From NCBI RefSeq assembly GCF_014695575.1, contig NZ_JACJOO010000087.1, forward strand, positions 62,001 to 126,000: a stretch of 64,000 bases of DNA, given 5' to 3'. The notes beneath the pieces were generated by a model that saw only the letters and a program-made list of their open reading frames with translations, ran no database searches and was not told where the DNA came from. Below, in pieces: positions 1 through 64,000 of the stretch (within the stretch, counting starts at the first letter, position 1; every line of letters begins with the position of its first letter). The position numbers were made by a program, and so were the translations under genes. Origin of the DNA: Leptolyngbya sp. FACHB-8. Its GTDB lineage: Bacteria; Cyanobacteriota; Cyanobacteriia; Elainellales; Elainellaceae.

Positions 1-1204
1 TGCTCAGACCGATGCCCCAGTAGCACAGAATGCCAACGAGCATGGGAACCCGAGTATCTTGAAGTCCTCGCAACGCGCCTGTGGCAGCAACCTGGATACC
101 GTCGACCAGTTGGAACATAGCGGCAACGGCTAGCAAGCCTTCTGCCTGCATAACAACAGGAGTATTGCTCACCTCGTAAATGTCGAGATACAGGTCAACA
201 ATAGTGGTGGGTATCGTCCAGATGGTAATGGCCATCACGAGCATGAACGCCATGCTGAGGCCAATGCCAACAAAGCCACTGATGCGAGCACCCCGGAAAT
301 CTCGCTGGCCCAGCCTTTGACCTACCTGCACAGTCGTTGCCAGGGAGATGCCCATGGGCACAGTAAAGGTAATGGCAGCGGTTTGAATGGCGACTTGATG
401 GGCAGCCAGGGCGACCGTTCCTAATTGCCCCACCAGGAACGTGGTGATGGTAAATAAACCTGCTTCCACCATAGCCAGCACGCCAATGGGAATGCCAATT
501 TTCACGAGGCTGCCAAAAATCGCAGGTTCCCACTGCCCTAAGCGATGGAATATCCGATAGGGTTGGAAAACTGGATTCGTCAGGATAAAGATCACCAGAG
601 CGACTAGCATGCCCCAGAAGGAAGCGGCACTGGCATAACCAATTCCCGCCAGCCCTAATTTCGGAAAGCCAAACTTACCAAACATGAGGATGTAGTTGCC
701 CACAACATTCAGCGCTGTACCCAAAATGACGATGACCATGACAGGACGCGTCTGAGATAGGGCTGAGACGAAACTACGTAATACCCCAACCAGTAGACCG
801 GGAACTATACCCCAGGCGATCGCCCGCAAATAAACCTGAGCCAAAACTGCGACGGATTCTTCTTGACCCAAAACTCGCAAAATGGGGGCCATGTTCCATA
901 ACAGCAAAGTGACAGGGATGCCTAACAACAGCGCTAACCATAATCCCTGCCGCACGACAGATTGTACGGTAGCGTTGCGACCTGATCCAAAGGCTTCTGC
1001 TACCAGGGGGCTGACGGCAGAGACGATGGCTGTTGAAATGAGGAGTAGACAGATAAATACGGTTGCACCTAATCCCCCGGCAGCAATAACTTCACTGCCC
1101 AGCATCCCCATCATGACCGTATCAACAAATCCGGTGGCAGATTGGGCGAGCTGGGCTGCAGCCAGAGGGAGCGCAAGCCGGAAACAGCTTTCAAGTTCAG
1201 ACAT
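1..1204 (-). CDS. MATE-family multidrug/sodium exporter, C-terminus outside window
   Basis: An open frame of 401 codons begins at an ATG at 1204 (MSELESCFRLALPL) and runs off the left edge without a stop. The N-terminal segment has the MATE signature around FVDTVMMGMLG, followed by AAGGLGATVFICLLL. The last codons visible encode DTRVPMLVGILCYWGIGL, a stretch typical of late MATE helices, so only about 50 residues of a usual 450 are missing. MATE proteins are 12-helix inner-membrane antiporters that expel cationic compounds using a sodium or proton gradient. The substrate cannot be read from sequence. Family certain; precise role (NorM-like) inferred. Confidence 0.88.
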   Translation of the reverse strand, partial: MSELESCFRLALPLAAAQLAQSATGFVDTVMMGMLGSEVIAAGGLGATVFICLLLISTAIVSAVSPLVAEAFGSGRNATVQSVVRQGLWLALLLGIPVTLLLWNMAPILRVLGQEESVAVLAQVYLRAIAWGIVPGLLVGVLRSFVSALSQTRPVMVIVILGTALNVVGNYILMFGKFGFPKLGLAGIGYASAASFWGMLVALVIFILTNPVFQPYRIFHRLGQWEPAIFGSLVKIGIPIGVLAMVEAGLFTITTFLVGQLGTVALAAHQVAIQTAAITFTVPMGISLATTVQVGQRLGQRDFRGARISGFVGIGLSMAFMLVMAITIWTIPTTIVDLYLDIYEVSNTPVVMQAEGLLAVAAMFQLVDGIQVAATGALRGLQDTRVPMLVGILCYWGIGLS

Positions 1205-1653
1205 CCACTTGGATTTCATGGATTCGGGGTTGTTTAAAGGATGCGATGGTAACGTCATAACCAGGGTTAAGGATCAACGGGTAGGCAGTCGATGTACTGG
1301 GTCGCAGTGAGAAAATTTCTTTAAGAAACGCCCCAGCCGTGCAGGTGTTGTGCCCAACGGACAGGACACTTTTGAGCGAGAAATTTTCTGGAAACACAGG
1401 TTTTTCGTGAACAATGCTCACGAAAAATCACTGCTAGGGGGGTGCTAGCCCTCCTAAGGCAGGCCGTTTTCTAGCATGACAGGGATATTGTTACTTGGAC
1501 ACCTGCTATAGCAGGGTTGCCTAGGAAGGAAAGATTTGTTATGCGTAAAGTGCATAACCTATTAACTGTGCAAGCAGAGTCAGAATAAAGTTGCGCTGGA
1601 GCGTCGATAATTCGTGCAGGAAGCGCACGAATTATCAACATTTTGAGCCATGG
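1205..1653. other. Intergenic stretch with small inverted repeats, no convincing gene
   Basis: No convincing gene. Two perfect hairpins are visible: a 10-bp stem at 1401-1427 (TTTTTCGTGA, 7-nt loop) and a 12-bp stem at 1606-1636 (GATAATTCGTGC, 7-nt loop). A 74-codon frame on the minus strand (1197-1421) has no family resemblance and overlaps the start of the MATE gene in another frame; I do not call it. Confidence 0.5.
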
Positions 1654-2007
1654 CTAATGCCAGAGGCGATCGCTACCCAACCGAGACGCTGCTGTATTTG
1701 GCAGGGGTACTGTTGCGTTGCGACGGTTATGGTAACGTTCTTCCAACCAGCTCCGTACTTCGCTTTCGTCATAAAAGCGGGCCGAGCTGCGAGTGACGGG
1801 GTCATGGACGCGCCAATATAACACTCCGGCGTCATCTATACCGCGGAAGATGCGGGGTTCTCTGCTGTTGAGGGTGACGTCGGCAATCCATCGGGCGATC
1901 GCTCGAATTACACTCCAGCTTTTCCAACCATAGGAGTCCGGGTACAACTCAGCCGGAATCAGTTCTAATTCCCGATAGCGTTCAAGTTTGGAGGGTTTGG
2001 TAAACAT
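1654..2007 (-). CDS. Small conserved-looking hypothetical protein (117 aa)
   Basis: The frame could start 16 codons further upstream, but ATG 2007 (MFTKPSKLERYREL) follows an AAGGA Shine-Dalgarno at good spacing and is preferred. The protein is soluble and rich in charged and aromatic residues: PDSYGWKSWSVIRAIARWI, then RIFRGIDDAGVLYWRVHDP, and an acidic/basic RSWLEERYHNR tail. The last ~20 residues become low-complexity. No catalytic motif or named domain is recognised. It resembles short cyanobacterial orphans, but I cannot assign a function. The 12-bp hairpin at 1606-1636 lies just downstream and could terminate it. Confidence 0.55.
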   Translation of the reverse strand: MFTKPSKLERYRELELIPAELYPDSYGWKSWSVIRAIARWIADVTLNSREPRIFRGIDDAGVLYWRVHDPVTRSSARFYDESEVRSWLEERYHNRRNATVPLPNTAASRLGSDRLWH

Positions 2008-2359
2008 GACAGTAAGTCCTTGGCAATGTTGTAGGGCATGCAAAACAAAACGCAATGCGCTGATAAAAAAGTGATGGCGGCCTCAACACGGGCACAGCGA
2101 AGTCCCAGAGCAATCCGAGCTGTTGCTGGAATGCTCAGACGGTGAGGCCAAACCCTGTGGTTGCCTGCCCGGGCGGGGTATGCCCAAGTCAATGGCTCAA
2201 CATAAACGGGGGCAACCGGCACAGGGGTTACGAAACGGAACGGAAACTTCCTGAACGTCCCGACCCCATTGGTGAGGACGTTGCTCCGTCAGACGAATCG
2301 CATCGGCGGTTGCCCCCTAGAGGGCTATGCAGTTCAGCAGGAATGTCTCAAACGTTGAG
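2008..2359. other. Gene-poor stretch, possible remnant of the upstream minus-strand gene
   Basis: No confident gene. Minus-strand reading gives two overlapping frames with protein-like composition but no starts (for example RLTEQRPHQWGRDVQEVSV, then PVYVEPLTWAYPARAGN one frame away). This could be a decayed extension of the 2360-2680 gene, or chance. A frameshift-aware protein search would decide. Confidence 0.25.
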
Positions 2360-2680
2360 CTATCCCAACCTGCACGATGGATTTAGAATGCTGACCGAAG
2401 CAAAAAAGTTCAACCCACAGCATCGGGGGAACCGTTGGAAAAAATCGGGGGTCAGGGCTCGGGCTGCTGGAGGTGCTACTACAGCGGGAATTGGCGCGGC
2501 CCCTGGGCTTTTAAAAGTAAAAGCTAGTTTTAGTTGCCGCCAAACGTTACCCATATAAATTGCGACAGGGGGTGGGGTAATGTCATATTGGCGCACCTGC
2601 TGGGAAGCACCTTTCATGCCACGGCTCGCGCCCTGAGCGGGTGCGGTCAGAATGGTGGAGATGCCGTCTTGCTTGAGCAT
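2360..2680 (-). CDS. Hypothetical protein (106 aa)
   Basis: ATG 2680 is preceded by a strong AGGGAGG ribosome site, the main support that this frame is translated. The N-terminal half looks like real protein (MLKQDGISTILTAPAQG, VRQYDITPPPVAIYMGNVW). The C-terminal third is Ala/Pro-rich and ends in a poorly protein-like tail, so the gene may be truncated or frameshifted there. No signal peptide, membrane segment or known domain. Function unknown. Confidence 0.45.
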   Translation of the reverse strand: MLKQDGISTILTAPAQGASRGMKGASQQVRQYDITPPPVAIYMGNVWRQLKLAFTFKSPGAAPIPAVVAPPAARALTPDFFQRFPRCCGLNFFASVSILNPSCRLG

Positions 2681-2819
2681 GTTTTTTGCCTCCCTTTGGC
2701 AAATATTGCAGGCTTGGCACCATGCTACAGGGATACTTCAAGCCTCCCTTCACCCGATTGGGTGAATGTCTCATTTTGGAGAGCGAATCAACTCATCACG
2801 GCCAATTACACATTAGACC

Positions 2820-3070
2820 TCCTGTGTGAACCGTTGCGTAGCTTCTTTGCGCAACGATTCACACCCCCAAAGCCAATTCACGGAGGAGGTCTATTAGCCT
2901 TTCTGTATAAATTACCTGAGTTCGGGTTAAGGGCCTTTTCGAGTGCCGCGCAACGCGCGGCACTCGAAAAGGCTCATTTTGGCGTCACATAGTGCACGCC
3001 AAAATGAGCACTTCAGCTTATCCCGAACCGAGGTTAAATTGTTGCGTAGCTTCTTTGCGCAACGGTTCAT
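2820..3070. repeat. Compound hairpin cluster between minus-strand genes
   Basis: Four hairpins are stacked in 250 bp. At 2825-2863 a 14-bp stem with one mismatch; at 2933-2973 a perfect 19-bp stem (GCCTTTTCGAGTGCCGCGC) closed by AAC; at 2973-3008 a 13-bp stem (CTCATTTTGGCGT); and at 3041-3063 a copy of the first hairpin's GTTGCGTAGCTTCTTTGCGC core. The middle two are enclosed by an outer near-match, TTCGGGTTAAG (2921) against CTTATCCCGAA (3017). The cluster lies downstream of nothing on the plus strand and upstream of the 106-aa gene on the minus strand. Confidence 0.75.
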
Positions 3071-3112
3071 GCGTCTATCTGATATAGGCTGGAATGGGCA
3101 TAATAGCCGCTA

Positions 3113-3541
3113 TTACGATCCTTCCTTGCCAATCGCTAGCGAAACGCGATCGCCCCCAATATCTCGCATCATTTTCAGGGTTTGCGACACCTGCCGAAAA
3201 TCTAATGTGCGATCGGCCTTCAACAGAACTACTCCATCTGGATATTGGGTGTAGTGGTCAGTCATGGCCTGGGCTAACTGTTCCACGGAAGCCGGTTTTT
3301 CTGCTAGTAAAAGCTGGCCGTTAGCATCTAAGCCCACGACCAGAGCCGGGGCTGTAGTATCCACATTTTCCACGAATTCATTTTCAGACTTGACCCCGGG
3401 TAAGTTGATGCTCGTCATTTGCTGGCTGCGTAGGGTCATGGACACGATGATGAAAAAAGTGAGAACCGTCATCAACACGTCCATCATGGGCACCAGATTC
3501 AGCTCGGGCATGGGGGCACGCTGGCGTTTGCGAAATGCCAT
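3113..3541 (-). CDS. exbD: ExbD/TolR-family energy-transducing protein, second copy
   Basis: 142 residues with the ExbD layout: a basic cytoplasmic N-terminus (MAFRKRQRAPMPELNLVPMM), one membrane helix starting DVLMTVLTFFIIVSMTL with the membrane Asp that carries the proton path, then a periplasmic domain ending VSQTLKMMRDIGGDRVSLAI. It is the last gene of a three-gene ExbB-ExbD-ExbD set, 22 bp after the first ExbD. The two ExbDs share the N-terminal half almost exactly but diverge after the helix, so they probably form a hetero-oligomer on ExbB or contact different partners. No TonB gene is visible in the window. Confidence 0.9.
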   Translation of the reverse strand: MAFRKRQRAPMPELNLVPMMDVLMTVLTFFIIVSMTLRSQQMTSINLPGVKSENEFVENVDTTAPALVVGLDANGQLLLAEKPASVEQLAQAMTDHYTQYPDGVVLLKADRTLDFRQVSQTLKMMRDIGGDRVSLAIGKEGS

Positions 3542-3563
3542 AGGGCTGGCCTCGTTACGAGAA

Positions 3564-3971
3564 TTATTCGATGGCGAGGGAGATGCGATCGCCCCCCACT
3601 TGCTTGAGTTCGGTCAGGGTTTGCAAGACCTGCTCGTAGGGGAGAGAGGGATTGGCCTGAAAGACCACCTGAGCTTTCTCATCCTGTTGTAAGAAAAAGC
3701 GCAATCGCCCTAATAACTGTGCTTTCTCCAAGGTCTCCCCTTCCATAGAGAACTGCCCTTCACTATCCATCTCAACGATCAGCACCGAGGGAGGTGGCTC
3801 CTCTACGGCTGGCTGTGGTTGGTTGCTGGGTAGCGTCACCTCAACTCCCTGATCAAGACTTAAGGTCATAGATACGATAATGAAAAAGGTGAGAACCGTC
3901 ATCAACACGTCCATCATGGGCACCAGATTCAGCTCTGGCATGGTGGCACGTCGTCGTTTGCGAAAACCCAT
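3564..3971 (-). CDS. exbD: ExbD/TolR-family energy-transducing protein, first copy
   Basis: 135 residues. The N-terminus (MGFRKRRRATMPELNLVPMM) and helix DVLMTVLTFFIIVSMTL match the downstream copy, including the helix Asp needed for proton-driven motion. The periplasmic part has a Pro/Glu-rich linker (QPQPAVEEPPPS) and ends ELKQVGGDRISLAIE. It follows the ExbB-like gene by 14 bp, so the two should be co-translated. In the inner membrane, ExbB/ExbD motors energise TonB-dependent outer-membrane transport; a TolQR-like role in envelope upkeep is the alternative. Confidence 0.92.
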   Translation of the reverse strand: MGFRKRRRATMPELNLVPMMDVLMTVLTFFIIVSMTLSLDQGVEVTLPSNQPQPAVEEPPPSVLIVEMDSEGQFSMEGETLEKAQLLGRLRFFLQQDEKAQVVFQANPSLPYEQVLQTLTELKQVGGDRISLAIE

Positions 3972-3985
3972 GGAAGTGCCCTGTC

Positions 3986-4684
3986 CTAAAATCGTGTAAG
4001 GGTTTCCCGTTCCATGGGTTGGTCAGGAGTGCCGCGATCGTCAGCAATCAGTGAGGGTTCATACCACACCTGCCGGTAAATCAGTTCCAACTCGTTGCCC
4101 ACTTCCGAAAAATAATCCATCTGGCTGGACTGGAGACCTACCAAAACCCGGAAGATGAGCAGGGCAATAATGGCAATGATCATTCCTGCAGCGGTCGTAA
4201 TCAGGGCTTCCCCAATGCCCGCTGCAGCTTTGGTGGCCTGATCTGTAGTACCAGTGCCACCAATGTTTAAGCTGCCAAAAGTGGCAATAAGCCCAGTGAC
4301 GGTTCCTAACAGACCCAGCAGTGGCGCAACTCCAATCGTGGTTTCTAGAAACTTATCCCCTTTCTGCATCTTGACAAATTCCTTGTCTCCGGCTGCTTCC
4401 ATTGCTAGCCGAAAGGTTTCGGGGGTGGGCTGACGCAGGCTCAGGGGGGCCAGAAGGAAGCGACCAATGGGCAAGTCGCGGGCTTGTTCAGCAATCTCCC
4501 GAGCTGTGGTGAGGTTGGTACGGGCTGCTTCTAGAACATCATGGACAATCCGATCTTCCTGGCGTAAGAGACGACACCAAAACCAGGCTCGCTCCAAGCC
4601 CGTAGAAATGGTAAAGACTGAAAACCCCATCAGGGGGATCATTACCGGGCCACCTTTCACGAGCAGATCGAACATAGTTGACAT
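3986..4684 (-). CDS. exbB: MotA/TolQ/ExbB proton-channel family protein
   Basis: About 232 residues from ATG 4684 (MSTMFDLLVKGGPVMIPLMG). A frame extension to 4726 exists but lacks family sequence, and ATG 4675 is an alternative start. Three membrane segments are visible: near the N-terminus (GPVMIPLMGFSVFTI), the TTIGVAPLLGLLGTVTGLI segment typical of the family, and ALITTAAGMIIAIIALLIF. These build the pentameric proton channel around ExbD helices. First gene of the ExbB-ExbD-ExbD operon. No clear Shine-Dalgarno at any of the candidate starts. Confidence 0.9.
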   Translation of the reverse strand: MSTMFDLLVKGGPVMIPLMGFSVFTISTGLERAWFWCRLLRQEDRIVHDVLEAARTNLTTAREIAEQARDLPIGRFLLAPLSLRQPTPETFRLAMEAAGDKEFVKMQKGDKFLETTIGVAPLLGLLGTVTGLIATFGSLNIGGTGTTDQATKAAAGIGEALITTAAGMIIAIIALLIFRVLVGLQSSQMDYFSEVGNELELIYRQVWYEPSLIADDRGTPDQPMERETLTRF

Positions 4685-5041
4685 AGGACCAAATTCAGGC
4701 GTCAGTAAGGGTAAAGCGCGAGGCAAAGGTGGTATTGGCAGAAGTGGCTGAATCTATGCCTCAGGCATATATTGAGCGATGGTGTAAGCATATCGGATGT
4801 TGGGCGATCGCCGACTACCCATATCCCCACTTTATGCGAAGCAAACGCGAATACAACCCAAAGGTATGTGGTCTACAGTACGGCCGATCGCAATTCCAGG
4901 AAGAATTTTCAGAATCATACTGTCGGGTGAGACGTTTGCATGAGGCAGGAGCCGCATCAGATTCGTAACGTAGGGATATAGCAATTCACCTGTCCTTGGG
5001 TCCTGTGGGCCGATTGGCCTGATTAACCTCGGCTAGAAACG
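4685..5041. other. Divergent intergenic region
   Basis: Separates the ExbB operon (leftward) from the peptidoglycan-binding gene (rightward), so promoters in both directions are expected. I see no strong promoter pair or hairpin. A 79-codon plus-strand frame at 4729-4968 has no protein-like features and is not called. Confidence 0.4.
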
Positions 5042-5569
5042 ATGACATCCCCCATTGCACATATCTCAGTCAATACGTTCTTAAAAACGGCACCGAAAAG
5101 GCCGGGGAGACAAGGTATGGGAACGGCCTACTCGCTACATCAGTTTCGCGCTGTGTTACAGGGTTTAGGATATTTACCCGCTGCACCGATATCCGAGCTG
5201 GCTTGTAATACAGAGGATCTACCTGATCAGGTTTTCACCAACGCAATTCAGTTATTTCAACAAGATTATCAACTGGTTCCGAGTGGGCAACTCGATCGCG
5301 CGACGCAAGAACGCGCCCGTCAATTGATTCGTAATTTGCAACACAGCTTAAATCTGGTGGTGCAAACGCAACTTCCCCTGAACGGCTTTTACAATGCTGC
5401 AACGGCTCATGCTGTTGAGTTATTTCAGAAACAGCACAGCCTGGCTGGCACAGGCATAGCTCACGGTGAGCTACGCCACGCCCTAGAGCAGCAGGTGAAG
5501 CAACGGCTGCGCTCGCAAACATCCTGTGGGTGTGAAGCGTTAAGCACTCTAAAATCCATTGCTATTTAA
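5042..5569 (+). CDS. Peptidoglycan-binding-like protein with two PG_binding_1-type repeats
   Basis: 175 residues from ATG 5042. ATG 5117 (MGTAYSLHQFRAVLQGLGYL), preceded by GGGGAG, is an equally good start and would give 150 residues. Two helical repeats are visible: LHQFRAVLQGLGYLPAAP followed by AIQLFQQDYQLVPSGQLDRA, and IRNLQHSLNLVV followed by AVELFQKQHSLAGTG. The order (hydrophobic helix, then A.xLFQ.x..L...G.LD/H) matches PG_binding_1 domains, which bind murein. No catalytic domain or clear signal peptide is attached. A palindrome at 5576-5624 directly follows the stop codon. Confidence 0.7.
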   Translation: MTSPIAHISVNTFLKTAPKRPGRQGMGTAYSLHQFRAVLQGLGYLPAAPISELACNTEDLPDQVFTNAIQLFQQDYQLVPSGQLDRATQERARQLIRNLQHSLNLVVQTQLPLNGFYNAATAHAVELFQKQHSLAGTGIAHGELRHALEQQVKQRLRSQTSCGCEALSTLKSIAI

Positions 5570-5575
5570 CCCAGG

Positions 5576-5685
5576 TAATTGGCTGGGGTGTGGTTTTTGT
5601 CAGAATCACAACCCCAGCCAATTACGACCAAACCACATAAAGCTGCACAGGATGTGGGGCGTAGCGCCTCTCCTGTGCAGCTTTA
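5576..5685. repeat. Two long hairpins between convergent genes
   Basis: 5576-5624: perfect 14-bp stem TAATTGGCTGGGGT with a 21-nt loop, starting right after a stop codon. 5638-5685: perfect 15-bp stem TAAAGCTGCACAGGA whose loop holds a second small stem (GGCGTAGCGCC). They sit between the convergent peptidoglycan-binding and alpha/beta-hydrolase genes and probably act as two-way terminators. Confidence 0.7.
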
Positions 5686-5734
5686 CAGCAGCCATGATGC
5701 ACGTATCGGGTGTTCTCGCCTGAGGATGTGTCGC

Positions 5735-6580
5735 TTAAGCCTGCCGCCGCAAGAAGTTAATCAGAGTTTCGCTGACCTTTTCGGGCCAGTCCTCCTGGGG
5801 ATAGTGACCGACCTCTTCCCAAGTCACGAGATCTACTCCTGAAAGACGTTGAGCTAGCGCCTTTGCCTGGGCGACTGGAAGCCAGGGATCGCGATCGCCC
5901 CATCCCAACAACAAGGGTTGCTTCCACTGGGCCAAGCCCGCTTCGATTTCAGCGGTCACATCCTTGAGTTTCAAATTCTGCACGGTGGCAAATAGAGCAC
6001 GGCCTGCATCCGAGCTTTTCAGGAAGGGCCGACGGTACACGTCCAGGTCGGCATCCTCGACGCGATAACCGCCGCCACCCTCCAGGGTGCGATCCACCAG
6101 TAGGGGGTCCTGGGTCATCATGTCTCCCATCAGGGGGACGCCCAGTTGTTTCATCTTCCAGGGAAGTTTATCGGTGGATTGCAGCGGTGTGTTGAGAATT
6201 GCCAGACGATCCACCCGTTCGGGATGACGCAGGGCGTACTGCACCCCAACCGACCCCAAAAAGCCCTGAGCTACCAGAGAAATCTGAGAAAGGTTTAGAG
6301 AATTTAAAAAATCATCAAGGGCGCTGATAAAAGCGTCGGGGGTGTAAGCAAAATCGCGGCGATCGGGTTTGATAGAGAAACCGGAGCCGATCCAGTCGGG
6401 GGCGATCGCCCGGAACCCCTGATCTTCCAGAGCTTTCAACACCTCACGCCAGCTATAGCTCTGGGCCACTAATCCATGCAGCAACAGTACGGGAGGCTTA
6501 TCGCGAGGACTGTCAGGCTCAGCCTCCCGGTAAAACCAGGTTAACTTGCCGACTTCCGCGTTTTTTTCCTGAACTGCCAC
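5735..6580 (-). CDS. Alpha/beta-hydrolase fold protein without a catalytic nucleophile
   Basis: 281 residues from a GTG at 6580, with AGGAG upstream. The fold is clear: PPVLLLHGLVAQSYSWREV oxyanion strand, DWIGSGFS, the elbow strand ISLVAQGFLGSVGVQYAL, the acid region GWGDRDPWLP and the terminal VGHYPQEDWP with the catalytic His. At the elbow, where hydrolases have G-x-Ser/Asp/Cys-x-G, this protein reads A-Q-G-F-L-G, so the nucleophile position is Gly. The acid and His are kept. It may be a pseudo-hydrolase, a lyase-type enzyme or a binding protein. It resembles the haloalkane-dehalogenase/epoxide-hydrolase branch. Confidence 0.82.
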   Translation of the reverse strand: MAVQEKNAEVGKLTWFYREAEPDSPRDKPPVLLLHGLVAQSYSWREVLKALEDQGFRAIAPDWIGSGFSIKPDRRDFAYTPDAFISALDDFLNSLNLSQISLVAQGFLGSVGVQYALRHPERVDRLAILNTPLQSTDKLPWKMKQLGVPLMGDMMTQDPLLVDRTLEGGGGYRVEDADLDVYRRPFLKSSDAGRALFATVQNLKLKDVTAEIEAGLAQWKQPLLLGWGDRDPWLPVAQAKALAQRLSGVDLVTWEEVGHYPQEDWPEKVSETLINFLRRQA

Positions 6581-6814
6581 AGCGTCACGCTCCTAAATCT
6601 GTATAAAAGAGGGTTTCAAAAAAGCATGTTTTGTGGGCAAAACCTACAGAAAATCAGCCTTTTGGCCTTTTGGATTGTCTAAACGTCTGAAGCTGAGCTT
6701 ACTCATTAGCGGGGACGGGAGGCAAGAGATTATTCATTTTTACCCAAATGTAAATAATTATTAAAAATACTCATAATAAAGAGTTTTGTAGTCGTCTATA
6801 CAGAAAATCATTGT

Positions 6815-6820
6815 TATAGT
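6815..6820 (+). promoter_or_regulatory. Possible -10 box TATAGT for the 65-aa gene
   Basis: TATAGT lies about 50 bp before the ATG of the downstream small gene, in an AT-rich stretch. No confident -35 box. Suggestive only. Confidence 0.3.
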
Positions 6821-6869
6821 GATAGAGCAAAGCAAATTCAGCAAGACCATCACTCAAGGAGAGAGCGTT

Positions 6870-7067
6870 ATGTCGACCCACGATCAGGCCCGTGCCCTGC
6901 TGTCCCGCCATCACCATATGGTGAAGAACCGCCAGCAGTCCATGCTGAATCGTGCCGCTGCAGAAATCGGCATTGATGACACCCACGATTACTGGAACAG
7001 CATTCAAGGTAAGCCCCATCCCACCTTTAGCAAGAACTACGACCGCAGCAGCTCCACGATGAGCTAA
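6870..7067 (+). CDS. Small basic conserved-type cyanobacterial protein (65 aa)
   Basis: ATG 6870 has an AAGGAGAG ribosome site 6-8 nt upstream. The frame is open 17 codons further upstream, but that part has no support. The protein is helical and His/Arg-rich (HDQARALLSRHHHMVKNRQQ, then AAAEIGIDDTHDYWNSIQGK) with a Ser-rich end. No membrane segment or known domain. It is a stand-alone cistron with its own strong terminator, which suggests notable expression. Function unknown. Confidence 0.75.
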   Translation: MSTHDQARALLSRHHHMVKNRQQSMLNRAAAEIGIDDTHDYWNSIQGKPHPTFSKNYDRSSSTMS

Positions 7068-7086
7068 GGGTTTTAGGGTTTTAACC

Positions 7087-7127
7087 GCAGAAAGCGCCCG
7101 GCATTGCCGGGCGCTTTCTGCTTTTTC
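7087..7127 (+). terminator. Rho-independent terminator of the 65-aa gene
   Basis: Perfect 16-bp GC-rich stem GCAGAAAGCGCCCGGC with an ATT loop, followed by CTTTTT, 20 bp after the stop codon. Confidence 0.92.
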
Positions 7128-7288
7128 CGGGCATTCCTCAGAGGTTATGTGTGTTATGCATACAACCCCTGAGGAGTGCTCTTTTTTGTCAATTGCTTAA
7201 GGACAGCGTTGCGGTTCCCAAGATTGGCTAAACTAGGCTTCACATTTGGAACTGAGCTATCGCGCATCAGCAAACGCTGGAGGACTGC

Positions 7289-8530
7289 ATGACAGAGTGG
7301 TACGCCATTGAGGGGAGTGTAACGGCTCCTAAAGGATTTAAAGCAGGGGGGATCGCCGCCGGATTGAAGCCATCGGGAGCACCAGATCTGGCCCTGATCT
7401 GGTCAGAGGCGGAGGCGATCGCCGCCGGAGTCTTCACCACCAGCCATGTGCGCGCAGCCTGTGTGGACTATTGTCAGCAACGCCTGGAACAAAAACCTGC
7501 CGCCCATGCCATCCTTTGCAACGCAGGTCAGGCTAATGCGGCTACCGGGGCTCAGGGTTGGGCCAATGCTCTGGAAAGTGCTCAGCTTGTGGCATCAGCG
7601 ATCGGGGTTCCATCGGAGTCGGTGCTGGTGGCCTCAACGGGGGTGATTGGTCAGCAGATTAAGATGGATGCGCTGCGGGCTGGCGTTCCCAAATTAGTGG
7701 GGGCCTGTTCGGATCAGGGGGGCGAGGATGCTGCCCGTGCCATTACTACCACAGACCTGGTAACCAAATCCATTGCCCTCGAAACCACGCTGGAAGGCCG
7801 CCCTGTACGGATTGGTGGCATTTCGAAGGGGTCGGGAATGATTCACCCGAACATGGCAACAATGTTAGCCTTCGTGACCTGCGACGCAGCCGTTTCGCCC
7901 CCCCTATGGCAACAGATGGTGAGCCGTGCTGCCGATCGCAGCTTCAACCAGATCACCGTGGATGGGGACACCAGCACCAACGATACCCTACTGGCTCTGG
8001 CCAATGGCGAGTCACGCACCTCGGCCATCACGGAAATGAGCCCAGAAGCAGAAAAGCTGGAAGCAATGCTGACGGAGGTGTGTACTCATTTGGCCAAGGC
8101 GATCGCCCGTGACGGCGAAGGGGCCACCTGCCTGATCGAGATCCGTGTCGAAGGGGCTCCCGATGATGCCGCTGCTCGCCAGGTTGCTCGGACTGTAGCT
8201 GGGTCTTCCTTACTCAAATCTGCCGTGTTTGGCCGTGACCCTAACTGGGGCCGGATTGCCGCTGCTGCTGGGCGGGCCGGGGTGCCGTTTGACCAGAGTA
8301 ACCTGCGGATTAAACTGGGCGATTTTCTGATGATGGAGCATGGTCAACCGCTGTCCTTCGATCGCCCTGCCGCCAGTGCGTATCTGAAACAGGCGGCTAC
8401 TGGTGCGTATTTAAAAGACGACACGGTTCTCATCTCCATTCACCTGGGGGGTGGGCCGGGGCAGGGCGTTGCCTGGGGATGTGATCTCAGCTACGATTAC
8501 GTTCGCATCAATGCGGAGTACACCACCTGA
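7289..8530 (+). CDS. argJ: Bifunctional glutamate N-acetyltransferase / amino-acid acetyltransferase
   Basis: 413 residues, the normal ArgJ length, from ATG 7289 with GGAGGACTGC just before it. ArgJ moves the acetyl group from N-acetylornithine to glutamate, closing the cyclic arginine pathway, and can also use acetyl-CoA. The proenzyme cuts itself at the Ala-Thr bond in ATML; here this is NMATMLAFVT with Thr191 as the new N-terminal nucleophile. Other family blocks: LCNAGQANAATG, VASTGVIG, GGISKGSGMIHPNM, DGDTSTNDT and FGRDPNWGRI. No other arginine gene is adjacent. A hairpin follows the stop. Confidence 0.96.
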   Translation: MTEWYAIEGSVTAPKGFKAGGIAAGLKPSGAPDLALIWSEAEAIAAGVFTTSHVRAACVDYCQQRLEQKPAAHAILCNAGQANAATGAQGWANALESAQLVASAIGVPSESVLVASTGVIGQQIKMDALRAGVPKLVGACSDQGGEDAARAITTTDLVTKSIALETTLEGRPVRIGGISKGSGMIHPNMATMLAFVTCDAAVSPPLWQQMVSRAADRSFNQITVDGDTSTNDTLLALANGESRTSAITEMSPEAEKLEAMLTEVCTHLAKAIARDGEGATCLIEIRVEGAPDDAAARQVARTVAGSSLLKSAVFGRDPNWGRIAAAAGRAGVPFDQSNLRIKLGDFLMMEHGQPLSFDRPAASAYLKQAATGAYLKDDTVLISIHLGGGPGQGVAWGCDLSYDYVRINAEYTT

Positions 8531-8533
8531 TCT

Positions 8534-8574
8534 GGAGTTGATGGTTTGTGGGTTTCCTCCAAACCATCAACTCC
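8534..8574 (+). terminator. Hairpin after argJ
   Basis: Perfect 14-bp stem GGAGTTGATGGTTT with a 13-nt loop starts 4 bp past the argJ stop. There is no strong T-run after it, so termination may be partial. Confidence 0.6.
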
Positions 8575-8753
8575 TTCCTGGGGGATAAACTGACTTTGTA
8601 TGACAGTCTAGGATGTCGTGTTTTATTGGCTGGGCTTTGTTCACGCAATATAAATACCTAATGCTGGATCTCAGGATGGGGTGTCTGTATTGATTGAGGC
8701 TTGCCCGTGCACTATAACCCTAATAACGATCAGTCAACTTCGTGTTGTGACCT

Positions 8754-9554
8754 ATGCCGGAACTGAGTTTGGCGGCGATCGCCCGCGACACCATCAGTTA
8801 TCCTCTTTCCAGCCTGCGGGATGAGCGTTCCGTGGTGCAGTCAATTCAGTCAGCGTTACGGCGGTTAGGGTTTCTGCTGGGTAACGCTGACGGGATCTGG
8901 CGGGCTGATACAGCATCGGCCTACACGGCCTTCTGCTATCGTTTTGGGCTTCTCGCTGACGAACTTTCTCCCCGAGCGGCGGGCCTGCTCCTGAAGGCAA
9001 TTCCATCTTCCCCGCCTCTGCCCCCACCATCTCGCTCTCTGTTTGAAGAAGCCCTTCGCTTTACCCTCAGGTGGGAGGGAGGGTATGTGAATCACCCCGC
9101 TGATCATGGGGGTGAAACGAATAAGGGCATTACCACAGCGACCTATCGGGATTATCGCGCGCGGAAAGGCCTACCCCGGCAGAGTGTGCGGTTCATCACA
9201 GATGCCGAAGTGCGCGAGATTTACGAGAATATGTATTGGAAGCCTGCTCGTTGTGAGGCGATGGCGCGACCGTTGGCGATCGCCCATTTCGATACGGCTG
9301 TGAACTTTGGTGTTGGTGGAGCCACACTGTTCCTGCAAGAATTATTGCGCGTCCCGGTCGATCGCGTTTTTGGCCCCCGCACTCAAACAGCTTTGGGTCA
9401 ATGCAACCATGCTGATTTGGGTCTTCGCTACCCACAACTCCGGATCGACTATCGCTACCGTCGAGTCAACCGGGACCCCAGTCAACGAGTGTTTTTACAA
9501 GGCTGGCTCAACCGGGATAACGATCTGATGCGCTATATTCAACAATTAAGCTAA
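8754..9554 (+). CDS. GH108-type N-acetylmuramidase with N-terminal peptidoglycan-binding domain
   Basis: 266 residues. Residues ~20-85 form a peptidoglycan-binding-like repeat (VVQSIQSALRRLGFLLGNAD, then GIWRADTASAYTAFCYRFGL). From ~105 on, a GH108 lysozyme-like domain begins: FTLRWEGGYVNHPADHGGET, with the catalytic Glu in RWEGGY, then NKGIT, and a C-terminal AHFDTAVNFGVGGATLFLQE and FGPRTQTAL resembling the PG_binding_3 part. Such enzymes cut the glycan backbone of murein and are often phage- or predation-linked, but no phage genes are near. No signal peptide is visible, so the route of export is unclear. Confidence 0.85.
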   Translation: MPELSLAAIARDTISYPLSSLRDERSVVQSIQSALRRLGFLLGNADGIWRADTASAYTAFCYRFGLLADELSPRAAGLLLKAIPSSPPLPPPSRSLFEEALRFTLRWEGGYVNHPADHGGETNKGITTATYRDYRARKGLPRQSVRFITDAEVREIYENMYWKPARCEAMARPLAIAHFDTAVNFGVGGATLFLQELLRVPVDRVFGPRTQTALGQCNHADLGLRYPQLRIDYRYRRVNRDPSQRVFLQGWLNRDNDLMRYIQQLS

Positions 9555-9572
9555 GCCAAATATTGGATTTCT

Positions 9573-9706
9573 CAATGGGATGGGATACGAGAGTCTTTCT
9601 ATCTCATCCCATTGGAAGTGGTGCATGACTTATTGTGAAATTGGATTTCATATAGCAATAGCACTTTGGTTAGGAGAAGAGAGTACAAAGCACTTTCTTC
9701 TCCTAA
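9573..9706. repeat. Two hairpins downstream of the muramidase gene
   Basis: 9573-9614: 13-bp stem CAATGGGATGGGA with one mismatch. 9669-9706: 10-bp perfect stem GTTAGGAGAA. Probable terminator and repeat material; part of a 375-bp gene-free stretch filled entirely by four palindromes. Confidence 0.6.
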
Positions 9707-9731
9707 CTAAGGAGGTTTCCAGATAAGAGCT

Positions 9732-9790
9732 TCCCCATTATTTGGAAAAAAGGCGCGGCGAAGCCGCGCCTTTTTTCCAAATAATGGGGA
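9732..9790. repeat. Perfect 28-bp palindrome with GAA loop
   Basis: Left arm 9732-9759 and right arm 9763-9790 pair without mismatch; the loop is GAA, so the apex reads GGCGAAGCC. An A/T-run inside the stem (AAAAAA / TTTTTT) means that either strand could end transcription here. Confidence 0.85.
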
Positions 9791-9835
9791 TATTGTTTCT
9801 CAGAAATCTCCTAAAATGGCGAAGAGTATATTAGA

Positions 9836-9930
9836 TCAATACTCTGGACAGTTTTTCTGAAACCCTTGATTTTGCGTGCGCTTCGCGCACGCAAAATCAA
9901 GGGTTTCAGAAAAACTGTCCGAACTAATGT
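9836..9930. repeat. 95-bp dispersed palindrome, copy 1
   Basis: Perfect 35-bp arms (9846-9880 and 9886-9920) closed by CTTCG. Short flanks TCAATACTCT and GAACTAATGT are shared with the second copy at 42279-42372, 32 kb away, which differs by one deleted T. It ends at the stop codon of the monooxygenase gene. Confidence 0.88.
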
Positions 9931-11258
9931 TAGATCGTGTTTTGAAAATTGGGGTACTGGCGATCGACCTGATGTGCTTTATAAGTGAGCCAGCCAAACC
10001 CCAGGCTGGCAAGCTTCAGCTGGCGAAAAGCAGCATGTGGATCGGAAAGGTGTGTTTTGGGAAGCTGCATGCCCATTTCCTTGAAAACCAGACCCAGCGG
10101 TACCTGAATTTCATCCTGGAGTTTGAGACAGCGGGCAAAAAAGGGCCCATAGGCTGCGATCAGAGAGCCAACACCGCCCCGTGCCTGACCCCAGCCGATG
10201 TAATAAATTCCCTTGTAGTCGTCTAAAAAGCAGCTGCCATAACATTGAACGATCGCCCCCTCAGTACGCTGCAGGGCAGGCGGTAGAAAGGGATAGGAAA
10301 CATGAAACCCGGTAGCACAGACAATTAAATCAAAGGCTTCGCAGCTCCCATCAACGAATTCAACAATGTCCCCTTTGAGTTCTCGTACCGCTGGTTTCGG
10401 GTGGATGCGCCCATGTTGAATGTAATAGGGCACTTCGTTGTTCAGGGTGGGGTGTTTTTCAAAGATGCGGTAAGTGGGTTTGGCTAAACCATAGTCCTCA
10501 TGTTTACCAAAGGTGAGACGAATAATGCCGTAGGCAATCAGGCGTTGCAGCGATTCTGGCATCCACCCCTGAATCAAATCGGTGATTGGGTTTCCGGCAA
10601 AGGTTTTGGGCAAAAACCAGACAGATTCGCGCAGACTTAAGACCGACTTTGCCCCAACACGACCGGCTTCTGCCGCAATATCACAGGCAGAGTTACCTCC
10701 ACCAATTACCAGTACCCGTTTTTCTCGGAGTTGGTCTGGATGTTTGTAATCTTTGGAGTGAATAATTTCGCCATTAAATTTGCCTTGAAATTGTGGAAAG
10801 CGTTTATCCCAATGATGCCCGTTGCAGAGTAATACACCTTTGTAAATTCGCTGTTCTCCGTTCGCAAATGTGACGTGCCAGTAATTGTTCTCGACGGGTT
10901 GCACCGCTTGAACGGCACAGTTTAATTCAATGGAGGGACGTAAATTAAAGTGATCCGCAAAGGCATTCAGATAATCCCGCATTTGTGTAGCACTGGGAAA
11001 ATCAGGATAATCGGCGGGCATAGGAAAGTGCGTAAATTGAGTCACCTTCCGCGATGAAATAATATGTGCGGTTTGATAAACGCCGTGATACCAGTTACCA
11101 CCAATTTGATCGCTGGCATCGACCTGATCATAAGCAATTCCAGCCGCTTGAAGTGCCTGAGCCATGCCCAGCCCCACAAATCCGGCTCCCAGGATAAGGT
11201 GTCGATCGGTTCGGTCAACGGCCTGGGGCGTTACCCTGGGGCGATCGCTCTGCAACAC
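9930..11258 (-). CDS. Flavin-containing monooxygenase (FMO/BVMO type)
   Basis: 442 residues from a GTG at 11258, with GGAGG at -9. It shows the class-B monooxygenase layout: FAD-binding LILGAGFVGLGMAQAL near residue 22, the FMO fingerprint FQGKFNGEIIHSKDYK (F-x-G-x3-H-x3-Y), NADPH-binding VLVIGGGNSACDIAAEAGR, and the ATG motif CATGFHVSYPF. These enzymes use NADPH and O2 to oxygenate soft heteroatoms or to insert oxygen next to ketones. It is the last gene of an esterase-SDR-FMO operon; the substrate is unknown but likely hydrophobic. Confidence 0.92.
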   Translation of the reverse strand: MLQSDRPRVTPQAVDRTDRHLILGAGFVGLGMAQALQAAGIAYDQVDASDQIGGNWYHGVYQTAHIISSRKVTQFTHFPMPADYPDFPSATQMRDYLNAFADHFNLRPSIELNCAVQAVQPVENNYWHVTFANGEQRIYKGVLLCNGHHWDKRFPQFQGKFNGEIIHSKDYKHPDQLREKRVLVIGGGNSACDIAAEAGRVGAKSVLSLRESVWFLPKTFAGNPITDLIQGWMPESLQRLIAYGIIRLTFGKHEDYGLAKPTYRIFEKHPTLNNEVPYYIQHGRIHPKPAVRELKGDIVEFVDGSCEAFDLIVCATGFHVSYPFLPPALQRTEGAIVQCYGSCFLDDYKGIYYIGWGQARGGVGSLIAAYGPFFARCLKLQDEIQVPLGLVFKEMGMQLPKTHLSDPHAAFRQLKLASLGFGWLTYKAHQVDRQYPNFQNTI

Positions 11259-11338
11259 AACGTATCCTCCGATGATGTCTGCTATTCATCCAGTCTAGGG
11301 CTTGTTTTGAAAGTTGTTTTTCGTGCGCTTCGCGAAGC

Positions 11339-12118
11339 CTACAACGATTTGAGCAGCCAGGGAGCAAAACGTTTGAGTAGATGAAGGATGTATGCCGTGC
11401 GATCGGGAAAGACGTGCAGTTGATTGCGTTCAATTGCCCGAATTGTATGACGTATCACGACAGCCGGATCTGTAATTAAGTTATCTGGAATGCCCTTAGC
11501 TTTTTCTTGTAAGCTGCCATAACGCTTGGATTGCAGAATAGGAGTACGACTAAAAAATGGATAAACGGCTGTTACCCGAACGTTGTAAGGTTTCACTTCA
11601 GCCTGCAGTCCTTCACTAAAGCCCCGTAGCCCAAACTTGCTGGTGGCATAGTGTGTGAGACCTGCGATCGCCACCCAACCCGCCGCTGATGAAATGTTGA
11701 CAATATGCCCCGATCGCCGCGCAATCATCTCTGGAACAAATAAGCTGCTCAGTCGCATGGGAGCCAGAAGATTAATCTGCATCAGCCGTTCCCATTGGTC
11801 ACGGGGTACTTCGTCCATGCGACCAAACACCGCAATCCCCGCATTGTTAATCAAAATATCAATTGATGTGTTAAGTGCTTGAACCTGTTTGTAGAGCAGC
11901 TCACAGCCCTCAACTGTGGAGAGCTCTGCTGCTACACAAGCCAGCACTTTTCCCGCCGAAATACTGGACTGCATGGCGGCTAGCTGCTCCAGCTTTGCCC
12001 CATCCAGATCCGCCAAAATGAGCCGACTTCCTGCCATAAGTAACTGTCGAGTAATCTCCTGCCCAAAGCCACCCGTCGCTCCTGTAATCAGCACAACGGC
12101 ATCTTTTAGCTGCGTCAT
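11339..12118 (-). CDS. Short-chain dehydrogenase/reductase
   Basis: 259 residues, classical SDR length. Cofactor loop VLITGATGGFGQEI (TGxxxGxG), adenine-pocket Asp in LADLDG (which favours NAD(H)), structural NNAG, and catalytic Ser-Tyr-Lys as NISSAAGW, then HYATSKFGLRGFSEGL. Its ATG overlaps the stop of the upstream hydrolase by 4 bp (ATGA), so the two are translationally coupled. The C-terminal KRFAPWLLKSL and FPDRTAYILHLLKRF recall membrane-associated SDRs of lipid metabolism. The FMO gene follows after 80 bp. Confidence 0.92.
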   Translation of the reverse strand: MTQLKDAVVLITGATGGFGQEITRQLLMAGSRLILADLDGAKLEQLAAMQSSISAGKVLACVAAELSTVEGCELLYKQVQALNTSIDILINNAGIAVFGRMDEVPRDQWERLMQINLLAPMRLSSLFVPEMIARRSGHIVNISSAAGWVAIAGLTHYATSKFGLRGFSEGLQAEVKPYNVRVTAVYPFFSRTPILQSKRYGSLQEKAKGIPDNLITDPAVVIRHTIRAIERNQLHVFPDRTAYILHLLKRFAPWLLKSL

Positions 12119-13371
12119 GGCAGTTCCCTTAATGCCCAGGCAAGAAATCGCTCTGTGTAGTATAGGGCAAGCTGATTGCTCACACCATTGAAAACGGCGT
12201 CAAAGGCATGTTCTGCCCAGGGGATTTCGAGCAGAGCAGCCTGGTTTCCCGATGCTTGCAGTTTCTCATGGAGCTGCCGTCCAAACCTGGGAAGAACGAT
12301 GTGATCGCGGCTTGGGTAGACGAGCAGCGAGGGAGGCAGGTTGGGTGAAATGTGATTGACGGGAGAGGCCTCCTGATAAATTTGTGGCACTTGATCGGGG
12401 TTGCCCCCCAAAAACGCTTCCAAGATGGCGCAAGTGTTGATTGGGTCCGGCACCGGTGGGTCAGTATAGCCCTCGATCAGGTTTGTTGGCCCGTAGTAGT
12501 TGACGATCGCTCGAATCGGTAGAGGACTTTGCCCATAAGCTAGCAGAGAGGCCAGATGTGCACCTGCCGATCGCCCCAACAGGGCAATGCGCTGGCGATC
12601 GATTTCAAATGCTTCTGCCTGGGTCTGAATGAATGACAATGCCGTTCGCACATCTTCGAGCTGTGCTGGATAGCGGAATTGTGGCGCATGGCGGTAATCC
12701 AGAGCCACCACTGTATAACCCTGAGCGGCCATATAACGGCTAAAGGTTTCGTCATTGGCAGGTGTGCCAGCTTGCCAGGCTCCTCCGTAAATGACAGCGA
12801 TCGCCGGGTGCAGCCCCACTGTCGAAGGGCGATAGAGATTAAGGGTTAATTTAACCCCATCCACAGTGGCAAACGGAATACCTCGATCTACGCGAACTTC
12901 TGGCACCCGAATCCCCCGAAACGCATCGATCCAGACGAACGGATGGGAGCGCAACACCTGAGAAATGGGAGGTGTCAGCACCGCTGCCCCAAATTCGGCT
13001 TCCATCGCTGTCGCAATGCGAGCATTGGCGGCTGGGAACTGGATTAGAGGCAATAGGCTGAGCAGCAGACCCAGCAGGCTTACTCCTAGGGCGACGCCAT
13101 ATATCCAGCTCGATTGGAGCCGCAGTGCTACGAGCAGCAGGGCGATCGCATTCACAACAACTAACCAGGGGCTGACTTCTGGCGTTCCCACTCCTAGGGG
13201 CAGCAAGGAAAATGTGGGAGCCGGAATGACAATCCACAGGCTGAGAAAGCAGCTCACAAGACTCAAGAGCCAGGGAACCCAAAGGGAAGCTAGAAATGTT
13301 GCCAGAAGGGCTAACGTCCCTTTGCCTCGGATGCCAGATTGCGGTTTGTCTGGGGGGGCAGATTGAGCCAT
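12115..13371 (-). CDS. Membrane-anchored alpha/beta-hydrolase (HSL/BD-FAE-type esterase)
   Basis: 418 residues. Residues ~17-115 hold several hydrophobic segments (TLALLATFLASLWVPWLLSL, LLVALRLQSSWIYGVALGVS), so the enzyme is anchored in the membrane. The catalytic part has an HGG-like oxyanion motif (VIYGGAWQAG), the nucleophile elbow ALLGRSAGAHLASL (G-R-Ser-A-G), Asp in PSRDHIVLP and His in WAEHAFDAVFNG, so the triad is complete. It resembles carboxylesterases and acetyl hydrolases such as mycobacterial LipR. First gene of the operon; overlaps the SDR start by 4 bp. Confidence 0.88.
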   Translation of the reverse strand: MAQSAPPDKPQSGIRGKGTLALLATFLASLWVPWLLSLVSCFLSLWIVIPAPTFSLLPLGVGTPEVSPWLVVVNAIALLLVALRLQSSWIYGVALGVSLLGLLLSLLPLIQFPAANARIATAMEAEFGAAVLTPPISQVLRSHPFVWIDAFRGIRVPEVRVDRGIPFATVDGVKLTLNLYRPSTVGLHPAIAVIYGGAWQAGTPANDETFSRYMAAQGYTVVALDYRHAPQFRYPAQLEDVRTALSFIQTQAEAFEIDRQRIALLGRSAGAHLASLLAYGQSPLPIRAIVNYYGPTNLIEGYTDPPVPDPINTCAILEAFLGGNPDQVPQIYQEASPVNHISPNLPPSLLVYPSRDHIVLPRFGRQLHEKLQASGNQAALLEIPWAEHAFDAVFNGVSNQLALYYTERFLAWALRELP

Positions 13372-13476
13372 TGGTGGGAAGGTTGGAAAAAGTAGAATTT
13401 CAGTTGTTTCTAACGCTTTAATTTACAGCCAGTACTGTGATTCGTGAGCGGCAAAGCGGACGCAACTGAGAAAGCT

Positions 13477-13521
13477 GACGAGCTGCAAAAGGCTCTCGTC
13501 AAGAACCTTTTGCAGCTCGTC
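13477..13521. repeat. 16-bp perfect hairpin
   Basis: GACGAGCTGCAAAAGG pairs with its complement across a 13-nt loop. Short A/T-runs lie in the stem. Confidence 0.7.
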
Positions 13522-13548
13522 CAACAAAAGTCACTCAACTCAGTTAAC

Positions 13549-13641
13549 CCAGGACTTACGCAAGCCCGCTATCTGTAGTGTATTTGTGTTGTAGGTGGGG
13601 TGCTTCGCACCCCACCTACAACACAAATGCGTAAGTCCTGT
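13549..13641. repeat. MITE-like element with terminal CAGGACTTACGCA repeats
   Basis: 13-bp terminal inverted repeats (13550-13562 and 13628-13640) surround a perfect 22-bp inner hairpin (13582-13603 against 13607-13628) with a TTC loop, apex GGTGCTTCGCACC. TAAC occurs on both flanks. Size and structure fit a non-autonomous transposable element; no related transposase is in the window. Confidence 0.65.
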
Positions 13642-13648
13642 AACCATA

Positions 13649-13701
13649 AACCCCAAAGTGCTGCGCCACTCGCATTGCGGGTGGCGCAGCACTTTGGGGT
13701 T
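13649..13701. terminator. 21-bp perfect hairpin after the secreted-protein gene
   Basis: AACCCCAAAGTGCTGCGCCAC pairs perfectly across an 11-nt loop, 28 bp beyond the stop of the leftward 658-aa gene. No long T-run, so termination is inferred from position. Confidence 0.55.
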
Positions 13702-13728
13702 AATTACGCCTACGTACTTGAGCGATGG

Positions 13729-15705
13729 TTAGGGCGTCGTTCCTCGCACCAAGTCTAAGGGACAAACATCTGAGCCCTTTAATTCAGGATTGCCATAGCC
13801 CATGTACCGAAGTGGGCCTGTAGGGCCATCGGAGGCTACAGGGTCATCTTCGGGTTTATCCAGAGGCGTCAGGTAATCGTGAGCAGCGGTACAGGCCGCC
13901 TCCAGAGAAGACCCGTTATTCCACAGCTCGGCCGCTTGACGAGCAGCTTCGGTGATGGGAGCGTCGGGGTAGGTGAGCCACAGCCAGCCCTGCCAGGTAT
14001 CGACTTCATGGCGATCGCCCGCCATCATCCCCATCATCATTAAGCGGAAGGCAGCAAACTGACGACTGCTATCGTAAACACTCCCGGATGTATTCCACCA
14101 GAGGTCATTGCGCAACGACTCGTCATCAATCACCTGGCGGTAGAGGGCGCTCGCTCGCTCACGCCCACCTTGAGCCATACGGTAGTTTGCCTCATACAGC
14201 AAATGGAACCGATAGTCGCTGTAGTCCCAGTAGGTGTCGTAATGGGTCATGCCAGTACCATTCCAGGACCAAACTTCCATGCGAGGGCGCTGCAATCCCG
14301 CTCCTGCACTGCTGATCACCCCGCCATGAAGCACCAGGTCAGGGCGACCATCTCCGTTCTCATCTCGGGAAGGGCGCACTTCAGAAGCGGGCATGACAAC
14401 GGAAAGACCTTCTGTTTCCAACGAAGGCGCTTGGGAGATCAAGGAGTGAATGGCTCCATCTCGGTAGCTCAAGACGGTGTAGCTCTGAGTACAGGTGTGA
14501 GCCCCGCACATCTGGCGTTGTAGCAGAATTTCGGGGGCTCCATCCCCGGTGTAGTCTTGAAGCGCGACGATTTGAGGCGCACTCAAGGAGAACTCCCGTG
14601 AGAGGGGAATGGGGTTTTCCTCTGAGCTAGCCCGGAAGTAATCTTCGGGCTCAAAGAAGCGGTGGAGGAGGCGATCGCTATCACCAATGATCCAGAAATC
14701 TCCTGACCGTCCCCAGGGCAACGGATTGGGGTCAAGACGAATGGTCAAGAGCCACTCATCCCGACCATCCCCATTCAAATCCATGACCTGAAAATCTTCG
14801 GGACCGCTTTGCCAATCTGCCGCTTGCAGGGCAGCCTGTACCTCAGCGGGGTCACTGCCCTGCTGCCAGTGTTCCCGCAGCCATGTGACTAGCGCTTCTG
14901 TGGGAATTCGCTCCTGTACCGCCCCAGTGTTGATGTTACGGCGATCCTGGGTATCTAACCAGACTTGCAACTCAGCACTGTTCATCTTGGTCGGAATGGC
15001 TCTGGTGCTTGGGTCTTCAGGTCGTGGATTTAATCGCACATCGGTGCCATCGCTGTTGAGATGGAAGACCCAGGTGGGGGCTGTTGCGGTGGCTTCACCC
15101 CGTTGAACCTGAGCACGCCACCCTAAAATGCCCATGTCCTGGCACACCTGCGCGGCTGAAATAACGATGCCCATACAACCATCCCAGGTACGGGGCTCTG
15201 AAGAGAGCACGCCCAGCTCCGATACGGGAACGTTGAGTTGGCGGGCAGCTTCAGCGAGAAGGCGATCGCGCACCGAAGGCGGCAATACATCAGGCCGCTC
15301 AACCCGGCGGATGGTCTGGCCGCTTGCATCGGTGCGATAGAACCAGCTCCGTTCGCCGTTGGTGACTTCCATCTGCCAACCTTCTACCGTCGCTGCCAGG
15401 CATAGTTCTGCTGGGCCACCTAAACCCAAACATCCATCCGTCCAGGTTTCCCGGCTAAAGCGCTGAATTTGTAGGTTTCGGCGCGCTAATCCAATGTCGC
15501 GGGAAGCGGTGCGTAGTACCCGGTTTACGAGCATTTGGGGAGGAATGTGGGACGTGTCACCGATAGCTGGAGGTGAAGAGGTTGTGAGGTTAGGGTTGGC
15601 AAAAGCTTCTGGGGCTTCGGCAACACCCCCTACCAGCAGGGTTAGCGACAACAACAGAGCAGAAGCTTGGGGCCAGCGAGCAACAGGAAGTCCACGGCGT
15701 ACCAT
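13729..15705 (-). CDS. Large secreted protein with twin C-x-C-type repeats and FG-GAP/EF-hand-like calcium loops (658 aa)
   Basis: AAAGGAAT precedes the ATG at 15705. A signal peptide is evident (ASALLLSLTLLVGGVAEA). Residues ~60-230 hold two copies of a repeat with the pattern TW.DGC.G......C followed by GW.......G: TWTDGCLGLGGPAELC and TWDGCMGIVISAAQVC. Further on, three Asp-rich loops (DLNGDGRDEW, DYTGDGAPEI, DENGDGRPDL) match FG-GAP or dockerin-like calcium sites, often seen in beta-propellers. The last part is helical and Trp-rich. Function unknown; an extracellular or periplasmic binding role is likely. Confidence 0.82.
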   Translation of the reverse strand: MVRRGLPVARWPQASALLLSLTLLVGGVAEAPEAFANPNLTTSSPPAIGDTSHIPPQMLVNRVLRTASRDIGLARRNLQIQRFSRETWTDGCLGLGGPAELCLAATVEGWQMEVTNGERSWFYRTDASGQTIRRVERPDVLPPSVRDRLLAEAARQLNVPVSELGVLSSEPRTWDGCMGIVISAAQVCQDMGILGWRAQVQRGEATATAPTWVFHLNSDGTDVRLNPRPEDPSTRAIPTKMNSAELQVWLDTQDRRNINTGAVQERIPTEALVTWLREHWQQGSDPAEVQAALQAADWQSGPEDFQVMDLNGDGRDEWLLTIRLDPNPLPWGRSGDFWIIGDSDRLLHRFFEPEDYFRASSEENPIPLSREFSLSAPQIVALQDYTGDGAPEILLQRQMCGAHTCTQSYTVLSYRDGAIHSLISQAPSLETEGLSVVMPASEVRPSRDENGDGRPDLVLHGGVISSAGAGLQRPRMEVWSWNGTGMTHYDTYWDYSDYRFHLLYEANYRMAQGGRERASALYRQVIDDESLRNDLWWNTSGSVYDSSRQFAAFRLMMMGMMAGDRHEVDTWQGWLWLTYPDAPITEAARQAAELWNNGSSLEAACTAAHDYLTPLDKPEDDPVASDGPTGPLRYMGYGNPELKGSDVCPLDLVRGTTP

Positions 15706-16101
15706 CGTTTCAATTCCTTTTGATGAATGCGTTAGATCGACTAAGGGGCAGGAGTGATGTACTCCGATTTCACCTTAACCAGTCATTTGAGCTGCATGGC
15801 TCTCGTTACACATTCAGATACATGCAATCAATAGAGCAGTATGCAAGCACGTCAAGTACACAGGGGATAGGATGTGCAATACCACACCCCCCATTCCTGG
15901 GTACTTACAGTGCTTTTTAAGTGCTTAAAATCTGGTTGTTTTTGCGAGAGCTGCGCTCCGCGTGGCTCTCACAAAAGCAACCGTGACTGATTCGAGCGCA
16001 AAGCGTTGTAAAGAATTTGCACCGCGCTATAGACGCATCGTTGGTTGTGGAAAGGGAGCTAGCAACTGCTTCACAACCACATATTGGAAACACGGCCTGT
16101 T
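15706..16101. other. Intergenic region with a MITE-like element
   Basis: Upstream region of the secreted-protein gene and downstream of the small secreted protein gene. It contains the TTACAG element listed separately. No gene seen; a 66-codon plus-strand frame at 15720-15920 has no protein-like features. Confidence 0.5.
15905..16012. repeat. MITE-like TTACAG element, copy 1
   Basis: About 108 bp bounded by TTACAGTGCTT on the left and its imperfect complement (CAAAGCGTTGTAAA) on the right, with an inner hairpin around GGTTGTTTTTGCGAGAGC / GGCTCTCACAAAAGCAACC. A clearly homologous copy lies at 44007-44104. Confidence 0.75.
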
Positions 16102-16413
16102 TTAGGGAATGATTGGCAACACGAATCGCAATGCTTTACGAATACGCAGCAGCGTGACGAGTTGTGCAATCTGCCCGGTAACAATGCCGGGAGCATTGAG
16201 GTTAGCATCTGTTGCCGCATCCTGTTCGGCGTACTCACGGGCGGAGAGCAATTCGCCATCTTCAGGCGATCGCCCCTCCAGCACAATTTGTGTCCGTAAC
16301 ACTTCTTCGGGAATATCGTCTGGGGGTGGCAGGGCCACTGCTGGCGTGAGGGGAAGGGCAATCGATAAACCGAGGAGGGATAGGCAAAGGCGAGAAGCAG
16401 TGGCTTTAGACAT
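16102..16413 (-). CDS. Small secreted protein (103 aa), partner of the GST gene
   Basis: A clear signal peptide (LCLSLLGLSIALPLTPAVA) is followed by a short mature part starting LPPPDDIPEEVLRTQIVLEG and containing SPEDGELLSAREYAEQDA. The C-terminus is hydrophobic and basic (LRIRKALRFVLPIIP). Starts 7 bp after the GST stop, so it is in the same transcript. The motif PPPDDIPEEVLRT.I...RSP.DG looks like a conserved cyanobacterial family, but no function is known to me. Confidence 0.75.
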   Translation of the reverse strand: MSKATASRLCLSLLGLSIALPLTPAVALPPPDDIPEEVLRTQIVLEGRSPEDGELLSAREYAEQDAATDANLNAPGIVTGQIAQLVTLLRIRKALRFVLPIIP

Positions 16414-16420
16414 AGCGCAA

Positions 16421-17104
16421 TTAGACGGATAGAGAATCGGTTTCTAATCCAGGGGGAAGGGGTTCATGGCAGCGTTCATGCACTTCGATGATACGCGCAA
16501 ACAGCCAAGGGTAGTTCTGACGATAGTAAGGTAATCGGGCCAAAGGGCTGAGTAGAGCGGCTGCGGTGAGGTCGGCTGCGGTGAAGCGATCGCCTACTAG
16601 ATACGCTTTCTCCCACCGTTGGAGTGCGTCGAGGGCGTTGGCAAGGCGATCGCTCGCCAACGTGACCCGCGCTGGGGTCATGCCATACTGCTTGCGCACT
16701 ATCTGAATAACGGCCTGGCTCGCCAGGGATGGATCGAGTGCTTTACCTTCTCCAGATCGGTAGTCGTAGTACACAAACCGCGTGGCCACTCCAATACTTT
16801 CGTCGAGCCAATCTTCTAGCAAATTGACTTCATTGCGCAGGTTTGGTTCCGTTGGGAATAGCGGTGGGTCAGGTTGGTAGCGATCGAGGAAGGTGAGGAT
16901 GTGGGTGGAGTCGGCGATCGCCTCGACCTCTCCCGGCACTTCGGGGAGCAGTACTGGCGTTGTGGTTAATCCCGTGAGGGGTCGTAGCTTCAAGGCATGG
17001 ATGCCTGGAGTTAAGTTCTCAACCCGGTAGGAGATACCCTTATAACCCAAGGCCAAACGAGCTTTACGACAGTAATGAGAGGTGCTGAATTGAAGCAACA
17101 ACAT
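16421..17104 (-). CDS. Glutathione S-transferase family protein
   Basis: 227 residues, AAGGATC before the ATG. N-terminal thioredoxin fold: LLLQFSTSHYCRKARLALGY with the Ser-x-x-Cys type active region, cis-Pro in TTPVLLPE, and glutathione-contact Asp-Ser in IADSTHILTFLD. The C-terminal helical domain includes VGDRFTAADLTAAALLSPL, the N-capping box of GSTs. The class is not obvious; zeta-class isomerases have a different active-site loop, but a role in maleylacetoacetate isomerisation for the distant homogentisate cluster cannot be excluded. Confidence 0.9.
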   Translation of the reverse strand: MLLLQFSTSHYCRKARLALGYKGISYRVENLTPGIHALKLRPLTGLTTTPVLLPEVPGEVEAIADSTHILTFLDRYQPDPPLFPTEPNLRNEVNLLEDWLDESIGVATRFVYYDYRSGEGKALDPSLASQAVIQIVRKQYGMTPARVTLASDRLANALDALQRWEKAYLVGDRFTAADLTAAALLSPLARLPYYRQNYPWLFARIIEVHERCHEPLPPGLETDSLSV

Positions 17105-17559
17105 GTAGCGATCCTTTGTAGTATCTAAAGGGTTTCCACCCCTGCATAGAGCAATTTTGCATGCCGCGAAGGTTTAGACAGATCGTTTTTTCCGTTGTTT
17201 GTCCACTGTTGCTCCTGATGAAACTTGCATAACTTATGTCTCCCGAAGCACAAGAATTTCTAGGTGCATTCGTATCAGAGTCCTTCTATTATTGGGCTTC
17301 CGTCTTCATGTTAAGTATCGACGGGTGAAGCGATCGCGTCCCTAGTTTAAACTATCCAGGGCGTAAGCTTTGTTCTCATTGGGTACTTCTATTGGATCTG
17401 TGGTGTTATACACGTTTATTAAGCGTGTAACACCACTTTCAACCGAATTTGATATAAGTTCTGACATCTCAAAGTTGACCAAAAAAAGTTGCGTACACCA
17501 AGCGTACGCAACTTTTTTAAGCGACTATATCGCGATATAGGCCAAACGTGACAATATTG
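17105..17559. other. Intergenic region, hairpins only
   Basis: Contains the promoter side of the GST gene and the 3' side of the DUF805 gene. Two inverted repeats: around 17400-17434 (TGGTGTTA...TAACACCA with CACG/CGTG inside) and the terminator at 17482-17518. No coding frame. Confidence 0.5.
17482..17518. terminator. Bidirectional terminator hairpin
   Basis: 15-bp perfect stem AAAAAAGTTGCGTAC with a 7-nt loop. On the minus strand it ends in a T-run and lies 42 bp past the DUF805 stop codon. Confidence 0.8.
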
Positions 17560-17904
17560 TTAGCCGTACTGATTGGTTCCAGGTTGGCTATCACCGACCA
17601 GAAAAAACAGCACAACCAAAGGGCCAATGAGAGGGACTAAGACCAGAAGAAGCCACCATCCACTACGACCTGTATCGTGAAGTCGTCTAACTGTAACAGC
17701 AGTGCCTGGAATAAATACAGCCAGTGAATAAAGGCCACCCAGGACCCCCAACCCCCCCTCAATGGTCAAGCCTAAGACCCCATCAATAATACCCAGTCCA
17801 AGGGAAATCAGAAAGTTAAATAGAACAAAGTACCAATACTCTCTACGTCGGGCTCGTCCACTTATAACGGCGTACTTTTGGAGAGCTGTCAAATACCACT
17901 CCAT
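17560..17904 (-). CDS. DUF805 small membrane protein
   Basis: 114 residues, GAGGA ahead of the ATG. Family signature: MEWYLTALQKYAVISGRARR (W..L.KY..F.GRARR), REYWYFVLFNFLISLGLGII, and RRLHDTGRSGWWLLLVLVPL near the end. Three to four hydrophobic segments place it in the inner membrane. DUF805 function is not established. Confidence 0.92.
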   Translation of the reverse strand: MEWYLTALQKYAVISGRARRREYWYFVLFNFLISLGLGIIDGVLGLTIEGGLGVLGGLYSLAVFIPGTAVTVRRLHDTGRSGWWLLLVLVPLIGPLVVLFFLVGDSQPGTNQYG

Positions 17905-18077
17905 ATAGAAATCCTCGTCAAGTTATGTAGATGAGCGTGTAGCTAGCTCATCAATTTAGTAGTCACTTGCTAAGACTACAAAGGAGATATAGGTCATTCC
18001 AGATTGATCCGTTTCACAGGCTTGTGTAGTTTTTTTAATGGTGCAGATTTAACCGCGCACCCATTCATGCAGGCAGT

Positions 18078-18740
18078 CTATAGATCTAAGCCCTGCTTGG
18101 GTTTATTGACTCGTAACCATTCAACTAATCTGTCCAATATTTCTAAGTCTTGTTCCTTTTTTAGGGGAGGTGGGGTGGAGGCGATCGCCCTCACATTCTC
18201 CTCAACCGTTGAGGACTGAACAAACTGAACCCTCTCCGGAAAAAGCTGTTGAAATGCTTTGAAATATTGAAGTTGTGGGCTCGCGAATTGTTCGTATCGT
18301 TGAACCTTTGCCTCAATTTTGGCATCATCCTGGTTTAAAGCCCGCCCTCGTTCATATTCCCGTTGTCGCCGTTCTTCAGGGCTTGTCCATAAGATAAAAT
18401 ACACATCCGGAAAGCCAAGTCTGCCAGCTACGATTTGTTCTTGGTAAAAAGCTTCTGCTGCTTCAAGAGGTGTCCACGGCTCGTCGGGATAAATCCAGCT
18501 AAACCAGAGAGGTTGGAACAAATCCCCGTCAAAGAGAATGCGGTCACAGTTTTTGACTTGTCGCAAACCCACTTCCCATCGGGCAACTTGTCGATTCAAA
18601 TACCACTGTTCAGGCTCATTCTGAGGACGGGCAAAGAGCTTGTTCACCTCAGGCACCACAAAGACTTGATGTTGCTTCACCAAAGCCTGGGATGTTGTGG
18701 ATTTGCCAACGGCAGGCGCACCTTCGAGAGCTATGAGCAT
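18078..18740 (-). CDS. P-loop kinase-like NTPase (AAA/thymidylate-kinase-like)
   Basis: 220 residues. Walker A GAPAVGKST at residues 7-15; a DxD-type Walker B-like segment ILFDGDLFQPLWF; and a lid region rich in Arg (SPEERRQREYERGRALNQDD), which together resemble small-molecule or nucleotide kinases. The C-terminal part is helical. Probably phosphorylates a small molecule. It stands alone, with an ABC-F gene next in the same direction but 250 bp upstream. Confidence 0.75.
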   Translation of the reverse strand: MLIALEGAPAVGKSTTSQALVKQHQVFVVPEVNKLFARPQNEPEQWYLNRQVARWEVGLRQVKNCDRILFDGDLFQPLWFSWIYPDEPWTPLEAAEAFYQEQIVAGRLGFPDVYFILWTSPEERRQREYERGRALNQDDAKIEAKVQRYEQFASPQLQYFKAFQQLFPERVQFVQSSTVEENVRAIASTPPPLKKEQDLEILDRLVEWLRVNKPKQGLDL

Positions 18741-18845
18741 TGGGAGCCGTCCTTATGGAAGGTTTGAATCTCTAAGTTCTTCAATGCAGTATGAGCCATT
18801 TCCGAACGGCAAGGTTTCGGTCCATAGCGGTTTAAGGACAGAAAC

Positions 18846-18878
18846 GGTGTTGTGGGGCGCTACGCGCCCCACAACACC
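18846..18878. repeat. 15-bp perfect palindrome with TAC loop
   Basis: GGTGTTGTGGGGCGC pairs with its complement across TAC. One of the compact triloop palindromes found across the window. Confidence 0.75.
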
Positions 18879-18935
18879 ATAAACCCGCACAGCGCTATAT
18901 GCATTAGCTAAATTCGCTGACTTAGAAAAACCTAA

Positions 18936-18964
18936 AAACCCGGTGTTTTTAAAGCACCGGGTTT
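18936..18964 (-). terminator. Terminator of the ABC-F gene
   Basis: 10-bp stem AAACCCGGTG with a 9-nt loop; on the minus strand it is followed by TTTTTAGG, 26 bp past the stop codon. Confidence 0.75.
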
Positions 18965-18989
18965 CTATCATCCAGTTACTCAAACAGGG

Positions 18990-20732
18990 TTACTTACCCT
19001 TTTTTTCAGCTTTAGCCGCCGTTTTAGCTTCCTTCTTTTCCTTTTCCTTTTGCTTTTGTTTTTCGCGTTTGGCAGCAGCTTTAGCGGCTTCTTCGGCGGC
19101 GATCGCTGCCAACTTCACCGCTTCTTTCTCCTCAGCAATCTTGTCGAGGTAGTAGTGATAGTCGCCCCGGAACAGCTTCAATTCTCCATCCCGAATTTCA
19201 ACAATTTTGTTGGCAACCTGGGAGATGAAATAACGGTCGTGGGACACAATCAACACGGTGCCATCGTAGTTGCAAATAGCCTCTTCCAACATTTCCTTGG
19301 CTGGAATATCCAGGTGGTTGGTAGGCTCGTCCAGAATGAGCAGGTTGGCGGGTTGCAGCAGCATTTTGGCTAAAGCCAAACGTGCCTTTTCCCCTCCACT
19401 CAAGGCTTTCACCTGCTTGAATACCGAATCGCTGCTGAACAGAAATCGTCCCAATAGGGTACGAACTTCCTCGTTCTTCCAGTCGGGCACTTCGTCGTGG
19501 ATAGTGTCCAGCACCGTCTTTTCCAGATCCAGCGCTTCGGCCTGGTTCTGCTCAAAGTAGCCAGGGATGATGTTGTGGGTGCCCTGTTTTACTGCGCCTT
19601 CAGTGGGTTGCTCCATGCCCATAATCAGACGGAGCAGAGTGGATTTGCCTGCACCGTTGGGGCCGAGGAAGGCGATGCGATCGCCCCGCTCAATTAATAA
19701 ATTCGTGCCTAAAAACAGGATTTTGTCGTCGTAGGTGTGGGTCATGTCCTCAATCATGACCACCTCGCGCCCGCCACGGGGTGCCGGAGGAAAGCGGAAA
19801 TGTAGTGTCCGCACATCTCCGACAGGAGCCTCGATCCGTTCGATTTTATCCAGTTGCTTCTCGCGGCTCTTGGCCTGGGTGCTACGGGTGGCACTGGCTC
19901 GGAACTTGTCTACGAATGCCTGTTGTTTTTCGAGTTCCTTTTGCTGTCCTTCGTAGGCAGCTAGTTGAGCCTGACGATTCTCTTCTTTTTGCTGAAGGTA
20001 GGAGCTATAGTTGCCCAGGTAGGTCGTGGAAACACCGCGCTCGGTTTCCACAATCTGCGTGCAGAGGCGATCGAGGAATTCCCGGTCGTGGGAGACGATC
20101 ACCATGGGGGTGTCAATTCCCTTCAGATAAACTTCCAGCCACTCAATAGTTTCCAGATCCAGGTGGTTTGTCGGCTCGTCCAGTAGCAGAATGTCGGGAG
20201 TTTGCAGCAGGATTTTGCCCAAGCTCATCCGCATTTGCCATCCGCCACTGAAGGCACTGACGAGGCGATCGCCATCCTCTGACTCAAAGCCCAGCTCGGG
20301 CATGATCTTCTCAATCTCGGCATCCAGCGCATAGCCGTTCAATGCTTCAAACTGCCGCTGTAGCTTATCCAGTTTGTGAATCAGCTTGTCCAATGTGTCG
20401 GGGTCGGCGGTTTCCATATCCCGCTGCACCTGCATCAGAGATTCATGGACATCGTTGGCTTCCGCAAAGGCCCGCCAAAATTCTTCCCGCACGGTACGGC
20501 AGGGATCGACCTCAAACTCCTGGGTCAGGTGAGCAATCTTCAGGCTGGCGGGACGGATGATTTCGCCACTCGTCGGTTCCTCTTCCCCAGCAATAATCCG
20601 CAGTTGAGTGGATTTGCCTGCACCGTTGACCCCGACCAGGCCGATGCGATCGCCCGGTTTCACTTCCCAGTTGACGTCCTTGAGCACTTCGCCCGTCGGG
20701 TAAATTTTGCTGATATGTTCCAGTCGCAGCAT
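18990..20732 (-). CDS. ABC-F family ATPase (ribosome-associated)
   Basis: 580 residues, GGAG before the ATG. Two ABC cassettes and no membrane segment: Walker A GVNGAGKST near 35-43 and GPNGAGKST near 355, signature motifs SGGWQMRMSLGK and LSGGEKARLALAK, Walker B LLLDEPTNHLD and LILDEPTNHLD. Between them lies the charged linker (YEGQQKELEKQQAFVDKFRA) that ABC-F proteins push into the ribosomal E site. A Lys/Glu/Ala-rich C-terminal extension of about 45 residues (KREKQKQKEKEKKEAKTAAK) resembles the Uup/YheS-type tail. Likely relieves stalled ribosomes; an antibiotic-protection role is possible. Confidence 0.93.
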   Translation of the reverse strand: MLRLEHISKIYPTGEVLKDVNWEVKPGDRIGLVGVNGAGKSTQLRIIAGEEEPTSGEIIRPASLKIAHLTQEFEVDPCRTVREEFWRAFAEANDVHESLMQVQRDMETADPDTLDKLIHKLDKLQRQFEALNGYALDAEIEKIMPELGFESEDGDRLVSAFSGGWQMRMSLGKILLQTPDILLLDEPTNHLDLETIEWLEVYLKGIDTPMVIVSHDREFLDRLCTQIVETERGVSTTYLGNYSSYLQQKEENRQAQLAAYEGQQKELEKQQAFVDKFRASATRSTQAKSREKQLDKIERIEAPVGDVRTLHFRFPPAPRGGREVVMIEDMTHTYDDKILFLGTNLLIERGDRIAFLGPNGAGKSTLLRLIMGMEQPTEGAVKQGTHNIIPGYFEQNQAEALDLEKTVLDTIHDEVPDWKNEEVRTLLGRFLFSSDSVFKQVKALSGGEKARLALAKMLLQPANLLILDEPTNHLDIPAKEMLEEAICNYDGTVLIVSHDRYFISQVANKIVEIRDGELKLFRGDYHYYLDKIAEEKEAVKLAAIAAEEAAKAAAKREKQKQKEKEKKEAKTAAKAEKKGK

Positions 20733-21160
20733 GAAGGCTCCAGGGTGGGAATTTGTAGATTTGTGAACGGAGATCTTTCCTATTATATAGGGGTGTGTGG
20801 GTAGATGAGTAGATGGGTGCTGCCTGGCTTACAGAAGGGCTACTGCTTCGTAAGAGCGCCTACGTGAGAGGAGGGTTAGGGCGATCGGAGCGGTTGTCAA
20901 TACTCGTCGAAAAATATAAGGAAGGTTTTTCGCTATCTTATGATCACGGAATAAAAAGTTTCTTACGATTTAACCAAATCGGGATAATAGGCAGAAGTTT
21001 TGTTCCCGATCTCTCTAAATAAAGTAGCTCGGCGGGAAGTTTCTCACGATCGCCCCAATCTGGTTAATATGCATAAGCCTCCCCTCGATCCCTTAAATTT
21101 TGATGATAGGCCGAAAGCTTTAGCCTACTCAATTGTTAGGTGTAATAAACACGTTGTTTC
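20733..21160. other. AT-rich intergenic region with degenerate direct repeats
   Basis: Marks the left border of the low-GC patch. Two degenerate copies of about 35 bp start with AAGTTTCTTACGAT (near 20956) and AAGTTTCTCACGAT (near 21037). A 69-codon plus-strand frame (20813-21022) looks non-coding. Confidence 0.4.
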
Positions 21161-22591
21161 ATGTTAACCAAATTCCTCACTAAGGTTGAAGAAATTGGCT
21201 TTAAAGCTACTATTCAGGAGAATGGTAACATTAGTATTTTTTTGGAGTGTTGTCCTTCATGGCGAATTTCGCTATACCTTATGGATGATGGCACTTACTT
21301 TCCACTAATCTACTTGAGACAAATACGCATTGAAGAGGTTACTGACCTACACGAAATTATTCCGACAGTTTTTGCAGGGATAGTGAAAAGCAAAGGCTAT
21401 TGTTCCTTTAGATTTCTAGGTGAGCACAACGATTTTAGTGGAATAGAGGACGAATTATATGGGATGTATCTCTTTCCTGCGCAACCCTTTAATGAGCGAA
21501 TACGCCCAGGCTATAAGCAAGACTTAGAAGTCTTTTTAGGGATTCTTGACCTTCTGTTTGTCTATTATCTATTTCAAGGAGATGTCCTTGGTTGTCTTGA
21601 GAGCGCAGAAGAAGACTTTTCTTTTGAATCACCGGAGCTCAATGAATGGGTAGATAAAATTACATCTGTTTTAGGGAACAAAATTTCTTATGTAGCCAAT
21701 GTTCGCAAAAACCCTGACTGGTTTTATTTTAGAAGCTTTTCTGAGGAGTTGTCTGTTTGTCAAAGTCCACACATAGCGAAGCTTCTGAAGCAACTTTACT
21801 CTAATAATGAAAGTAATATTAAACGTTTAAATGGAGTTTGTGCGAAAATAGAATTATTTAGAAATCTAAGTAATGCAATTTCATATCAGCATGAAGACCT
21901 AGCCCATAAAATTTTTATTTCTCTTAACGATGCAACAGAAACGATTGCGATATCACAAGAAAACCAGCTATTGTTTGTTTCTGATTTGCATTTAGTAATT
22001 AAACACGCAAATAGTGGTTTCCTCGGTGTTGCAGAGGAAAAAGAGCTCATATGGAAGCGGCAGCAGCAAGAAATAGAACTCTTGTTTGGTGATAGAAAAA
22101 TCGAGTGGAGGATAAAAACAAGGGAAGATAGCGCTGTATTTGAAGATCTTGTTCTAGAGTTGCTAAACCGTGAACCCTATATCTTCTCAGTTAAGAAAGT
22201 AGCTCCTACCAATCAGAGTGATAACGGTCGAGACCTGATATGTGAGTACAATATGCGCTACGACGAACGTCAGGTTGAGAAAGGCGAGAGTTCAATTCAA
22301 ATTGGAAAGATGATTGTTCAATGTAAAACTAATTTAAATAGCTCTAAACGTAGCTCAATTGGAAAAGCAGACGTAGATATAGCCAACACAATCTTTGACT
22401 ATAGACCCGATGGCTATATGTTAGTTGTAAATACTCAAATTACAAGAGACCTAACAGAAATGCTAGAAAGGCAAAAGGACAGGAAGGAACAAAATAGAAT
22501 TCTTTGGTGGAACTCGTTTGATTTGGAGGAAAGGCTAAGAAAAAACCCTGATATTCTTGCCAGGTACAAGAACATAGTTAGGTATTCGTAG
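21161..22591 (+). CDS. Protein with C-terminal Mrr-like restriction-endonuclease fold
   Basis: 476 residues, noticeably AT-richer than its neighbours. Residues ~1-300 match nothing I recognise. The C-terminal ~150 residues show a PD-(D/E)xK pattern of the Mrr type: an early Glu in AVFEDLVLELL (E328), Asp in NGRDLICEY (~D358), and Q-C-K in MIVQCKTN (K389), followed by helices and DGYMLVVNTQITRD. Mrr-like nucleases cut modified or foreign DNA. The base composition and the IS next door suggest transfer. No methylase is adjacent. No obvious ribosome site; the start is by longest frame. Confidence 0.65.
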   Translation: MLTKFLTKVEEIGFKATIQENGNISIFLECCPSWRISLYLMDDGTYFPLIYLRQIRIEEVTDLHEIIPTVFAGIVKSKGYCSFRFLGEHNDFSGIEDELYGMYLFPAQPFNERIRPGYKQDLEVFLGILDLLFVYYLFQGDVLGCLESAEEDFSFESPELNEWVDKITSVLGNKISYVANVRKNPDWFYFRSFSEELSVCQSPHIAKLLKQLYSNNESNIKRLNGVCAKIELFRNLSNAISYQHEDLAHKIFISLNDATETIAISQENQLLFVSDLHLVIKHANSGFLGVAEEKELIWKRQQQEIELLFGDRKIEWRIKTREDSAVFEDLVLELLNREPYIFSVKKVAPTNQSDNGRDLICEYNMRYDERQVEKGESSIQIGKMIVQCKTNLNSSKRSSIGKADVDIANTIFDYRPDGYMLVVNTQITRDLTEMLERQKDRKEQNRILWWNSFDLEERLRKNPDILARYKNIVRYS

Positions 22592-22744
22592 ATGGTTAAA
22601 TGCTAGAGCGCTCGTTATCTGGTTGCTTAGTTTGGTGCCATGCAATTATTGACAGAGAGATGAAACTCTTGATGAAGACTTTATTTTAAGTTTAGGGGTT
22701 CAGCAGCAACCTAACAACCGCACTGTACCGGAACGTTTCGTTAT

Positions 22745-24093
22745 GCTTAGGATTCTTAAATTAATAAGTTGCGTAACTACTTTGTTCAAGCAGGCATTGA
22801 ATGATTAGGCTGAGGAAAGCGATGTTCAGCCTTTCCTATGATTTCCGATTCTGTAGTCAAGCAGATTGAGGAAAAGTATCATAACCTCAGTCTTTACCTC
22901 AACGAGCGCAGTCGTCGATTATGGGCGGCAACGGAAGCACGGGCTTTGGGCTATGGCGGTATCCTTGCTGTTCACCGAGCCACGGGTATCAGCCAAAACA
23001 CTATTCGCGCTGGCCTGAAGGAGTTGGAACGAGAAGCAGAGGATTTACCCCCTAAGGAGCGCATTCGCCAGGTGGGGGGTGGACGCAAACGAGTAGAGGA
23101 ACACACGCCGTCGATTTTAGAGGCCTTAGACCGATTGGTGGAACCCACCAGCCGAGGAGAACCCGAATCTCCCTTACGGTGGACGTGCAAAAGCGTCAAT
23201 CACCTGGCAGACGCATTGCAGCAGCAAGGCTATCAGATTAGTGCCATGACGGTTTATACCCTACTGATTGAGATGGGCTACAGCTTGCAGAACAATCGCA
23301 AAACTCAAGAAGGCAAGCAACATCCGGATCGAGATGCGCAGTTTCACCACATTGCCCAACAAGTGGAAGCATTTCAAGGTCGGCACCGACCGGTGATCTC
23401 AATTGATACCAAGAAGAAGGAGAACCTGGGTCAATTCAAAAATGGTGGACAAGAATGGCAACCCGAAGGGGAACCCATTGCGGTTAAGACCCATGATTTT
23501 CCGAGTCAAAGCGAGGGTAAAGCGATTCCCTATGGCATTTATGACCTGACTCAGAACCAGGGATGGGTGAATGTCGGCATTGATCATGACACCGCAGAGT
23601 TTGCAGTTGAATCGATTCGACGTTGGTGGCAGCAACTTGGACAAACTCAATATGGCCGCAGTCGGCATCTATTGATTACGGCGGATTGTGGCGGGAGTAA
23701 CGGCTATCGCAATCGATTGTGGAAGTTGAAGCTGCAGGAATTTGCGGATGAAACGGGCTTAACGCTGCATGTCTGTCATTTTCCACCGGGTACCAGCAAG
23801 TGGAACAAGATTGAGCACCGTTTATTTTGTCAGATCACGACGAACTGGAGAGGACAGCCATTAACCAGTTTAGAAACTGTGATTAACTTGATTAGCAATA
23901 CCACGACTGGAACCGGCTTAGAAGTTCACGCTCAATTGGATGACAATCTCTATCCCACGGGTATTCAAGTGACGGATGAACAGTTCAATGCAATAGCCAT
24001 TGAGCGGTGTCGATTTCATGGAGAATGGAACTACCGGATTGTGCCGCGAAAGACAGCTTAGTTAATTAAGTTATTTTTGTAAGGATCCTTAGC
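22745..24093 (+). mobile_element. ISAzo13-type insertion sequence, about 1.35 kb
   Basis: Encodes one transposase. The ends are imperfect inverted repeats: GCTTAGGATTCTTA at 22745 and, on the other strand, GCTAAGGATCCTTA ending at 24093 (12 of 14 match). The similarity extends a little further inward as an AT-rich TAAGTT / TAACTT. I see no convincing target duplication. It sits between the Mrr-like gene and a broken acetyltransferase gene. Confidence 0.75.
22838..24061 (+). CDS. ISAzo13-family transposase, apparently intact
   Basis: 407 residues. The N-terminal part is a helix-turn-helix DNA-binding region (LSLYLNERSRRLWAATEARA, GGILAVHRATGISQNTIRAG) and a basic linker VGGGRKRVEEHTPS. The catalytic core holds the expected acidic residues: ISIDTKKKENLGQF, LLITADCGGSNGYR and the Glu in TSKWNKIEHRLFCQI. 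These are typical ISAzo13 positions. Full length without stops, so the element may still move. Confidence 0.9.
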   Translation: MISDSVVKQIEEKYHNLSLYLNERSRRLWAATEARALGYGGILAVHRATGISQNTIRAGLKELEREAEDLPPKERIRQVGGGRKRVEEHTPSILEALDRLVEPTSRGEPESPLRWTCKSVNHLADALQQQGYQISAMTVYTLLIEMGYSLQNNRKTQEGKQHPDRDAQFHHIAQQVEAFQGRHRPVISIDTKKKENLGQFKNGGQEWQPEGEPIAVKTHDFPSQSEGKAIPYGIYDLTQNQGWVNVGIDHDTAEFAVESIRRWWQQLGQTQYGRSRHLLITADCGGSNGYRNRLWKLKLQEFADETGLTLHVCHFPPGTSKWNKIEHRLFCQITTNWRGQPLTSLETVINLISNTTTGTGLEVHAQLDDNLYPTGIQVTDEQFNAIAIERCRFHGEWNYRIVPRKTA

Positions 24094-24253
24094 TAAGCTG
24101 CGAGGCTTATTTGCGTCCGATGAGCGCGGCCGTTAACACGGCTTAAGTTTGTGCGGTAGCAATCGGTTTCAGAGAATTTGTAAAAGTCAAAGTGATTTGG
24201 AGAATTGGGTAGGAGCAGCATCATTTGAATTGTTGGTCAGGTTTAAACCAAAA

Positions 24254-24688
24254 ATGATGAAAATTGCTGAAATGGCCATTAATCATTACGATGATGTTCT
24301 AGACTTAATGCAACAAGTTCCAGGGGTGTCAGTTCGTTCGGCTGATTCAAAAGAAGCGACAGCCCGCTACCTTGAACGTAATCGGGGATTAAGCTTTGTA
24401 GCTCTAGACGGCGATCGCATAATTGCCTGTGCAATGTGTGGGCACGATGGTCGGCGTGGATATTTACAACACGTGATCGTTTTACCTGAGTATCGGAACC
24501 GTGGAATTGCATCAGCTCTCGTTGAACGCTGTCTATCAGAGCTGGAGTCTATCGGTATCTTTAAGACCCATATTGATGTTTTTGTTGATAATGACCTGGC
24601 AAATGAGTATTGAGTGCGACGGGGTTGGGTGAAGCGCGATGACATCAACCGTTATTCTTTCAACCGTAGTTTAAACCCAAGCGTGTAA
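24254..24688 (+). pseudogene. GNAT acetyltransferase interrupted by one in-frame stop
   Basis: From ATG 24254 (MMKIAEMAINHYDDV) the frame reads a complete GNAT core: LSFVALDGDRIIACAMCG, then the acetyl-CoA loop VLPEYRNRGIASALVERCL, then THIDVFVDNDLANEY, and stops at TGA 24611-24613. Reading through in the same frame gives VRRGWVKRDDINRYSF and a stop at 24686-24688, exactly the usual GNAT ending (N..A..FY/W...GW..R.D). So a Trp codon TGG has become TGA. The protein made would be 119 instead of 144 residues and lack the last strands. A sequencing error is the alternative. Confidence 0.78.
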
Positions 24689-24693
24689 AGTCA

Positions 24694-24796
24694 GTAATCC
24701 TCAAACCAGTTCCCCGTCTTTCAGAAAAACGGGGAACTGGTTTGAGGATTACAAGGGCTAGATCCCCGTTCTTTCCAGAAAAAACTGGGGATCTAG
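24694..24796. repeat. Two tandem related hairpins
   Basis: 24694-24752: perfect 24-bp stem GTAATCCTCAAACCAGTTCC... with an 11-nt loop. 24758-24796: 10-bp stem CTAGATCCCC. The apex parts of both are similar (CCCCGTCTTTCAGAAAAAC and CCCCGTTCTTTCCAGAAAA), so one probably arose from the other. Located between convergent genes. Confidence 0.75.
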
Positions 24797-24828
24797 TCTT
24801 TGACATGCATCAATCTTCCAAAATCGAT

Positions 24829-25437
24829 CTACAAAGCAATTTCCTCGCCCCGTTCGGTAAAGCGAACATCGGTAATGTTCCAGTCAGGGTTTTTGACGAG
24901 CGTTTCCCTCAGGCTACCGAAGAGAGCGAACTGCTCGCAGGCGGAGAGAGACACTAGCTTGCGCTGGGAGTTGGGGTTCATACGTAAATCCACCGTGGCG
25001 ACGCGGGTATTGGGATCAACGGTCACTCGGTAGCCCGAGAGGTCGAAGTCACCACTGCCCTGATTTTCGAGAACTTTGCCCACCGCCCCTTCTAAGGGGC
25101 GATCGCCCGCCACCTGTACCTGCTGGGGCTCAAAATTCACACACTGGTCATCGGACTTGTAGACCGTCACTGTCACCGAGTTGGCCGAGTTGGTGGATTG
25201 CCCCGTAGCGGGAGTCTCGCTCGAAGACCCAGGGCTGGCGGCAGGGCTGGCAGCACTACCTAGAGCATTGGGAGAAGGACTGGCACTGCGGGAACCATTG
25301 GGAGCGAGGGTCAAATTGTCTGTCGGTGACCCGGTTCTGGGAGTTTCAGCGGTATTGTTGCGGCAACTGGCGAGGCTGATGCAGAGACTCAAAGCCACCA
25401 TCAGTGCAGAAAGAGATTTATAGTTGATCCGGTTCAT
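24829..25437 (-). CDS. GerMN-domain lipoprotein
   Basis: 202 residues from ATG 25437 with AGGA upstream; a longer frame to 25491 has no support. Lipobox LCISLASC, so the protein should be lipid-anchored. A Ser/Pro/Ala-rich spacer (residues ~35-85) leads into the GerMN domain: VTVTVYKSDDQCVNFEPQQV, PLEGAVGKVLENQG, GYRVTVDPNTRVATVDL and FALFGSLRETLVKN. GerMN domains occur in spore-germination and envelope proteins; in cyanobacteria the role is unknown. Divergent from pyrB. Confidence 0.85.
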   Translation of the reverse strand: MNRINYKSLSALMVALSLCISLASCRNNTAETPRTGSPTDNLTLAPNGSRSASPSPNALGSAASPAASPGSSSETPATGQSTNSANSVTVTVYKSDDQCVNFEPQQVQVAGDRPLEGAVGKVLENQGSGDFDLSGYRVTVDPNTRVATVDLRMNPNSQRKLVSLSACEQFALFGSLRETLVKNPDWNITDVRFTERGEEIAL

Positions 25438-25607
25438 GGCACAATCCTGTGGGCTTGCGGTAGCCCTGAAGTTGGAATTAAGCGAAGACAAACCCCATCG
25501 GGTGTTCTCAAGATCGTTCGGATGGGGTGGGTAGTCGTCCGGATTCTAATCATGGCGAAGTAAGAAAAGGATTGCAAGTTGTGCCAGTTATTTCTCCTGA
25601 AGCAGAT

Positions 25608-26633
25608 ATGGTAACGACAACCTGGAATCGGCGGCACGTCTTGTCTCTTGAAGATTTTACCCCCGAAGAATACGACACAGTTCTACAAACGGCTGCCAGT
25701 TTCCAGGAAGTCCTGTCCCGCCGTACCAAAAAGGTGCCGGCCTTACAGGGGCAGGTGATTACGAATATGTTCTTTGAGTCCTCTACCCGCACCCGCAGCA
25801 GCTTTGAGCTAGCAGCCAAGCGGCTTTCAGCAGACGTACTCAACTTTGCCCCAGGTAGCTCCTCCCTGTCCAAGGGCGAAACTATTCTGGATACAGCCAA
25901 GACCTATCTGGCGATGGGCACCGACATGATGGTGATTCGCCACAAGGAGTCGGGCGTGCCTCAGGCGATCGCCGAGGAAATGGATCGCCTCAAAACCAAC
26001 GTCGGCGTCCTCAACGCTGGGGATGGCCAGCACGAACACCCCTCTCAGGCGTTGCTGGATCTGTTCACCCTCTGCACCCTGATCAACCCCAAATCTCCGC
26101 GCCTCTCCATGCTGGCCGGGAAAAAGATTGCGATCGTGGGCGACATCCTCCACTCCCGCGTAGCCCGCTCGAATATCTGGAGCCTCACAGCAGCGGGAGC
26201 CGAGGTACACCTGGCGGGGCCACCTACCCTGCTGCCGGAGTGGTTCAAGGGTTTTGTGGAGAATGCCAATACAGTTCATCCAGAAGTGCCGCGATCGCTC
26301 CATTTCCACTGGCACCTGGAACCGGCCCTGCGCGATGCTGATTACGTCATGACCCTGCGCCTCCAACGGGAGCGGATGACGAGCCATCTACTGCCCAGCC
26401 TGCGAGAGTATCACTTGCAGTTTGGGATCACGGGCGATCGCCTCAAACTCTGCAAACCCGACGTGAAAGTTCTCCACCCCGGCCCGGTCAATCGCGGCGT
26501 AGAAATCAGCTCCGAGTTGATGGATGACCCAGCTTTCAGCCTGATCTCCCAGCAGGTAACCAGTGGCGTTGCGGTGCGAATGGCGCTGCTGTACCTTATG
26601 GGAAGTGGGCGCACGGTGAAGGATGAAGGCTGA
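25608..26633 (+). CDS. pyrB: Aspartate carbamoyltransferase catalytic subunit
   Basis: 341 residues from ATG 25608 ([17 protein letters not shown]). A GTG at 25581 behind AAGG is a real alternative; the N-terminal addition is not family sequence. Carbamoyl-phosphate site [16 protein letters not shown] (S-T-R-T-R), Lys/Ser loop [10 protein letters not shown], the HRE-like block [29 protein letters not shown] and the C-terminal [11 protein letters not shown] are all present. It carries out the committed step of UMP synthesis, joining carbamoyl phosphate to aspartate. No regulatory subunit (PyrI) is seen, as usual in cyanobacteria. Confidence 0.96.
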
Positions 26634-26670
26634 CGAAGTAAGGCAGGAGGCCGAGGGCACAGGGCAGAAG

Positions 26671-27063
26671 ATGGAGGATGAGGCTACTTCATCCACATCT
26701 TTGTCGCGCTGGCTCAAACGCCTGCGGGGTGGATTTTGGGTCGGATTGGGGTTTATGCTGTCACCTCTGTCCTGGTGGAACGACCTGTTCTTTAATTTGC
26801 CGATCGCTTATGGGTTTGGCTACCTGGTGCGGTTCTTCGCGCCTGAGTGGTTTTTGCCTGCTACCGTGGTAGGGTACTGGCTCTCAAATGTGCTGGGCAT
26901 ACTGATGATGCAGTTCGGCGCGACAGATGTTTTGTTTGAGAATCGGGAGCGTAACCTGAAGAAGGATGTGCTGATGGGGGTTGGAACATCAACCCTTTAT
27001 ACTCTGGCGGTGGTGGCATTGGTTTACTTCCATGTTCTAGAAACGCCTCAGCTTTTCCCCTAG
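26671..27063 (+). CDS. Small integral membrane protein of unknown function
   Basis: 130 residues from ATG 26671; a 16-codon upstream extension starting inside the end of pyrB (26623) is possible but low-complexity. Three hydrophobic stretches: FWVGLGFMLSPLSWWNDLFF, AYGFGYLVRFFAPEWFLPAT with VVGYWLSNVLGILMM, and STLYTLAVVALVYFHVLE. It directly follows pyrB and may share its transcript. No named domain recognised. Confidence 0.7.
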   Translation: MEDEATSSTSLSRWLKRLRGGFWVGLGFMLSPLSWWNDLFFNLPIAYGFGYLVRFFAPEWFLPATVVGYWLSNVLGILMMQFGATDVLFENRERNLKKDVLMGVGTSTLYTLAVVALVYFHVLETPQLFP

Positions 27064-27097
27064 ATCCTCAATCCCTATTCACGCGAATTTTAGAACC

Positions 27098-27595
27098 ATG
27101 AATCTGGCTGCAACCCTCTCGTCCGCCTTTCCTGACTCTAATCAAGGAAATCCAAATTTCTTGATGACCTCGGAGCCGTTGTCGCTGGACGCCATTTATC
27201 AGTTAGCCGATGACCCAGCGAATGGAGCTGTGGTGATAATGAGTGGGATGGTTCGCAACAATACCGATGGGCGATCGGTCGTTTGTTTGGAGTACCAGGC
27301 TTACGAGCCGATGGCGTTGCGAGTGTTTGAGCAAATTGCCGCCGAAATTCAACAGAAGTGGACGGATGTAACTCACGTGGCGATTCATCACCGGACTGGA
27401 CGTTTAGGCATTGGCGAAATTAGTGTGCTGGTAGCGGTTGGGTGTCCTCATCGCTCAGAGGCGTTTGCGGCCTGCCAGTATGCAATCGATACCCTCAAGC
27501 ACAATGCCCCTATCTGGAAAAAAGAACACTGGGAAGATGGGTCTTCCAGTTGGGTCAGTATTGGTGCTTGTGAGCAGCCTGGGGAGAGTTGTTAG
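27098..27595 (+). CDS. moaE: Molybdopterin synthase catalytic subunit
   Basis: 165 residues. MoaE takes sulfur from MoaD thiocarboxylate to turn cyclic pyranopterin monophosphate into molybdopterin. Family blocks: PLSLDAIYQLADDPANGAVV, IMSGMVRNNTDG, LEYQAYEPMALRVFEQIA, the conserved HHRTGRLGIGEISVLVAV and the C-terminal active-site Lys region LKHNAPIWKKEHWEDG. The first ~22 residues are extra to the core; ATG 27164 would remove them. No MoaD gene is adjacent. Confidence 0.94.
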   Translation: MNLAATLSSAFPDSNQGNPNFLMTSEPLSLDAIYQLADDPANGAVVIMSGMVRNNTDGRSVVCLEYQAYEPMALRVFEQIAAEIQQKWTDVTHVAIHHRTGRLGIGEISVLVAVGCPHRSEAFAACQYAIDTLKHNAPIWKKEHWEDGSSSWVSIGACEQPGESC

Positions 27596-27611
27596 GGAGG
27601 GCGATCGCCCT

Positions 27612-27995
27612 TTAAGGCAAAAAATCTACAACCGTTATCTCTTGAATCGTCTTTAACTGTTTATCAGCGGTAATCAAGCTAGCATTTGCCTGAATAGCCG
27701 TAGCTGCAATAATGACATCGGGCAAAGGAAGACGATAGGTTTGTCGCAGTTGGATGATCAAATCTATTAGATCAGGTTGTGCAGGATCTAATCCGAGCGT
27801 TTCAATCTGCTGAAGAAACTGGTTGAAAAGTTGGCGATCGCTCTCGGTTAACCCTGAAAACGACAGGAATTCAAGCTGACTGATAATTGATATCCCAATC
27901 CAATCACTACTTTGAAGCTGTTGCAGCACTTGCTGATTGCCCTGAAGTAAAGCAATCACCGCATTTGTATCGAGCAAGTACCGATTACCAGTCAT
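27612..27995 (-). CDS. VapC-type PIN-domain toxin
   Basis: 127 residues from ATG 27995 (MTGNRYLLDTNAVIALLQGN). PIN-domain acidic residues are in place: D in LLDTNAVI, E in ISIISQLEFL, D in LPLPDVIIAATAI and D in LITADKQL. Such toxins cut RNA, usually initiator tRNA. The gene starts inside the 3' end of the upstream antitoxin gene (11-bp overlap), the usual type II toxin-antitoxin arrangement. Confidence 0.88.
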   Translation of the reverse strand: MTGNRYLLDTNAVIALLQGNQQVLQQLQSSDWIGISIISQLEFLSFSGLTESDRQLFNQFLQQIETLGLDPAQPDLIDLIIQLRQTYRLPLPDVIIAATAIQANASLITADKQLKTIQEITVVDFLP

Positions 27996-28212
27996 CTCTC
28001 GATGCCCGTTGAGTGGCGATCGCATCCCCCTGCCATTGCAGTTTGCCAGCCAAGTTGGAAAAATCGTATTTGGGAGACGGAGCAGTTTGAGGTGCGGCAG
28101 GATTAATAACCAAAACCAACTCAACCTCACCGGGAGGTAAGGCGGTTGGTACATCTAGCCGAAGATGACCATTGGTGTCGATCTGTCCGATCAGAGTTAA
28201 GGTCTGCATCAT
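27985..28212 (-). CDS. Antitoxin partner of the PIN toxin
   Basis: 75 residues from ATG 28212 or 28209; the longer frame to 28248 is not needed. Residues 1-40 look like a small beta-rich binding module (LTLIGQIDTNGHLRLDVPTA, LPPGEVELVLVI). The C-terminal tail, DFSNLAGKLQWQGDAIATQR followed by ASRDDW, resembles the toxin-wrapping segment of cyanobacterial VapC partners. The overlap with the toxin gene gives translational coupling, and these proteins normally repress their own operon. Confidence 0.75.
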   Translation of the reverse strand: MMQTLTLIGQIDTNGHLRLDVPTALPPGEVELVLVINPAAPQTAPSPKYDFSNLAGKLQWQGDAIATQRASRDDW

Positions 28213-28328
28213 GATTTTGGGGTTAGCGTGACGGGCGATCGCTCTCATACTGCCTTTATTCTATGCCTTGACCGAATTAGCAGAACAAGAGGCTATAACA
28301 GAGTCAGCAGAAAGCATAGTGAGAGAAT

Positions 28329-31300
28329 ATGGCGCGAGACGAAGCCTATCAGGAAGCAGAACGGCGAATTGAAGCAGCCTTTCAGGAAGGAGCTACGGAA
28401 CTTGATTTGAGTGGACTGGGTTTGACGGAGGTGCCAGAGGCGATTGCCTCTCTCACCCAATTGCAATCGCTTAACCTCTCCAACAACGAATTGACGGAAT
28501 TGAAGGCGATTGTATCTCTCACTCAGTTGCAAGAGCTTAACCTCTCGAACAACGAATTGACGGAATTGCCAGAGGCGATCGCATCCTTCACCCAGTTGCA
28601 AGAGCTTTACCTTATTGACAATCAATTGACGGAGCTACCGGAGGCGATCGTATCCCTCACCCAGTTGCAACTTCTTGAGCTCTCTGATAATCAATTTGTA
28701 GAATTACCAAACGTAATTGCTTCTCTCACCCAGCTAAAGACTCTTGTCCTTAATGCGAATAACCTGACCAGCCTACCAGAATGGATTTGCATACTTATAC
28801 AATTAAAGCATTTAGCAGTTGGCGGCAACAAGCTTTCGTCGTTGCCAAATTCATTAAAAGAGCTTACAGAAATTGAACGGCTCTATATTTGGGGAAATCA
28901 GTTCAAGGTCGTACCGAAAGAGTTTAGTTATTTAAGTAAATTAAAAATTCTGAATCTTAGCTCTCTGGAGTTAATAAAGGTTCCTGAGCAAGTTGAAGAA
29001 CTAGCAGAATTAAAGGTTCTTTTACTTAACGAAAATTATATTGTAGACCTGCCTATTTTTTTACATCAGCTCAAGCACTTAAACGAAGTTAAGCTTGATA
29101 ATAATCCTCTGAATCCTGATATTGCTGCCGCTTACGAGCAAGGTACTGAAGCCGTCATGCAATATCTGAGGGCAAGGGCAGAGGGAGAGGTAATGCTGAA
29201 TGAGGCAAAACTGATTTTGGTGGGTGAGGGTGAAGTCGGTAAGAGTTGCTTGTTGGGGGCGCTGCGGGGAGATGAATGGGTCGATGGTCGTCCTACGACT
29301 CATGGAATTGAAATTAAGCCTGTCATTGTCACTGCTTCTAGTAATGGAGCAGAAATTACACTGAATGGTTGGGATTTTGGGGGACAGCGGGTTTATCGTC
29401 CCACGCATCAGCTATTTTTTAGTTCCTCTGCGGTTTATCTGGTGGTGTGGAAGCCACGGGAGGGGCCACAGCAGGGGTTTGTCAAAGAGTGGATTATACT
29501 GATCAAGCATCGGGAGCCTGATGCAAAAGTGCTGGTGGTAGCAACTCATGGTGGCCCTGGACAGCGACAGCCGGATATTGATCGTCAGGAATTGGCTGAC
29601 CTATTCGGCAGCGATACCATCGCGGGATTCTTTCATGTTGATAGCAAGCTGAATACAGGCATTGATGAATTGCAAGACGCAATTGCAAATGTTGCCGCTA
29701 CCCTACCCGGCATGGGTCGCAAGGTTCCCACAAAATGGCAACACATTCGGGAATTGTTGGGAGAATCTGGCAAAACCCACTTGCCTTACAAAGACGTGAT
29801 TGCCCTTTGTGAAGAACAGGGTCTTGAGGGCTTTGCTGCCGAACTGTTTGTTCGCGTATCTCATACTCTGGGATATTTGATCCATTACCACTACGACCCC
29901 ATCCTGCAAGATATTGTCATCCTCAAGCCTGCTTGGTTAGCCAAAGCCATCAGCTTTGTCTTGGATGATGAAACGACTCGGTGCCGTAACGGATTGGTCG
30001 AGTTTGAGTATCTCAGCCAGTTGTGGAGCCATCCTCCCTTTGCAGGAGAAGAGGGTTATCCCAAAGCACTCCATCCGGTATTTCTGCGGCTAATGGAACG
30101 CTTCGATCTGTCCTATAAAGTTATCTTCGATCCAGCTTCTAGAGAAGAAAGCACTACCAGTCTGATTGCCCAACTGGTTTCTGACAATCGCCCTGAGCAA
30201 TTGCTCAATTGGGGTGAACAACCAGACGAGGGAGACAGACAGCAGGTACAAATATGCCGCATCGTTGATGATCGCGGTCAGAGTGCCAATGCAGAAGGAC
30301 TGTTTTACCAACTCATCGTTCGCTTACATAAATACTCGCTAGGACGTACTAACTATGAAAACAGCGTTCACTGGCAACGAGGCCTAATGCTCGATAACGA
30401 TTACAACGGTCGAGCCTTGCTCGAACATATCAGCAACGATATTAGAATTACAGTCCGAGCTGCCTATCCGGAGTTCTTTCTCTATGAGCTGACTAAAGAA
30501 GTGAAGTGGCTCGTTGAGCATTTTTGGGAAGGACTACGGTGTGAGGTGATGGTGCCATGCATCGAACCTTGTGGAAAGGATCAACCAGGCATTGGACTAT
30601 TTGAAGTGCAGAAATTAATTGAGAGCAGACGTCAGGGGATGCCGAAGTTTCCTTGCATGGTTTCTGGCTGTAATCAATGGCTGAATATTGATGATTTGAT
30701 GCGAAATGCACCTACCTCCCGAAAGACTTCTACTGAACAAATGCTTGTTGAAGAACTAGGAACTGTCAGAAATAGGCTGGATAGTATTCGTAGAGACATA
30801 CGTACTCTAGATAACAGGGAGCAACAACGATTTCAGGTACTTAATCAAAATGATCGTCAGCTCTTAAGCCAAGCAGATGAGAGATTTGCAATATTGATGC
30901 AGATGCTTACGGATGAAGCCAAAGATGGCCCGCGCCTGTTCAGCTTCAAGCCCATTGATCCAGGATTTTTCGATCGCCCCACATGGGTTAGCGAAAAATT
31001 TCAACTCACCCTGTGGTGTGAACATTCGCGCAAACCTCTTCCGGTTCTCAATCCTTCAGGTAGCAAACAGGGAGTTTATGAGTTGGAACTCAATCGTGAG
31101 TGGTTTACAAAAGCAGTTCCCTACTTCAAACTGCTAACTGGAACCTTAAGCCTGGTTCTACCCGTTGCCGCTTCAACAACTCAATTCATGCTAGATGATG
31201 CCACCTACAAAGGCATTCAAGAGGAATTAGACCTGGGTCAAAAAAGCCTTGAATTTGGCATCAAAAGCAGTGATATAGCGATCGATTGGCAAAACAAACG

Positions 31301-31472
31301 TGATTCCCTTGAATTTGAACAGGGCGAAGCCGTTCGTGCCCAAGGCTCCATGCTACGAGAACTACACGCAATGCTGAAGGACAAAGATCCAGGTTTTGGT
31401 GGGTTGGTGCGAGTACAGAACAAGCGGCGCGAGTTTCTCTGGGTTCATTCAGATTTTGTAGGCGAGTACTGA
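28329..31472 (+). CDS. LRR-Roco (Roc-COR) GTPase, 1047 aa
   Basis: Residues ~20-265 are leucine-rich repeats of about 23 residues (LTQLQSLNLSNNELTELK and so on). Then comes a Ras-of-complex GTPase: P-loop GEGEVGKS at 299-306, DFGGQ at 349-353, and THGG at ~406 where Ras has NKxD. A COR-like dimerisation region follows (to ~750), then a Cys pair-rich stretch (PCIEPC, PCMVSGC) that may bind zinc, a coiled region (~790-830) and an unrecognised C-terminal domain of about 180 residues. Bacterial Roco proteins cycle between monomer and dimer with nucleotide. The C-terminal domain probably gives the output. Confidence 0.9.
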   Translation: MARDEAYQEAERRIEAAFQEGATELDLSGLGLTEVPEAIASLTQLQSLNLSNNELTELKAIVSLTQLQELNLSNNELTELPEAIASFTQLQELYLIDNQLTELPEAIVSLTQLQLLELSDNQFVELPNVIASLTQLKTLVLNANNLTSLPEWICILIQLKHLAVGGNKLSSLPNSLKELTEIERLYIWGNQFKVVPKEFSYLSKLKILNLSSLELIKVPEQVEELAELKVLLLNENYIVDLPIFLHQLKHLNEVKLDNNPLNPDIAAAYEQGTEAVMQYLRARAEGEVMLNEAKLILVGEGEVGKSCLLGALRGDEWVDGRPTTHGIEIKPVIVTASSNGAEITLNGWDFGGQRVYRPTHQLFFSSSAVYLVVWKPREGPQQGFVKEWIILIKHREPDAKVLVVATHGGPGQRQPDIDRQELADLFGSDTIAGFFHVDSKLNTGIDELQDAIANVAATLPGMGRKVPTKWQHIRELLGESGKTHLPYKDVIALCEEQGLEGFAAELFVRVSHTLGYLIHYHYDPILQDIVILKPAWLAKAISFVLDDETTRCRNGLVEFEYLSQLWSHPPFAGEEGYPKALHPVFLRLMERFDLSYKVIFDPASREESTTSLIAQLVSDNRPEQLLNWGEQPDEGDRQQVQICRIVDDRGQSANAEGLFYQLIVRLHKYSLGRTNYENSVHWQRGLMLDNDYNGRALLEHISNDIRITVRAAYPEFFLYELTKEVKWLVEHFWEGLRCEVMVPCIEPCGKDQPGIGLFEVQKLIESRRQGMPKFPCMVSGCNQWLNIDDLMRNAPTSRKTSTEQMLVEELGTVRNRLDSIRRDIRTLDNREQQRFQVLNQNDRQLLSQADERFAILMQMLTDEAKDGPRLFSFKPIDPGFFDRPTWVSEKFQLTLWCEHSRKPLPVLNPSGSKQGVYELELNREWFTKAVPYFKLLTGTLSLVLPVAASTTQFMLDDATYKGIQEELDLGQKSLEFGIKSSDIAIDWQNKRDSLEFEQGEAVRAQGSMLRELHAMLKDKDPGFGGLVRVQNKRREFLWVHSDFVGEY

Positions 31473-31535
31473 TGCTTAACCTGTATAGTCAGCCTTCCCA
31501 AAGAAGATGCCCTCGTTTGCGATCGCTCGCCCCTT

Positions 31536-31601
31536 GCAAGGGCAGGTTTGAAAAATAATCTCGGATGTGTCGCTTGGATAATGGCAAAACCTGCCCCTAC
31601 G
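31536..31601. repeat. GGGCGGGTTT-family repeat, copy 1
   Basis: GGGCAGGTTTG ... CAAAACCTGCCCC inverted ends, about 65 bp, additionally flanked by GCGATCGCTCG (31519) and CGAGCGATCGC (31600). The interior (ATAATCTCGGATGTGTCGCT) is nearly the same as that of the copy at 50281-50345. Confidence 0.7.
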
Positions 31602-31691
31602 AGCGATCGCCATTTTTTGTTGTAGCTTGGTTATAGCGATCGCGTTCACCTGCTTCTCCACAACCCATCCATAGGAGTTGTTCTGCAAACT

Positions 31692-32669
31692 ATGATCAGT
31701 GGCATCTTCGAGCATTGTATTGGTTCTCAGCAAGAGCAGCAGACGCTCCGGTACTGGGCAGAGCTAGGGTATCGGGAAATTCAGCGGGGGGAGTTGTCGG
31801 CGGAAGCGGCTCATGCGCTTTATGGGCACGCCTCTAACCTGACATCGATCCGTTTGCAAAATGGGAATTCGGCGGATCATGGCCTGGTTCGCGTCATGAT
31901 TTGGGAGCAACCTCGCAATGAAGGGCTGCAAAAATCACACCCGTTTGTGATTGGTAGCCGATGGTTTGCTTCGTTGGTGCAGGATATCTATGCCGTTGCG
32001 GATGCCTTTAATGATGACAAGGCTAATGGCGGTGATTGGGTTGTGACGGAACCGATTCGAGGCATTGAATTTGTTGGTCAACCCGGTACTAACTTTTATG
32101 AACGATTTACGGGTGTGCGCGAGTTTTTTGTTATTGGCGCAGAAACGCGGCAGGCTTTCTTTCAACGCTACAACTACACACGTCCCGGTTATGGGGTGAT
32201 TGATCCAAGTTCCCCCCTGGGTGTCAGTGAGGGAACGCACTCCAGTATTGTCACAACGGATCATGACACCGTTAGTTTTTACACCGATGTTTTTGGGTTA
32301 GTTTCGGCTAACAATACGAAGAAGCGATCGGGGTATCAAAATCCTGCAACGCGGGAAATTCTAATGTTAGAAGAGGGACAGGAGTTTCTTTTATCGTCAT
32401 TCATGTCACCCAAAACGGATGTAGGGGTTTTACAAGTTTACACACCGCTGTACTCGACACCGAATAAGCTTGAGTTTGCTCAGCCTGGATCACTGGGAAT
32501 TTCTCTTTTTACCTATCAAGTTGATGATATTGAGGAGTTTCGCGATCGCATCACCCACAGCAATGCAAAGTCAGTAACACCAATCCTATCGAATGAGTTT
32601 AATGAACCCTCGTTTGGCTTAGTTGCACCGGATGAGATGACCTGGGTGATTGTTGGACGCAGGGTATGA
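31692..32669 (+). CDS. VOC/glyoxalase-superfamily protein (325 aa)
   Basis: Two VOC-like halves can be recognised. The first (residues ~8-100) starts FEHCIGSQQEQQTLRYWAEL; the second (~185-320) has THSSIVTTDHDTVSFYTDVF, MLEEGQEFLLSSF and GISLFTYQVDDIEEFRDRIT. Possible metal ligands are the His and Asp in TTDHD and a late Glu. This fold covers dioxygenases, isomerases and antibiotic-binding proteins, so the reaction is open. It stands next to the amidohydrolase group and reads towards it. Its stop codon is the first codon of a 99-bp tandem duplication. Confidence 0.72.
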   Translation: MISGIFEHCIGSQQEQQTLRYWAELGYREIQRGELSAEAAHALYGHASNLTSIRLQNGNSADHGLVRVMIWEQPRNEGLQKSHPFVIGSRWFASLVQDIYAVADAFNDDKANGGDWVVTEPIRGIEFVGQPGTNFYERFTGVREFFVIGAETRQAFFQRYNYTRPGYGVIDPSSPLGVSEGTHSSIVTTDHDTVSFYTDVFGLVSANNTKKRSGYQNPATREILMLEEGQEFLLSSFMSPKTDVGVLQVYTPLYSTPNKLEFAQPGSLGISLFTYQVDDIEEFRDRITHSNAKSVTPILSNEFNEPSFGLVAPDEMTWVIVGRRV

Positions 32670-32863
32670 TGCCGTTGAGGATGTAGGGGCGGGTTTAGCC
32701 GACCATTTCTGCCTGTGTTATTAACCGTTCGGCAAAACCTGCCCTGGTTTGCGATCGCATTCTCATGATGCCGTTGAGGATGTAAGGGCGGGTTTAGCCG
32801 ACCATTTCTGCCTGTGTTGTTAACCGCTTGGCAAAACCCGCCCTCGTTGGCAATCGCATTCCA
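32666..32863. repeat. 99-bp tandem duplication containing GGGCGGGTTT elements
   Basis: Copy 1 is 32666-32764, copy 2 is 32765-32863; they differ at only a few bases. Each contains GGGCGGGTTTAGCCGACC and a facing GGCAAAACCTGCCC or GGCAAAACCCGCCC. The first copy begins with the last bases of the VOC gene including its TGA. Confidence 0.88.
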
Positions 32864-32869
32864 CAGAAA

Positions 32870-32931
32870 GAGCGGGTTTGAGCAACATCCCCAGTTTTGT
32901 TGTTTAGATAACGGTAAACCCCCCCCCTACA
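32870..32931. repeat. GGGCGGGTTT-family repeat, degenerate copy
   Basis: AGAGCGGGTTTGAGC ... GGTAAACCCCCCCCCTAC. Fourth member of the family in this region, more diverged. Confidence 0.6.
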
Positions 32932-32949
32932 ATCGATGATGGTCTCCGG

Positions 32950-34428
32950 CTAGAGGTTTTGCGATCGCCTCAGATAACGTCCTTGTGGCGAACCCAGTAT
33001 CTCTCCGCGATCGTAAATCAGATTCCCGCGCAGAAATGTGTGCTTGACTCGGCCGGTTAACTCCATCCCTTCAAAAGGCGTATAGCCCTGCTGTGAAGGA
33101 GATTCGGCCGCACGTACCACAAAACTTTCAGTGGGATCTAGCAGTACCAGGTCGGCATCGTAGCCGATCGCAATATCACCCTTTTGAAACAGTCCAAACC
33201 GCTGAGCCGGATTCCAACTGAGGAGCCTGGCCATGTGATTGTAGGACATACCCCGCTTGCTGCCTTCGCTGACAATGCCGGAGAGCAAGTATTCTGTCCC
33301 TCCAAAACCAGACTTTGCCAACCAAATATTGTCTGGATCGTTAAGGCTGGCTTTTTGCTCTGCTGAACAGCAGGCATGGTCGCTGACAATCCAATCCACC
33401 TGATCTTGCAAAACGGCATTCCATAAGTACTCGACGTCGGCTCGGGGGCGAATGGGAGGATTGACCTTGGCCCATTTCCCGGTGGGCGCATTCACGTCTA
33501 GCAGGAGGTGACCCACCGTGACTTCTCGCCGGAAGTTGATGTGGGGAAAGGTGGTTTGCATCATCAGGGCCGCTTCGACAGCTTTGCGGGAACTGAGATG
33601 GAGTAAGTTAATATTGGCGCAATTCGTTTCATGGGCGAGATAGGAGGCAATGCAAATGGCGAGTCCTTCTGAATGGGGTGGACGAGCTGCGCTGTAGGCA
33701 TTTAGACCCGTTAGGGACGAATCTTGCTGCACGATTTTGGTGTAGGCATTGAGAATATCCGCCACTTCACAGTGAAGGCTGAGGCTGATGGAGTCTTGCA
33801 GGTTGGGGTAGCGCTCCCTTAGCCGAGTCAGCCCTCGCATAATGAATTCAAAATGGGCAAAGTCGTAGCGATCGCCCTCCTGAATCATCAAAAACAAATT
33901 TTGTTGATTGGATAGCCCATGCAACCCATACCCACCATAAAACATAAAGATTTTGAATGAAGCGACCCCATGTTCTTCATACAGCCACTCTATCTCGTCG
34001 ATGTGTTGAGGGGCGATCGGTGCAATGTGATAGCCATAATCCACAAAAAAGTTGCCGTCGGATAAGGCCAGCACTTCTGGGAAGAAATCTTTGTAGGAAC
34101 CGCCTTTATTCAAGTAATACTGGCCGGTGCGGATATAGTTGAGGCTGGTGGTGACTCCGCCCATGGCGGCAGCTTTGGTTTCGGCGATCGCATCCTGTCT
34201 TAGCTCTTGATAAATGCCAATATGCATGTGAGCATCAACAACCCCTGGAAAGCCCAGGAGATTTTGAGCATCAAATACCTCCTTAGCCTGGTCTGGGCTA
34301 ATTTCTGGTGCGATTTGACTGAATTTACCGTCCTTAATGCCCACATCCAGGCGATCGACGGATGATTTATGGGGTCGAACCACCCGCACGTTTTTGATCA
34401 ATCTATCTAGAGTGGGGGTTGTAGACAT
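32950..34428 (-). CDS. Cyclic-amide amidohydrolase (hydantoinase/dihydropyrimidinase family)
   Basis: 492 residues from ATG 34428 with GAGG close by. All metal ligands of the group are seen: HxH in VVDAHMHIGIY, carboxylated Lys in ASFKIFMFYGG, His in SLSLHCEVAD and INLLHLSSRKA, Asp in WIVSDHACC. The fold is that of dihydropyrimidinase, D-hydantoinase and allantoinase. It faces away from the hydroxylase gene across a 190-bp promoter region. The neighbouring nitrilase-fold protein and aldehyde dehydrogenase suggest a reductive-pyrimidine-like or related cyclic-amide pathway, but the true substrate is unknown. Confidence 0.9.
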   Translation of the reverse strand: MSTTPTLDRLIKNVRVVRPHKSSVDRLDVGIKDGKFSQIAPEISPDQAKEVFDAQNLLGFPGVVDAHMHIGIYQELRQDAIAETKAAAMGGVTTSLNYIRTGQYYLNKGGSYKDFFPEVLALSDGNFFVDYGYHIAPIAPQHIDEIEWLYEEHGVASFKIFMFYGGYGLHGLSNQQNLFLMIQEGDRYDFAHFEFIMRGLTRLRERYPNLQDSISLSLHCEVADILNAYTKIVQQDSSLTGLNAYSAARPPHSEGLAICIASYLAHETNCANINLLHLSSRKAVEAALMMQTTFPHINFRREVTVGHLLLDVNAPTGKWAKVNPPIRPRADVEYLWNAVLQDQVDWIVSDHACCSAEQKASLNDPDNIWLAKSGFGGTEYLLSGIVSEGSKRGMSYNHMARLLSWNPAQRFGLFQKGDIAIGYDADLVLLDPTESFVVRAAESPSQQGYTPFEGMELTGRVKHTFLRGNLIYDRGEILGSPQGRYLRRSQNL

Positions 34429-34616
34429 AACACCTCTTGCCGGAAGCCGTTGTAAATTCACGTCAATTGTGAAACCCTACTTCTACCCCTTTAATGTGGA
34501 ATTAGGGTTCACATTGACACAAAGCTAGACATCATTTTTTCTTACGTTGCTCAAAATAAAACTTTTAGAATGAAATTATAACGGCTTCATTTCACACAGA
34601 TTCAGGAGAAAAGATT
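34429..34616. promoter_or_regulatory. Divergent promoter region amidohydrolase / hydroxylase
   Basis: 188 bp between two genes reading apart. The stretch CTTTAATGTGGAATTAGGGT and the AT-rich ACTTTTAGAATGAAATTATA lie towards the hydroxylase gene; the latter has a TATAAT-like -10. No clear operator palindrome. Confidence 0.4.
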
Positions 34617-35417
34617 ATGGAAGAATTTAACGAGTATCATTTAGACCCCCAGCAGTTTCCTTTCCTCAACACGTTGCAGGAAAACTGGCAGACGATTCGA
34701 GATGAATTTACATTTTTTAAGAACAAAGCATCTGAGGAAGAGCTGAGATTTGCCCATGAGGTGATGGGACCAAAAAGTAAAACGGTGAAAACGAAAGGCA
34801 CTGCAAAATACAGCGCGTTTGGTGTTCTATTTCAAGGGTTGCTGATTGAGGATTATATCCGAGTACATCAAATTAAACACCCTGAATACGATGGGGAAAA
34901 TGTTGCAGAAAAAGTTTTTCAGTTAAGAGAAAGATATTTTCCGAAACTGAGCGAAATCATCGAAAAAACAAATTCAACTAACGATAACATTCTCAGGAAT
35001 GTGTATTATGGAACCTTTCATCCAGGGCTAGATGTGAAGCTACATGTGAACTATAACCTGCACACAAATCGTGGCTATTTGGGGCTGATTGTGCCTGAGG
35101 GAGATATTGCCATGAAAATTTGCCATGACACGTTTTATTGGCATGAAGGCGAATTTATGGTGTTAGACCACAGCTATCCCCACTGTCCCCATAACTACAC
35201 GGAGCACGAGAGAACGGTTTTGGTTGTAGATTTCTTCAAACCCGATAAACCTAGAGAAGATGTGATCCGAATGGAACAGGAATTCGTTGAGGAGCGGATG
35301 CAAGAGAACCCTTACAGCCTGGGTGTTTTTGGTAAGAATGATAAAGCTCAAGTGGAAGACTTTGTTAAATATGGTTTGAGCCACCAATTGGAATGGGATA
35401 AAGCATTAAACACGTGA
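34617..35417 (+). CDS. Aspartyl/asparaginyl beta-hydroxylase-like Fe(II)/2-oxoglutarate oxygenase
   Basis: 266 residues, AGGAG before the ATG. The second half is the Asp_Arg_Hydrox jelly roll: YYGTFHPGLDVKLHVNYNLH, TNRGYLGLIVPEGDIAMKIC, WHEGEFMVLDHSYPHCPHNY, then TEHERTVLVVDFFKP. The first metal His (HPGLDVKLH or NYNLH), the second in DHSYPHCPHN, and the Arg of ERTVLVVDF that binds 2-oxoglutarate are all there. Bacterial relatives hydroxylate amino acids or peptides, or small lipids. The nitrilase-like gene follows after 7 bp, so they are one operon. Confidence 0.87.
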   Translation: MEEFNEYHLDPQQFPFLNTLQENWQTIRDEFTFFKNKASEEELRFAHEVMGPKSKTVKTKGTAKYSAFGVLFQGLLIEDYIRVHQIKHPEYDGENVAEKVFQLRERYFPKLSEIIEKTNSTNDNILRNVYYGTFHPGLDVKLHVNYNLHTNRGYLGLIVPEGDIAMKICHDTFYWHEGEFMVLDHSYPHCPHNYTEHERTVLVVDFFKPDKPREDVIRMEQEFVEERMQENPYSLGVFGKNDKAQVEDFVKYGLSHQLEWDKALNT

Positions 35418-35424
35418 ATTGAAT

Positions 35425-36468
35425 ATGGAACACGTTGCTACTACTGAGGCATACCGAGCGTTGGCGCTTCAGTTGACCTGTCATGCCATTAATCAGGCAA
35501 GCGATCGCCAGGAAGCCCGCACTCTAATGCAGCAGGCGATCGCCCGCATCGGCTCTCAAATCGCGGCCAGTATTGCGTTTATCGGGGCTGATTGTCGCTT
35601 GGTTGTGCTGCCAGAGTATTTCCTGACTGGCTTTCCATTGGGCGAACCATTCGCGGTTTGGGCTGATAAGGCCTGCTTGGAGATAGGAGGAGCCGAGTAT
35701 GAAGCCCTCGGGCAGATTGCTCAAAAGCATCGCATCTTCTTAGCAGGGAATGCTTACGAACTCGATCCACACTTTCCAAAGCTGTACTTTCAAACCTGCT
35801 TTGTGATCGATCCGAGCGGCAACGTCGTCCTGCGCTACCGACGCTTAAACTCCATGTTTGCGCCCACTCCCCATGATGTGTGGGATGAGTATCTGGAGCA
35901 TTACGGCCTGGAAGGGGTTTTCCCTGTAGTGAAGACGGAGATTGGGAATTTGGCCGCGATCGCCTCCGATGAAATCCTGTTCCCAGAAGTTGCTCGCTGT
36001 TTGATGATGCGGGGTGCGGAGGTGTTTCTGCACATGACCTCAGAGGTTTATGGGAGTAAGGAGCGATCGCCCAAAGACGTTGCCAAAATCAGCCGTGCGA
36101 TTGAAAACATGGCTTACGTCGTTTCCGCCAATACGGCAGGTATTGCCCAAATTCCCATCCCGATCGCCTCGGCTGATGGAGGTTCTAAAATCATTGATTA
36201 TCGCGGGCTGGTGTTAGCCGAAACCGCTACCGGCGAAAGCATGGCTGCCTTTGCGGAAATTGATCTGGCCGCCCTACGCCGTTACCGTCGTCGCCCCGGA
36301 TTAACCAACTTGCTTTCTCGACAACGCTTTGAACTGTATGCTGAGAGCTACCGTCAGGCACAGTTTTATCCGGCTAATACGATGCTTGATGGGGAGGGCG
36401 ATCGCAAGCACTTCATGCAAACCCAGCAGCAGACGATCGAACATTTAGCCAACTCAGATGTGATTTAA
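35425..36468 (+). CDS. Nitrilase-superfamily protein with substituted catalytic Cys and Lys
   Basis: 347 residues from ATG 35425; a TTG two codons earlier is possible. The carbon-nitrogen hydrolase fold is clear: catalytic Glu in LVVLPEYFLTG, then LRYRRLNSMFAP, then AAIASDEILFPEVARCL. In active members the second block has Lys (Y-R-K) and the third has Cys six residues before Pro-Glu. Here these positions are Arg (Y-R-R) and Ser. So two of the three catalytic residues differ. It may be a binding or scaffold protein, or an enzyme with another mechanism. Between the hydroxylase and the aldehyde dehydrogenase. Confidence 0.83.
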   Translation: MEHVATTEAYRALALQLTCHAINQASDRQEARTLMQQAIARIGSQIAASIAFIGADCRLVVLPEYFLTGFPLGEPFAVWADKACLEIGGAEYEALGQIAQKHRIFLAGNAYELDPHFPKLYFQTCFVIDPSGNVVLRYRRLNSMFAPTPHDVWDEYLEHYGLEGVFPVVKTEIGNLAAIASDEILFPEVARCLMMRGAEVFLHMTSEVYGSKERSPKDVAKISRAIENMAYVVSANTAGIAQIPIPIASADGGSKIIDYRGLVLAETATGESMAAFAEIDLAALRRYRRRPGLTNLLSRQRFELYAESYRQAQFYPANTMLDGEGDRKHFMQTQQQTIEHLANSDVI

Positions 36469-36514
36469 GGGATGGGTGCGAAGCCTCATTCCTCCAAATA
36501 GGGAGCTATCAGCT

Positions 36515-37924
36515 ATGGATACCTCAATAGGTGTTCGCAACCCCCGCACAGGCCAGGTTGATTACCACATCACACCACCTATCCCAGACGAGCTGACAGA
36601 GCTGTGTGGTGGCTTACGCAACGCTCAAGTGGACTGGCAGCAGAAGGGATTGGATGCCCGAATTGAAGCATTACAGCAATGGAAACAGGCTGTTCAGGCA
36701 CAACGGGATGAGCTGATTGAGGCATTGGTCGCAGATACGGGTCGGCTCGGTGTTTCTGTACTAGAAGTTGATTCCTTTTTAGGAAGCCTCGATCGCTGGT
36801 GCCATATAGCTCCTGAGCTATTGCAGGGCGAGGAACGGAACACGGCCATTCCCTTTATTCGATTACAGCAGACCGCTGTTCCCTATCCTCTGGTGGGGGT
36901 CATTAGTCCCTGGAACTTTCCACTCTTACTCTCCACAATCGATACGATTCCGGCTCTGTTAGCAGGCTGTGCGGTTGTGGTGAAGCCTAGTGAAATTGCG
37001 CCGCGTTTCTTGAAGCCGTTAATGGAGGCGATCGCCTCAGTTCCCGCACTCCAATCCGTCCTCACCTACATTGAGGGGGCTGGAGAAACGGGCGCTGATT
37101 TAATCGAACAGGTAGACTTAATTTGCTTCACAGGCAGTGTAGCAACGGGGCGTAAGGTAGCCAGTGCAGCGGCTCAAAAATTCATTCCCGCGTTTCTGGA
37201 GTTAGGCGGCAAAGATCCCGCGATTGTTCTTGACTCGGCGGATTTAGAATTAGCCACCTCCGCGCTTTTATGGGGGTCGGTGGTCAACACGGGGCAATCC
37301 TGCTTGTCGATTGAGCGAATTTATGTGGCTGATTCAATCGTTGAACCCTTTGTTGATCGGCTGGTGAACAAGGCCAAAGAACTTCAGCTCGCCTACCCTA
37401 CGGTGAAGGACGGGCCGATTGGCCCCATTATTGCCGAACGACAGGCCACCATTATTTCTGAGCATTTAGAAGATGCGTTTGCGAAAGGGGCGATCGCTCA
37501 CTGCGGCGGCAGAGTAGAAACCTTAGAAGGCGGCTTATGGTGTCGTCCAACCGTACTCACGAATGTTAATCACTCGATGAAGGTGATGACCGAAGAGACG
37601 TTTGCGCCTATCATGCCCGTGATGCCCTTCTCTTCTGTTGAAGAAGCGATCGCGCTAGCAAATGACACGATTTATGGGCTGAGTGCTGCTGTCTTTGCAG
37701 GGACAGAGGGGGAGGCGATCGCGATCGCAGAACAGTTGGATGCTGGAGCCATCAGCATCAATGATGCCGCACTTACAGCCATCATGCATGAGGGTGAGAA
37801 AAATGCTTTTAAATTCTCAGGTATGGGCGGTTCCCGTATGGGCGCGGCAGCCTTGAGGCGGTTTATGCGTAGGAAGGCGTTGTTGATTAAGACGGGGGCG
37901 ATCGCGGACCCCTGGTGGTTTTAA
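36515..37924 (+). CDS. NAD(P)-dependent aldehyde dehydrogenase
   Basis: 469 residues from ATG 36515 with AGGGAG upstream; a longer frame to 36476 is not supported. Family blocks: GVISPWNFPLLLSTIDTIPA, the Rossmann loop FTGSVATGRKVA, Glu in FLELGGKDPAIVLDSA, catalytic Cys in NTGQSCLSIERIYV, and EETFAPIMPVMPF. Converts an aldehyde to an acid (or acyl-CoA). It is 46 bp after the nitrilase-like gene, fourth gene of the group. Substrate unknown; a semialdehyde is a reasonable guess. Confidence 0.93.
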   Translation: MDTSIGVRNPRTGQVDYHITPPIPDELTELCGGLRNAQVDWQQKGLDARIEALQQWKQAVQAQRDELIEALVADTGRLGVSVLEVDSFLGSLDRWCHIAPELLQGEERNTAIPFIRLQQTAVPYPLVGVISPWNFPLLLSTIDTIPALLAGCAVVVKPSEIAPRFLKPLMEAIASVPALQSVLTYIEGAGETGADLIEQVDLICFTGSVATGRKVASAAAQKFIPAFLELGGKDPAIVLDSADLELATSALLWGSVVNTGQSCLSIERIYVADSIVEPFVDRLVNKAKELQLAYPTVKDGPIGPIIAERQATIISEHLEDAFAKGAIAHCGGRVETLEGGLWCRPTVLTNVNHSMKVMTEETFAPIMPVMPFSSVEEAIALANDTIYGLSAAVFAGTEGEAIAIAEQLDAGAISINDAALTAIMHEGEKNAFKFSGMGGSRMGAAALRRFMRRKALLIKTGAIADPWWF

Positions 37925-38023
37925 TTCTAAATATCACCGGAATGGGTTAAATCTTGTAACAACTGATTACTGCCATGCAGTTTGGAGCTATCCAGTGATT
38001 AATCCTGTATAAAAAACACAACA

Positions 38024-38470
38024 ATGTCTAACATCCGCGAAGAAATGCCTGTTCTTGCCCGCCATGAAGGGGAGTGGTTTGGCACCTATACTCTGATTGA
38101 TGCAACGGCGAAAATCCTTGACCAGCACGAAGCCCGCTTATCCTGTCAGTTTCCTCAGGAAGGCGAGTATGATTACTATCAAATCAATCGCTATACCTGG
38201 ACAAATGGTAAGCAGGAGGAACACCAGTTTCCTGGCATCTACCGCGACAAAAAACTGTGGTTTGACACCGATCGGATTCAGGGACAGGCATGGGAAGCTG
38301 ATGATACAACGGTTATCCTCAAGTTCTCCTACAAAACCATTCCAGACTTTTACCTCTATGAAATGATTCAAATTAGTCCTTGCAACAATCACCGCACCCG
38401 CACCTGGCACTGGTTTAAGAATCATCAACTGTTTCAGCGCACGCTAATTCAGGAAGAACGGCACCATTAA
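38024..38470 (+). CDS. DUF3598-like lipocalin-type protein (148 aa)
   Basis: Conserved-looking pattern: MPVLARHEGEWFGTYTLIDA, LSCQFPQEGEYDYYQINRYT, FPGIYRDKKLWFDTDRI, and the end MIQISPCNN followed by RTRTWHWFKN. The alternating strands fit a small calycin/lipocalin-like barrel as in DUF3598. Such proteins bind small hydrophobic ligands or pigments. Located 100 bp after the aldehyde dehydrogenase and probably the end of that operon. Family call moderately sure, function not known. Confidence 0.65.
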   Translation: MSNIREEMPVLARHEGEWFGTYTLIDATAKILDQHEARLSCQFPQEGEYDYYQINRYTWTNGKQEEHQFPGIYRDKKLWFDTDRIQGQAWEADDTTVILKFSYKTIPDFYLYEMIQISPCNNHRTRTWHWFKNHQLFQRTLIQEERHH

Positions 38471-38500
38471 TCAACGATTCTATCTTTTAGTACCAACCCA

Positions 38501-39388
38501 TCAATCTGCATAGGACAAGACGGTTCCCGATTGGGATAAATCTCTGTCCACTCGAATGAAGAATAAACAGCCGTCTTCGGAAATGTGTCTGAGAGACGTG
38601 GTGAAGCTGGGGACATAGCCATAGTGGCCCTTGAGGAATCGATAGTTGCCAATATCGCAATATCCTGCCAGACAATATGCTTCTTCGTTATAGGACTGAA
38701 TCATCGCCTGCCTCCCGTCATAATGGGGCAGGATAGCGAGTAACCACGTTCCTCCACCATTCGCGGCTTTTCTCAGCCACTTCTTGCTCGATTCGAAAAA
38801 CTGCGTCGTGTCAGTTCTTCCCCAGGAGAGCAATTTACTGTCTAATGCGGGAATAAAATCACGCATCCTGGCATTTGGATGATTTTCCGCATCCTGATAC
38901 TGCAAGTTACCGTTTGCCATCCATAAAATTTCTGCTGCTTCACCATTTAAGGTCTTCCATGGCCCGACTCTGACGCCTGCTGGAATGAAGGAGTAGCTGT
39001 CTTTGCCCAGTTTCCAATCTCCCATCTGGATAGCGCCACTGAGCACAAAAATTTCCAGATCTGCGGTAAATCTGCCTGCAGGTATTTCAAATTGAGAAGG
39101 CAGTAAAACCTTGACGGTAGATGCGCCATTGTCATGCCAGGAAAGCACCCGGCCAGTAGCTGTGACAGTTTTGGGTACACCATGAACCTGCCATGGTTGT
39201 TTGGGAACCGGATCGCTGTCGAAATACTGATATTGACGAGGGAGATATTTTGACGTGATAGCTGTACATCGCCCAGATAAATGCATCCGGCTCTGACCAT
39301 CACCACCCCAATCCTCTGGGACTAAATTTGTATTTAAATCGTCTGCTAATGGAGATATAGATGAAGATGGTTGGTTTTGTTCACCCAT
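38501..39388 (-). CDS. Cupin-type protein (DUF4437-like), 295 aa
   Basis: Two beta-barrel halves are visible: residues ~70-165 (VKVLLPSQFEIPAGRFTADL, EIFVLSGAIQMGDWKLGKDS, YSFIPAGVRVGPWKTLNGEA) and ~205-295 (LAILPHYDGRQAMIQSYNEE, AYCLAGYCDIGNYRFLKGHY). The first has the cupin order G(X)5...E.FVL.G........YSFIPAG but few His, so metal binding is uncertain. Convergent with the DUF3598-like gene across 30 bp. Possibly an enzyme or binding protein of the local pathway. Confidence 0.6.
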   Translation of the reverse strand: MGEQNQPSSSISPLADDLNTNLVPEDWGGDGQSRMHLSGRCTAITSKYLPRQYQYFDSDPVPKQPWQVHGVPKTVTATGRVLSWHDNGASTVKVLLPSQFEIPAGRFTADLEIFVLSGAIQMGDWKLGKDSYSFIPAGVRVGPWKTLNGEAAEILWMANGNLQYQDAENHPNARMRDFIPALDSKLLSWGRTDTTQFFESSKKWLRKAANGGGTWLLAILPHYDGRQAMIQSYNEEAYCLAGYCDIGNYRFLKGHYGYVPSFTTSLRHISEDGCLFFIRVDRDLSQSGTVLSYAD

Positions 39389-39669
39389 GACGTTGCGGCC
39401 TCTCGACGAATTTGAAGCGCATCATTTAACGAATCTGAGCCTGTAAATTTAATGCTATACCCTTGCTGGCAAACAGACTCATGGAATACATCCCACTTTT
39501 GTAGATTTGGGAAGCCACGTTTGTGAGTGAGGAATGCTTTGCCTGCCTCATTCACAAACGTGAGATGCATCTGACTCATGTTTGAATGAAATAAGTACGA
39601 TAAACATTCCGGCTTTGGGAATGCGATCGCCCTCCAATTCACCGTCCCATTAAAAATGGATGCGCTGCA

Positions 39670-40683
39670 ATGCAATCCGGCACCTATAAAAAGCTTGTTG
39701 TTAAACAGTTCAGCTCGGATTTTCAATCGGCGATCGCCATTGAAGAACTCCCCATCCCCACCCCAAACTCTGACGAGCTTCTGATTCGCAACAAATTTGC
39801 TGGCGTTAATGCCGGATTTGATACCCTTCTTTGCCAGGGGAACGTACCCTATGTGAACCTCACCCCCCCCTTCGATCTGGGTGTTGAAGCGGTAGGTGAG
39901 ATCGTGGCAATCGGTGATGCTGTAGACGGTTTTGACGTTGGAAATGCGGTTGCAACCATAGCGCGAGGGGGAGGTTATCGAGAGTATCAAGTTGTGCCGG
40001 CCCACCTTGCGGTCAAGATTTCTGAGGCCATTCCAGAAATCCTGACATTAATGCCGACAGGAATATCGGCTCTCGTGGCGTTAGAGCAGGCGGGGGAAAT
40101 GCGCAGTCAGGAAACCGTATTAGTGACCGCTGCTGCTGGGGGAACCGGACACATTGCCGTACAACTAGCAAAGCTGGCCGGAAATCATGTGATTGGCACT
40201 TGCGGGTCAGAGGCCAAAGCTCAACTTTTGCAGGAATTAGGGTGCGATCGCATCATCAACTACCACCAGGAAGATCTACATGGCGTTTTGCAAAATGAAT
40301 ATCCTAACGGCATAAATTTGGTGTTCGATTGTGTAGGCAGCACCGTCTTTGATACCTGTGTTGAGAATTTAGCCGTGCGAGGACGGTTAGTAAGTATTGG
40401 TTTTATCTCAGAATATGCCAAAGCTCCTCAACCCATTCTTCAGCCTCGTATTTATCACAAGCTTTTTTGGAAAGCAGCTTCAGTGCGGGCGTTTCTCATG
40501 CCGCATTATGCAGAGTATATGGTTGAGGCGCGCGATCGCCTCCTCGATCTGTTCTATTCCCAAAAAATTCGTGTTGCCATCAACCCAACCCCGTTTTATG
40601 GGATTGAATCCATTCCAACTGCCGTTAATTACCTCCTAACTGGGAAAAACGTAGGCAAGGTGGTAGTTCAGTTTTATAGGTAG
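39670..40683 (+). CDS. Medium-chain dehydrogenase/reductase (quinone reductase/PTGR3-like)
   Basis: 337 residues. N-terminal GroES-like domain (IEELPIPTPNSDELLIRNKF, FAGVNAGFDTLLCQG, PFDLGVEAVGEIVAIGDAVD) lacks the zinc-binding Cys/His set, so it is a zinc-free MDR. The Rossmann domain has VTAAAGGTGHIAVQLAKLAG and GTCGSEAKAQLLQELGCDRI, pointing to NADPH. These proteins reduce activated double bonds or quinones. The stop is 4 bp before a perfect 37-bp palindrome. Confidence 0.88.
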   Translation: MQSGTYKKLVVKQFSSDFQSAIAIEELPIPTPNSDELLIRNKFAGVNAGFDTLLCQGNVPYVNLTPPFDLGVEAVGEIVAIGDAVDGFDVGNAVATIARGGGYREYQVVPAHLAVKISEAIPEILTLMPTGISALVALEQAGEMRSQETVLVTAAAGGTGHIAVQLAKLAGNHVIGTCGSEAKAQLLQELGCDRIINYHQEDLHGVLQNEYPNGINLVFDCVGSTVFDTCVENLAVRGRLVSIGFISEYAKAPQPILQPRIYHKLFWKAASVRAFLMPHYAEYMVEARDRLLDLFYSQKIRVAINPTPFYGIESIPTAVNYLLTGKNVGKVVVQFYR

Positions 40684-40687
40684 TTTC

Positions 40688-40764
40688 ACCTTTCCAGGCT
40701 TCAAAGAATTGATACTGCCGTCGCTTAGCGACGGCAGTATCAATTCTTTGAAGCCTGGAAAGGT
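40688..40764. terminator. Perfect 37-bp palindrome sealing two convergent genes
   Basis: Arms 40688-40724 and 40728-40764 pair without mismatch around TTA (apex GTCGCTTAGCGAC). It fills the whole gap between the MDR stop and the LRR-kinase stop codon (40764-40766). Probably a two-way terminator. Confidence 0.9.
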
Positions 40765-42077
40765 CAGCTGATCGCCCCCAAAACATCACAGATTTTTGTA
40801 AACGTAGGGCGCATAGGTGGAACAGGGTTCATGCAGGCTTGCTGTAAGGTGCGCAGGCGATCGCACACCCCCACATCTCCATCACCCACAACACAGCGAT
40901 CCAGCAAATCCTCAAGCAAACATCCAAAGGCTCTGACCTCGATATATTCCAGCGATGAGGCAATGTCTGAAATGCTGGATGGATAGAAGGATGCGGCTCC
41001 AAAATCCCCCAGTAGACTTTCTCCCTGGGAGTTGACCAGAATGTTGTGGGCGTACAGATCGCCGTGAGTAATGCCTCTGGCGTGAAGGTGGGCAGCTACA
41101 GCCGCTATGCCCTGGGCAATCTGGAGAATAACTGGCACTGAAAAAGAGGCGTCAGAGGGATAAGTATCTCGGGTGCAGGTGTCGAAGCTGGGAGGGTTAC
41201 CAAGGACTTTGTAGGTGGGGGGAACGAATGTAAAGAGCAGCCCTGCCTTCTGTTCAGGATGATTTTTCACCTTGCCCAATAGCCTGACCAAATTGGGGTG
41301 AGTGCCAGCGGCAATGCACGATCGCATCTCATCCAGCGGAAGCCCATCACTTGTGACTTTTCCTTTGAATACTTTGATGGCAACATCTACATTTTGCGTG
41401 GATTTAGTGGCCCAGGCTCCCTTGGAAATAACACCAGAGGCTCCTTCTCCTAAGGTACTTTCGATGCTTAGGTCAGCCCAATCCACTTCCTCCAGAGGTG
41501 CTTCCGATGAGGATTGCTCACAAAATGGATTTCCGGAGAACGCGAGCCAGGATAGACGGGGTAGGCTGAACAACCAGGAGGGAAGTGTTGTGAGTTGATT
41601 GGCTGAGATGCGAACCAGTTCCAGGTTTTGGCAGGCGGCCATTTCTTCGGGGAGCGATCGCAACTGATTTCCCGCCAGCATGAGTTTTTGCAATTGGCTT
41701 AACTGCCCGAAGGATGTGGGGAGTTGCTCAATTTGATTGTCGGTGAGAATGAGCCAGCGGACAGAGGAAGGGAGAGAGTTTTCGGCGATCGCTCTAATTT
41801 TGTTTGACTTGAAGCCCACCATGGAAAGATTGGGGCATTGAGATAGCACAGCGGGCAATTCTTCAAAGTTGTTGTTACTGAAGAAAGCGATTCTGAGCTT
41901 CTGTAATTGACCAAAGTTATCTGGCAACGATTTCAGGTGATTGTGGGTGAGATTTAAGATCTCCAGGGAATCTGCGAGGTCAAAAATCTCTGCTGGAAAC
42001 TCGGTTAGGTTAGCTGCCAAATCCAGTCTTTTACTTCCCTTTAGTTGCCCAGATTGTAATGCTTTTAGTGTTTCCAT
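40764..42077 (-). CDS. Leucine-rich-repeat protein kinase
   Basis: 437 residues from ATG 42077 (METLKALQSGQLKGSKRLDL); the frame is open to 42254 but without family sequence. LRRs fill residues ~15-185 (DSLEILNLTHNHLKSLP, WLILTDNQIEQLP). A eukaryote-like kinase domain follows: Gly loop LGEGASG 209-215, VAIK Lys235, the short catalytic loop GITHGDLYAHNILV (H338-G-D340, N345), and GDFG at 357-360. HGD instead of HRD is common in this bacterial kinase group. All residues for phosphotransfer are present. Cytoplasmic, no membrane helix. Its ligand and target are unknown. Confidence 0.9.
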   Translation of the reverse strand: METLKALQSGQLKGSKRLDLAANLTEFPAEIFDLADSLEILNLTHNHLKSLPDNFGQLQKLRIAFFSNNNFEELPAVLSQCPNLSMVGFKSNKIRAIAENSLPSSVRWLILTDNQIEQLPTSFGQLSQLQKLMLAGNQLRSLPEEMAACQNLELVRISANQLTTLPSWLFSLPRLSWLAFSGNPFCEQSSSEAPLEEVDWADLSIESTLGEGASGVISKGAWATKSTQNVDVAIKVFKGKVTSDGLPLDEMRSCIAAGTHPNLVRLLGKVKNHPEQKAGLLFTFVPPTYKVLGNPPSFDTCTRDTYPSDASFSVPVILQIAQGIAAVAAHLHARGITHGDLYAHNILVNSQGESLLGDFGAASFYPSSISDIASSLEYIEVRAFGCLLEDLLDRCVVGDGDVGVCDRLRTLQQACMNPVPPMRPTFTKICDVLGAIS

Positions 42078-42278
42078 GTGCACGGAATGAATAGAGGACA
42101 ACATTAGGTTTTCTCTCAGACATCTCCTGAGACCAGTGAGTAAGCAGTAACCATCGCCATTTATAACGTTTCTCCATGATTTGTGAAATGTTTTTTGAGA
42201 CGTAAGTTGAGCTAAAAGATGGCATAGCCTTTTGGGTTTTATGTTGAATGGCAACTGCTCACTTACAACTTCAATAAC

Positions 42279-42372
42279 TCAATACTCTGGACAGTTTTCT
42301 GAAACCCTTGATTTTGCGTGCGCTTCGCGCACGCAAAATCAAGGGTTTCAGAAAAACTGTCCGAACTAATGT
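42279..42372. repeat. 95-bp dispersed palindrome, copy 2
   Basis: Same as the element at 9836-9930 including short flanks, but with one T missing in the left arm, so the stem carries a bulge. Lies between the divergent LRR-kinase and alpha-amylase genes, that is, upstream of both, where it cannot serve as a terminator of either. Confidence 0.88.
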
Positions 42373-42490
42373 AACTGTAACTACAGGTATCTTGTATTTC
42401 TATCTGGTGATGGACAAACATAAATGAAGGCTTTCGTTATAGTTCTTATAGTTGAGTTTGATTATCCAAAATTTTAATAGGGGAATATCA

Positions 42491-43978
42491 GTGGGTCAGT
42501 TTAATGGCGTGATGATGCAGTATTTCCATTGGTATATTCCATCCGATGGTACTTTATGGAATGAGTTTGCAGAGCGTGTTCAGGGATTGGCGGAAGCAGG
42601 TATAACTTCAGTTTGGCTACCTCCAGCTTATAAAGGTGTGGGCGGTGCCCAGGAAGTTGGATATGGGGTCTACGATATGTTCGATCTAGGGGAGTTTGAT
42701 CAGAAGGGCACTGTTCGTACCAAATATGGAACGAAAGAGGAGTATGTCGCGGCTATCAAAGCTGCCAAGGCTGCGGGTGTTCGGGTTTATGCTGATGTCG
42801 TTCTCAACCACAAACTAGGGGCTGATGAACTGGAAGAAGTAGAAGCAACACCGTACGATCCAGAAGATCGCCATCGCCCCATTGGTGACATGCAAACGAT
42901 TAAGGTGTGGACACATTTTACGTTCCCAGGTCGCCACGGAAAATATTCTGAAATGGAATGGCATTGGTGGCATTTTGATGCGGTTGATTACAACGTTTAT
43001 AACGAATCTGAGGATGCTGTTTACCTCTTTAAAGGAAAGAAATTTGATGAACAAGTTGATTTAGAAAAAGGCGCTTTTGACTACCTCATGGGCTGTGATC
43101 TGGATATGGAAGATCCAGAAGTTCGTGATGAACTAAAGCGCTGGGGTGAATGGTTTATTGATACAACGGATGTGGATGGTTTTCGCTTTGATGCCGTGAA
43201 GCATGTCAAAGCAGGCTTTTTTCCCGAATGGCTGAACCACTGCCGTCGGTATGCGGGCCGCGATCTATTTGCGGTTGGCGAGTACTGGTCTTACGACATT
43301 GAAGCATTACACCATTTCATTGCTCTTACGGGTGGTGATGTGCTGTTGTTTGATGCTCCATTGCATCACAATTTCAGCGTTGCCAGCACTCGGGGCAACC
43401 ATTACGACATGCGGCAAATTTTTGATAACACTTTGGTGCAACAGCAACCCGCTTTAGCCGTTACCCTGGTAGACAATCACGATTCTCAGCCCTTGCAAGC
43501 ATTGGAATCTGTGGTAGAAGGTTGGTTTAAGCCGTTAGCTTATGCATTAATCCTGTTGCGGCGTGAGGGTTATCCCTGCATCTTCTATGCCGATTATTAC
43601 GGTGCCCATTACAAAGATAAGGGCAGGGATGGTAACGAGCATGAGATTTGGCTCGATAGCCATCAATGGATTATTGACAAATTCTTGTATGCCCGTCAAA
43701 CCTATGCCTATGGTGATCAGTACGACTATTTTGACCACCCCAATACTCTCGGCTGGACCCGTTTAGGGGATGAAGAACATCCCGGTGGCATGGCTGTAGT
43801 GCTGAGTAACGGGGAAGCGGGCATAAAATGGATGGAGGTTGGACAACCCAATTGTACCTACATTGATATCACTGAACATATCGACGAGCTGATCACCACG
43901 AATGATGAAGGATGGGCCAATTTTCGATGCGATGCTGGTTCTGTTTCGGTATGGGTGCCTGCGGACTCTAGCGTTTAG
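42491..43978 (+). CDS. Cytosolic alpha-amylase (GH13, subfamily 5 type)
   Basis: 495 residues from a GTG at 42491 with AGGGGA upstream (a TTG at 42452 would add 13 residues). No signal peptide. GH13 motifs: VYADVVLNHKLGAD, DGFRFDAVKH (nucleophile D234), FAVGEYWSY (acid/base E264), VTLVDNHDSQPLQ (D331). The N-terminus GVMMQYFHWYIPSDGTLWNE is typical of the AmyA/liquefying amylase group. Cuts internal alpha-1,4 bonds of glycogen or maltodextrins in the cytoplasm. Its own cistron; not linked to glycogen genes here. Confidence 0.95.
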   Translation: MGQFNGVMMQYFHWYIPSDGTLWNEFAERVQGLAEAGITSVWLPPAYKGVGGAQEVGYGVYDMFDLGEFDQKGTVRTKYGTKEEYVAAIKAAKAAGVRVYADVVLNHKLGADELEEVEATPYDPEDRHRPIGDMQTIKVWTHFTFPGRHGKYSEMEWHWWHFDAVDYNVYNESEDAVYLFKGKKFDEQVDLEKGAFDYLMGCDLDMEDPEVRDELKRWGEWFIDTTDVDGFRFDAVKHVKAGFFPEWLNHCRRYAGRDLFAVGEYWSYDIEALHHFIALTGGDVLLFDAPLHHNFSVASTRGNHYDMRQIFDNTLVQQQPALAVTLVDNHDSQPLQALESVVEGWFKPLAYALILLRREGYPCIFYADYYGAHYKDKGRDGNEHEIWLDSHQWIIDKFLYARQTYAYGDQYDYFDHPNTLGWTRLGDEEHPGGMAVVLSNGEAGIKWMEVGQPNCTYIDITEHIDELITTNDEGWANFRCDAGSVSVWVPADSSV

Positions 43979-44006
43979 GGCGATCGCCCTAAAGTAGCTC
44001 TCCAAC

Positions 44007-44104
44007 TTACAGCGCTTCTCAAGCGCTTAAAATCTGGTTGTTTTTGTAAGAGCCGCGCTCTCACAGAAACAACCGTAGCCAATTCAAGCACAAAGCACTG
44101 TAAA
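44007..44104. repeat. MITE-like TTACAG element, copy 2
   Basis: Homologous to 15905-16012: ends TTACAGCGCTT and AAGCACTGTAAA, inner TTAAAATCTGGTTGTTTTTG shared base for base. About 10 bp shorter in the hairpin tip. Located between the convergent amylase and fumarylacetoacetase genes. Confidence 0.8.
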
Positions 44105-44120
44105 TTAGGAAGCTGGCCAC

Positions 44121-45449
44121 TCAAACTTCATCAATTGAAGGCTGCACAATGCCCCGGCATTCTCCAAACCCCACCCTGGCGTAACCCTGCTTCTGACAAA
44201 ATCCGCGCAGAATAACTTCATCCCCATCCTGCAAAAACGATCGCTCCTCTCCAGTCGGCAGTGAAATCGGCTGTGCACCCCGTTGTGTAATCTCTATCAG
44301 CGATCCCAGGGAGCCTGCTTCTGGACCTGATACCGTACCACTTGCCATCAGGTCACCGGGTTGAAGGTTACACCCGTTGCTGGTGTGGTGGGTAACCATC
44401 TGGGCCAGGGTCCAATACATGTATTGGAAAGAGGTTTGGCTCAAGCGGATGGGTTCTATGCTCTGCTCTCGCATCTGTGCTGACTGGAGCCAGGCTTCAA
44501 CCGTAATATCGATGCCGCTGGTCTGAGCATCGCTGGACAGCGTCAGATAGGGCAGCGGTTGTGGGTCGCTCTCGGGTCGTTGAAATGCAGCGCAGCGGAA
44601 GGGGGCCAGAGCGTCTAAGGTGACAACCCAGGGGGAGAGAGTCGTCGCAAAGTTTTTAGCCAGAAACGGCCCTAAAGGCTGGTATTCCCATGCCTGAATA
44701 TCTCGGGCTGACCAGTCGTTGACCAAACACAGTCCGAAAATGTGTTCTTCTGCCTGGTCAATGGCGATCGCCCTTCCTAACTCATTGGCCGCCCCAATAA
44801 ACCACCCAACCTCCAATTCGTAATCTAGCAAGCGGCAGGGGCCAAAGTTGGGTGCCGTTTCATCAGGAGCTTTGCGTTGTCCCTTAGGCCGCTGAATACT
44901 CGTGCCGCTGGGCCGTATGGAGGAAGCTCGCCCATGATAGGCGATCGGAACATATTTGTAATTTGGCAGTAGAGGGTTATCTGGGCGAAACAGTTTGCCT
45001 ACATTGGTGGCGTGGAAGATGGAGGCGTAAAAATCGGTGTAATCGCCAATGTGGGCTGGTACTAGCAATTCGGCCTCAGCCATTGATATGAGGAGAGATG
45101 GATTGGGAGGTGAGGAAGGCTCGTCAGCCTGTAGTAACCGGCTCAAGCAGGTCCTTAGAGCAGAAGTAGCCTTCTGCCCTTGTGCCATTAGTGGATTTAA
45201 GGTAGGTGCGGTACAAGCCATTTGCACAGCTTCAGGAAGCTCTTGGAATAGGCCCAGTTGAGAGCATTGAGAGAGATCTAGAATGTAGTTCCCAATTGCG
45301 ACGCCAATACGAGGAGATGCGGTGCTGCCGAGCGGTTGAAATAGGCCGAAGGGAAGGTTTTGAATAGGAAAATCGGTATCTGGAGTATTGGCGGATTCAA
45401 CCCAACTTTTCAAGTTGGGATTGTGGGTTTCATTGATTGAGTAATGCAT
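44121..45449 (-). CDS. fahA: Fumarylacetoacetase
   Basis: 442 residues, the two-domain eukaryote-like FAH length. The N-terminal SH3-like part has PFGLFQPLGSTASPRIGVAI and ILDLSQCSQLGLF; the catalytic part has the metal ligands in DYTDFYASIFHATNVGKLFR (D..D), LDYELEVGWFIGAANELGRA (E..E), VNDWSARDIQAWEYQPLGPF (D) and the GTVSGPEAGSLGSL end loop. It splits fumarylacetoacetate into fumarate and acetoacetate, the last step of tyrosine breakdown. It follows the unknown 318-aa gene by 29 bp and is divergent from HPPD and HGD. Confidence 0.95.
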   Translation of the reverse strand: MHYSINETHNPNLKSWVESANTPDTDFPIQNLPFGLFQPLGSTASPRIGVAIGNYILDLSQCSQLGLFQELPEAVQMACTAPTLNPLMAQGQKATSALRTCLSRLLQADEPSSPPNPSLLISMAEAELLVPAHIGDYTDFYASIFHATNVGKLFRPDNPLLPNYKYVPIAYHGRASSIRPSGTSIQRPKGQRKAPDETAPNFGPCRLLDYELEVGWFIGAANELGRAIAIDQAEEHIFGLCLVNDWSARDIQAWEYQPLGPFLAKNFATTLSPWVVTLDALAPFRCAAFQRPESDPQPLPYLTLSSDAQTSGIDITVEAWLQSAQMREQSIEPIRLSQTSFQYMYWTLAQMVTHHTSNGCNLQPGDLMASGTVSGPEAGSLGSLIEITQRGAQPISLPTGEERSFLQDGDEVILRGFCQKQGYARVGFGECRGIVQPSIDEV

Positions 45450-45478
45450 AGATATTCAAAAATAAATTTACTTTGACA

Positions 45479-46435
45479 TCATTTTGTTGCTAGTTTTTGT
45501 GGCGTGAGTGACGTCTCCAATAACTGTAATTCCATCAAATCATGAATGGGTTCTTGAAATGAACAGGAACCAAAACCATGAAAGAAATGCTGGCGGGTTG
45601 CTTGAATTGATGTGGAAGAAATATGGTGAGCACCCCATCTTATACCGCCGCTCTCAAACACAAAACCACTTTCCTTTTCGGAGGAATCTCCTCGGACCGC
45701 CAGAGTTTCTCTCAGAATTTTGGATAGGTCTTCCAGTGTTGCTGCTTGCGAGTAGGCAAAGGTGGCGGCGATCGCCACATTCAAAAATCCGTGCATAGGT
45801 GCTGTAGGGCTCTCAGGCTCATAAGTAAGGCGATGGTCGCCGGGTAGCGCATGATGTAACCCCGCTGTTGCTTTGAACGCCACTTCAGCGTCTGCACAGG
45901 CCAAAATAAACTGGCTGAGCTGAGTAACCGTTGGAAATGCCTCAGCTTTAATGCCACCAGTGCGAATCTTGGCAAAGGCACCCGTTCCCTTGAGAGCCTT
46001 CAGATGGGGAAGCGGATCGGTAAAAGGAACTTCAAAGAACGCATCAATCCCGTTTGGCATTTGAGGCAGTAAGGATTGAAGGGCGCTTGGAGGCAGGGGC
46101 GGAAATTCTAAGGCGGCAAGAGCCAGAGGGGAAGAACTGGGAGTAGCCTGGGGTGGGACCGATTGGAGCGATCGCATTTGCTCCAAAATCGCTTCCAAAC
46201 CCCCAGATAGAACTACACTCAAAGGCCATGGTTCAGAGCCGGAAGATTGAGTCAGGAATGCTAACTCGGGTACTCGCCCAGCAGGTAATACAAAACGGCC
46301 CAGCATCCAGGCCTGAGAACTCGTCCGGTCCTGTTCATAATTCCCGATAGCTTCTGGCAGGCTCAACTGGGCCGGGGGAAAAAGCCCGGCATAGTCCACA
46401 ACGGCTGACAGCAAGGTCTGCACCGATGAGGTCAT
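45479..46435 (-). CDS. Unknown protein (318 aa) in operon with fumarylacetoacetase
   Basis: First gene of the leftward pair with fahA. No named family recognised. The order of segments suggests an alpha/beta barrel: SAVVDYAGLFPPAQL at the N-terminus, ALAALEFPPLP, GIDAFFEVPF, then a well-conserved-looking core AFAKIRTGGIKAEAFPTVTQ, QFILACADAEVAFKATAGLH, HALPGDHRLTYEPESPTAPM, HGFLNVAIAATFAY. The Lys residues in AKIRTGG and FKATAGLHH look like phosphate- or carboxylate-binding or catalytic positions. Position makes it a candidate for the missing maleylacetoacetate isomerase step or for an accessory role. That is inference only. Confidence 0.75.
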   Translation of the reverse strand: MTSSVQTLLSAVVDYAGLFPPAQLSLPEAIGNYEQDRTSSQAWMLGRFVLPAGRVPELAFLTQSSGSEPWPLSVVLSGGLEAILEQMRSLQSVPPQATPSSSPLALAALEFPPLPPSALQSLLPQMPNGIDAFFEVPFTDPLPHLKALKGTGAFAKIRTGGIKAEAFPTVTQLSQFILACADAEVAFKATAGLHHALPGDHRLTYEPESPTAPMHGFLNVAIAATFAYSQAATLEDLSKILRETLAVRGDSSEKESGFVFESGGIRWGAHHISSTSIQATRQHFFHGFGSCSFQEPIHDLMELQLLETSLTPQKLATK

Positions 46436-46770
46436 AGAACGGTATGTCCTAATGAAATTGGAATACCTGTATCCTACTGCGAAAGCTTTGTTTGACTAAT
46501 CGTTCTGGAGAGACAGCGGGGATCAGTCTCCTGACAGAGGTTGCTCTACCGGGGATCAGTACCACAATGGAACTAGGCCTAACTCGTTAGGATGGGATTA
46601 ACCGAACTCGGTAGTAACGTGTGCTTCGAAGGCAACGGTCGGTATCCTGGTTCGATCAAGCTTGCTTGATCGTGGAAGAGGCTGTAACTGTTTGCATCAT
46701 GTTTCTTCACTGTCTGCTAGATCAGGTCTGGCGGGAGCTTTGGCAGTGGGAAACTTAAGGAGAGGCTTGT
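46436..46770. promoter_or_regulatory. Divergent control region of the homogentisate genes, with repeats and possible RNA structure
   Basis: 335 bp between the unknown gene/fahA and HPPD. Features seen: a direct repeat CGGGGATCAGT near 46518 and 46552; an inverted CCTAACTCGTTAGG near 46579; a stem CGATCAAG-CTTG-CTTGATCG at 46653-46672; and a possible longer pairing GGAT..ACCGA with TCGGTATCC enclosing AACTCGGTAGTAACGTGTGC. An AGGAGAGG ribosome site precedes HPPD. It could hold an operator for an aromatic-responsive regulator or a structured 5' leader. Confidence 0.45.
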
Positions 46771-47862
46771 ATGGGCGATCGTTTTCCAATTCAACAATTT
46801 GATCATCTCGAGTTTTACGTTGGTAATGCCAAACAGGCAGCCCTCTTTTATTCCAAATGTTTTGGTTTTACTAATACAGCCTATCGGGGGCTAGAGACCG
46901 GAGAGCGGGATGTCGCTTCCTACGTTCTGGAGCAGGGAAATATCCGCTTTGTCGTCAGTAGTGGCCTCAATCCGCAACACCCCATTGCCAAACTTGCCTG
47001 GGATCATGGTGATCACGTTGCTGTCATTGCGCTTGCTGTACCAGATGCAGAGAAAGCTTACCTGGAAGCTACCGATCGGGGGGCATTAGAAGCGATTCCA
47101 CCCACAAAGACGCAAGATGACTCTGGAGTGCTGTGTTATTCAGCGATTCACCTATATGGAAATGTGTTGCTGAAATTTGTCGATCGCAGTCATTACTCGG
47201 GTGCGTTTGCTCCTGGATTTAAACCTTGTACGCTCACAGAAAACCACCATACGTCTGGTTTAACAGCCATTGATCATGTGGTCGCCAATGTGGAATTGGG
47301 AGCTATGGAGCGATGGGTTCAGTTTTTTGCTGAAACGATGGGCTTTGAGGTGCTGGTGCACTTTGATGAGCAGGCGATTTCAACTGAATACTCGGCTTTA
47401 ATGTCTAAGGTGATGCAGGACAAGACTGGCACCATCAAATTACCCATCAACGAGCCGGCCTCCGGCAAACGCAAATCTCAAATTGAGGAATATCTGGAGT
47501 ACAACGGGGGGCCCGGTGTACAACATATCGCCTTAGCAACCGACAATATCATCGAAACGGTGAGCTGTTTGAAAGCCGCAGGGTTAGAGTTCTTACAAGT
47601 TCCAAGCACCTACTATCAGGATTTGACAGAACGAGTTGGGCCTATTAATCTAGCGGTAGAAAAACTGGCAGAATTAGGCATTCTCGTCGATCGCGACTCA
47701 GACGGTTATTTGCTGCAAATTTTTACCCAAACAGTTCAGGATCGACCGACCCTCTTTTTTGAAGTGATTCAACGATGTGGGGCGAAAGGCTTTGGAGAGG
47801 GGAATTTCAAAGCATTGTTTGAGGCGATCGAACGGGAGCAGGCAGTACGCGGTAATTTGTGA
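46771..47862 (+). CDS. hppD: 4-hydroxyphenylpyruvate dioxygenase
   Basis: 363 residues, AGGAGAGG before the ATG. VOC-fold Fe(II) enzyme turning 4-hydroxyphenylpyruvate into homogentisate. The iron ligands are H169 (AIDHVVANVE), H252 (PGVQHIALAT) and E331 (LFFEVIQR). Other blocks: QIEEYLEYNGGPGVQHIALA and GFGEGNFKALFEAIEREQ at the C-terminus. In cyanobacteria HPPD normally feeds tocopherol synthesis; here it is followed after 10 bp by homogentisate dioxygenase, which points to breakdown. Confidence 0.97.
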   Translation: MGDRFPIQQFDHLEFYVGNAKQAALFYSKCFGFTNTAYRGLETGERDVASYVLEQGNIRFVVSSGLNPQHPIAKLAWDHGDHVAVIALAVPDAEKAYLEATDRGALEAIPPTKTQDDSGVLCYSAIHLYGNVLLKFVDRSHYSGAFAPGFKPCTLTENHHTSGLTAIDHVVANVELGAMERWVQFFAETMGFEVLVHFDEQAISTEYSALMSKVMQDKTGTIKLPINEPASGKRKSQIEEYLEYNGGPGVQHIALATDNIIETVSCLKAAGLEFLQVPSTYYQDLTERVGPINLAVEKLAELGILVDRDSDGYLLQIFTQTVQDRPTLFFEVIQRCGAKGFGEGNFKALFEAIEREQAVRGNL

Positions 47863-47872
47863 AGGTGCAGCC

Positions 47873-49033
47873 ATGACTTACTATTACAAGCTCGGCACGA
47901 TTCCCCACAAGCGACACACGCAGTTTCGCCAACCCAATGGTTCGCTGTACCACGAAGAATTGATTGGAATTCATGGGTTTTCAGGGATTCAAGCTCTGCT
48001 TTATCATCTGCACCCGCCGACTCAAATTTACAAAGTTCTGCTGCAACAAAAAGTGGACATTCCCTACGAAGAGGATTGGCCCTTGCGGCACCATCATCTG
48101 CGAACGGCAGTGGTTAGAGGGAGCGGGGATGCGATCGCCTCCCGAGTTCCCCTTATGGGCAATGCAGATGTTTGTATTGCGATCGCCCGTCCCACGGTTC
48201 CCATGACCTACTGGTATCGCTTTGGAGATGGCGATGAGGTGCTGTTTATTCACGATGGCACAGGGGCTTTAGAAACTCAGTTTGGCATTTTGCCCTATCG
48301 CCCCGGAGATTATCTGGTCATTCCGGCAGGGGTACTTTGGCGGCTGATTCCGGATGCGGATGTAGAACAGCGGATGTTGGTGATTGAAGCTCACGGGCAC
48401 ATTACCCCGCCGGAACGGTATCTGAACCGTTCCGGTCAATTTCTGGAGCAAGCCCCCTACAACGAACGGGATATTCGCCCTCCCCAAAGCCTGGTTGCCC
48501 ACGACGAGGAGGGCGAATTTGAGGTACGGGTTAAGGCCCGGAATTACATCACCCGTTACCTGTATCACCGCCACCCTCTCGATGTGGTGGGCTGGGACGG
48601 GTATCTCTGGCCCTATGCCTTCAATATTGAGGATTTTGAACCGATTACCGGACGGGTGCACCAGCCCCCTCCCGTGCATCAAACCTTTGCGGGACCGGGC
48701 TTTGTCCTTTGCTCCTTTGTGCCCCGCTTAATTGATTATCACCCTCTGGCGATTCCGGCCCCTTACAACCACTCCAACGTCGACTCAGATGAGGTGCTGT
48801 ACTACGTCGAAGGAAACTTTATTTCCCGTAAGGGCATAGAGCGAGGGTCGATTACGTTGCATTGCAGCGGTATTCCCCATGGTCCCCATCCGGGAACCTA
48901 TGAGCAATCCATTGGTCAAGCCCGAACCGATGAGTTTGCCGTTATGGTTGATACGTTTCGGCCATTAAAGTTAACCCGCTATGCTTATGACCTGGAAGAC
49001 AAAGATTATCCCTATAGCTGGATCGCTGAATAA
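47873..49033 (+). CDS. hmgA: Homogentisate 1,2-dioxygenase (short form)
   Basis: 386 residues from ATG 47873; the frame is open earlier inside HPPD but without family sequence. Cupin-type Fe(II) ring-cleaving enzyme giving maleylacetoacetate. Candidate ligands: H300 and E307 in YNHSNVDSDEVLYYVEGN and His in IPHGPHPGTYEQSI. Shorter than the ~430-residue classical enzyme; a shorter group of this size exists in bacteria. Translationally close to HPPD (10-bp gap). Homogentisate is also the tocopherol precursor, so this enzyme would compete for it. Confidence 0.88.
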   Translation: MTYYYKLGTIPHKRHTQFRQPNGSLYHEELIGIHGFSGIQALLYHLHPPTQIYKVLLQQKVDIPYEEDWPLRHHHLRTAVVRGSGDAIASRVPLMGNADVCIAIARPTVPMTYWYRFGDGDEVLFIHDGTGALETQFGILPYRPGDYLVIPAGVLWRLIPDADVEQRMLVIEAHGHITPPERYLNRSGQFLEQAPYNERDIRPPQSLVAHDEEGEFEVRVKARNYITRYLYHRHPLDVVGWDGYLWPYAFNIEDFEPITGRVHQPPPVHQTFAGPGFVLCSFVPRLIDYHPLAIPAPYNHSNVDSDEVLYYVEGNFISRKGIERGSITLHCSGIPHGPHPGTYEQSIGQARTDEFAVMVDTFRPLKLTRYAYDLEDKDYPYSWIAE

Positions 49034-49070
49034 TTCAAACTCATGGCAAAACTACATTGGACCGTTTTGT

Positions 49071-49121
49071 TAAAGCCCTTGGTGTTACAAACACTTTGTA
49101 TTTGTAACACCAAGGGCTTTA
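49071..49121 (+). terminator. Hairpin after hmgA
   Basis: Perfect 21-bp stem TAAAGCCCTTGGTGTTACAA(A) with a 9-nt loop, 38 bp past the stop. Confidence 0.75.
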
Positions 49122-49129
49122 GCAATATA

Positions 49130-49220
49130 ACTCTCAATGTCTGTTTTAAGAGCTATTTTTTCGTCTGTAAAGTGCATGCAAACATAATCCTTCCAGCCAA
49201 TTCTAAAACACGCCCTGATG
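49130..49220. repeat. MITE-like AAAACACGCCCTGA element, copy a
   Basis: A stretch starting GTCTGTTTTAAGAGC and ending TCTAAAACACGCCCTGA, homologous along its length to 60634-60718. The ends are loosely inverted. Lies upstream of the diiron enzyme gene. Confidence 0.5.
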
Positions 49221-49250
49221 TGACAAAAATGATAGGTAGAGGATGCCATT

Positions 49251-50174
49251 ATGAATTACACCATTACAAAATCCCCAGAGGGCCTGACTATTTCGTCTCG
49301 TATTCAGGAGCGTTTACAACGGGGGGAATTGGTTCAGGCGCAAGTGGATGAATTTGCAGAATTTTTGACCCAGGTCGATCGCCAACTTCTTCACCATCCC
49401 ATCATTACCGACAACGTCTATACCCGTTGGTTTAGCGAAGGCCAGATTTCCGATACAGAACTGCGTCACTTCATTAAGCAGTTCTCGGTCTTTTCAAATC
49501 AATTCTTGATTGCAGCGCTGCAAAAAATTATTAATGCACCCAACCTGCAACAATCACGAGCGGGCCGAGAAATTTTGTTGAATGAGTTAGGAGTGATCTA
49601 CCGCAAACCGGAGCAGGCGATCGCTCCTTCCACAGGCCTGAGTGAGGATGAAAAAGATCGGCAGGGTGACCCTGAATTGGTCAGTACGGAGGGCACCGTA
49701 GACGGTGGAATTTGTCGCTTCCGGGCCGCGCATTTTGAGTGGTTGGCGGATGTGGCAAACGGTTTAGGACTGGACTTTGGGGAGATTGGGAAGCGGCAGC
49801 ATGGCCGACCCACAACTCTACATTTCTGTGATGAATTGATTCGTCTGTATGGCAGTGCTGACCCGGCGATCGCCGAGGGAGCCAGCTTTGCTGTTGAAAA
49901 CTGGGCAGCGGCTGGTTTCTGGCAAGAGTTAGAAGACGGCCTGGGGATACTGAAGCAAACCCGTTACCCCCATCTACGTCTCGCCTTTTTTACCTGGCAT
50001 AACCGGGTTGAGGGTCAACACGCTGGGCATACCCTGGAAGAACTGGAGGAGGTGTATTTCCATCCTGACTTTGATCGGGAGAAGTTTATGCAAGGGGGGC
50101 GGGAAATCTTGGAGGCGATCGCTGTCTTTTGGAATGGGTTGGAGCGCGATCGCCTGGAGCATGTCTACCTATAA
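49251..50174 (+). CDS. Haem-oxygenase-like diiron oxidase (iron-containing redox enzyme)
   Basis: 307 residues, all-helical like PqqC/TenA/HDO proteins. Likely iron ligands: E112 in LLNELGVIY, H161/E163 in AAHFEWLADV, E216 in FAVENWAAAGFW, and H250, E254, H257 in FTWHNRVEGQHAGHT. The E-x-x-H near the C-terminus is typical of HDOs, which use O2 for desaturation, N-oxygenation or C-C cleavage. It reads with the homogentisate genes, 217 bp after hmgA. Substrate unknown; an acyl or amino-acid derivative from the neighbouring enzymes is plausible. Confidence 0.8.
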   Translation: MNYTITKSPEGLTISSRIQERLQRGELVQAQVDEFAEFLTQVDRQLLHHPIITDNVYTRWFSEGQISDTELRHFIKQFSVFSNQFLIAALQKIINAPNLQQSRAGREILLNELGVIYRKPEQAIAPSTGLSEDEKDRQGDPELVSTEGTVDGGICRFRAAHFEWLADVANGLGLDFGEIGKRQHGRPTTLHFCDELIRLYGSADPAIAEGASFAVENWAAAGFWQELEDGLGILKQTRYPHLRLAFFTWHNRVEGQHAGHTLEELEEVYFHPDFDREKFMQGGREILEAIAVFWNGLERDRLEHVYL

Positions 50175-50192
50175 AACATCCGTTAAAAATCG

Positions 50193-50345
50193 CCGTAGGG
50201 GCGGGTTTAGCAAACAACCCATAACTGTGATAGTTAACCTTCCGGCAAAACCTGCCCTGTTTACCAAAAGTCATCTACTCCCAGGGCGGGTTTAAAAACA
50301 ATCTCGGTTGTGTCGTTAAAGATTGTGGTAAAACCCGTTCCTACG
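50193..50345. repeat. GGGCGGGTTT-family repeats, two further copies
   Basis: 50193-50262: TAGGGGCGGGTTTAGC ... GGCAAAACCTGCCC. 50281-50345: CAGGGCGGGTTTAAAAAC ... GTAAAACCCGTTCCTACG, the latter close to the copy at 31536. They fill the gap before the UbiA gene. Confidence 0.75.
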
Positions 50346-50452
50346 TGGCACCTATTCAATTCCTGCCGCTTTATCTAACCGTACTTTGCTGAAACTGGCC
50401 CCCTACAGTTAAATGCCTATTCAAACTTAAATTTGATTCTGGAGAACTTGCT

Positions 50453-51343
50453 ATGGATACCCCTCACACTTCTCCCAATGCTTCAAATCCGGGTCAACGC
50501 CTGCGAGATTTTGCACAACTCTTTCGTCTGCCTGTAGGGATTATGGCTGGGATAGCTGGTTGTGCCACGATCGTTGCCCTAAATCATACTGTTCCAGTTC
50601 ATCATTACTGGCTGACGGCGCTCATTCTGTTTTGCATGATGTCTGCGGCCTGCGCGATCAACGATTATTGGGATGTTGAAAAAGATCGGGTTGATCATCC
50701 AGAACGGCCGTTGCCATCGGGTCGCCTAATGCCTCAGCAAGTCTGGTACACCGCGGCTATTCTGTTTGGATGTGCTCTGGTGGCGTCTATTCCCTTAGGA
50801 ATTTACCCCTTTCTTCTAGTGGCTGTGAGTACGGCGGTGTTGTGGGAGTATTCGCACCTGCTGACGCTCAACGGGATTTTAGGCAATTTAATTGTGGCTA
50901 CCGTTATCTCCGGGCTGATTTTTCTGGGAAGTTTAGTCGCGGGGCGTCCTTTTGCCATGCTGTATCCTATTGGATTTTTGTTCTGCCTTGCTTTTGCAAA
51001 GGAGGTTGTTTGGGATATTCATGATGCGGAGGGCGATCGCCGTCAGGGCATTGTCACGATTGCAAACAGGTTAGGAGACCAAACGGCATTTACCATTGCC
51101 TGGGGCTTGTTGATACTTTTGCTGGGGTCTATTCCCCTCGCGGTGACTTTGCTGCCCATGGCGCATCCCTGGGTATTTACGGTTTTCGCGCTGATTACAG
51201 TGATCAGTTTGGGAATTGCATTAGCGCGGTTTCAGACTCAACGGAGCTCTCAAACCTATGAGGCGTTTGTTCTGTGGGATCGGTTGAGTATGGTGTTTGG
51301 TGTGGTGGCTTTATTGGGAACGGCCGCGCCGTTGTCTGTTTAG
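50453..51343 (+). CDS. UbiA-family prenyltransferase
   Basis: 296 residues, GGAG before the ATG, seven to nine hydrophobic segments. The two Asp-rich Mg-diphosphate motifs are NDYWDVEKDRVDHP (N70, D71, D74, D78) and DIHDAEGDRRQG (D188, D191, D195), followed by IVTIANRLG. The HPERPLPSG after the first motif is typical. It resembles the DGGGP-synthase/chlorophyll-synthase branch more than homogentisate phytyltransferase. It joins a prenyl diphosphate to an acceptor in the membrane; because HPPD and HGD lie upstream, homogentisate or a derivative is a possible acceptor, unproven. Confidence 0.9.
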   Translation: MDTPHTSPNASNPGQRLRDFAQLFRLPVGIMAGIAGCATIVALNHTVPVHHYWLTALILFCMMSAACAINDYWDVEKDRVDHPERPLPSGRLMPQQVWYTAAILFGCALVASIPLGIYPFLLVAVSTAVLWEYSHLLTLNGILGNLIVATVISGLIFLGSLVAGRPFAMLYPIGFLFCLAFAKEVVWDIHDAEGDRRQGIVTIANRLGDQTAFTIAWGLLILLLGSIPLAVTLLPMAHPWVFTVFALITVISLGIALARFQTQRSSQTYEAFVLWDRLSMVFGVVALLGTAAPLSV

Positions 51344-51349
51344 ATGTCC

Positions 51350-51425
51350 AGGTTTTGTTGAGGGGTTACAACCCCTCAACAAAACCTAAGAATTAGTTTT
51401 TATAGATTTGAGGGATCCCTCAAAT
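51350..51425. terminator. Two palindromes after the UbiA gene
   Basis: 51350-51387: 18-bp perfect stem AGGTTTTGTTGAGGGGTT with almost no loop. 51406-51425: 20-nt perfect palindrome ATTTGAGGGATCCCTCAAAT. Located between the UbiA stop and the acyl-CoA synthetase start. Confidence 0.7.
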
Positions 51426-51465
51426 TTATCTCGACGGACTACTAGGTTGTGGAGGGGGATAGAGG

Positions 51466-53511
51466 ATGAAACAACTCACTCTAGAGCAGTTGCTTGAAAC
51501 GGGGATTACTCCTGGCGATGCCGCTGAGATGTTGCCGTCAATTAATCGGTGGTTGGCTTTTCTACCGGCGGCTGAGTGCTGGCAGTGGTTGAGTCGAAAG
51601 CTGCTCAAGCCCGAGCATCCTTTTGCCCTACATGAACTGTTGTACCAAACGGCCTATCGTGATTGGAATAGTGACCAGGGGCCACCTCCAGCCTGGTTTC
51701 CCACAGAGGATGAGATACGGGAGACGAATATTGCTGAGCTGATGCGATCGCTGAATCTCACCTCCTATGCTGAGCTGCATGCCTGGTCTGTGCAGCATCG
51801 ACAGGAGTTTTGGGAGCAGATGGTTCAACGATTGCGGATTCGCTTTCGCCAACCCTACACCCAGGTGATGAATATATCGCAAGGTGTCGAAGCGCCAGAG
51901 TGGTTTGTGGATGCCCGATTGAACATTGCGGAAAGCTGTTTTCAAGCTCCAGGGGATGCGATCGCCATTATCTTCCAGGCTGAATCAGAACCGTTACGAA
52001 CCTGGACCTATGCCGAGTTAAACGCCTTGAGTAACCGTATTGCTAATGGCCTGGTAGAGGCAGGGTTTCAAGCTGGAGATGCGATTGCCATTGCGATGCC
52101 CATGACGGCAGAGGCGATCGCCGTTTACCTGGGCATTGTCAAAGCGGGATGTGTAGTGGTCGGCATTGCCGATAGCTTTGCAGCCGATGAGATTGCGGCG
52201 CGTTTGCGCATTTCCAAAGCGAAAGCTATTGTCACCCAGGATTATATTCTGCGGGGCGGTAAACAGTTACCCCTCTATCACAAAGTGGTAGAGGCAGAGG
52301 CCCCTCGTGCGATCGTGCTGTCCCTGGAGGCGATCTCGGCCGTGCAACTGCGATCGGAGGATTGCCTCTGGAAGGAATTTCTAAGCTCAAACGATCAGTT
52401 CGAGGCCATCGCAGTCGAGCCATCTGCCCACACTAATATCCTGTTCTCCTCGGGCACCACAGGAGATCCGAAAGCCATTCCCTGGACACAAACTACACCC
52501 CTAAAGTGCGCCGTAGATGGTCATCTACATCAAGATATTCATGCAGGGCAGATTGTTGCGTGGCCGACAAATTTGGGGTGGATGATGGGGCCATGGTTAA
52601 TCTATGCCACGTTAATCAATCAAGGAACGATCGCCCTCTATTACGGAGCCCCTACGGGTCGGGAGTTTGGGCAGTTTCTTCAGGATGCTCGGGTCAATGT
52701 CCTGGGGGTTGTTCCCAGTTTGGTCAACTGCTGGCGAACCAATCAGTGTATGCAGGGTTTAGATTGGAGTGCCATTCAAGCCTTTAGCTCTACAGGGGAA
52801 TGTTCTAATCCCCAAGACATGCTATTTCTAATGGCGATCGCAGGCTATAAACCCGTAATTGAATATTGCGGTGGAACTGAAATCGGAGGTGCCTATGTTA
52901 CGGGAACTTGCGTTCAGCCCTGTGCCCCTGCAACATTCACGACTCCGGCGTTGGGAATGGATCTGGTGATTGTGGATGATGGCGATCGCCTCTCCTCTAA
53001 AGGTGAAGCCTTCATCATTCCGCCATCGATTGGGTTATCTACAGAGTTGCTCAATAAGAATCATCATCAGGTCTATTTTGCTTATACACCCCATTGGAAT
53101 TCCATTCCTCTTCGCCGTCATGGTGATCAACTTGAGCGGTTGCCGGGGGGCTATTACCGGGCTTTAGGGCGGGTCGATGACACGATGAATTTGGGAGGTA
53201 TTAAAGTTAGTGCAGCGGAAATCGAGCGGACTTTAAACACGGTTCCGGAGATTTGTGAGACGGCAGCGATCGCCGTTTCTCCGCCCGAAGGTGGTCCCAG
53301 CCAGCTGGTCGTTTTTGCGGTTGTAGCCCCCGAGACTCAGCTTCAACCAGAGCAACTGACGACAGCTTTACAGCATGCCATCCGACATCATCTCAATCCT
53401 CTCTTCAAAATTCATCGGGTGATGATTGTGGAATCTTTGCCTCGCACGGCTTCTAATAAAGTGATGCGACGAATTTTGCGCGATCGCGAACTTTCCTATT
53501 CCTCCTCATAG
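51466..53511 (+). CDS. Acetoacetyl-CoA-synthetase-like AMP-forming acyl-CoA synthetase
   Basis: 681 residues, GGAGGGGG before the ATG. An N-terminal domain of ~130 residues before the ANL core (including AELHAWSVQHRQEFWEQMVQ and APEWFVDARLNIAESCF) is the ACAS_N arrangement of acetyl- and acetoacetyl-CoA synthetases. The core has NILFSSGTTGDPKAIPWT, YCGGTEIGG, RALGRVDDTMNLGGIKVSAA and the catalytic Lys in PRTASNKVMRRIL. It is similar in layout to plant AAE17/AAE18. As fumarylacetoacetase releases acetoacetate, activating it to acetoacetyl-CoA would fit the cluster. Confidence 0.88.
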   Translation: MKQLTLEQLLETGITPGDAAEMLPSINRWLAFLPAAECWQWLSRKLLKPEHPFALHELLYQTAYRDWNSDQGPPPAWFPTEDEIRETNIAELMRSLNLTSYAELHAWSVQHRQEFWEQMVQRLRIRFRQPYTQVMNISQGVEAPEWFVDARLNIAESCFQAPGDAIAIIFQAESEPLRTWTYAELNALSNRIANGLVEAGFQAGDAIAIAMPMTAEAIAVYLGIVKAGCVVVGIADSFAADEIAARLRISKAKAIVTQDYILRGGKQLPLYHKVVEAEAPRAIVLSLEAISAVQLRSEDCLWKEFLSSNDQFEAIAVEPSAHTNILFSSGTTGDPKAIPWTQTTPLKCAVDGHLHQDIHAGQIVAWPTNLGWMMGPWLIYATLINQGTIALYYGAPTGREFGQFLQDARVNVLGVVPSLVNCWRTNQCMQGLDWSAIQAFSSTGECSNPQDMLFLMAIAGYKPVIEYCGGTEIGGAYVTGTCVQPCAPATFTTPALGMDLVIVDDGDRLSSKGEAFIIPPSIGLSTELLNKNHHQVYFAYTPHWNSIPLRRHGDQLERLPGGYYRALGRVDDTMNLGGIKVSAAEIERTLNTVPEICETAAIAVSPPEGGPSQLVVFAVVAPETQLQPEQLTTALQHAIRHHLNPLFKIHRVMIVESLPRTASNKVMRRILRDRELSYSSS

Positions 53512-53537
53512 TTATAACGTTACACATTGGTTTTGAT

Positions 53538-54740
53538 ATGAACGCCACATTAGAACAGTCTGTTTTCCCTCCACTCAAGCTGGAAGATTACGACATCCAT
53601 CAGGACTGTGGTTTTTTACCATCTCAAACTCCAGCTTATGTCTCTCTACCATCAGCATTTCAGCCGATTGAGCAGATAGCGACGCAGTTACCAAAATGGA
53701 TGACGACGGGTAAGCTGCGGCAGGCGATCGCAAACTTACCTGAAGTGACCCCTGAGCGGGAGCTGAATGATCTGCAATGGCGACGAGCCATGTTGATGTA
53801 TTCCTACTTAACCCATGCTTTTGTTTGGGGCCAACCGCCTCCTGTATCGACGCTGCCCCGAAACCTGGCCGTCCCCTTTTACACGATTGCTCAGAACTTG
53901 GGGCGACCTCCAGTGCTGTCCTATGCATCCTACGCTCTGGATAACTGGGTACGTATTGATGAGGCAGAACCCATTGAAATTGGTAATATTCTGATCTTCC
54001 AAAACTTTCTGGGGGGCTTAGATGAAGACTGGTTCATTCTCATCCACATTGATATTGAAGCAAAAGCGGCTCCGGCTCTGGCAATCATTCCCACCTTATT
54101 GAATAGCGTGGTTCGAGATGATTCGGAGGCGGTCATTCAGGCTCTGGACGTGATTAAGACTGCTTGGATGGCAATTAATACCACCATGGAGCGCATGCCC
54201 GAAGCCTGTGATCCCTACGTCTATTACAATCGGGTTCGACCCTACATCCACGGCTGGAAGAATAATTCATCCCTGCCCAACGGTCTGATTTATGAAGGCG
54301 TGGATGAGTACAATGGCGAACCCCAACAACTGCGGGGGGAAACGGGAGCGCAAAGCGCGATTGTCCCTACAATGGATGCATTGTTCAATATCTCTCACAG
54401 CAATGACCCACTCCGAGAGTTTTTGATGGAGATGCGGGAATATATGCCACCCAGTCATCGTGCTTTCATCGAGCAGGTAGAGCAGCAATCCACTCTGCGG
54501 AACTTTGTGAAGGAGCGAATGGGACAGATGCCTGAGTTGGGCGATCGCTACAATGACTGTGTTTCTCTAATTGAGCAGTTCCGGACGCAACACCTGGAAT
54601 TTGCAGCTCGCTACATTCATTCCCAGGCAGGGCGGGCGAATAATGACACCCACATCGGTACGGGAGGCACGCCTTTTATGCAGTACTTGAAAAAGCACCG
54701 AGATGAAAGTACCCAACATCTTTTAAGAAGTACCGATTAA
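53538..54740 (+). CDS. Indoleamine 2,3-dioxygenase-like haem enzyme
   Basis: 400 residues, normal IDO length, 26 bp after the synthetase. The haem-binding His is H352 in FRTQHLEFAARYIHSQ; the substrate-binding Arg lies in YYNRVRPYIHGWKNN (R232/R234). Also seen: RGETGAQSAIVPTMDAL, MREYMPPSHRAFIE and GTGGTPFMQYLKKHRDES. IDO opens the indole ring of tryptophan to N-formylkynurenine with O2. No kynurenine formamidase or kynureninase gene is in the window, so the product may go elsewhere or the substrate may be another indole. Confidence 0.93.
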   Translation: MNATLEQSVFPPLKLEDYDIHQDCGFLPSQTPAYVSLPSAFQPIEQIATQLPKWMTTGKLRQAIANLPEVTPERELNDLQWRRAMLMYSYLTHAFVWGQPPPVSTLPRNLAVPFYTIAQNLGRPPVLSYASYALDNWVRIDEAEPIEIGNILIFQNFLGGLDEDWFILIHIDIEAKAAPALAIIPTLLNSVVRDDSEAVIQALDVIKTAWMAINTTMERMPEACDPYVYYNRVRPYIHGWKNNSSLPNGLIYEGVDEYNGEPQQLRGETGAQSAIVPTMDALFNISHSNDPLREFLMEMREYMPPSHRAFIEQVEQQSTLRNFVKERMGQMPELGDRYNDCVSLIEQFRTQHLEFAARYIHSQAGRANNDTHIGTGGTPFMQYLKKHRDESTQHLLRSTD

Positions 54741-54886
54741 AAGAAGTGTGAGATGGGCATCCGGTTATTGATTTTGGTGAAAGATACCCATTTCACAAAG
54801 AGCGCAACTCATTTACGTTATGTTCTTCAGCCCAAACCGCATTTCAGGATTAATTTCAAGATGGACATAATCGAGCAATTTCTCCC

Positions 54887-55873
54887 ATGACTCAATTCAA
54901 CGTGTTTGTGACTCGCCAGCTTCCGACCGCTCTGGATGCGTTGCAAGAGGTTGCCCAGGTTGAGGTATGGCCTGAGCGCACTCCCCCCCCTTATGACGTG
55001 TTATTGGAGAAGGTGAAGACCATCGATGGCCTGTTGTGTCTGCTAACCGACCGCGTTGACCCGCCCCTCTTAGAACAGGCACCTACCCTCAAGGTAATTA
55101 GTCAGATGGCAGTCGGTTATGACAACATCAATGTTCCCGCTGTGACTGCCCGCAACATACCCATTGGGAATACCCCCGGTGTGCTCACCGATGCCACCGC
55201 AGATTTGACGTGGGCGTTACTGATGGCCGCAGCACGACGGGTGGTGGAGGGCGATCGCTTCACCCGCGCGGGGCAATGGCAAACCTGGGAACCAGACTTG
55301 TTGCTGGGTCCTAATGTCGCTGGAGCAACCCTCGGCATTCTGGGTCTGGGCCGTATTGGTCAGGCCGTTGCCCGTCGCGCCAGGGGATTCGACATGCGAA
55401 TTCTCTACGCCAATCAACGGCAGGCCCCATCCGAGGTAGAACAGGCTCTAGGTGTTGAGTTCGTCCCCTTCGATCGCCTGTTGCAGGAATCCGATTTTGT
55501 GACCATTCATACGCCGTTGACGCCGCAAACAAATCAGTTATTCAGTGATCCACAATTTGAGCAGATGAAACGGACTGCTATTTTAATCAATACGGCACGC
55601 GGCTCGATTGTGAATCAGGAGGCGCTTCATCGCGCACTAACCCAGGAGCTTATTGCAGGGGCCGCATTGGATGTGACAGACCCAGAACCGATTCCTCCCG
55701 ATAGCCCGCTGCTGCTGCTCCAAAATCTCATTATTACGCCTCACATCGGCAGTGCCAGCCAGCAAACCCGAGAAAAAATGGCAAACATGGCGATCGCCAA
55801 CCTGATCGCTGGGTTGAAGGGCGATCGCCTGCCCCATTGTGTTAACCCTGAAATTTACGATCGCCGCGAATAA
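54887..55873 (+). CDS. D-2-hydroxyacid dehydrogenase (glyoxylate/hydroxypyruvate reductase type)
   Basis: 328 residues. NAD(P)-binding loop LGILGLGRIGQAVARRARGF, catalytic Arg in LINTARGSIVNQEAL, Glu in DVTDPEPIPPDSPLL and His in ITPHIGSASQQTREKM. It matches GyaR/GRHPR enzymes. Plant relatives reduce 4-hydroxyphenylpyruvate, so beside HPPD and an aminotransferase it could act on aromatic 2-oxo acids. Photorespiratory hydroxypyruvate reduction is the alternative. Confidence 0.93.
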   Translation: MTQFNVFVTRQLPTALDALQEVAQVEVWPERTPPPYDVLLEKVKTIDGLLCLLTDRVDPPLLEQAPTLKVISQMAVGYDNINVPAVTARNIPIGNTPGVLTDATADLTWALLMAAARRVVEGDRFTRAGQWQTWEPDLLLGPNVAGATLGILGLGRIGQAVARRARGFDMRILYANQRQAPSEVEQALGVEFVPFDRLLQESDFVTIHTPLTPQTNQLFSDPQFEQMKRTAILINTARGSIVNQEALHRALTQELIAGAALDVTDPEPIPPDSPLLLLQNLIITPHIGSASQQTREKMANMAIANLIAGLKGDRLPHCVNPEIYDRRE

Positions 55874-55924
55874 ATTTGATTGCTTTTTTGTTTTAGGCCA
55901 ATCCATACCAGTGAGCGCATCATC

Positions 55925-57088
55925 ATGGATATTGCAGAACGCATGAGTCGGTTAGGAACAGAATCCGCCTTTGAGGTCTTTGCAAAAGCCAAAAAACTCG
56001 AAGCTCAAGGAAAAAGTGTTATCCACCTGGAAATTGGTCAGCCTGATTTTCCAACTCCTGCAAATATCTGCGAAGCGGCCTGTCAAGCTATGCGAGAGGG
56101 TTATACGGGTTATGCTCCAGCCGCAGGGCTCTTGGAATTCCGGCAAGTCATTGCCGAATACATTCAGCAAACCCGAGGCATTGAGGTTCATCCCGATGAA
56201 GTGGTGGTGACGCCGGGAGCAAAACCGATTATCTTTTTCACACTACTGGCATTGGTTAACGATGGGGATGAAGTGATTTATCCCAATCCAGGTTTTCCTG
56301 TTTACGAATCGGTCATTAATTTTATTGGTGCTAAACCCGTTCCTCTGGAATTACGTGAAGAGGTAGATTTCCGTTTCCGCATTGATGATCTGATTCATGC
56401 CATTTCTGATCGAACCAAGCTGCTCATCCTTAATTCCCCCCAAAATCCAACAGGCGGAATTTTGACCGTTGAAGAATTGGAGGCGATCGCCTACCTCGCC
56501 AAGAAACACGATTTCTATGTCCTTTCCGATGAGATTTACTCCCGCATCATCTACGAGGCGGAGCACCAGAGTATCATCCAATTTCCGGGCATGAAAGACC
56601 GCACGATTCTGCTAGATGGGCATTCCAAAACCTACGCCATGACAGGCTGGCGGCTCGGGTATGGCATCGCTCCTAAACCTCTGGCAGAACGGTTGGTGCA
56701 ACTGATGATCAATTCCAACTCCTGCACCTGTTCTTTTACCCAAATGGCCGGAATAGAGGCCCTCACTGGCCCCCAAACCGCTGTTGACGACATGGTGGCC
56801 GAATTTCGCCAACGGCGAGATGTCATGGTAGACGGATTGAATGCGATCGCCGGAATCCAATGCCGTCAACCGGCCGGAGCCTTTTATGTGTTCCCAAATG
56901 TCAAACAGCTTCCCCTTCCCTGTGATGTTCTGGCTGACCATCTGTTAGAAAACGCAGGCGTATCCGTTTTATCGGGAACCGCCTTTGGTAAATTGGGGGA
57001 TGGGTATTTGCGGCTTTCCTATGCCAACTCGTTGGCGAATATTCGGGAGGCGATCGCCCGTATACAAGCTGCTGTCAGTCATTTATGA
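55925..57088 (+). CDS. Class I/II PLP aminotransferase
   Basis: 387 residues from ATG 55925. PLP Lys235 in DGHSKTYAMTGWRLGYGIAP; other blocks SPQNPTGGI, VLSDEIYSRIIYE and YPNPGFPVYESVI. Belongs to the aspartate/aromatic aminotransferase subgroup I-gamma. It follows the hydroxyacid dehydrogenase by 51 bp and overlaps the next gene by 4 bp. It could form 4-hydroxyphenylpyruvate from tyrosine for HPPD; specificity cannot be read from sequence. Confidence 0.93.
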   Translation: MDIAERMSRLGTESAFEVFAKAKKLEAQGKSVIHLEIGQPDFPTPANICEAACQAMREGYTGYAPAAGLLEFRQVIAEYIQQTRGIEVHPDEVVVTPGAKPIIFFTLLALVNDGDEVIYPNPGFPVYESVINFIGAKPVPLELREEVDFRFRIDDLIHAISDRTKLLILNSPQNPTGGILTVEELEAIAYLAKKHDFYVLSDEIYSRIIYEAEHQSIIQFPGMKDRTILLDGHSKTYAMTGWRLGYGIAPKPLAERLVQLMINSNSCTCSFTQMAGIEALTGPQTAVDDMVAEFRQRRDVMVDGLNAIAGIQCRQPAGAFYVFPNVKQLPLPCDVLADHLLENAGVSVLSGTAFGKLGDGYLRLSYANSLANIREAIARIQAAVSHL

Positions 57089-57567
57089 ACCCACCGGACA
57101 ACGAAACGCTGGACCTCCAGAGGGATATTCTTTCAGGTCGCACCTTCTCCATGGCAGAAGTCATTGGTCGGGAGGGGACATCCTTTATGAAAGGTGAGTC
57201 GCCTGTTCCCAGATTGGTGCAGGTGTTGACGGAGATTAACCTGTTTATTCAACAACATCTGGTCGATATATCAGGTATTGTCCAGGCTATATTATTTGCC
57301 TGGGTTAAATCTGATGAGGCCCGTGTGAGCCGATATGTCAAATCCCCATTAGTCGCTCTTCAAGAGATTGTTGAGAATATTACGACCGATGCCGATACGC
57401 TCTATGAGTTTGTGCGCCAGGTGGATTGCAAATGGGGCCAGATGAACAATGAACGGCCTTACTTTCAAAAGCCTGGGCAACCTCCCCACCCGGACGATGA
57501 ATTTACCCATGAATCGGTACAGATTCAGTTAAGCCAGTTTTTGTCTGTTCTAAAATGCCATTTGTAA
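57085..57567 (+). CDS. Unknown protein (160 aa) coupled to the aminotransferase
   Basis: ATG overlaps the aminotransferase stop (ATGA), so translation is coupled. Soluble and mostly helical: LVQVLTEINLFIQQHLVDIS, GIVQAILFAWVKSDEARVSR, PLVALQEIVENITTDADTLY, with a Pro-rich stretch KPGQPPHPDDEF and a final helix SVQIQLSQFLSVLKCHL. No domain recognised. The conserved-looking Ser/Thr-rich start (SGRTFSMAEVIGREGTSFMK) is reminiscent of no family I know. Confidence 0.7.
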   Translation: MNPPDNETLDLQRDILSGRTFSMAEVIGREGTSFMKGESPVPRLVQVLTEINLFIQQHLVDISGIVQAILFAWVKSDEARVSRYVKSPLVALQEIVENITTDADTLYEFVRQVDCKWGQMNNERPYFQKPGQPPHPDDEFTHESVQIQLSQFLSVLKCHL

Positions 57568-57641
57568 GGGGCTGCACATTTAAATGCCATGCTCAGTAGA
57601 TCGCTAATTTGCTCTAAACCTTCAATCCCTTCGGGGTTTAA

Positions 57642-57676
57642 AGCGTTTTGGGTATGCGAAGCACGCCCAAAACGCT
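57642..57676. terminator. Hairpin with GCGAAGC apex
   Basis: 11-bp stem AGCGTTTTGGG / CCCAAAACGCT with a loop reading TATGCGAAGCACG, followed by CTTTT. Lies between the 160-aa gene and the ligase gene. Confidence 0.65.
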
Positions 57677-57742
57677 CTTTTGCGATACTGGTGCTAGGGT
57701 CAAAAGGTAGCCATCTGGCTTATAACGGTCTCGGAGCATGGC

Positions 57743-59401
57743 ATGAAGCGCTTTACCCAACTGTTTCAGGAAATTGACGCCACCACCTCCACCAACGAGA
57801 AGGTGCAGGCAATCCAAAACTATTTCACTGAGGAAGAGCCTGCCAATGCCGTTTGGGCGCTTTATCTACTGTTGGGCAAAACTCGTAAACGGCTGATTAC
57901 ATCTCGGGTACTGCGAGATGTGTTCCTAAGTATTTCAGATATTCCCGAATGGCTGTTTGAAGATTGCTATGCCCATGTGGGTGACTCGGCTGAGGTTATT
58001 TCCCTGCTGATGCAAGATACCCCCATTGCAGAGGCATCTGGCTCTGACATTGCCCTATCCACCTGGATGGAAACCATTCTTCCCCAGGCCAAAAAGGTTG
58101 AGTCCGAAGCTGAGTTGTATCAACTGGTAATTTCCTGGTGGTCGGCTCTCACGCCATTCGAGGTTTTTATCCTCAACAAGTTGCTGACGGGTGCCTTTCG
58201 TGTGGGAGCTTCGGCTAAGCTCGTAATTAAAGGCCTCTCTGCAGCGTGTGGCGTCTCCGAACCAGAGCTGGCTCATCGGCTCATGGGAGATTTTGAACCA
58301 ACGGCCGCTTTTTATGAACACCTGATTGGTCATGATCAGGCCCAAATCGTGCCCAGCCGCCCGTATCCCTTCTTTCTGGCATCGCCACTGGAAGAAGAGC
58401 GCTTTCAAACAGAAGACTTGTCGCGCTGGCAGGCAGAATGGAAATGGGATGGCATTCGGGCACAGGTCATTCGCCGGGCCGATGAAGTGTTCATCTGGTC
58501 ACGGGGCGAAGATTTGATTACGCCACAATTTCCCGAGATTGCAACAGCATTTCAGACAATGCCCAATGGAACGGTGCTGGATGGCGAGATCGTTTGTTGG
58601 GAGGGCGGTTCTCCGGAAAGCGGCACCGAACGCCCGATGAGCTTTAATGCCTTGCAAAAACGCCTGGGGCGTAAGCGTGTGACGCAGAAGGTGATGGATG
58701 AAAATCCTGCTCACTTTATTGCCTATGACATGCTAGAGCAAAATGGGCAGGATATTCGGGACAAGACTTTGAGCGATCGCCGCCAATGTCTTCTCAGTTT
58801 GCTGGAACAACATTCCAGTACGCGCATTACCCCTTCAACGGTGCTCACGTTTAACACGTGGGAAGACTTGAAAGCGTTGCGGGAGCGATCGCGAGATTAT
58901 GATGCTGAAGGACTGGTCTTGAAAGCTTTGGATAGCCCCTACCTGGTTGGGCGGAAGCGGGGATCCTGGTGGAAATTCAAAGTTGATCCAATGACCCTGG
59001 ATGCCGTGTTGATTTACGCTCAGGCAGGCAGCGGCAAGCGAGCCAACCTTTTTACAGATTATACCTTCGCACTCTGGAAAGGAGATGAGCTTGTGCCCTT
59101 TGCTAAAGCCTATTCAGGGTTAGACAATGCTGAAATTGATGCGCTCGATCGGTGGATTCGCAAACACACGATAGAAAAATTTGGTCCGGTTCGTTCGGTA
59201 GAACCCATTCATGTGTTTGAAATTGGGTTTGAAGGAATTTCCCTCTCGAAGCGACACAAGTCGGGGATTGCGGTACGGTTCCCACGTATTCTGCGGTGGC
59301 GAACAGACAAACCTGCTCAGGAAGCCGATACTGTCGAAACTGCCATGACGTTACTCGATAACGCCGTGGAGGAGAAACTAGAGCAAGATAATGAGCAGTA
59401 A
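57743..59401 (+). CDS. ATP-dependent DNA ligase (bacterial LigB/ligase-associated type)
   Basis: 552 residues, CGGAGC before the ATG. The N-terminal ~200 residues are the helical DNA-binding domain (FTEEEPANAVWALYLLLGKT, FILNKLLTGAFRVGASAKLV). The adenylation domain has the nucleotide-accepting Lys234 in EWKWDGIRAQ, VFIWSRGEDLITPQFPEI, VLDGEIVCWE, EGLVLKALDSPYLVGRKRG and WWKFKVDPMTLDAVLIYAQA; the OB domain follows. This type is often grouped with a DEXH helicase and an exonuclease in DNA-damage operons, but neither is here. Its 3' end overlaps a small gene on the other strand by 24 bp. Confidence 0.95.
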   Translation: MKRFTQLFQEIDATTSTNEKVQAIQNYFTEEEPANAVWALYLLLGKTRKRLITSRVLRDVFLSISDIPEWLFEDCYAHVGDSAEVISLLMQDTPIAEASGSDIALSTWMETILPQAKKVESEAELYQLVISWWSALTPFEVFILNKLLTGAFRVGASAKLVIKGLSAACGVSEPELAHRLMGDFEPTAAFYEHLIGHDQAQIVPSRPYPFFLASPLEEERFQTEDLSRWQAEWKWDGIRAQVIRRADEVFIWSRGEDLITPQFPEIATAFQTMPNGTVLDGEIVCWEGGSPESGTERPMSFNALQKRLGRKRVTQKVMDENPAHFIAYDMLEQNGQDIRDKTLSDRRQCLLSLLEQHSSTRITPSTVLTFNTWEDLKALRERSRDYDAEGLVLKALDSPYLVGRKRGSWWKFKVDPMTLDAVLIYAQAGSGKRANLFTDYTFALWKGDELVPFAKAYSGLDNAEIDALDRWIRKHTIEKFGPVRSVEPIHVFEIGFEGISLSKRHKSGIAVRFPRILRWRTDKPAQEADTVETAMTLLDNAVEEKLEQDNEQ

Positions 59402-59470
59402 GAAGCCAACGATGGCACCGCTAGATTGAATGAAGAGAGGAAGCGGTGAATCTTTCAGGGAGTCTTGCAT
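59378..59470 (-). CDS. Tiny hydrophobic peptide, copy A (30 aa)
   Basis: ATG 59470 follows the strong ribosome site CCGGAGGTTCCC. The peptide has a short polar start (MQDSLK), a conserved DSPLPLF, then one hydrophobic helix (AIVGFLLLIILL) ending at the stop. It matches copy B: both have DSPLPLF, QSS, AIV and FLLL in the same order. The stop is inside the last codons of the ligase gene on the opposite strand. A membrane peptide, type I toxin-like in size and shape; no function can be assigned. Confidence 0.62.
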   Translation of the reverse strand: MQDSLKDSPLPLFIQSSGAIVGFLLLIILL

Positions 59471-59810
59471 GGGAACCTCCGGAAGGGGACTTAGGTTTGG
59501 GGCTAGAACTGAACTGAGAGGTAACAGAGCATTTGTGCAGGGGAGATGTTTTCGGTTGGCCTAACACACGGCCTGAAGTGAAGTACTGAGTTAGAGCAAG
59601 CAAACTAGAAGTAAGAAACTAACAATGGCGAAGCTAGATTGCATGAAGAGAGGAAGTGGCGAGTCTTGCGGAGACTGTTGTACTTGCAGGGAACGTTGCA
59701 TAGAAACCTCGTGAAGCGGATGTAGGTTGGACTTGATGCGAACAATGAGATAACAGACAGTTTGTGGAGGGGAGATGTCTTTTGTTGATCTAACACTACC
59801 TACAATCGAC
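59400..59810 (-). repeat. Tandem duplication of about 200 bp, each unit holding a leader and a tiny gene
   Basis: Unit A (about 59400-59600) and unit B (about 59600-59810) align along their length. Besides the peptide genes, the upstream leader is conserved: GTGTTAG, then CATCTCCCCT, then CTGTTA, in this order about 100-130 nt before each ATG. Conserved leader and conserved peptide with diverged spacers suggest selection on both. Confidence 0.7.
59591..59701 (-). CDS. Tiny hydrophobic peptide, copy B (36 aa)
   Basis: ATG 59701 with GAGG five nt upstream. N-terminus MQRSLQVQQSPQ, then the shared DSPLPLF, QSS and a hydrophobic end (AIVSFLLLVCLL) with a Cys in place of Ile. Six residues longer than copy A in the polar part. 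The differences between the copies are mostly conservative or in the N-terminus, which favours real coding. Too short for ordinary gene finders. Confidence 0.62.
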   Translation of the reverse strand: MQRSLQVQQSPQDSPLPLFMQSSFAIVSFLLLVCLL

Positions 59811-60093
59811 CGGAATGTAATTCCGTAAGTTCCTCTAACTTTTCTTGATTTCCTCAGAGGGTCTAGTAATATTGCTGAAAGATATGGATGAGTTGAGGCC
59901 CAAATGCTTTATTCATAGGGATATGCCCACCGTTGTAATACTTATTGCTCCTGTATTCTTTCTGGATATTTTATTCAGAATCCATAGGGCTTTTCCAGTT
60001 AACATCTACCCTGCTTAAACCGCCAAGATTTGATCAGAATTGTGTGTAGCGCTACACCCATAGTTGGGTTCGCTAGCCAGATTTAGTATAAAA
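59811..60093. other. Upstream region of the ureidoglycolate lyase gene with a 14-nt palindrome
   Basis: AT-rich, no coding frame. A perfect palindrome GTGTAGCGCTACAC lies at 60044-60057, about 37 bp before the ATG, a position suited to a dimeric repressor or activator. It does not match the NtcA pattern GTA-N8-TAC. Confidence 0.4.
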
Positions 60094-60624
60094 ATGAACA
60101 CTGCTATCCCTACTACTATGAACTTCACATCGACCATTCGACCCATTCAGGCTCAATGGATTACAGCTGAGAATTTCCGTCCCTATGGCCAGATGATTGA
60201 AGCCAGTGAAGATGGGGCACTGTACGACGCCGAAGATGCCCAGTTGCAACTGGATCAAGGAACTCCCCGGTTTTACATCATGCGGCTTCAATCCCGTGGG
60301 CGTCGCTTTTCGCGCATTACCCGGCATGTGAAATGTACTCAGTGTTTGGGTTCTCTGGGGGGGCAGGAATGGTGGTTGGGAGTGGCTGCACCAACTGAAT
60401 CTGCCTGTCCATCTGTGGAGGATATTGTAGTGTTCCGTATCCCTGGAACCTGCTTTATTAAACTGAATCTGGGAACCTGGCATGCAGGGCCTTATTTTGA
60501 TCAACCCAGTGTCGATTTTTATAATCTTGAGCTTGCCGATACCAATATCACAGACCACGAAACCTGTGATCTTTTAGAAGCCTATGGTTTGACCTTTGAG
60601 ATTGATGTTGCCGATGTGGCATAA
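60094..60624 (+). CDS. allA: Ureidoglycolate lyase (AllA family)
   Basis: 176 residues from ATG 60094 (ATG 60118 is possible). Cupin-like barrel: IRPIQAQWITAENFRPYGQM, then the conserved SRITRHVKCTQCLGSLGGQE with the active His/Lys, GVAAPTESACPSVEDIVVFR, and LNLGTWHAGPYFDQPSVDFY containing the second His. AllA splits ureidoglycolate into glyoxylate and urea, the last step of allantoin breakdown. No allantoicase is in the window; the hydantoinase-like gene at 32950 could be an allantoinase. Confidence 0.88.
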   Translation: MNTAIPTTMNFTSTIRPIQAQWITAENFRPYGQMIEASEDGALYDAEDAQLQLDQGTPRFYIMRLQSRGRRFSRITRHVKCTQCLGSLGGQEWWLGVAAPTESACPSVEDIVVFRIPGTCFIKLNLGTWHAGPYFDQPSVDFYNLELADTNITDHETCDLLEAYGLTFEIDVADVA

Positions 60625-60633
60625 CGCCAAATT

Positions 60634-60790
60634 AGGGTCTGCTTAAAAGGTTGTTTTTTGTATGCGAAATGCATGAAAAAAACAATTTTGCGAGCAAGCT
60701 TTAAAACACGCCCTGAAGAGTTGTTTTACGTACGCAAAGCGCACGTAAAACAACGTTCTCAGCAGTCTCAAACACGCTTAATTAGAGCAA
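60634..60790. repeat. MITE-like AAAACACGCCCTGA element, copy b, followed by a hairpin
   Basis: 60634-60718 matches 49130-49220 in order (GTCTG, TTTTTT, GCATG, TTTAAAACACGCCCTGA). Next to it, 60720-60754 is a 16-bp stem GTTGTTTTACGTACGC with one mismatch and an AAA loop, followed by a further TCTCAAACACGC. A part-copy lies near 11297-11350 (AGGGCTTGTTTTGAAA). Confidence 0.55.
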
Positions 60791-60801
60791 TTTTTGTTGC
60801 C

Positions 60802-61227
60802 CTACACGGCGTCTGGGAAAAAAGCTTGCCGAGAGGCCCATTTGCCAGAAGCGACCTGAACCCCACGGAGCGTGAGAATTTTGTCCGGGTGCATCAGATA
60901 GCACCAAGCTTGGCCCAGAGGCTGGCGATCGCACCCTTCCACTTCAATTATCTCCCGATAATACTCGTTCTCCTCTACAGGTCGGTGAGGGTCATATTCC
61001 TCCAACCAATCCAGGGATTGCAGGAGAGTAGGGTCATCAAAGCTTAGAACGTAGCCGTAGACCAGGCTAGAACCCCCAGTCATGGCCGGGTATCCCAGAT
61101 GGGGAAAGTCATAGAGGTCGCCTCGGGCGATCGCCTCTTCTTCAGACGTCACTCGCCCCTGACAATAGCGTTTATAGTTGACTTCCCCTGGTTTCAAAGA
61201 ACCGTAAACAAAGACGCGAATCACCAT
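60802..61227 (-). CDS. Gamma-glutamylcyclotransferase/AIG2-like protein
   Basis: 141 residues from ATG 61227 with AGGAGAT at ideal distance; the frame to 61353 is not needed. Family signature VFVYGSLKPGEVNY at the N-terminus, GDLYDFPHLGYPAMTGG, the likely acid-base Glu region SLDWLEEYDPHRPVEENEYY and the end AWCYL. These small proteins remove gamma-glutamyl groups as 5-oxoproline. Alone, between convergent repeats. Substrate unknown. Confidence 0.88.
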   Translation of the reverse strand: MVIRVFVYGSLKPGEVNYKRYCQGRVTSEEEAIARGDLYDFPHLGYPAMTGGSSLVYGYVLSFDDPTLLQSLDWLEEYDPHRPVEENEYYREIIEVEGCDRQPLGQAWCYLMHPDKILTLRGVQVASGKWASRQAFFPDAV

Positions 61228-61555
61228 ATCTCCTAAGAAGACTATGGAACCCCCAAATCTTATACCCGATCTTGTACCAAAACGCTTCTGAGTTTTGGCT
61301 TTAGAAAAGTGCAAGAGGGTATATCGAGTTTTACCCGCCCTACTCAACAACACTGTGTAGGGCGATTACGTTTCAAACCTCTGGATGGGATGAGGTGAAA
61401 GAGGCGCGAAGTGCCCCTTCCACCTCATCCCATCCAGAGGCTCAGAACACTCACTGTAGGTCCTTAAATTTTTGAATATATGGGGCTTTAACCCCGACTC
61501 CACTTTTTGTAAAAGTCGCTATAGTGAGGTGCTCTGGTACTCTTTTCCCGCTGTC
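61228..61555. other. Intergenic region with a 20-bp hairpin
   Basis: Divergent region upstream of both neighbours. A perfect 20-bp stem CCTCTGGATGGGATGAGGTG (61378-61397 with 61421-61440) holds an apex GGCGCGAAGTGCC. No gene seen. Confidence 0.6.
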
Positions 61556-63019
61556 ATGAAACGACGTTCTGTGCTTTTTCTCCTCGGTTTGGGTTGCTGG
61601 CTGCTCAGTGCTCCGGCTTATGCAGCTATTACAGTTGAACCTGATGCCCTGGTGATCAGCACAACGGAGAATCGGGGTGTGACCCGCACCCTTAACCTGA
61701 GCAGCGATGTAGACGTACGGCGATTGGCGATCGCGACTTCAGATTTAGAGCGCACCGATAACAGGGCGGTTCTGCCGGCCAGAGCTATTCAACTGCAACA
61801 ACCGCCAACCTCACTACAAGCAGGCGAGCTTGTTCAAGTTCCCATTACCTTGGAACCCTCTGAAGCCAGGGTAAGTGGGGAATTTACAGGGGTCGTATGG
61901 GTGACCTATGACGGGACTCGCCAAACTATTCCCATTACCCTGCGAACAAAAGATCCAATTGGACTACCTCTGCTGGTGCTGCTAGCGGGAGTGGCTCTGG
62001 GAAGTACCTTAGCCTGGTACCGGACACGGGGCTTACCGCAAGATGAACTGGTGGTGCGGATGGGGCAACTGCGAACCCAGATGCGTACGGATGCTGAACT
62101 AGAAACTGTTGGGCAGCGCTTTCGGCAGCGAATTGAGGGAGATCTGATGGATGTGGAGTCGATGCTGGGGGTGCGCAACTGGGAAGCCGCCACAACCCAT
62201 CTGGAGTTAGCAGAATCCACCTGGAAGCGGTGGCGTAAGGGGCGGGAAGATTGGCTCCGCCAAATTCAATATTTGCAGATGTTACAACAACAGGTGAAGC
62301 AGTCCGCTATGGTGCAGACGGACTATGGCAATCAAGTGCAGGCTGGGCTAGAAGACATAGAACGCCGCATGGCAGAGTTTGATACACCGCAAGTATTACG
62401 AGAAACCTTAATTCCGCTACGGGATGGCATCAATCGTTTCCAATCAGGGGAAACGTTGATGATGCATATGGCGCAGTTGGAAACCCGTATAAAGGATGAG
62501 GAGCGCCGTCGCTATTGGGCCGCTGAACGTGATCTGTTGGAAGCGGGACTCAACGAGTTGAATCCCCAGAATCCGGATGCTTATGAGCAGTGGAAAAACA
62601 GCTTTAAAGAGAAACAACAGGCAATGCAGCAGGATCTCTACGGACAAGAGAATGCAGAATTACGAGGGGGAGAATTGGAGGTGGTAGCGCGAGGAGATTT
62701 GGCTCGGATGCAATCCCTGGGATTGCCCCTTGTGCCGGGGGTAGGTTCCTACTCGGGTGAAGGGGCTGCGCGTTCAGCGCGATCGCGTCTTCGCATTTTT
62801 CGCCTGGTGAGTCAGGGGGTGGCGATCGCTTTCCTTTCCTGGGCCGGTCTAAATGAGCTATACGAAGGGAATCCCATCTTTGGGGCGTCCCCCGTGGGAG
62901 ATTACCTGGCTCTGGCCGCCTGGGGCTTTGGGGCAGAAGTTACCCGTGATTCTATTGTGAAGGCGGTGCAAGAGCTGAACGGCAGTGCTAAAAGTCGAGA
63001 TCAAATGCCAATGACTTAA
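61556..63019 (+). CDS. Secreted/membrane protein with signal peptide, Ig-like domain and coiled coil (487 aa)
   Basis: From ATG 61556 (MKRRSVLFLLGLGCWLLSAP, cleavage near AYA). Residues ~25-135 form a beta-rich domain of the kind found before membrane anchors (ISTTENRGVTRTLNLSSDVD, VQVPITLEPSEARVSGEFTG). A membrane helix follows at ~137-160 (GLPLLVLLAGVALGSTLAWY), then ~250 residues of charged coiled coil (IEGDLMDVESMLGVRNWEAA), and a C-terminal hydrophobic part (FRLVSQGVAIAFLSWAGLNE). The beta domain should face the periplasm and the coil the cytoplasm. Unknown function; next gene is a caspase-like protease. Confidence 0.75.
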   Translation: MKRRSVLFLLGLGCWLLSAPAYAAITVEPDALVISTTENRGVTRTLNLSSDVDVRRLAIATSDLERTDNRAVLPARAIQLQQPPTSLQAGELVQVPITLEPSEARVSGEFTGVVWVTYDGTRQTIPITLRTKDPIGLPLLVLLAGVALGSTLAWYRTRGLPQDELVVRMGQLRTQMRTDAELETVGQRFRQRIEGDLMDVESMLGVRNWEAATTHLELAESTWKRWRKGREDWLRQIQYLQMLQQQVKQSAMVQTDYGNQVQAGLEDIERRMAEFDTPQVLRETLIPLRDGINRFQSGETLMMHMAQLETRIKDEERRRYWAAERDLLEAGLNELNPQNPDAYEQWKNSFKEKQQAMQQDLYGQENAELRGGELEVVARGDLARMQSLGLPLVPGVGSYSGEGAARSARSRLRIFRLVSQGVAIAFLSWAGLNELYEGNPIFGASPVGDYLALAAWGFGAEVTRDSIVKAVQELNGSAKSRDQMPMT

Positions 63020-63232
63020 ATGGAGATGATCTGTTGATGTTATAAATAGTAGGTTTTGTCGCTAATTGAGGATCTACATCCCTCAGGTTGTAGGCCTGAA
63101 AAAGTCTCGATGAATTCTCAAAAACGGTAATTTTTGGGAATGCTCATAAATAGATTTTGGAAGGATTGCACAGGTTTCCCCTGCACAATTCTCCCAAACT
63201 CCTCTACATCGATGTTGAATTGGAAGGGTGCA

Positions 63233-64000
63233 ATGGTAGAAGCGATCGAGAATCGTTGGGCATTTTTAGTTGGCATTAATCATTACCGGGAACGGCAACA
63301 GTTTCCCCCATTAAATTTTTGCGTGAGTGATGTGGAAGCAGTGCAAACGCTGCTCCAACAGGTGGGTTACACAACCGTTTGCTTACACGATGGGTTGGAC
63401 TACTCGGAACCCCGCTTTCCTGAAGCGAAAAACATCCGGGCAGAGTTGCAATCTCTATGCAGTAAGGTTGGCCCTAATGATTTGCTGTTGGTCTACTTTG
63501 CCTGCCACGGTACGCGCCAGGGGGACGGCCAGCCTCGCTTGATTGCCTGGGATACTCGCTCGATCAATTTGGATGAAACCGCTATTAAGGTTCGAGATGT
63601 GGAAGATTGGCTGCGGGCCAGTGCTGCGAAACGCTTGGTACTACTGATTGATGCCTGCCACATTGGTACAGGGAAGGGTGGCCGCAGCCTGGCTGACCAG
63701 GAGTTTGTTCGACAGGTGTATGAGTTGGCGGAGGGATTCCACTTACTGGCAGCGAGTACGGACCAGCAGCAAGCGTGGGAGAAGAGTGGGCATGGAGTGT
63801 TTAGCTATCACCTTCTACAGGGGTTAAGTGGGGCCGCAGATCTGGAGGGCAAGAACTTTGTCAGTGTGAATGATCTGAAGCGCTATGTACAGGGTGGAAT
63901 CGCCCGTTGGAGCGTGGAGTCAGGCTATGAGCAACGCCCGGCAGGTCAGTCAGATGGCGATTTAGGGGATATGATTCTAGTCGATTATCGCCAGCGATCG
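63233..64000 (+). CDS. Caspase-like protease (metacaspase/orthocaspase), C-terminus outside window
   Basis: 256 codons are open to the window edge. ATG 63233 has GGAAGGG before it; ATG 63212 in frame is an alternative. Peptidase C14 domain: WAFLVGINHYRERQQFPPLN, catalytic His92 in LLVYFACHGTRQGDG, catalytic Cys142 in LLIDACHIGTGKGG, and LAASTDQQQAWEKSGHGVFS. Both dyad residues are present, so it should be active, cutting after Arg/Lys or Asp depending on type. Cyanobacterial orthocaspases often carry long C-terminal repeat or sensor domains; this cannot be seen here. Confidence 0.92.
   Translation, partial: MVEAIENRWAFLVGINHYRERQQFPPLNFCVSDVEAVQTLLQQVGYTTVCLHDGLDYSEPRFPEAKNIRAELQSLCSKVGPNDLLLVYFACHGTRQGDGQPRLIAWDTRSINLDETAIKVRDVEDWLRASAAKRLVLLIDACHIGTGKGGRSLADQEFVRQVYELAEGFHLLAASTDQQQAWEKSGHGVFSYHLLQGLSGAADLEGKNFVSVNDLKRYVQGGIARWSVESGYEQRPAGQSDGDLGDMILVDYRQRS

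What the first reader, a model, noticed from the sequence alone, without database searches (positions are those of the whole stretch)
32950..37924. Divergent amidohydrolase / hydroxylase / nitrilase-fold / aldehyde dehydrogenase group
A hydantoinase-family enzyme faces an operon of an Asp/Asn-hydroxylase-like oxygenase, a nitrilase-fold protein and an aldehyde dehydrogenase. Hydantoinase plus a nitrilase-fold amidase plus an ALDH parallels reductive pyrimidine breakdown, but no dihydropyrimidine dehydrogenase is here, and the nitrilase lacks its nucleophile. The 2-oxoglutarate oxygenase has no place in that pathway. The set may degrade or build another cyclic amide.
Basis: partly seen in the sequence, partly recalled or inferred. 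Interest (0 to 1): 0.52.

Follow-up and report, generated by a model that had tools for sequence, protein, structure and literature searches.

The report
Unknown cyanobacterial ring-opening enzyme pathway

Summary
The four genes are real: a hydantoinase-family ring opener (HYD), an AspH-like 2-oxoglutarate oxygenase (ASPH), a nitrilase-fold protein (NIT) and an aldehyde dehydrogenase (ALDH). DUF3598, DUF4437 and a quinone-oxidoreductase-like gene (QOR) continue the cluster to 40683. In 242 cyanobacterial genomes HYD occurs in 20, ASPH in 19 and NIT in 19. All ASPH and NIT genomes lie inside the HYD set, as do all 17 QOR and 10 DUF4437 genomes and 19 of 20 DUF3598 genomes, although several genomes scatter the genes over 2 to 5 loci. 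This is co-inheritance, not chance adjacency. The four-gene row itself is peculiar to this genome; the conserved units are HYD<>ASPH (divergent) and NIT>ALDH(>DUF3598). The latter unit also occurs in the actinobacterium Nonomuraea. NIT has Ser for the catalytic Cys and Arg for the Lys in 35 of 35 close members, so this is a stable clade and not decay. Pyrimidine breakdown is not supported. Best reading: a catabolic or detoxifying pathway in which HYD opens a cyclic imide, lactam or ureide. Substrate unknown; confidence 0.45. A chlorophyll/bilin-breakdown version is attractive, but RCC-reductase does not co-occur. I found no paper describing the set.

The parts
32950..34461 (-). HYD: cyclic amidohydrolase of the hydantoinase/allantoinase/dihydroorotase superfamily, complete set of metal ligands (likely start ATG at 34428)
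   Evidence: conserved DAHxH, SFK, SLHCE, LLHLSS, SDHACC across 72 sequences
34462..34616 (.). Intergenic region between the divergent HYD and ASPH genes, with inverted repeats (TGTGAAACC / GGGTTCACA, 34468-34476 and 34505-34513) and an AGGAGAAAAG ribosome-binding-type site before ASPH
   Evidence: AGGAGAAAAG present upstream of ASPH in 36 of 80 loci
34617..35417 (+). ASPH: AspH-like 2-oxoglutarate oxygenase (PF05118) with two conserved His and the 2-oxoglutarate-binding Arg
35419..36468 (+). NIT: nitrilase-fold protein with Glu66-Arg142-Ser183 in place of Glu-Lys-Cys (likely start ATG at 35425)
36476..37924 (+). ALDH: aldehyde dehydrogenase, catalytic residues present (likely start ATG at 36515); close relative of solved structure 4h7n
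38024..38470 (+). DUF3598: small beta-barrel protein, nitrobindin/phycobilin-lyase/spirocyclase-like fold
38501..39388 (-). DUF4437 cupin-like protein, relative of solved structure 2qdr
39670..40683 (+). QOR: zinc-type medium-chain dehydrogenase / quinone oxidoreductase (PIG3-like)
31692..32669 (+). Probable further member: 325-aa VOC/glyoxalase-like protein, weak Pfam match, found near NIT in several other genomes
   Evidence: PF00903 E 0.0045, below cut-off

Best explanation
The genes encode one co-inherited pathway, most likely a catabolic or detoxifying route for a small cyclic amide (imide, lactam or ureide). Shown: the genes share one phyletic pattern and keep fixed sub-clusters. Inferred: HYD, a two-metal hydrolase, opens the ring; ASPH (Fe/2-oxoglutarate) hydroxylates substrate or product; QOR, and in many genomes SnoaL-like, cupin, VOC-like, RidA and alpha/beta-hydrolase proteins, reshape the carbon skeleton; ALDH oxidises a resulting aldehyde; the DUF3598 barrel binds a hydrophobic intermediate or isomerises it. 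NIT is not an ordinary amidase: its Glu-Arg-Ser centre is conserved, so it either does another reaction or acts as a binding or partner subunit for ALDH and DUF3598, with which it travels even into an actinobacterium.
For: Phyletic sets in the same 242 genomes: NIT 19, ASPH 19, HYD 20, QOR 17, DUF4437 10, DUF3598 20. NIT, ASPH, QOR and DUF4437 are all inside the HYD set; DUF3598 shares 19 (hypergeometric P 1e-10 to 1e-27 among these six, not corrected for relatedness; HYD in 15 of 119 genera). In G152 the genes sit at about 0.065 Mb (HYD/ASPH), 1.26 (QOR), 4.90 (DUF3598), 5.02 (NIT) and 5.14 Mb (DUF4437), yet all are present. NIT-ALDH within 1000 bp in 20 of 20 NIT loci of the first set and 18 of 18 of the second. 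ALDH-DUF3598-NIT contiguous in Nonomuraea at 53, 43 and 53% identity, near NMT1-type binding proteins. HYD at 57% identity on a Rhodococcus plasmid among CoA transferases, RipB/RipC-like enzymes, acyl-CoA dehydrogenase, hydantoinase A/B and amidase genes, a catabolic setting. Catalytic residues of HYD, ASPH and ALDH conserved.
Against: No substrate evidence of any kind. HYD scores below the NCBIfam cut-off of every named family listed, so the ring type is a guess. The Rhodococcus RipB/RipC-like proteins are also below their cut-offs. NIT lacks the residues that would finish an amide-hydrolysis route. The Nonomuraea set sits near an O-methyltransferase and an FAD monooxygenase-type protein, which would suit biosynthesis as well. 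HYD and NIT have separate contexts outside cyanobacteria. One genome (G147) keeps NIT, ALDH, DUF3598, DUF4437 and QOR but has only a remnant of HYD and no ASPH, so the two halves can part.
Confidence: 0.45

Rival explanations
1. The genes make, rather than break, a small specialised metabolite: HYD run in reverse closes a ring, ASPH hydroxylates, ALDH, NIT and DUF3598 finish the scaffold (some solved neighbours of the DUF3598 fold are spirocyclases).
For: Patchy distribution, 15 of 119 genera; variable accessory oxidoreductases; DUF3598 fold near spirocyclases OssO/OlmO, Z 15.1 and 14.2; O-methyltransferase and FAD monooxygenase-type protein near the Nonomuraea set; dedicated Cys-less NIT.
Against: I recognised no PKS, NRPS, ribosomal-peptide or prenyl core enzyme among the recurring neighbours (judged by inspection, Pfam was run only on the members listed); the Rhodococcus HYD relative sits in a catabolic-looking cluster.
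Confidence: 0.3
2. The pathway breaks down tetrapyrroles (chlorophyll or bilins) or their maleimide fragments: RCC-reductase and a PaO-like Rieske oxygenase open and reduce, DUF3598 carries a bilin, HYD opens the maleimide, and an arylmalonate-decarboxylase/maleate-isomerase-family protein follows.
For: RCC-reductase (PF06405) on the same piece as NIT in 7 of 20 NIT loci; PaO-type Rieske protein (c22) in 8 of 81 sources and Amdase-family protein (c55) in 3; DUF3598 fold near phycobilin lyase CpeS, Z 13.6.
Against: RCC-reductase is absent from this genome and only 2 of its 12 genomes fall in the HYD set, P 0.26. The fold match is a common one; fatty-acid-binding proteins score 11 to 12 in the same list.
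Confidence: 0.12
3. Reductive pyrimidine catabolism or a close variant.
For: The trio of hydantoinase-like, nitrilase-fold and ALDH proteins.
Against: No dihydropyrimidine dehydrogenase over cut-off in the genome (46.8 of 335 bits); HYD 197.5 of 393.25 bits for dihydropyrimidinase; NIT lacks Cys and Lys; ASPH has no role there.
Confidence: 0.03
4. Unrelated genes that happen to be neighbours.
For: Gene order varies and this exact order was found only in the window.
Against: Shared phyletic pattern even in genomes where the genes are unlinked.
Confidence: 0.02

Closest known systems
D-hydantoinase / allantoinase / dihydroorotase (cyclic amidohydrolases; e.g. PDB 1nfg, 3hm7)
   Same: Same superfamily and metal-site motifs; Tyr five residues after the bridging Lys as in the aligned D-hydantoinase
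   Different: Below the NCBIfam cut-off of each family; KVNPP motif resembles dihydroorotases (recalled) although the aligned hydantoinase reads FTPP; substrate unknown
AspH-type aspartyl/asparaginyl beta-hydroxylase (PF05118; PDB 5apa, 5jqy)
   Same: Pfam match over cut-off; both iron-binding His and a C-terminal Arg aligned
   Different: Only about 100 residues align; HxN in place of AspH's HxG; far below OlsC and LpxO cut-offs
Aliphatic amidase / formamidase branch of the nitrilase superfamily (PDB 2uxy, 2e2k)
   Same: CN_hydrolase fold family, Glu of the triad kept
   Different: Lys to Arg and Cys to Ser in 35 of 35 close members
PDB 4h7n aldehyde dehydrogenase (from Anabaena variabilis, recalled)
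   Same: Aligned over 471 residues, E 4.5e-227; the ALDH orthologues in other loci lie next to NIT
   Different: No published function found for it (0 papers)
PDB 2qdr (DUF4437) and 3dmc (NTF2-like)
   Same: Close relatives of two cluster members
   Different: 2qdr is listed as an uncharacterized protein; no function is given for 3dmc
DUF3598 proteins and nitrobindin / CpeS / spirocyclase barrels (PDB 2o62, 5yvf, 7sfp, 4tq2)
   Same: Same barrel fold, Z 13.6 to 18.1
   Different: Sequence identity 8 to 17%; fold alone gives no ligand

Membership tests
Reductive pyrimidine catabolism | Dihydropyrimidine dehydrogenase present in the genome | tested here: not met
   Best match 46.8 bits against a cut-off of 335
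Reductive pyrimidine catabolism | Dihydropyrimidinase equivalog score | tested here: not met
   197.5 of 393.25 bits
Reductive pyrimidine catabolism | Active beta-ureidopropionase (nitrilase fold with Cys) | tested here: not met
   Ser at the Cys position in the window's NIT; other nitrilases of the genome were not examined for this role
Cyclic amidohydrolase superfamily (HYD) | Metal ligands HxH, Lys, His, His, Asp | tested here: met
   Conserved in the alignment of 72 sequences; motif roles recalled
Cyclic amidohydrolase superfamily (HYD) | Score over the allantoinase, hydantoinase or dihydroorotase cut-off | tested here: not met
   Best 234.9 of 357.85 bits
Nitrilase superfamily (NIT) | CN_hydrolase domain | tested here: met
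   107.3 bits against 23.2
Nitrilase superfamily (NIT) | Glu-Lys-Cys catalytic triad | tested here: not met
   Glu-Arg-Ser in 35 of 35 close members
AspH-like 2-oxoglutarate oxygenase (ASPH) | PF05118 over cut-off, iron-binding His pair and 2-oxoglutarate Arg | tested here: met
   residue roles recalled
AspH-like 2-oxoglutarate oxygenase (ASPH) | Hydroxylase activity | not testable with these tools
   Needs an assay
Aldehyde dehydrogenase (ALDH) | Aldedh domain, GQSC Cys and ELGG Glu | tested here: met
   351.3 bits; conserved in 38 sequences
Chlorophyll-breakdown pathway | RCC-reductase inherited with the set | tested here: not met
   2 of 12 RCC-reductase genomes fall in the HYD set; absent in the window's genome
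Phycobilin lyase / nitrobindin barrel (DUF3598) | Barrel fold | tested here: met
   Model pLDDT 93.2; CpeS Z 13.6, nitrobindin Z up to 14.7
Phycobilin lyase / nitrobindin barrel (DUF3598) | Binding of a bilin or heme | not testable with these tools
   Needs protein

The most novel reading that the evidence does not exclude
Cyanobacteria carry an undescribed, horizontally mobile pathway that dismantles ring-cleavage products of their own tetrapyrrole pigments (maleimide- or lactam-type fragments), in which a nitrilase-fold enzyme with a Glu-Arg-Ser centre has been recruited to a new reaction working with ALDH and a bilin-lyase-like barrel.
Probability: 0.08. Interest if true: 0.85.

Novelty: new variant of a known kind. 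Interest (0 to 1): 0.5.

Why it matters
Co-inheritance of genes that are scattered in several genomes is stronger evidence for a pathway than adjacency alone. Three of the proteins have close relatives of known structure (4h7n, 2qdr, 3dmc) whose function I could not find, and this context gives them a shared one to test. A nitrilase-fold lineage that keeps Glu but has fixed Arg and Ser across two phyla is a good test case for how this superfamily acquires new chemistry. The set can be tested by knockout in culturable Nostocales.

Tried and rejected
Pyrimidine catabolism: rejected. Chlorophyll breakdown: looked promising from neighbourhoods but failed the co-occurrence test; kept as a rival. 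Cytokinin-dehydrogenase-like flavoenzyme beside HYD in 3 loci (label by eye) and the FAD protein beside Rhodococcus HYD: none of the 14 other Rhodococcus proteins tested matched the cyanobacterial loci, and that FAD protein is flavocytochrome c/TcuA-like, so there is no shared oxidase. A regulator-type motif was looked for upstream of ASPH, NIT, QOR and DUF3598: the recurring words are a ribosome-binding-type site or look like close-relative conservation; nothing common to all was seen. AlphaFold model of NIT: mean pLDDT 47.4, unusable, no fold search made. SnoaL-like protein: 39 of 242 genomes, not specific, and this genome's copy is only 48% identical and unlinked. Extra members from isolated loci: none new found. 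Literature: searches gave no paper on this set; only passages of PMC10151467 were read, the rest were seen as listings with abstract openings. Absence from print is claimed only for those ten searches.

More distant NIT relatives (28-33% identity, plus one ordinary nitrilase at 26%) do not share Ser: of 7 rows, 4 have Ala, 2 Cys and 1 Gly at the position. In the 80 ASPH loci, 12 showed no HYD on the piece held, several of them on short contigs or near an end. DUF3598 was not found in G091, whose NIT contig is only 3119 bases, and a 79-residue piece of DUF3598 occurs outside the set in G189. NIT is missing in G176; its contig ends just after DUF3598, and an ALDH fragment lies at the end of the same-length named contig (L042), so I read that as an assembly gap.
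Full report
What is there. The window lies in a cyanobacterial genome of 6.93 Mb (G000; the phylum is inferred from its relatives). HYD (32950-34461, -) faces ASPH (34617-35417, +), followed by NIT (35419-36468), ALDH (36476-37924) and a DUF3598 protein (38024-38470) on the same strand, then DUF4437 (38501-39388, -) and a quinone-oxidoreductase-like protein, QOR (39670-40683, +). A 325-aa protein at 31692-32669 is VOC-like by a weak Pfam match below the cut-off.

Conserved neighbourhood. A search with ASPH gave 111 encoding stretches, 80 of them kept as loci, with cyanobacterial names. HYD is on the same piece in 68 of the 80, divergent in 67 of those, and within 500 bp in 59. NIT is on 20 of the 80 pieces, always with ALDH within 1000 bp; ALDH appears without NIT on four more pieces. 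Recurrent further neighbours by cluster or Pfam are SnoaL-like, alpha/beta hydrolase, RidA, BKACE, DUF1838, SDR and, in some, RCC-reductase and a PaO-type Rieske protein. The direct ASPH-NIT arrangement is this genome's own: 31 loci hold both, 2 being this locus, and the other 29 have them 1.5 to 9.5 kb apart.

Co-inheritance. In the same draw of 242 genomes of the class (at least 90% complete asked for), with strict E-value limits chosen per gene: NIT 19, ASPH 19, HYD 20, QOR 17, DUF4437 10, DUF3598 20, SnoaL-like 39, RCC-reductase 12. NIT, ASPH, QOR and DUF4437 are all subsets of the HYD set; DUF3598 shares 19. Hypergeometric probabilities run from 1e-10 to 1e-27 among these six, and are 0.26 for HYD with RCC-reductase. 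They ignore relatedness; by genus HYD is in 15 of 119, and the same-genus relative G001 lacks all six. Several genomes have the genes on separate contigs or megabases apart (G050, G101, G128, G152, G200, G217, G226, G091), so linkage alone does not explain the pattern. G147 has only a HYD remnant (residues 259-500, two stops) and no ASPH, and keeps the rest.

Transfer. For all six genes G101 (of another family) is a nearer relative of this genome than the same-family genomes G005 and G023, and so is G050 wherever it has the gene. Joint horizontal transfer would explain this; no housekeeping control was run.

Catalytic residues. HYD keeps the metal-ligand motifs in 72 aligned sequences, ASPH keeps its His pair and Arg in 87, ALDH its Cys and Glu in 38 (columns at least 98% identical; residue roles recalled). 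NIT has Glu-Arg-Ser in 35 of 35 close members including Nonomuraea; 7 more distant rows have Ala (4), Cys (2) or Gly (1) at that position. NIT is thus a stable Cys-less branch, not a decayed gene.

Outside cyanobacteria. In the plasmid collection NIT's best match is Nonomuraea gerenzanensis at 53%, where ALDH, DUF3598 and NIT lie contiguous on one strand near NMT1-type binding proteins, an O-methyltransferase and an FAD monooxygenase-type protein. HYD's best matches are a Streptomyces and a Rhodococcus gordoniae plasmid at 57%. The Rhodococcus gene sits among CoA transferases, itaconate-degradation-like RipB/RipC proteins, acyl-CoA dehydrogenase, hydantoinase A/B, amidase and cyclase-family genes (all below equivalog cut-offs), a catabolic setting. 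ASPH found only remote PF05118 relatives there, 23 to 30% identical in 6 records.

DUF3598. The model (pLDDT 93.2) is a beta barrel closest to BFA1, DUF3598 2o62, spirocyclases, nitrobindins and CpeS, so a hydrophobic-ligand role is plausible; the fold shows no specific ligand.

Reading. That this is one pathway is well supported (about 0.95 by my judgement). That it is degradative and turns on ring opening by HYD is inference (0.45). The closest known route, reductive pyrimidine breakdown, fails three tests. A tetrapyrrole-fragment version is the most exciting reading but the co-occurrence test does not back it.

Limits. The substrate, direction, regulation and NIT's reaction are unknown. E-value limits were not varied. 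The solved structures 4h7n, 2qdr and 3dmc are cited from a sequence search only.

Noticed in passing
27612-28154 (-): PIN-domain protein (PF01850, 46.2 bits), possibly a VapC-type toxin; partner not looked for.
   Followed up: no
28329-31472 (+): 1047-aa protein with leucine-rich repeats and a Ras-like GTPase segment, ROCO-like by eye.
   Followed up: no
40764-42254 (-): Leucine-rich repeats followed by what looks like a protein kinase domain (by eye), next to the cluster.
   Followed up: no
G000:C74:47881-48351 (outside the window, same genome): A second PF05118 protein in the genome, a far stronger match to the family (185.7 bits) than the window's ASPH (68.7 bits).
   Followed up: no
L147, L148, L150, L151: Nitrilase-fold proteins from haloarchaea, Tsukamurella and Flammeovirga plasmids with Ala at the Cys position and a shared PHDV/PHDL motif: a wider Cys-less group worth study.
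   Followed up: partly
L137 (G147:C1, about 1443290-1444021): HYD remnant with two stops and ASPH missing, while NIT, ALDH, DUF3598, DUF4437 and QOR remain.
   Followed up: partly
L055, L064, L105: A cytokinin-dehydrogenase-like FAD protein lies between HYD and ASPH in three Scytonema loci (label by eye).
   Followed up: partly

What the first reader, a model, noticed from the sequence alone, without database searches (positions are those of the whole stretch)
59378..59810. Tandem pair of unannotated 30- and 36-residue membrane peptide genes
Two adjacent units of about 200 bp on the minus strand each encode a tiny peptide with good ribosome sites (GGAGG and GAGG). The peptides share DSPLPLF, QSS, AIV and FLLL, end in a hydrophobic helix, and differ mainly by conservative changes. 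A leader of ~100-130 nt with conserved blocks (GTGTTAG, CATCTCCCCT, CTGTTA) precedes each. This is the architecture of duplicated type I toxins (Ldr, Ibs, Fst types), which also come in tandem, but the sequence matches none I know. The long conserved leader could be the target of an antisense RNA. Copy A ends inside the ligase gene on the other strand.
Basis: partly seen in the sequence, partly recalled or inferred. Interest (0 to 1): 0.72.

Follow-up and report, generated by a model that had tools for sequence, protein, structure and literature searches.

The report
Duplicated cyanobacterial membrane microprotein gene
Two side-by-side tiny genes in a cyanobacterium encode real, selection-maintained membrane peptides of a previously unnamed, patchily distributed cyanobacterial family that looks more like a regulated membrane helper protein than the self-poisoning toxin first suggested.

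Summary
Two tandem ORFs on the minus strand, 59591-59701 (36 aa) and 59378-59470 (30 aa), each have ATG and a ribosome site and share 21 of 30 residues. They belong to a real family. Profile searches found 62 of 390 cyanobacterial genomes with matches. I curated 67 members, mostly 27-58 aa (64 start with ATG, 66 have a Shine-Dalgarno match), with core F-x-[QE]-[ST]...GFLLL and pN/pS 0.04-0.8. Tandem copies also occur in other lineages.

The type I toxin interpretation is not supported, though not excluded. The leaders fold no better than shuffles. Antisense promoters are not enriched. No relative was found on plasmids or in viruses. Most members are near-neutral and end flush with the helix. 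They do not resemble MsoT1, the reported cyanobacterial type I candidate.

Best reading: a stand-alone, single-helix membrane microprotein, probably an accessory or regulatory partner of a larger membrane complex, recently duplicated here.

Unplanned result: about a third of relatives (not the window's pair) carry upstream arrays of TCAC repeated every 22 bp. The same arrays precede other small unknown proteins, including one locus in this genome, which points to an unnamed regulon.

The parts
59591..59701 (-). Copy B, first in transcription order: 36-aa microprotein MQRSLQVQQSPQDSPLPLFMQSSFAIVSFLLLVCLL
   Evidence: ORF with ATG and GAGG; family profile E 3.5e-23 with the two-copy profile in its own genome; one helix, residues 18-35, in the AlphaFold2 model
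59378..59470 (-). Copy A: 30-aa microprotein MQDSLKDSPLPLFIQSSGAIVGFLLLIILL; its end overlaps the ligase gene end by 24 nt
   Evidence: ORF with ATG and GGAGG; 21 of 30 residues identical to copy B; pN/pS to copy B 0.42
59702..59797 (-). Upstream region (promoter and 5' leader, boundaries unknown) of copy B, with blocks GTGTTAG, CATCTCCCCT, CTGTTA
   Evidence: 70/95 identical to the upstream region of copy A; no RNA structure beyond shuffles (z +1.47)
59471..59567 (-). Upstream region of copy A with the same blocks
   Evidence: no RNA structure beyond shuffles (z +0.85)
59572..59582 (-). TTCACTTCAGG box upstream of copy A, like the last repeat of the TCAC arrays of relatives (ATCACTTCAGGAAT)
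   Evidence: single match only, no 22-bp array in the window; functional meaning uncertain

Best explanation
The locus is a tandem duplication of a stand-alone gene for a single-pass membrane microprotein of a cyanobacterial family not described in the resources searched. SHOWN: real frames, purifying selection, a variable polar N-terminal tail, a motif F-x-[QE]-[ST] at the start of one helix of about 18 residues that in most members ends at or near the C-terminus, no fixed operon partner, and operator-like repeat arrays upstream of about a third of relatives. PREDICTED: one helix in the structural model. INFERRED: the peptide inserts tail-in, its conserved polar pair and GFLLL face pack against a larger membrane complex and tune its assembly or activity, and the dose is set by regulated transcription and, here, by gene duplication. 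The partner is unknown; photosynthetic or respiratory membrane complexes are the natural candidates.
For: Family of 67 curated members, 64 ATG, 66 with SD. pN/pS 0.04-0.5 in 19 of 21 pairs. Core motif conserved over several cyanobacterial families. Helix 18-35 with pLDDT above 90 in its second half and a low-confidence tail. Scattered, monocistronic, chromosomal loci without a shared neighbour between families. Conserved promoter elements in family f16 and TCAC arrays in 22 of 67 members, which fit condition-dependent expression. Precedent: small single-helix cyanobacterial proteins that act on photosynthetic electron flow (SliP4, PMC12850537).
Against: No interaction partner or localisation is known. 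No match to any solved membrane-complex subunit. The distribution is patchy (62 of 390 genomes), which is unusual for a core subunit. The window's own pair lacks the TCAC array. Nothing here measures expression.
Confidence: 0.5

Rival explanations
1. Type I toxin-antitoxin: the peptides are membrane-damaging toxins kept silent by an antisense RNA and duplicated in tandem like Ldr or Ibs.
For: Size, single hydrophobic helix, stand-alone genes, tandem copies in several lineages (L083, L090, the window), patchy distribution. A type I candidate has been reported in a cyanobacterium (PMC12390103).
Against: Leaders unstructured. Antisense promoter-like sites 13 seen against 24.4 in shuffles. No relatives on plasmids, phages or viral contigs. 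48 of 67 members end 0-1 residues after the helix, and 41 of 67 have net charge 0 or -1. Many relatives have regulated-looking promoter arrays.
Confidence: 0.2
2. Free-standing stress or signalling peptide: the helix itself modulates the membrane, or is exported, without a fixed protein partner.
For: Fast-evolving tails, variable C-terminal extensions in one family, several copies per genome in some strains.
Against: The same polar motif at the helix start is kept over large distances, which suggests a specific contact.
Confidence: 0.2
3. The frames are incidental and the conserved thing is a regulatory RNA or promoter.
For: The upstream regions of the two copies are as similar as their frames.
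Against: The frame is conserved across genera with an excess of synonymous change, while upstream DNA is poorly conserved against the congener. No Rfam match.
Confidence: 0.04

Closest known systems
Small single-helix proteins of cyanobacteria: SliP4 (37 aa) and Norf4 (31 aa)
   Same: Cyanobacterial, 30-40 aa, single predicted helix, own genes (PMC5126843, PMC12850537)
   Different: The start of Norf4 deduced from its published primer (MTADQLL) does not resemble this family, and Norf4 is reported as extremely conserved and present in 51 genomes, unlike this variable, patchy family (PMC5126843)
MsoT1/MsoA1 of Microcystis, candidate cyanobacterial type I toxin-antitoxin
   Same: Small hydrophobic cyanobacterial protein with several relatives (PMC12390103)
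   Different: MsoT1 has 63 residues, pI 11.2 and two predicted membrane helices; this family has one helix, is mostly 27-58 aa and near neutral
Type I toxins Ldr, Ibs, Fst
   Same: Tiny hydrophobic peptides, tandem copies (from general knowledge)
   Different: No Rfam or Pfam match, unstructured leaders, no plasmid or viral relatives found
Low-molecular-mass single-helix subunits of photosystems, cytochrome b6f and NDH-1
   Same: Length and single helix; genes often stand alone (general knowledge)
   Different: No sequence match to any solved chain; not universal in cyanobacteria

Membership tests
Type I toxin-antitoxin | Peptide under about 60 aa with one hydrophobic helix | tested here: met
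   Lengths and hydropathy of 67 members; helix 18-35
Type I toxin-antitoxin | Antisense RNA antitoxin | tested here: inconclusive
   Antisense promoter-like sites not enriched (13 against 24.4 in shuffles; one site only, on the sense strand and upstream, in 59300-60150); transcripts cannot be seen here
Type I toxin-antitoxin | Growth inhibition on expression | not testable with these tools
   Needs an expression test in a laboratory host
Type I toxin-antitoxin | Structured mRNA leader controlling translation (typical, not universal) | tested here: not met
   z +0.85, +1.47 and +0.39
Type I toxin-antitoxin | Sequence relation to a catalogued toxin family | tested here: not met
   Rfam 0 matches, Pfam and NCBIfam no significant match, PADLOC none
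Cyanobacterial regulatory or accessory membrane microprotein | Translated, selected single-helix protein | tested here: met
   Purifying selection and ribosome sites
Cyanobacterial regulatory or accessory membrane microprotein | Binding to a membrane complex | not testable with these tools
   Needs co-purification
Photosystem, b6f or NDH-1 small subunit | Sequence relation to a solved subunit | tested here: not met
   No relevant PDB chain up to E 10
MsoT1 family | About 63 aa, strongly basic, two predicted helices | tested here: not met
   against PMC12390103

The most novel reading that the evidence does not exclude
The family is one output of an undescribed cyanobacterial regulon defined by arrays of TCAC every 22 bp (two DNA turns) that switches on a set of microproteins; the membrane microprotein then retunes a bioenergetic complex under one specific condition. 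In the window's lineage the array is absent from these genes and the gene was duplicated with a different promoter.
Probability: 0.3. Interest if true: 0.68.

Novelty: new member of a known kind. Interest (0 to 1): 0.45.

Why it matters
It adds a sizeable, selection-maintained family to the poorly charted cyanobacterial micro-proteome. It ties many of its members to a distinctive operator array shared with other unknown small proteins, which makes both the regulator and the microprotein function directly testable. It also shows that tandem duplication of a tiny hydrophobic ORF is not enough to call a type I toxin.

Tried and rejected
DNA search for the locus gave only the congener, 75% over 69 bases. 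Pfam, NCBIfam, PHROGs, PADLOC, Rfam and PDB gave nothing informative. A shared operon partner was looked for and not found; only within-family synteny exists. RNA leader structure: none in the window. In nine genes of one family (f16) a short 5'-terminal stem has 3 of 6 pairs with compensatory change, but the covariation term is only -0.09, so I do not claim it. HLR1 and LexA sites were not enriched upstream of the family; NtcA-like GTAN8TAC occurred in 5 of 66 against 1.25 expected, too weak to pursue. Matches of a 48-aa frame without ribosome site (L103, L105) and a 129-aa frame (L094) were dropped as false. A dnaK hit of the array pattern (L215) lies in CTCACC-type simple sequence and was not counted.

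Full report
CHECK OF THE OBSERVATION. Both frames are present as described: 59591-59701 (-), MQRSLQVQQSPQDSPLPLFMQSSFAIVSFLLLVCLL, and 59378-59470 (-), MQDSLKDSPLPLFIQSSGAIVGFLLLIILL. They have GAGG and GGAGG ribosome sites, 21 of 30 aligned residues identical and upstream regions 70/95 identical. Copy A overlaps the last 24 nt of an ATP-dependent DNA ligase gene on the other strand; on the other side lies a ureidoglycolate lyase-like gene.

IT IS A REAL FAMILY. A profile of the two peptides finds an ortholog in the only congener held (G001, MLRSHQDTTSLPLFMESSLTIVGFLFLVCLL), between relatives of the same two neighbours (ligase 77% identical), and members in several other genera of the family. 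Iterating gave 62 of 390 class genomes at E<=0.01; a few of the weakest of these may be chance. A curated set of 67 members has 64 ATG starts and 66 with a Shine-Dalgarno match; lengths are mostly 27-58 aa, with extremes of 25 and 76. The core is L-F-x-[QE]-[ST]-x(4)-G-F-L-L-L, with variation. In 21 pairs of orthologs or paralogs pN/pS is 0.04-0.80, below 0.5 in 19; the two higher values are within a young tandem family with a C-terminal extension.

THE TANDEM PAIR. dS between the two window copies is 0.66, while synonymous sites against the congener's single copy are saturated, so the duplication is younger than that split. This explains much of the leader similarity; against the congener's leader little aligns. 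Tandem copies exist in other lineages: L083 (start to start 343 bp), L090 (306 bp), and a divergent pair in L092. G171, G218 and G299 hold three or more copies.

TOXIN OR NOT. For a type I toxin: size, one helix, stand-alone loci, tandem copies, patchy distribution. Against: leaders fold no better than shuffles; sigma-70-like promoters on the antisense strand are not enriched (13 seen, 24.4 in shuffles); no relatives in 72,556 plasmid records, 50,697 phage records (the single hit, E 5 inside a terminase gene, is chance) or viral contigs; 48 of 67 members end 0-1 residues after the helix and 41 of 67 carry net charge 0 or -1. The reported cyanobacterial type I candidate, MsoT1, is 63 aa, strongly basic and predicted to have two helices (PMC12390103). 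I keep type I at 0.2 because toxicity and antisense RNA cannot be tested here.

STRUCTURE AND LIKELY MECHANISM. AlphaFold2 on 12 family members gives one helix, residues 18-35, with a low-confidence tail. The F-x-[QE]-[ST] motif sits at the start of the helix. The most economical reading is a single-pass microprotein whose tail lies in the cytoplasm (inference from the placement of the few basic residues) and whose helix packs against a larger membrane protein. No solved subunit matches and no neighbour is conserved between families, so the partner is unknown. [quoted passage not shown] no full sequence of either was available here for a direct test.

AN UNPLANNED RESULT: 22-BP OPERATOR ARRAYS. 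Upstream of 22 of 67 members there are two or more TCAC words at 11-44 bp spacing on an 11-bp grid (allowing 21 and 23 bp). Pairs exactly 22 bp apart number 37 against 0.31 expected from other DNA of the same loci, and 44 bp apart 18 against 0.23. Up to five copies occur in a row. In family f16 the last copy reads ATCACTTCAGGAAT and is followed after 13 bp by GATGATGAT and then TATAG, which looks like a -10 element. A search of 20 genomes for four TCAC at 22-bp spacing gave sites in 12 genomes and none for the pattern read backwards; three copies in 8 genomes gave sites in all, clearly above the backward control. Downstream genes include this family, a family of about 60-90 aa (ITxADR...EExxxIDR...RGxxxVVD, no Pfam match), DUF4278, DUF1830 and DUF2949 proteins and an Npun_R2479-type HD protein. 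In the window's own genome a five-copy array precedes a member of the ITxADR family (G000:C83:281730-281821). The window's two peptide genes do not carry an array; copy A has a single TTCACTTCAGG. The spacing is what an OmpR- or LytTR-type response regulator could read; this is inference. Searches of the paper library found no description of it.

VERDICT. Observation confirmed; the toxin interpretation is not supported by what can be tested. This is an unannotated family of single-helix cyanobacterial microproteins, duplicated here: a new member of a known kind. The regulatory array found on the way may be more novel than the peptides themselves.

Noticed in passing
G000:C83:281730-281821 (own genome, outside the window); also loci L177-L202 and L203-L246: Arrays of TCAC repeated every 22 bp (up to five or six copies) lie upstream of small proteins of unknown function in at least 12 of 20 cyanobacterial genomes searched, with no match for the reversed control pattern; this looks like an undescribed regulon.
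   Followed up: partly
L178, L179, L193, L197, L202, L212, L230, L238: A family of about 60-90 aa soluble-looking proteins (core ITxADR...LxxEExxxIDRLxxxxRGxxxVVDELS) sits directly behind these arrays and has no Pfam match.
   Followed up: partly
upstream of family genes in L079, L082, L088, L090, L095, L109, L110, L170: Conserved promoter-like string ATCACTTC[AC]GGAA-N13-GATGAT...TATAG in one cyanobacterial family, with a short 5'-terminal stem in the predicted mRNA that shows a few compensatory changes.
   Followed up: partly
window 61472-63019 (+) and 57085-57567 (+): Neighbouring 515-aa and 160-aa ORFs have no Pfam match at E 0.001.
   Followed up: no
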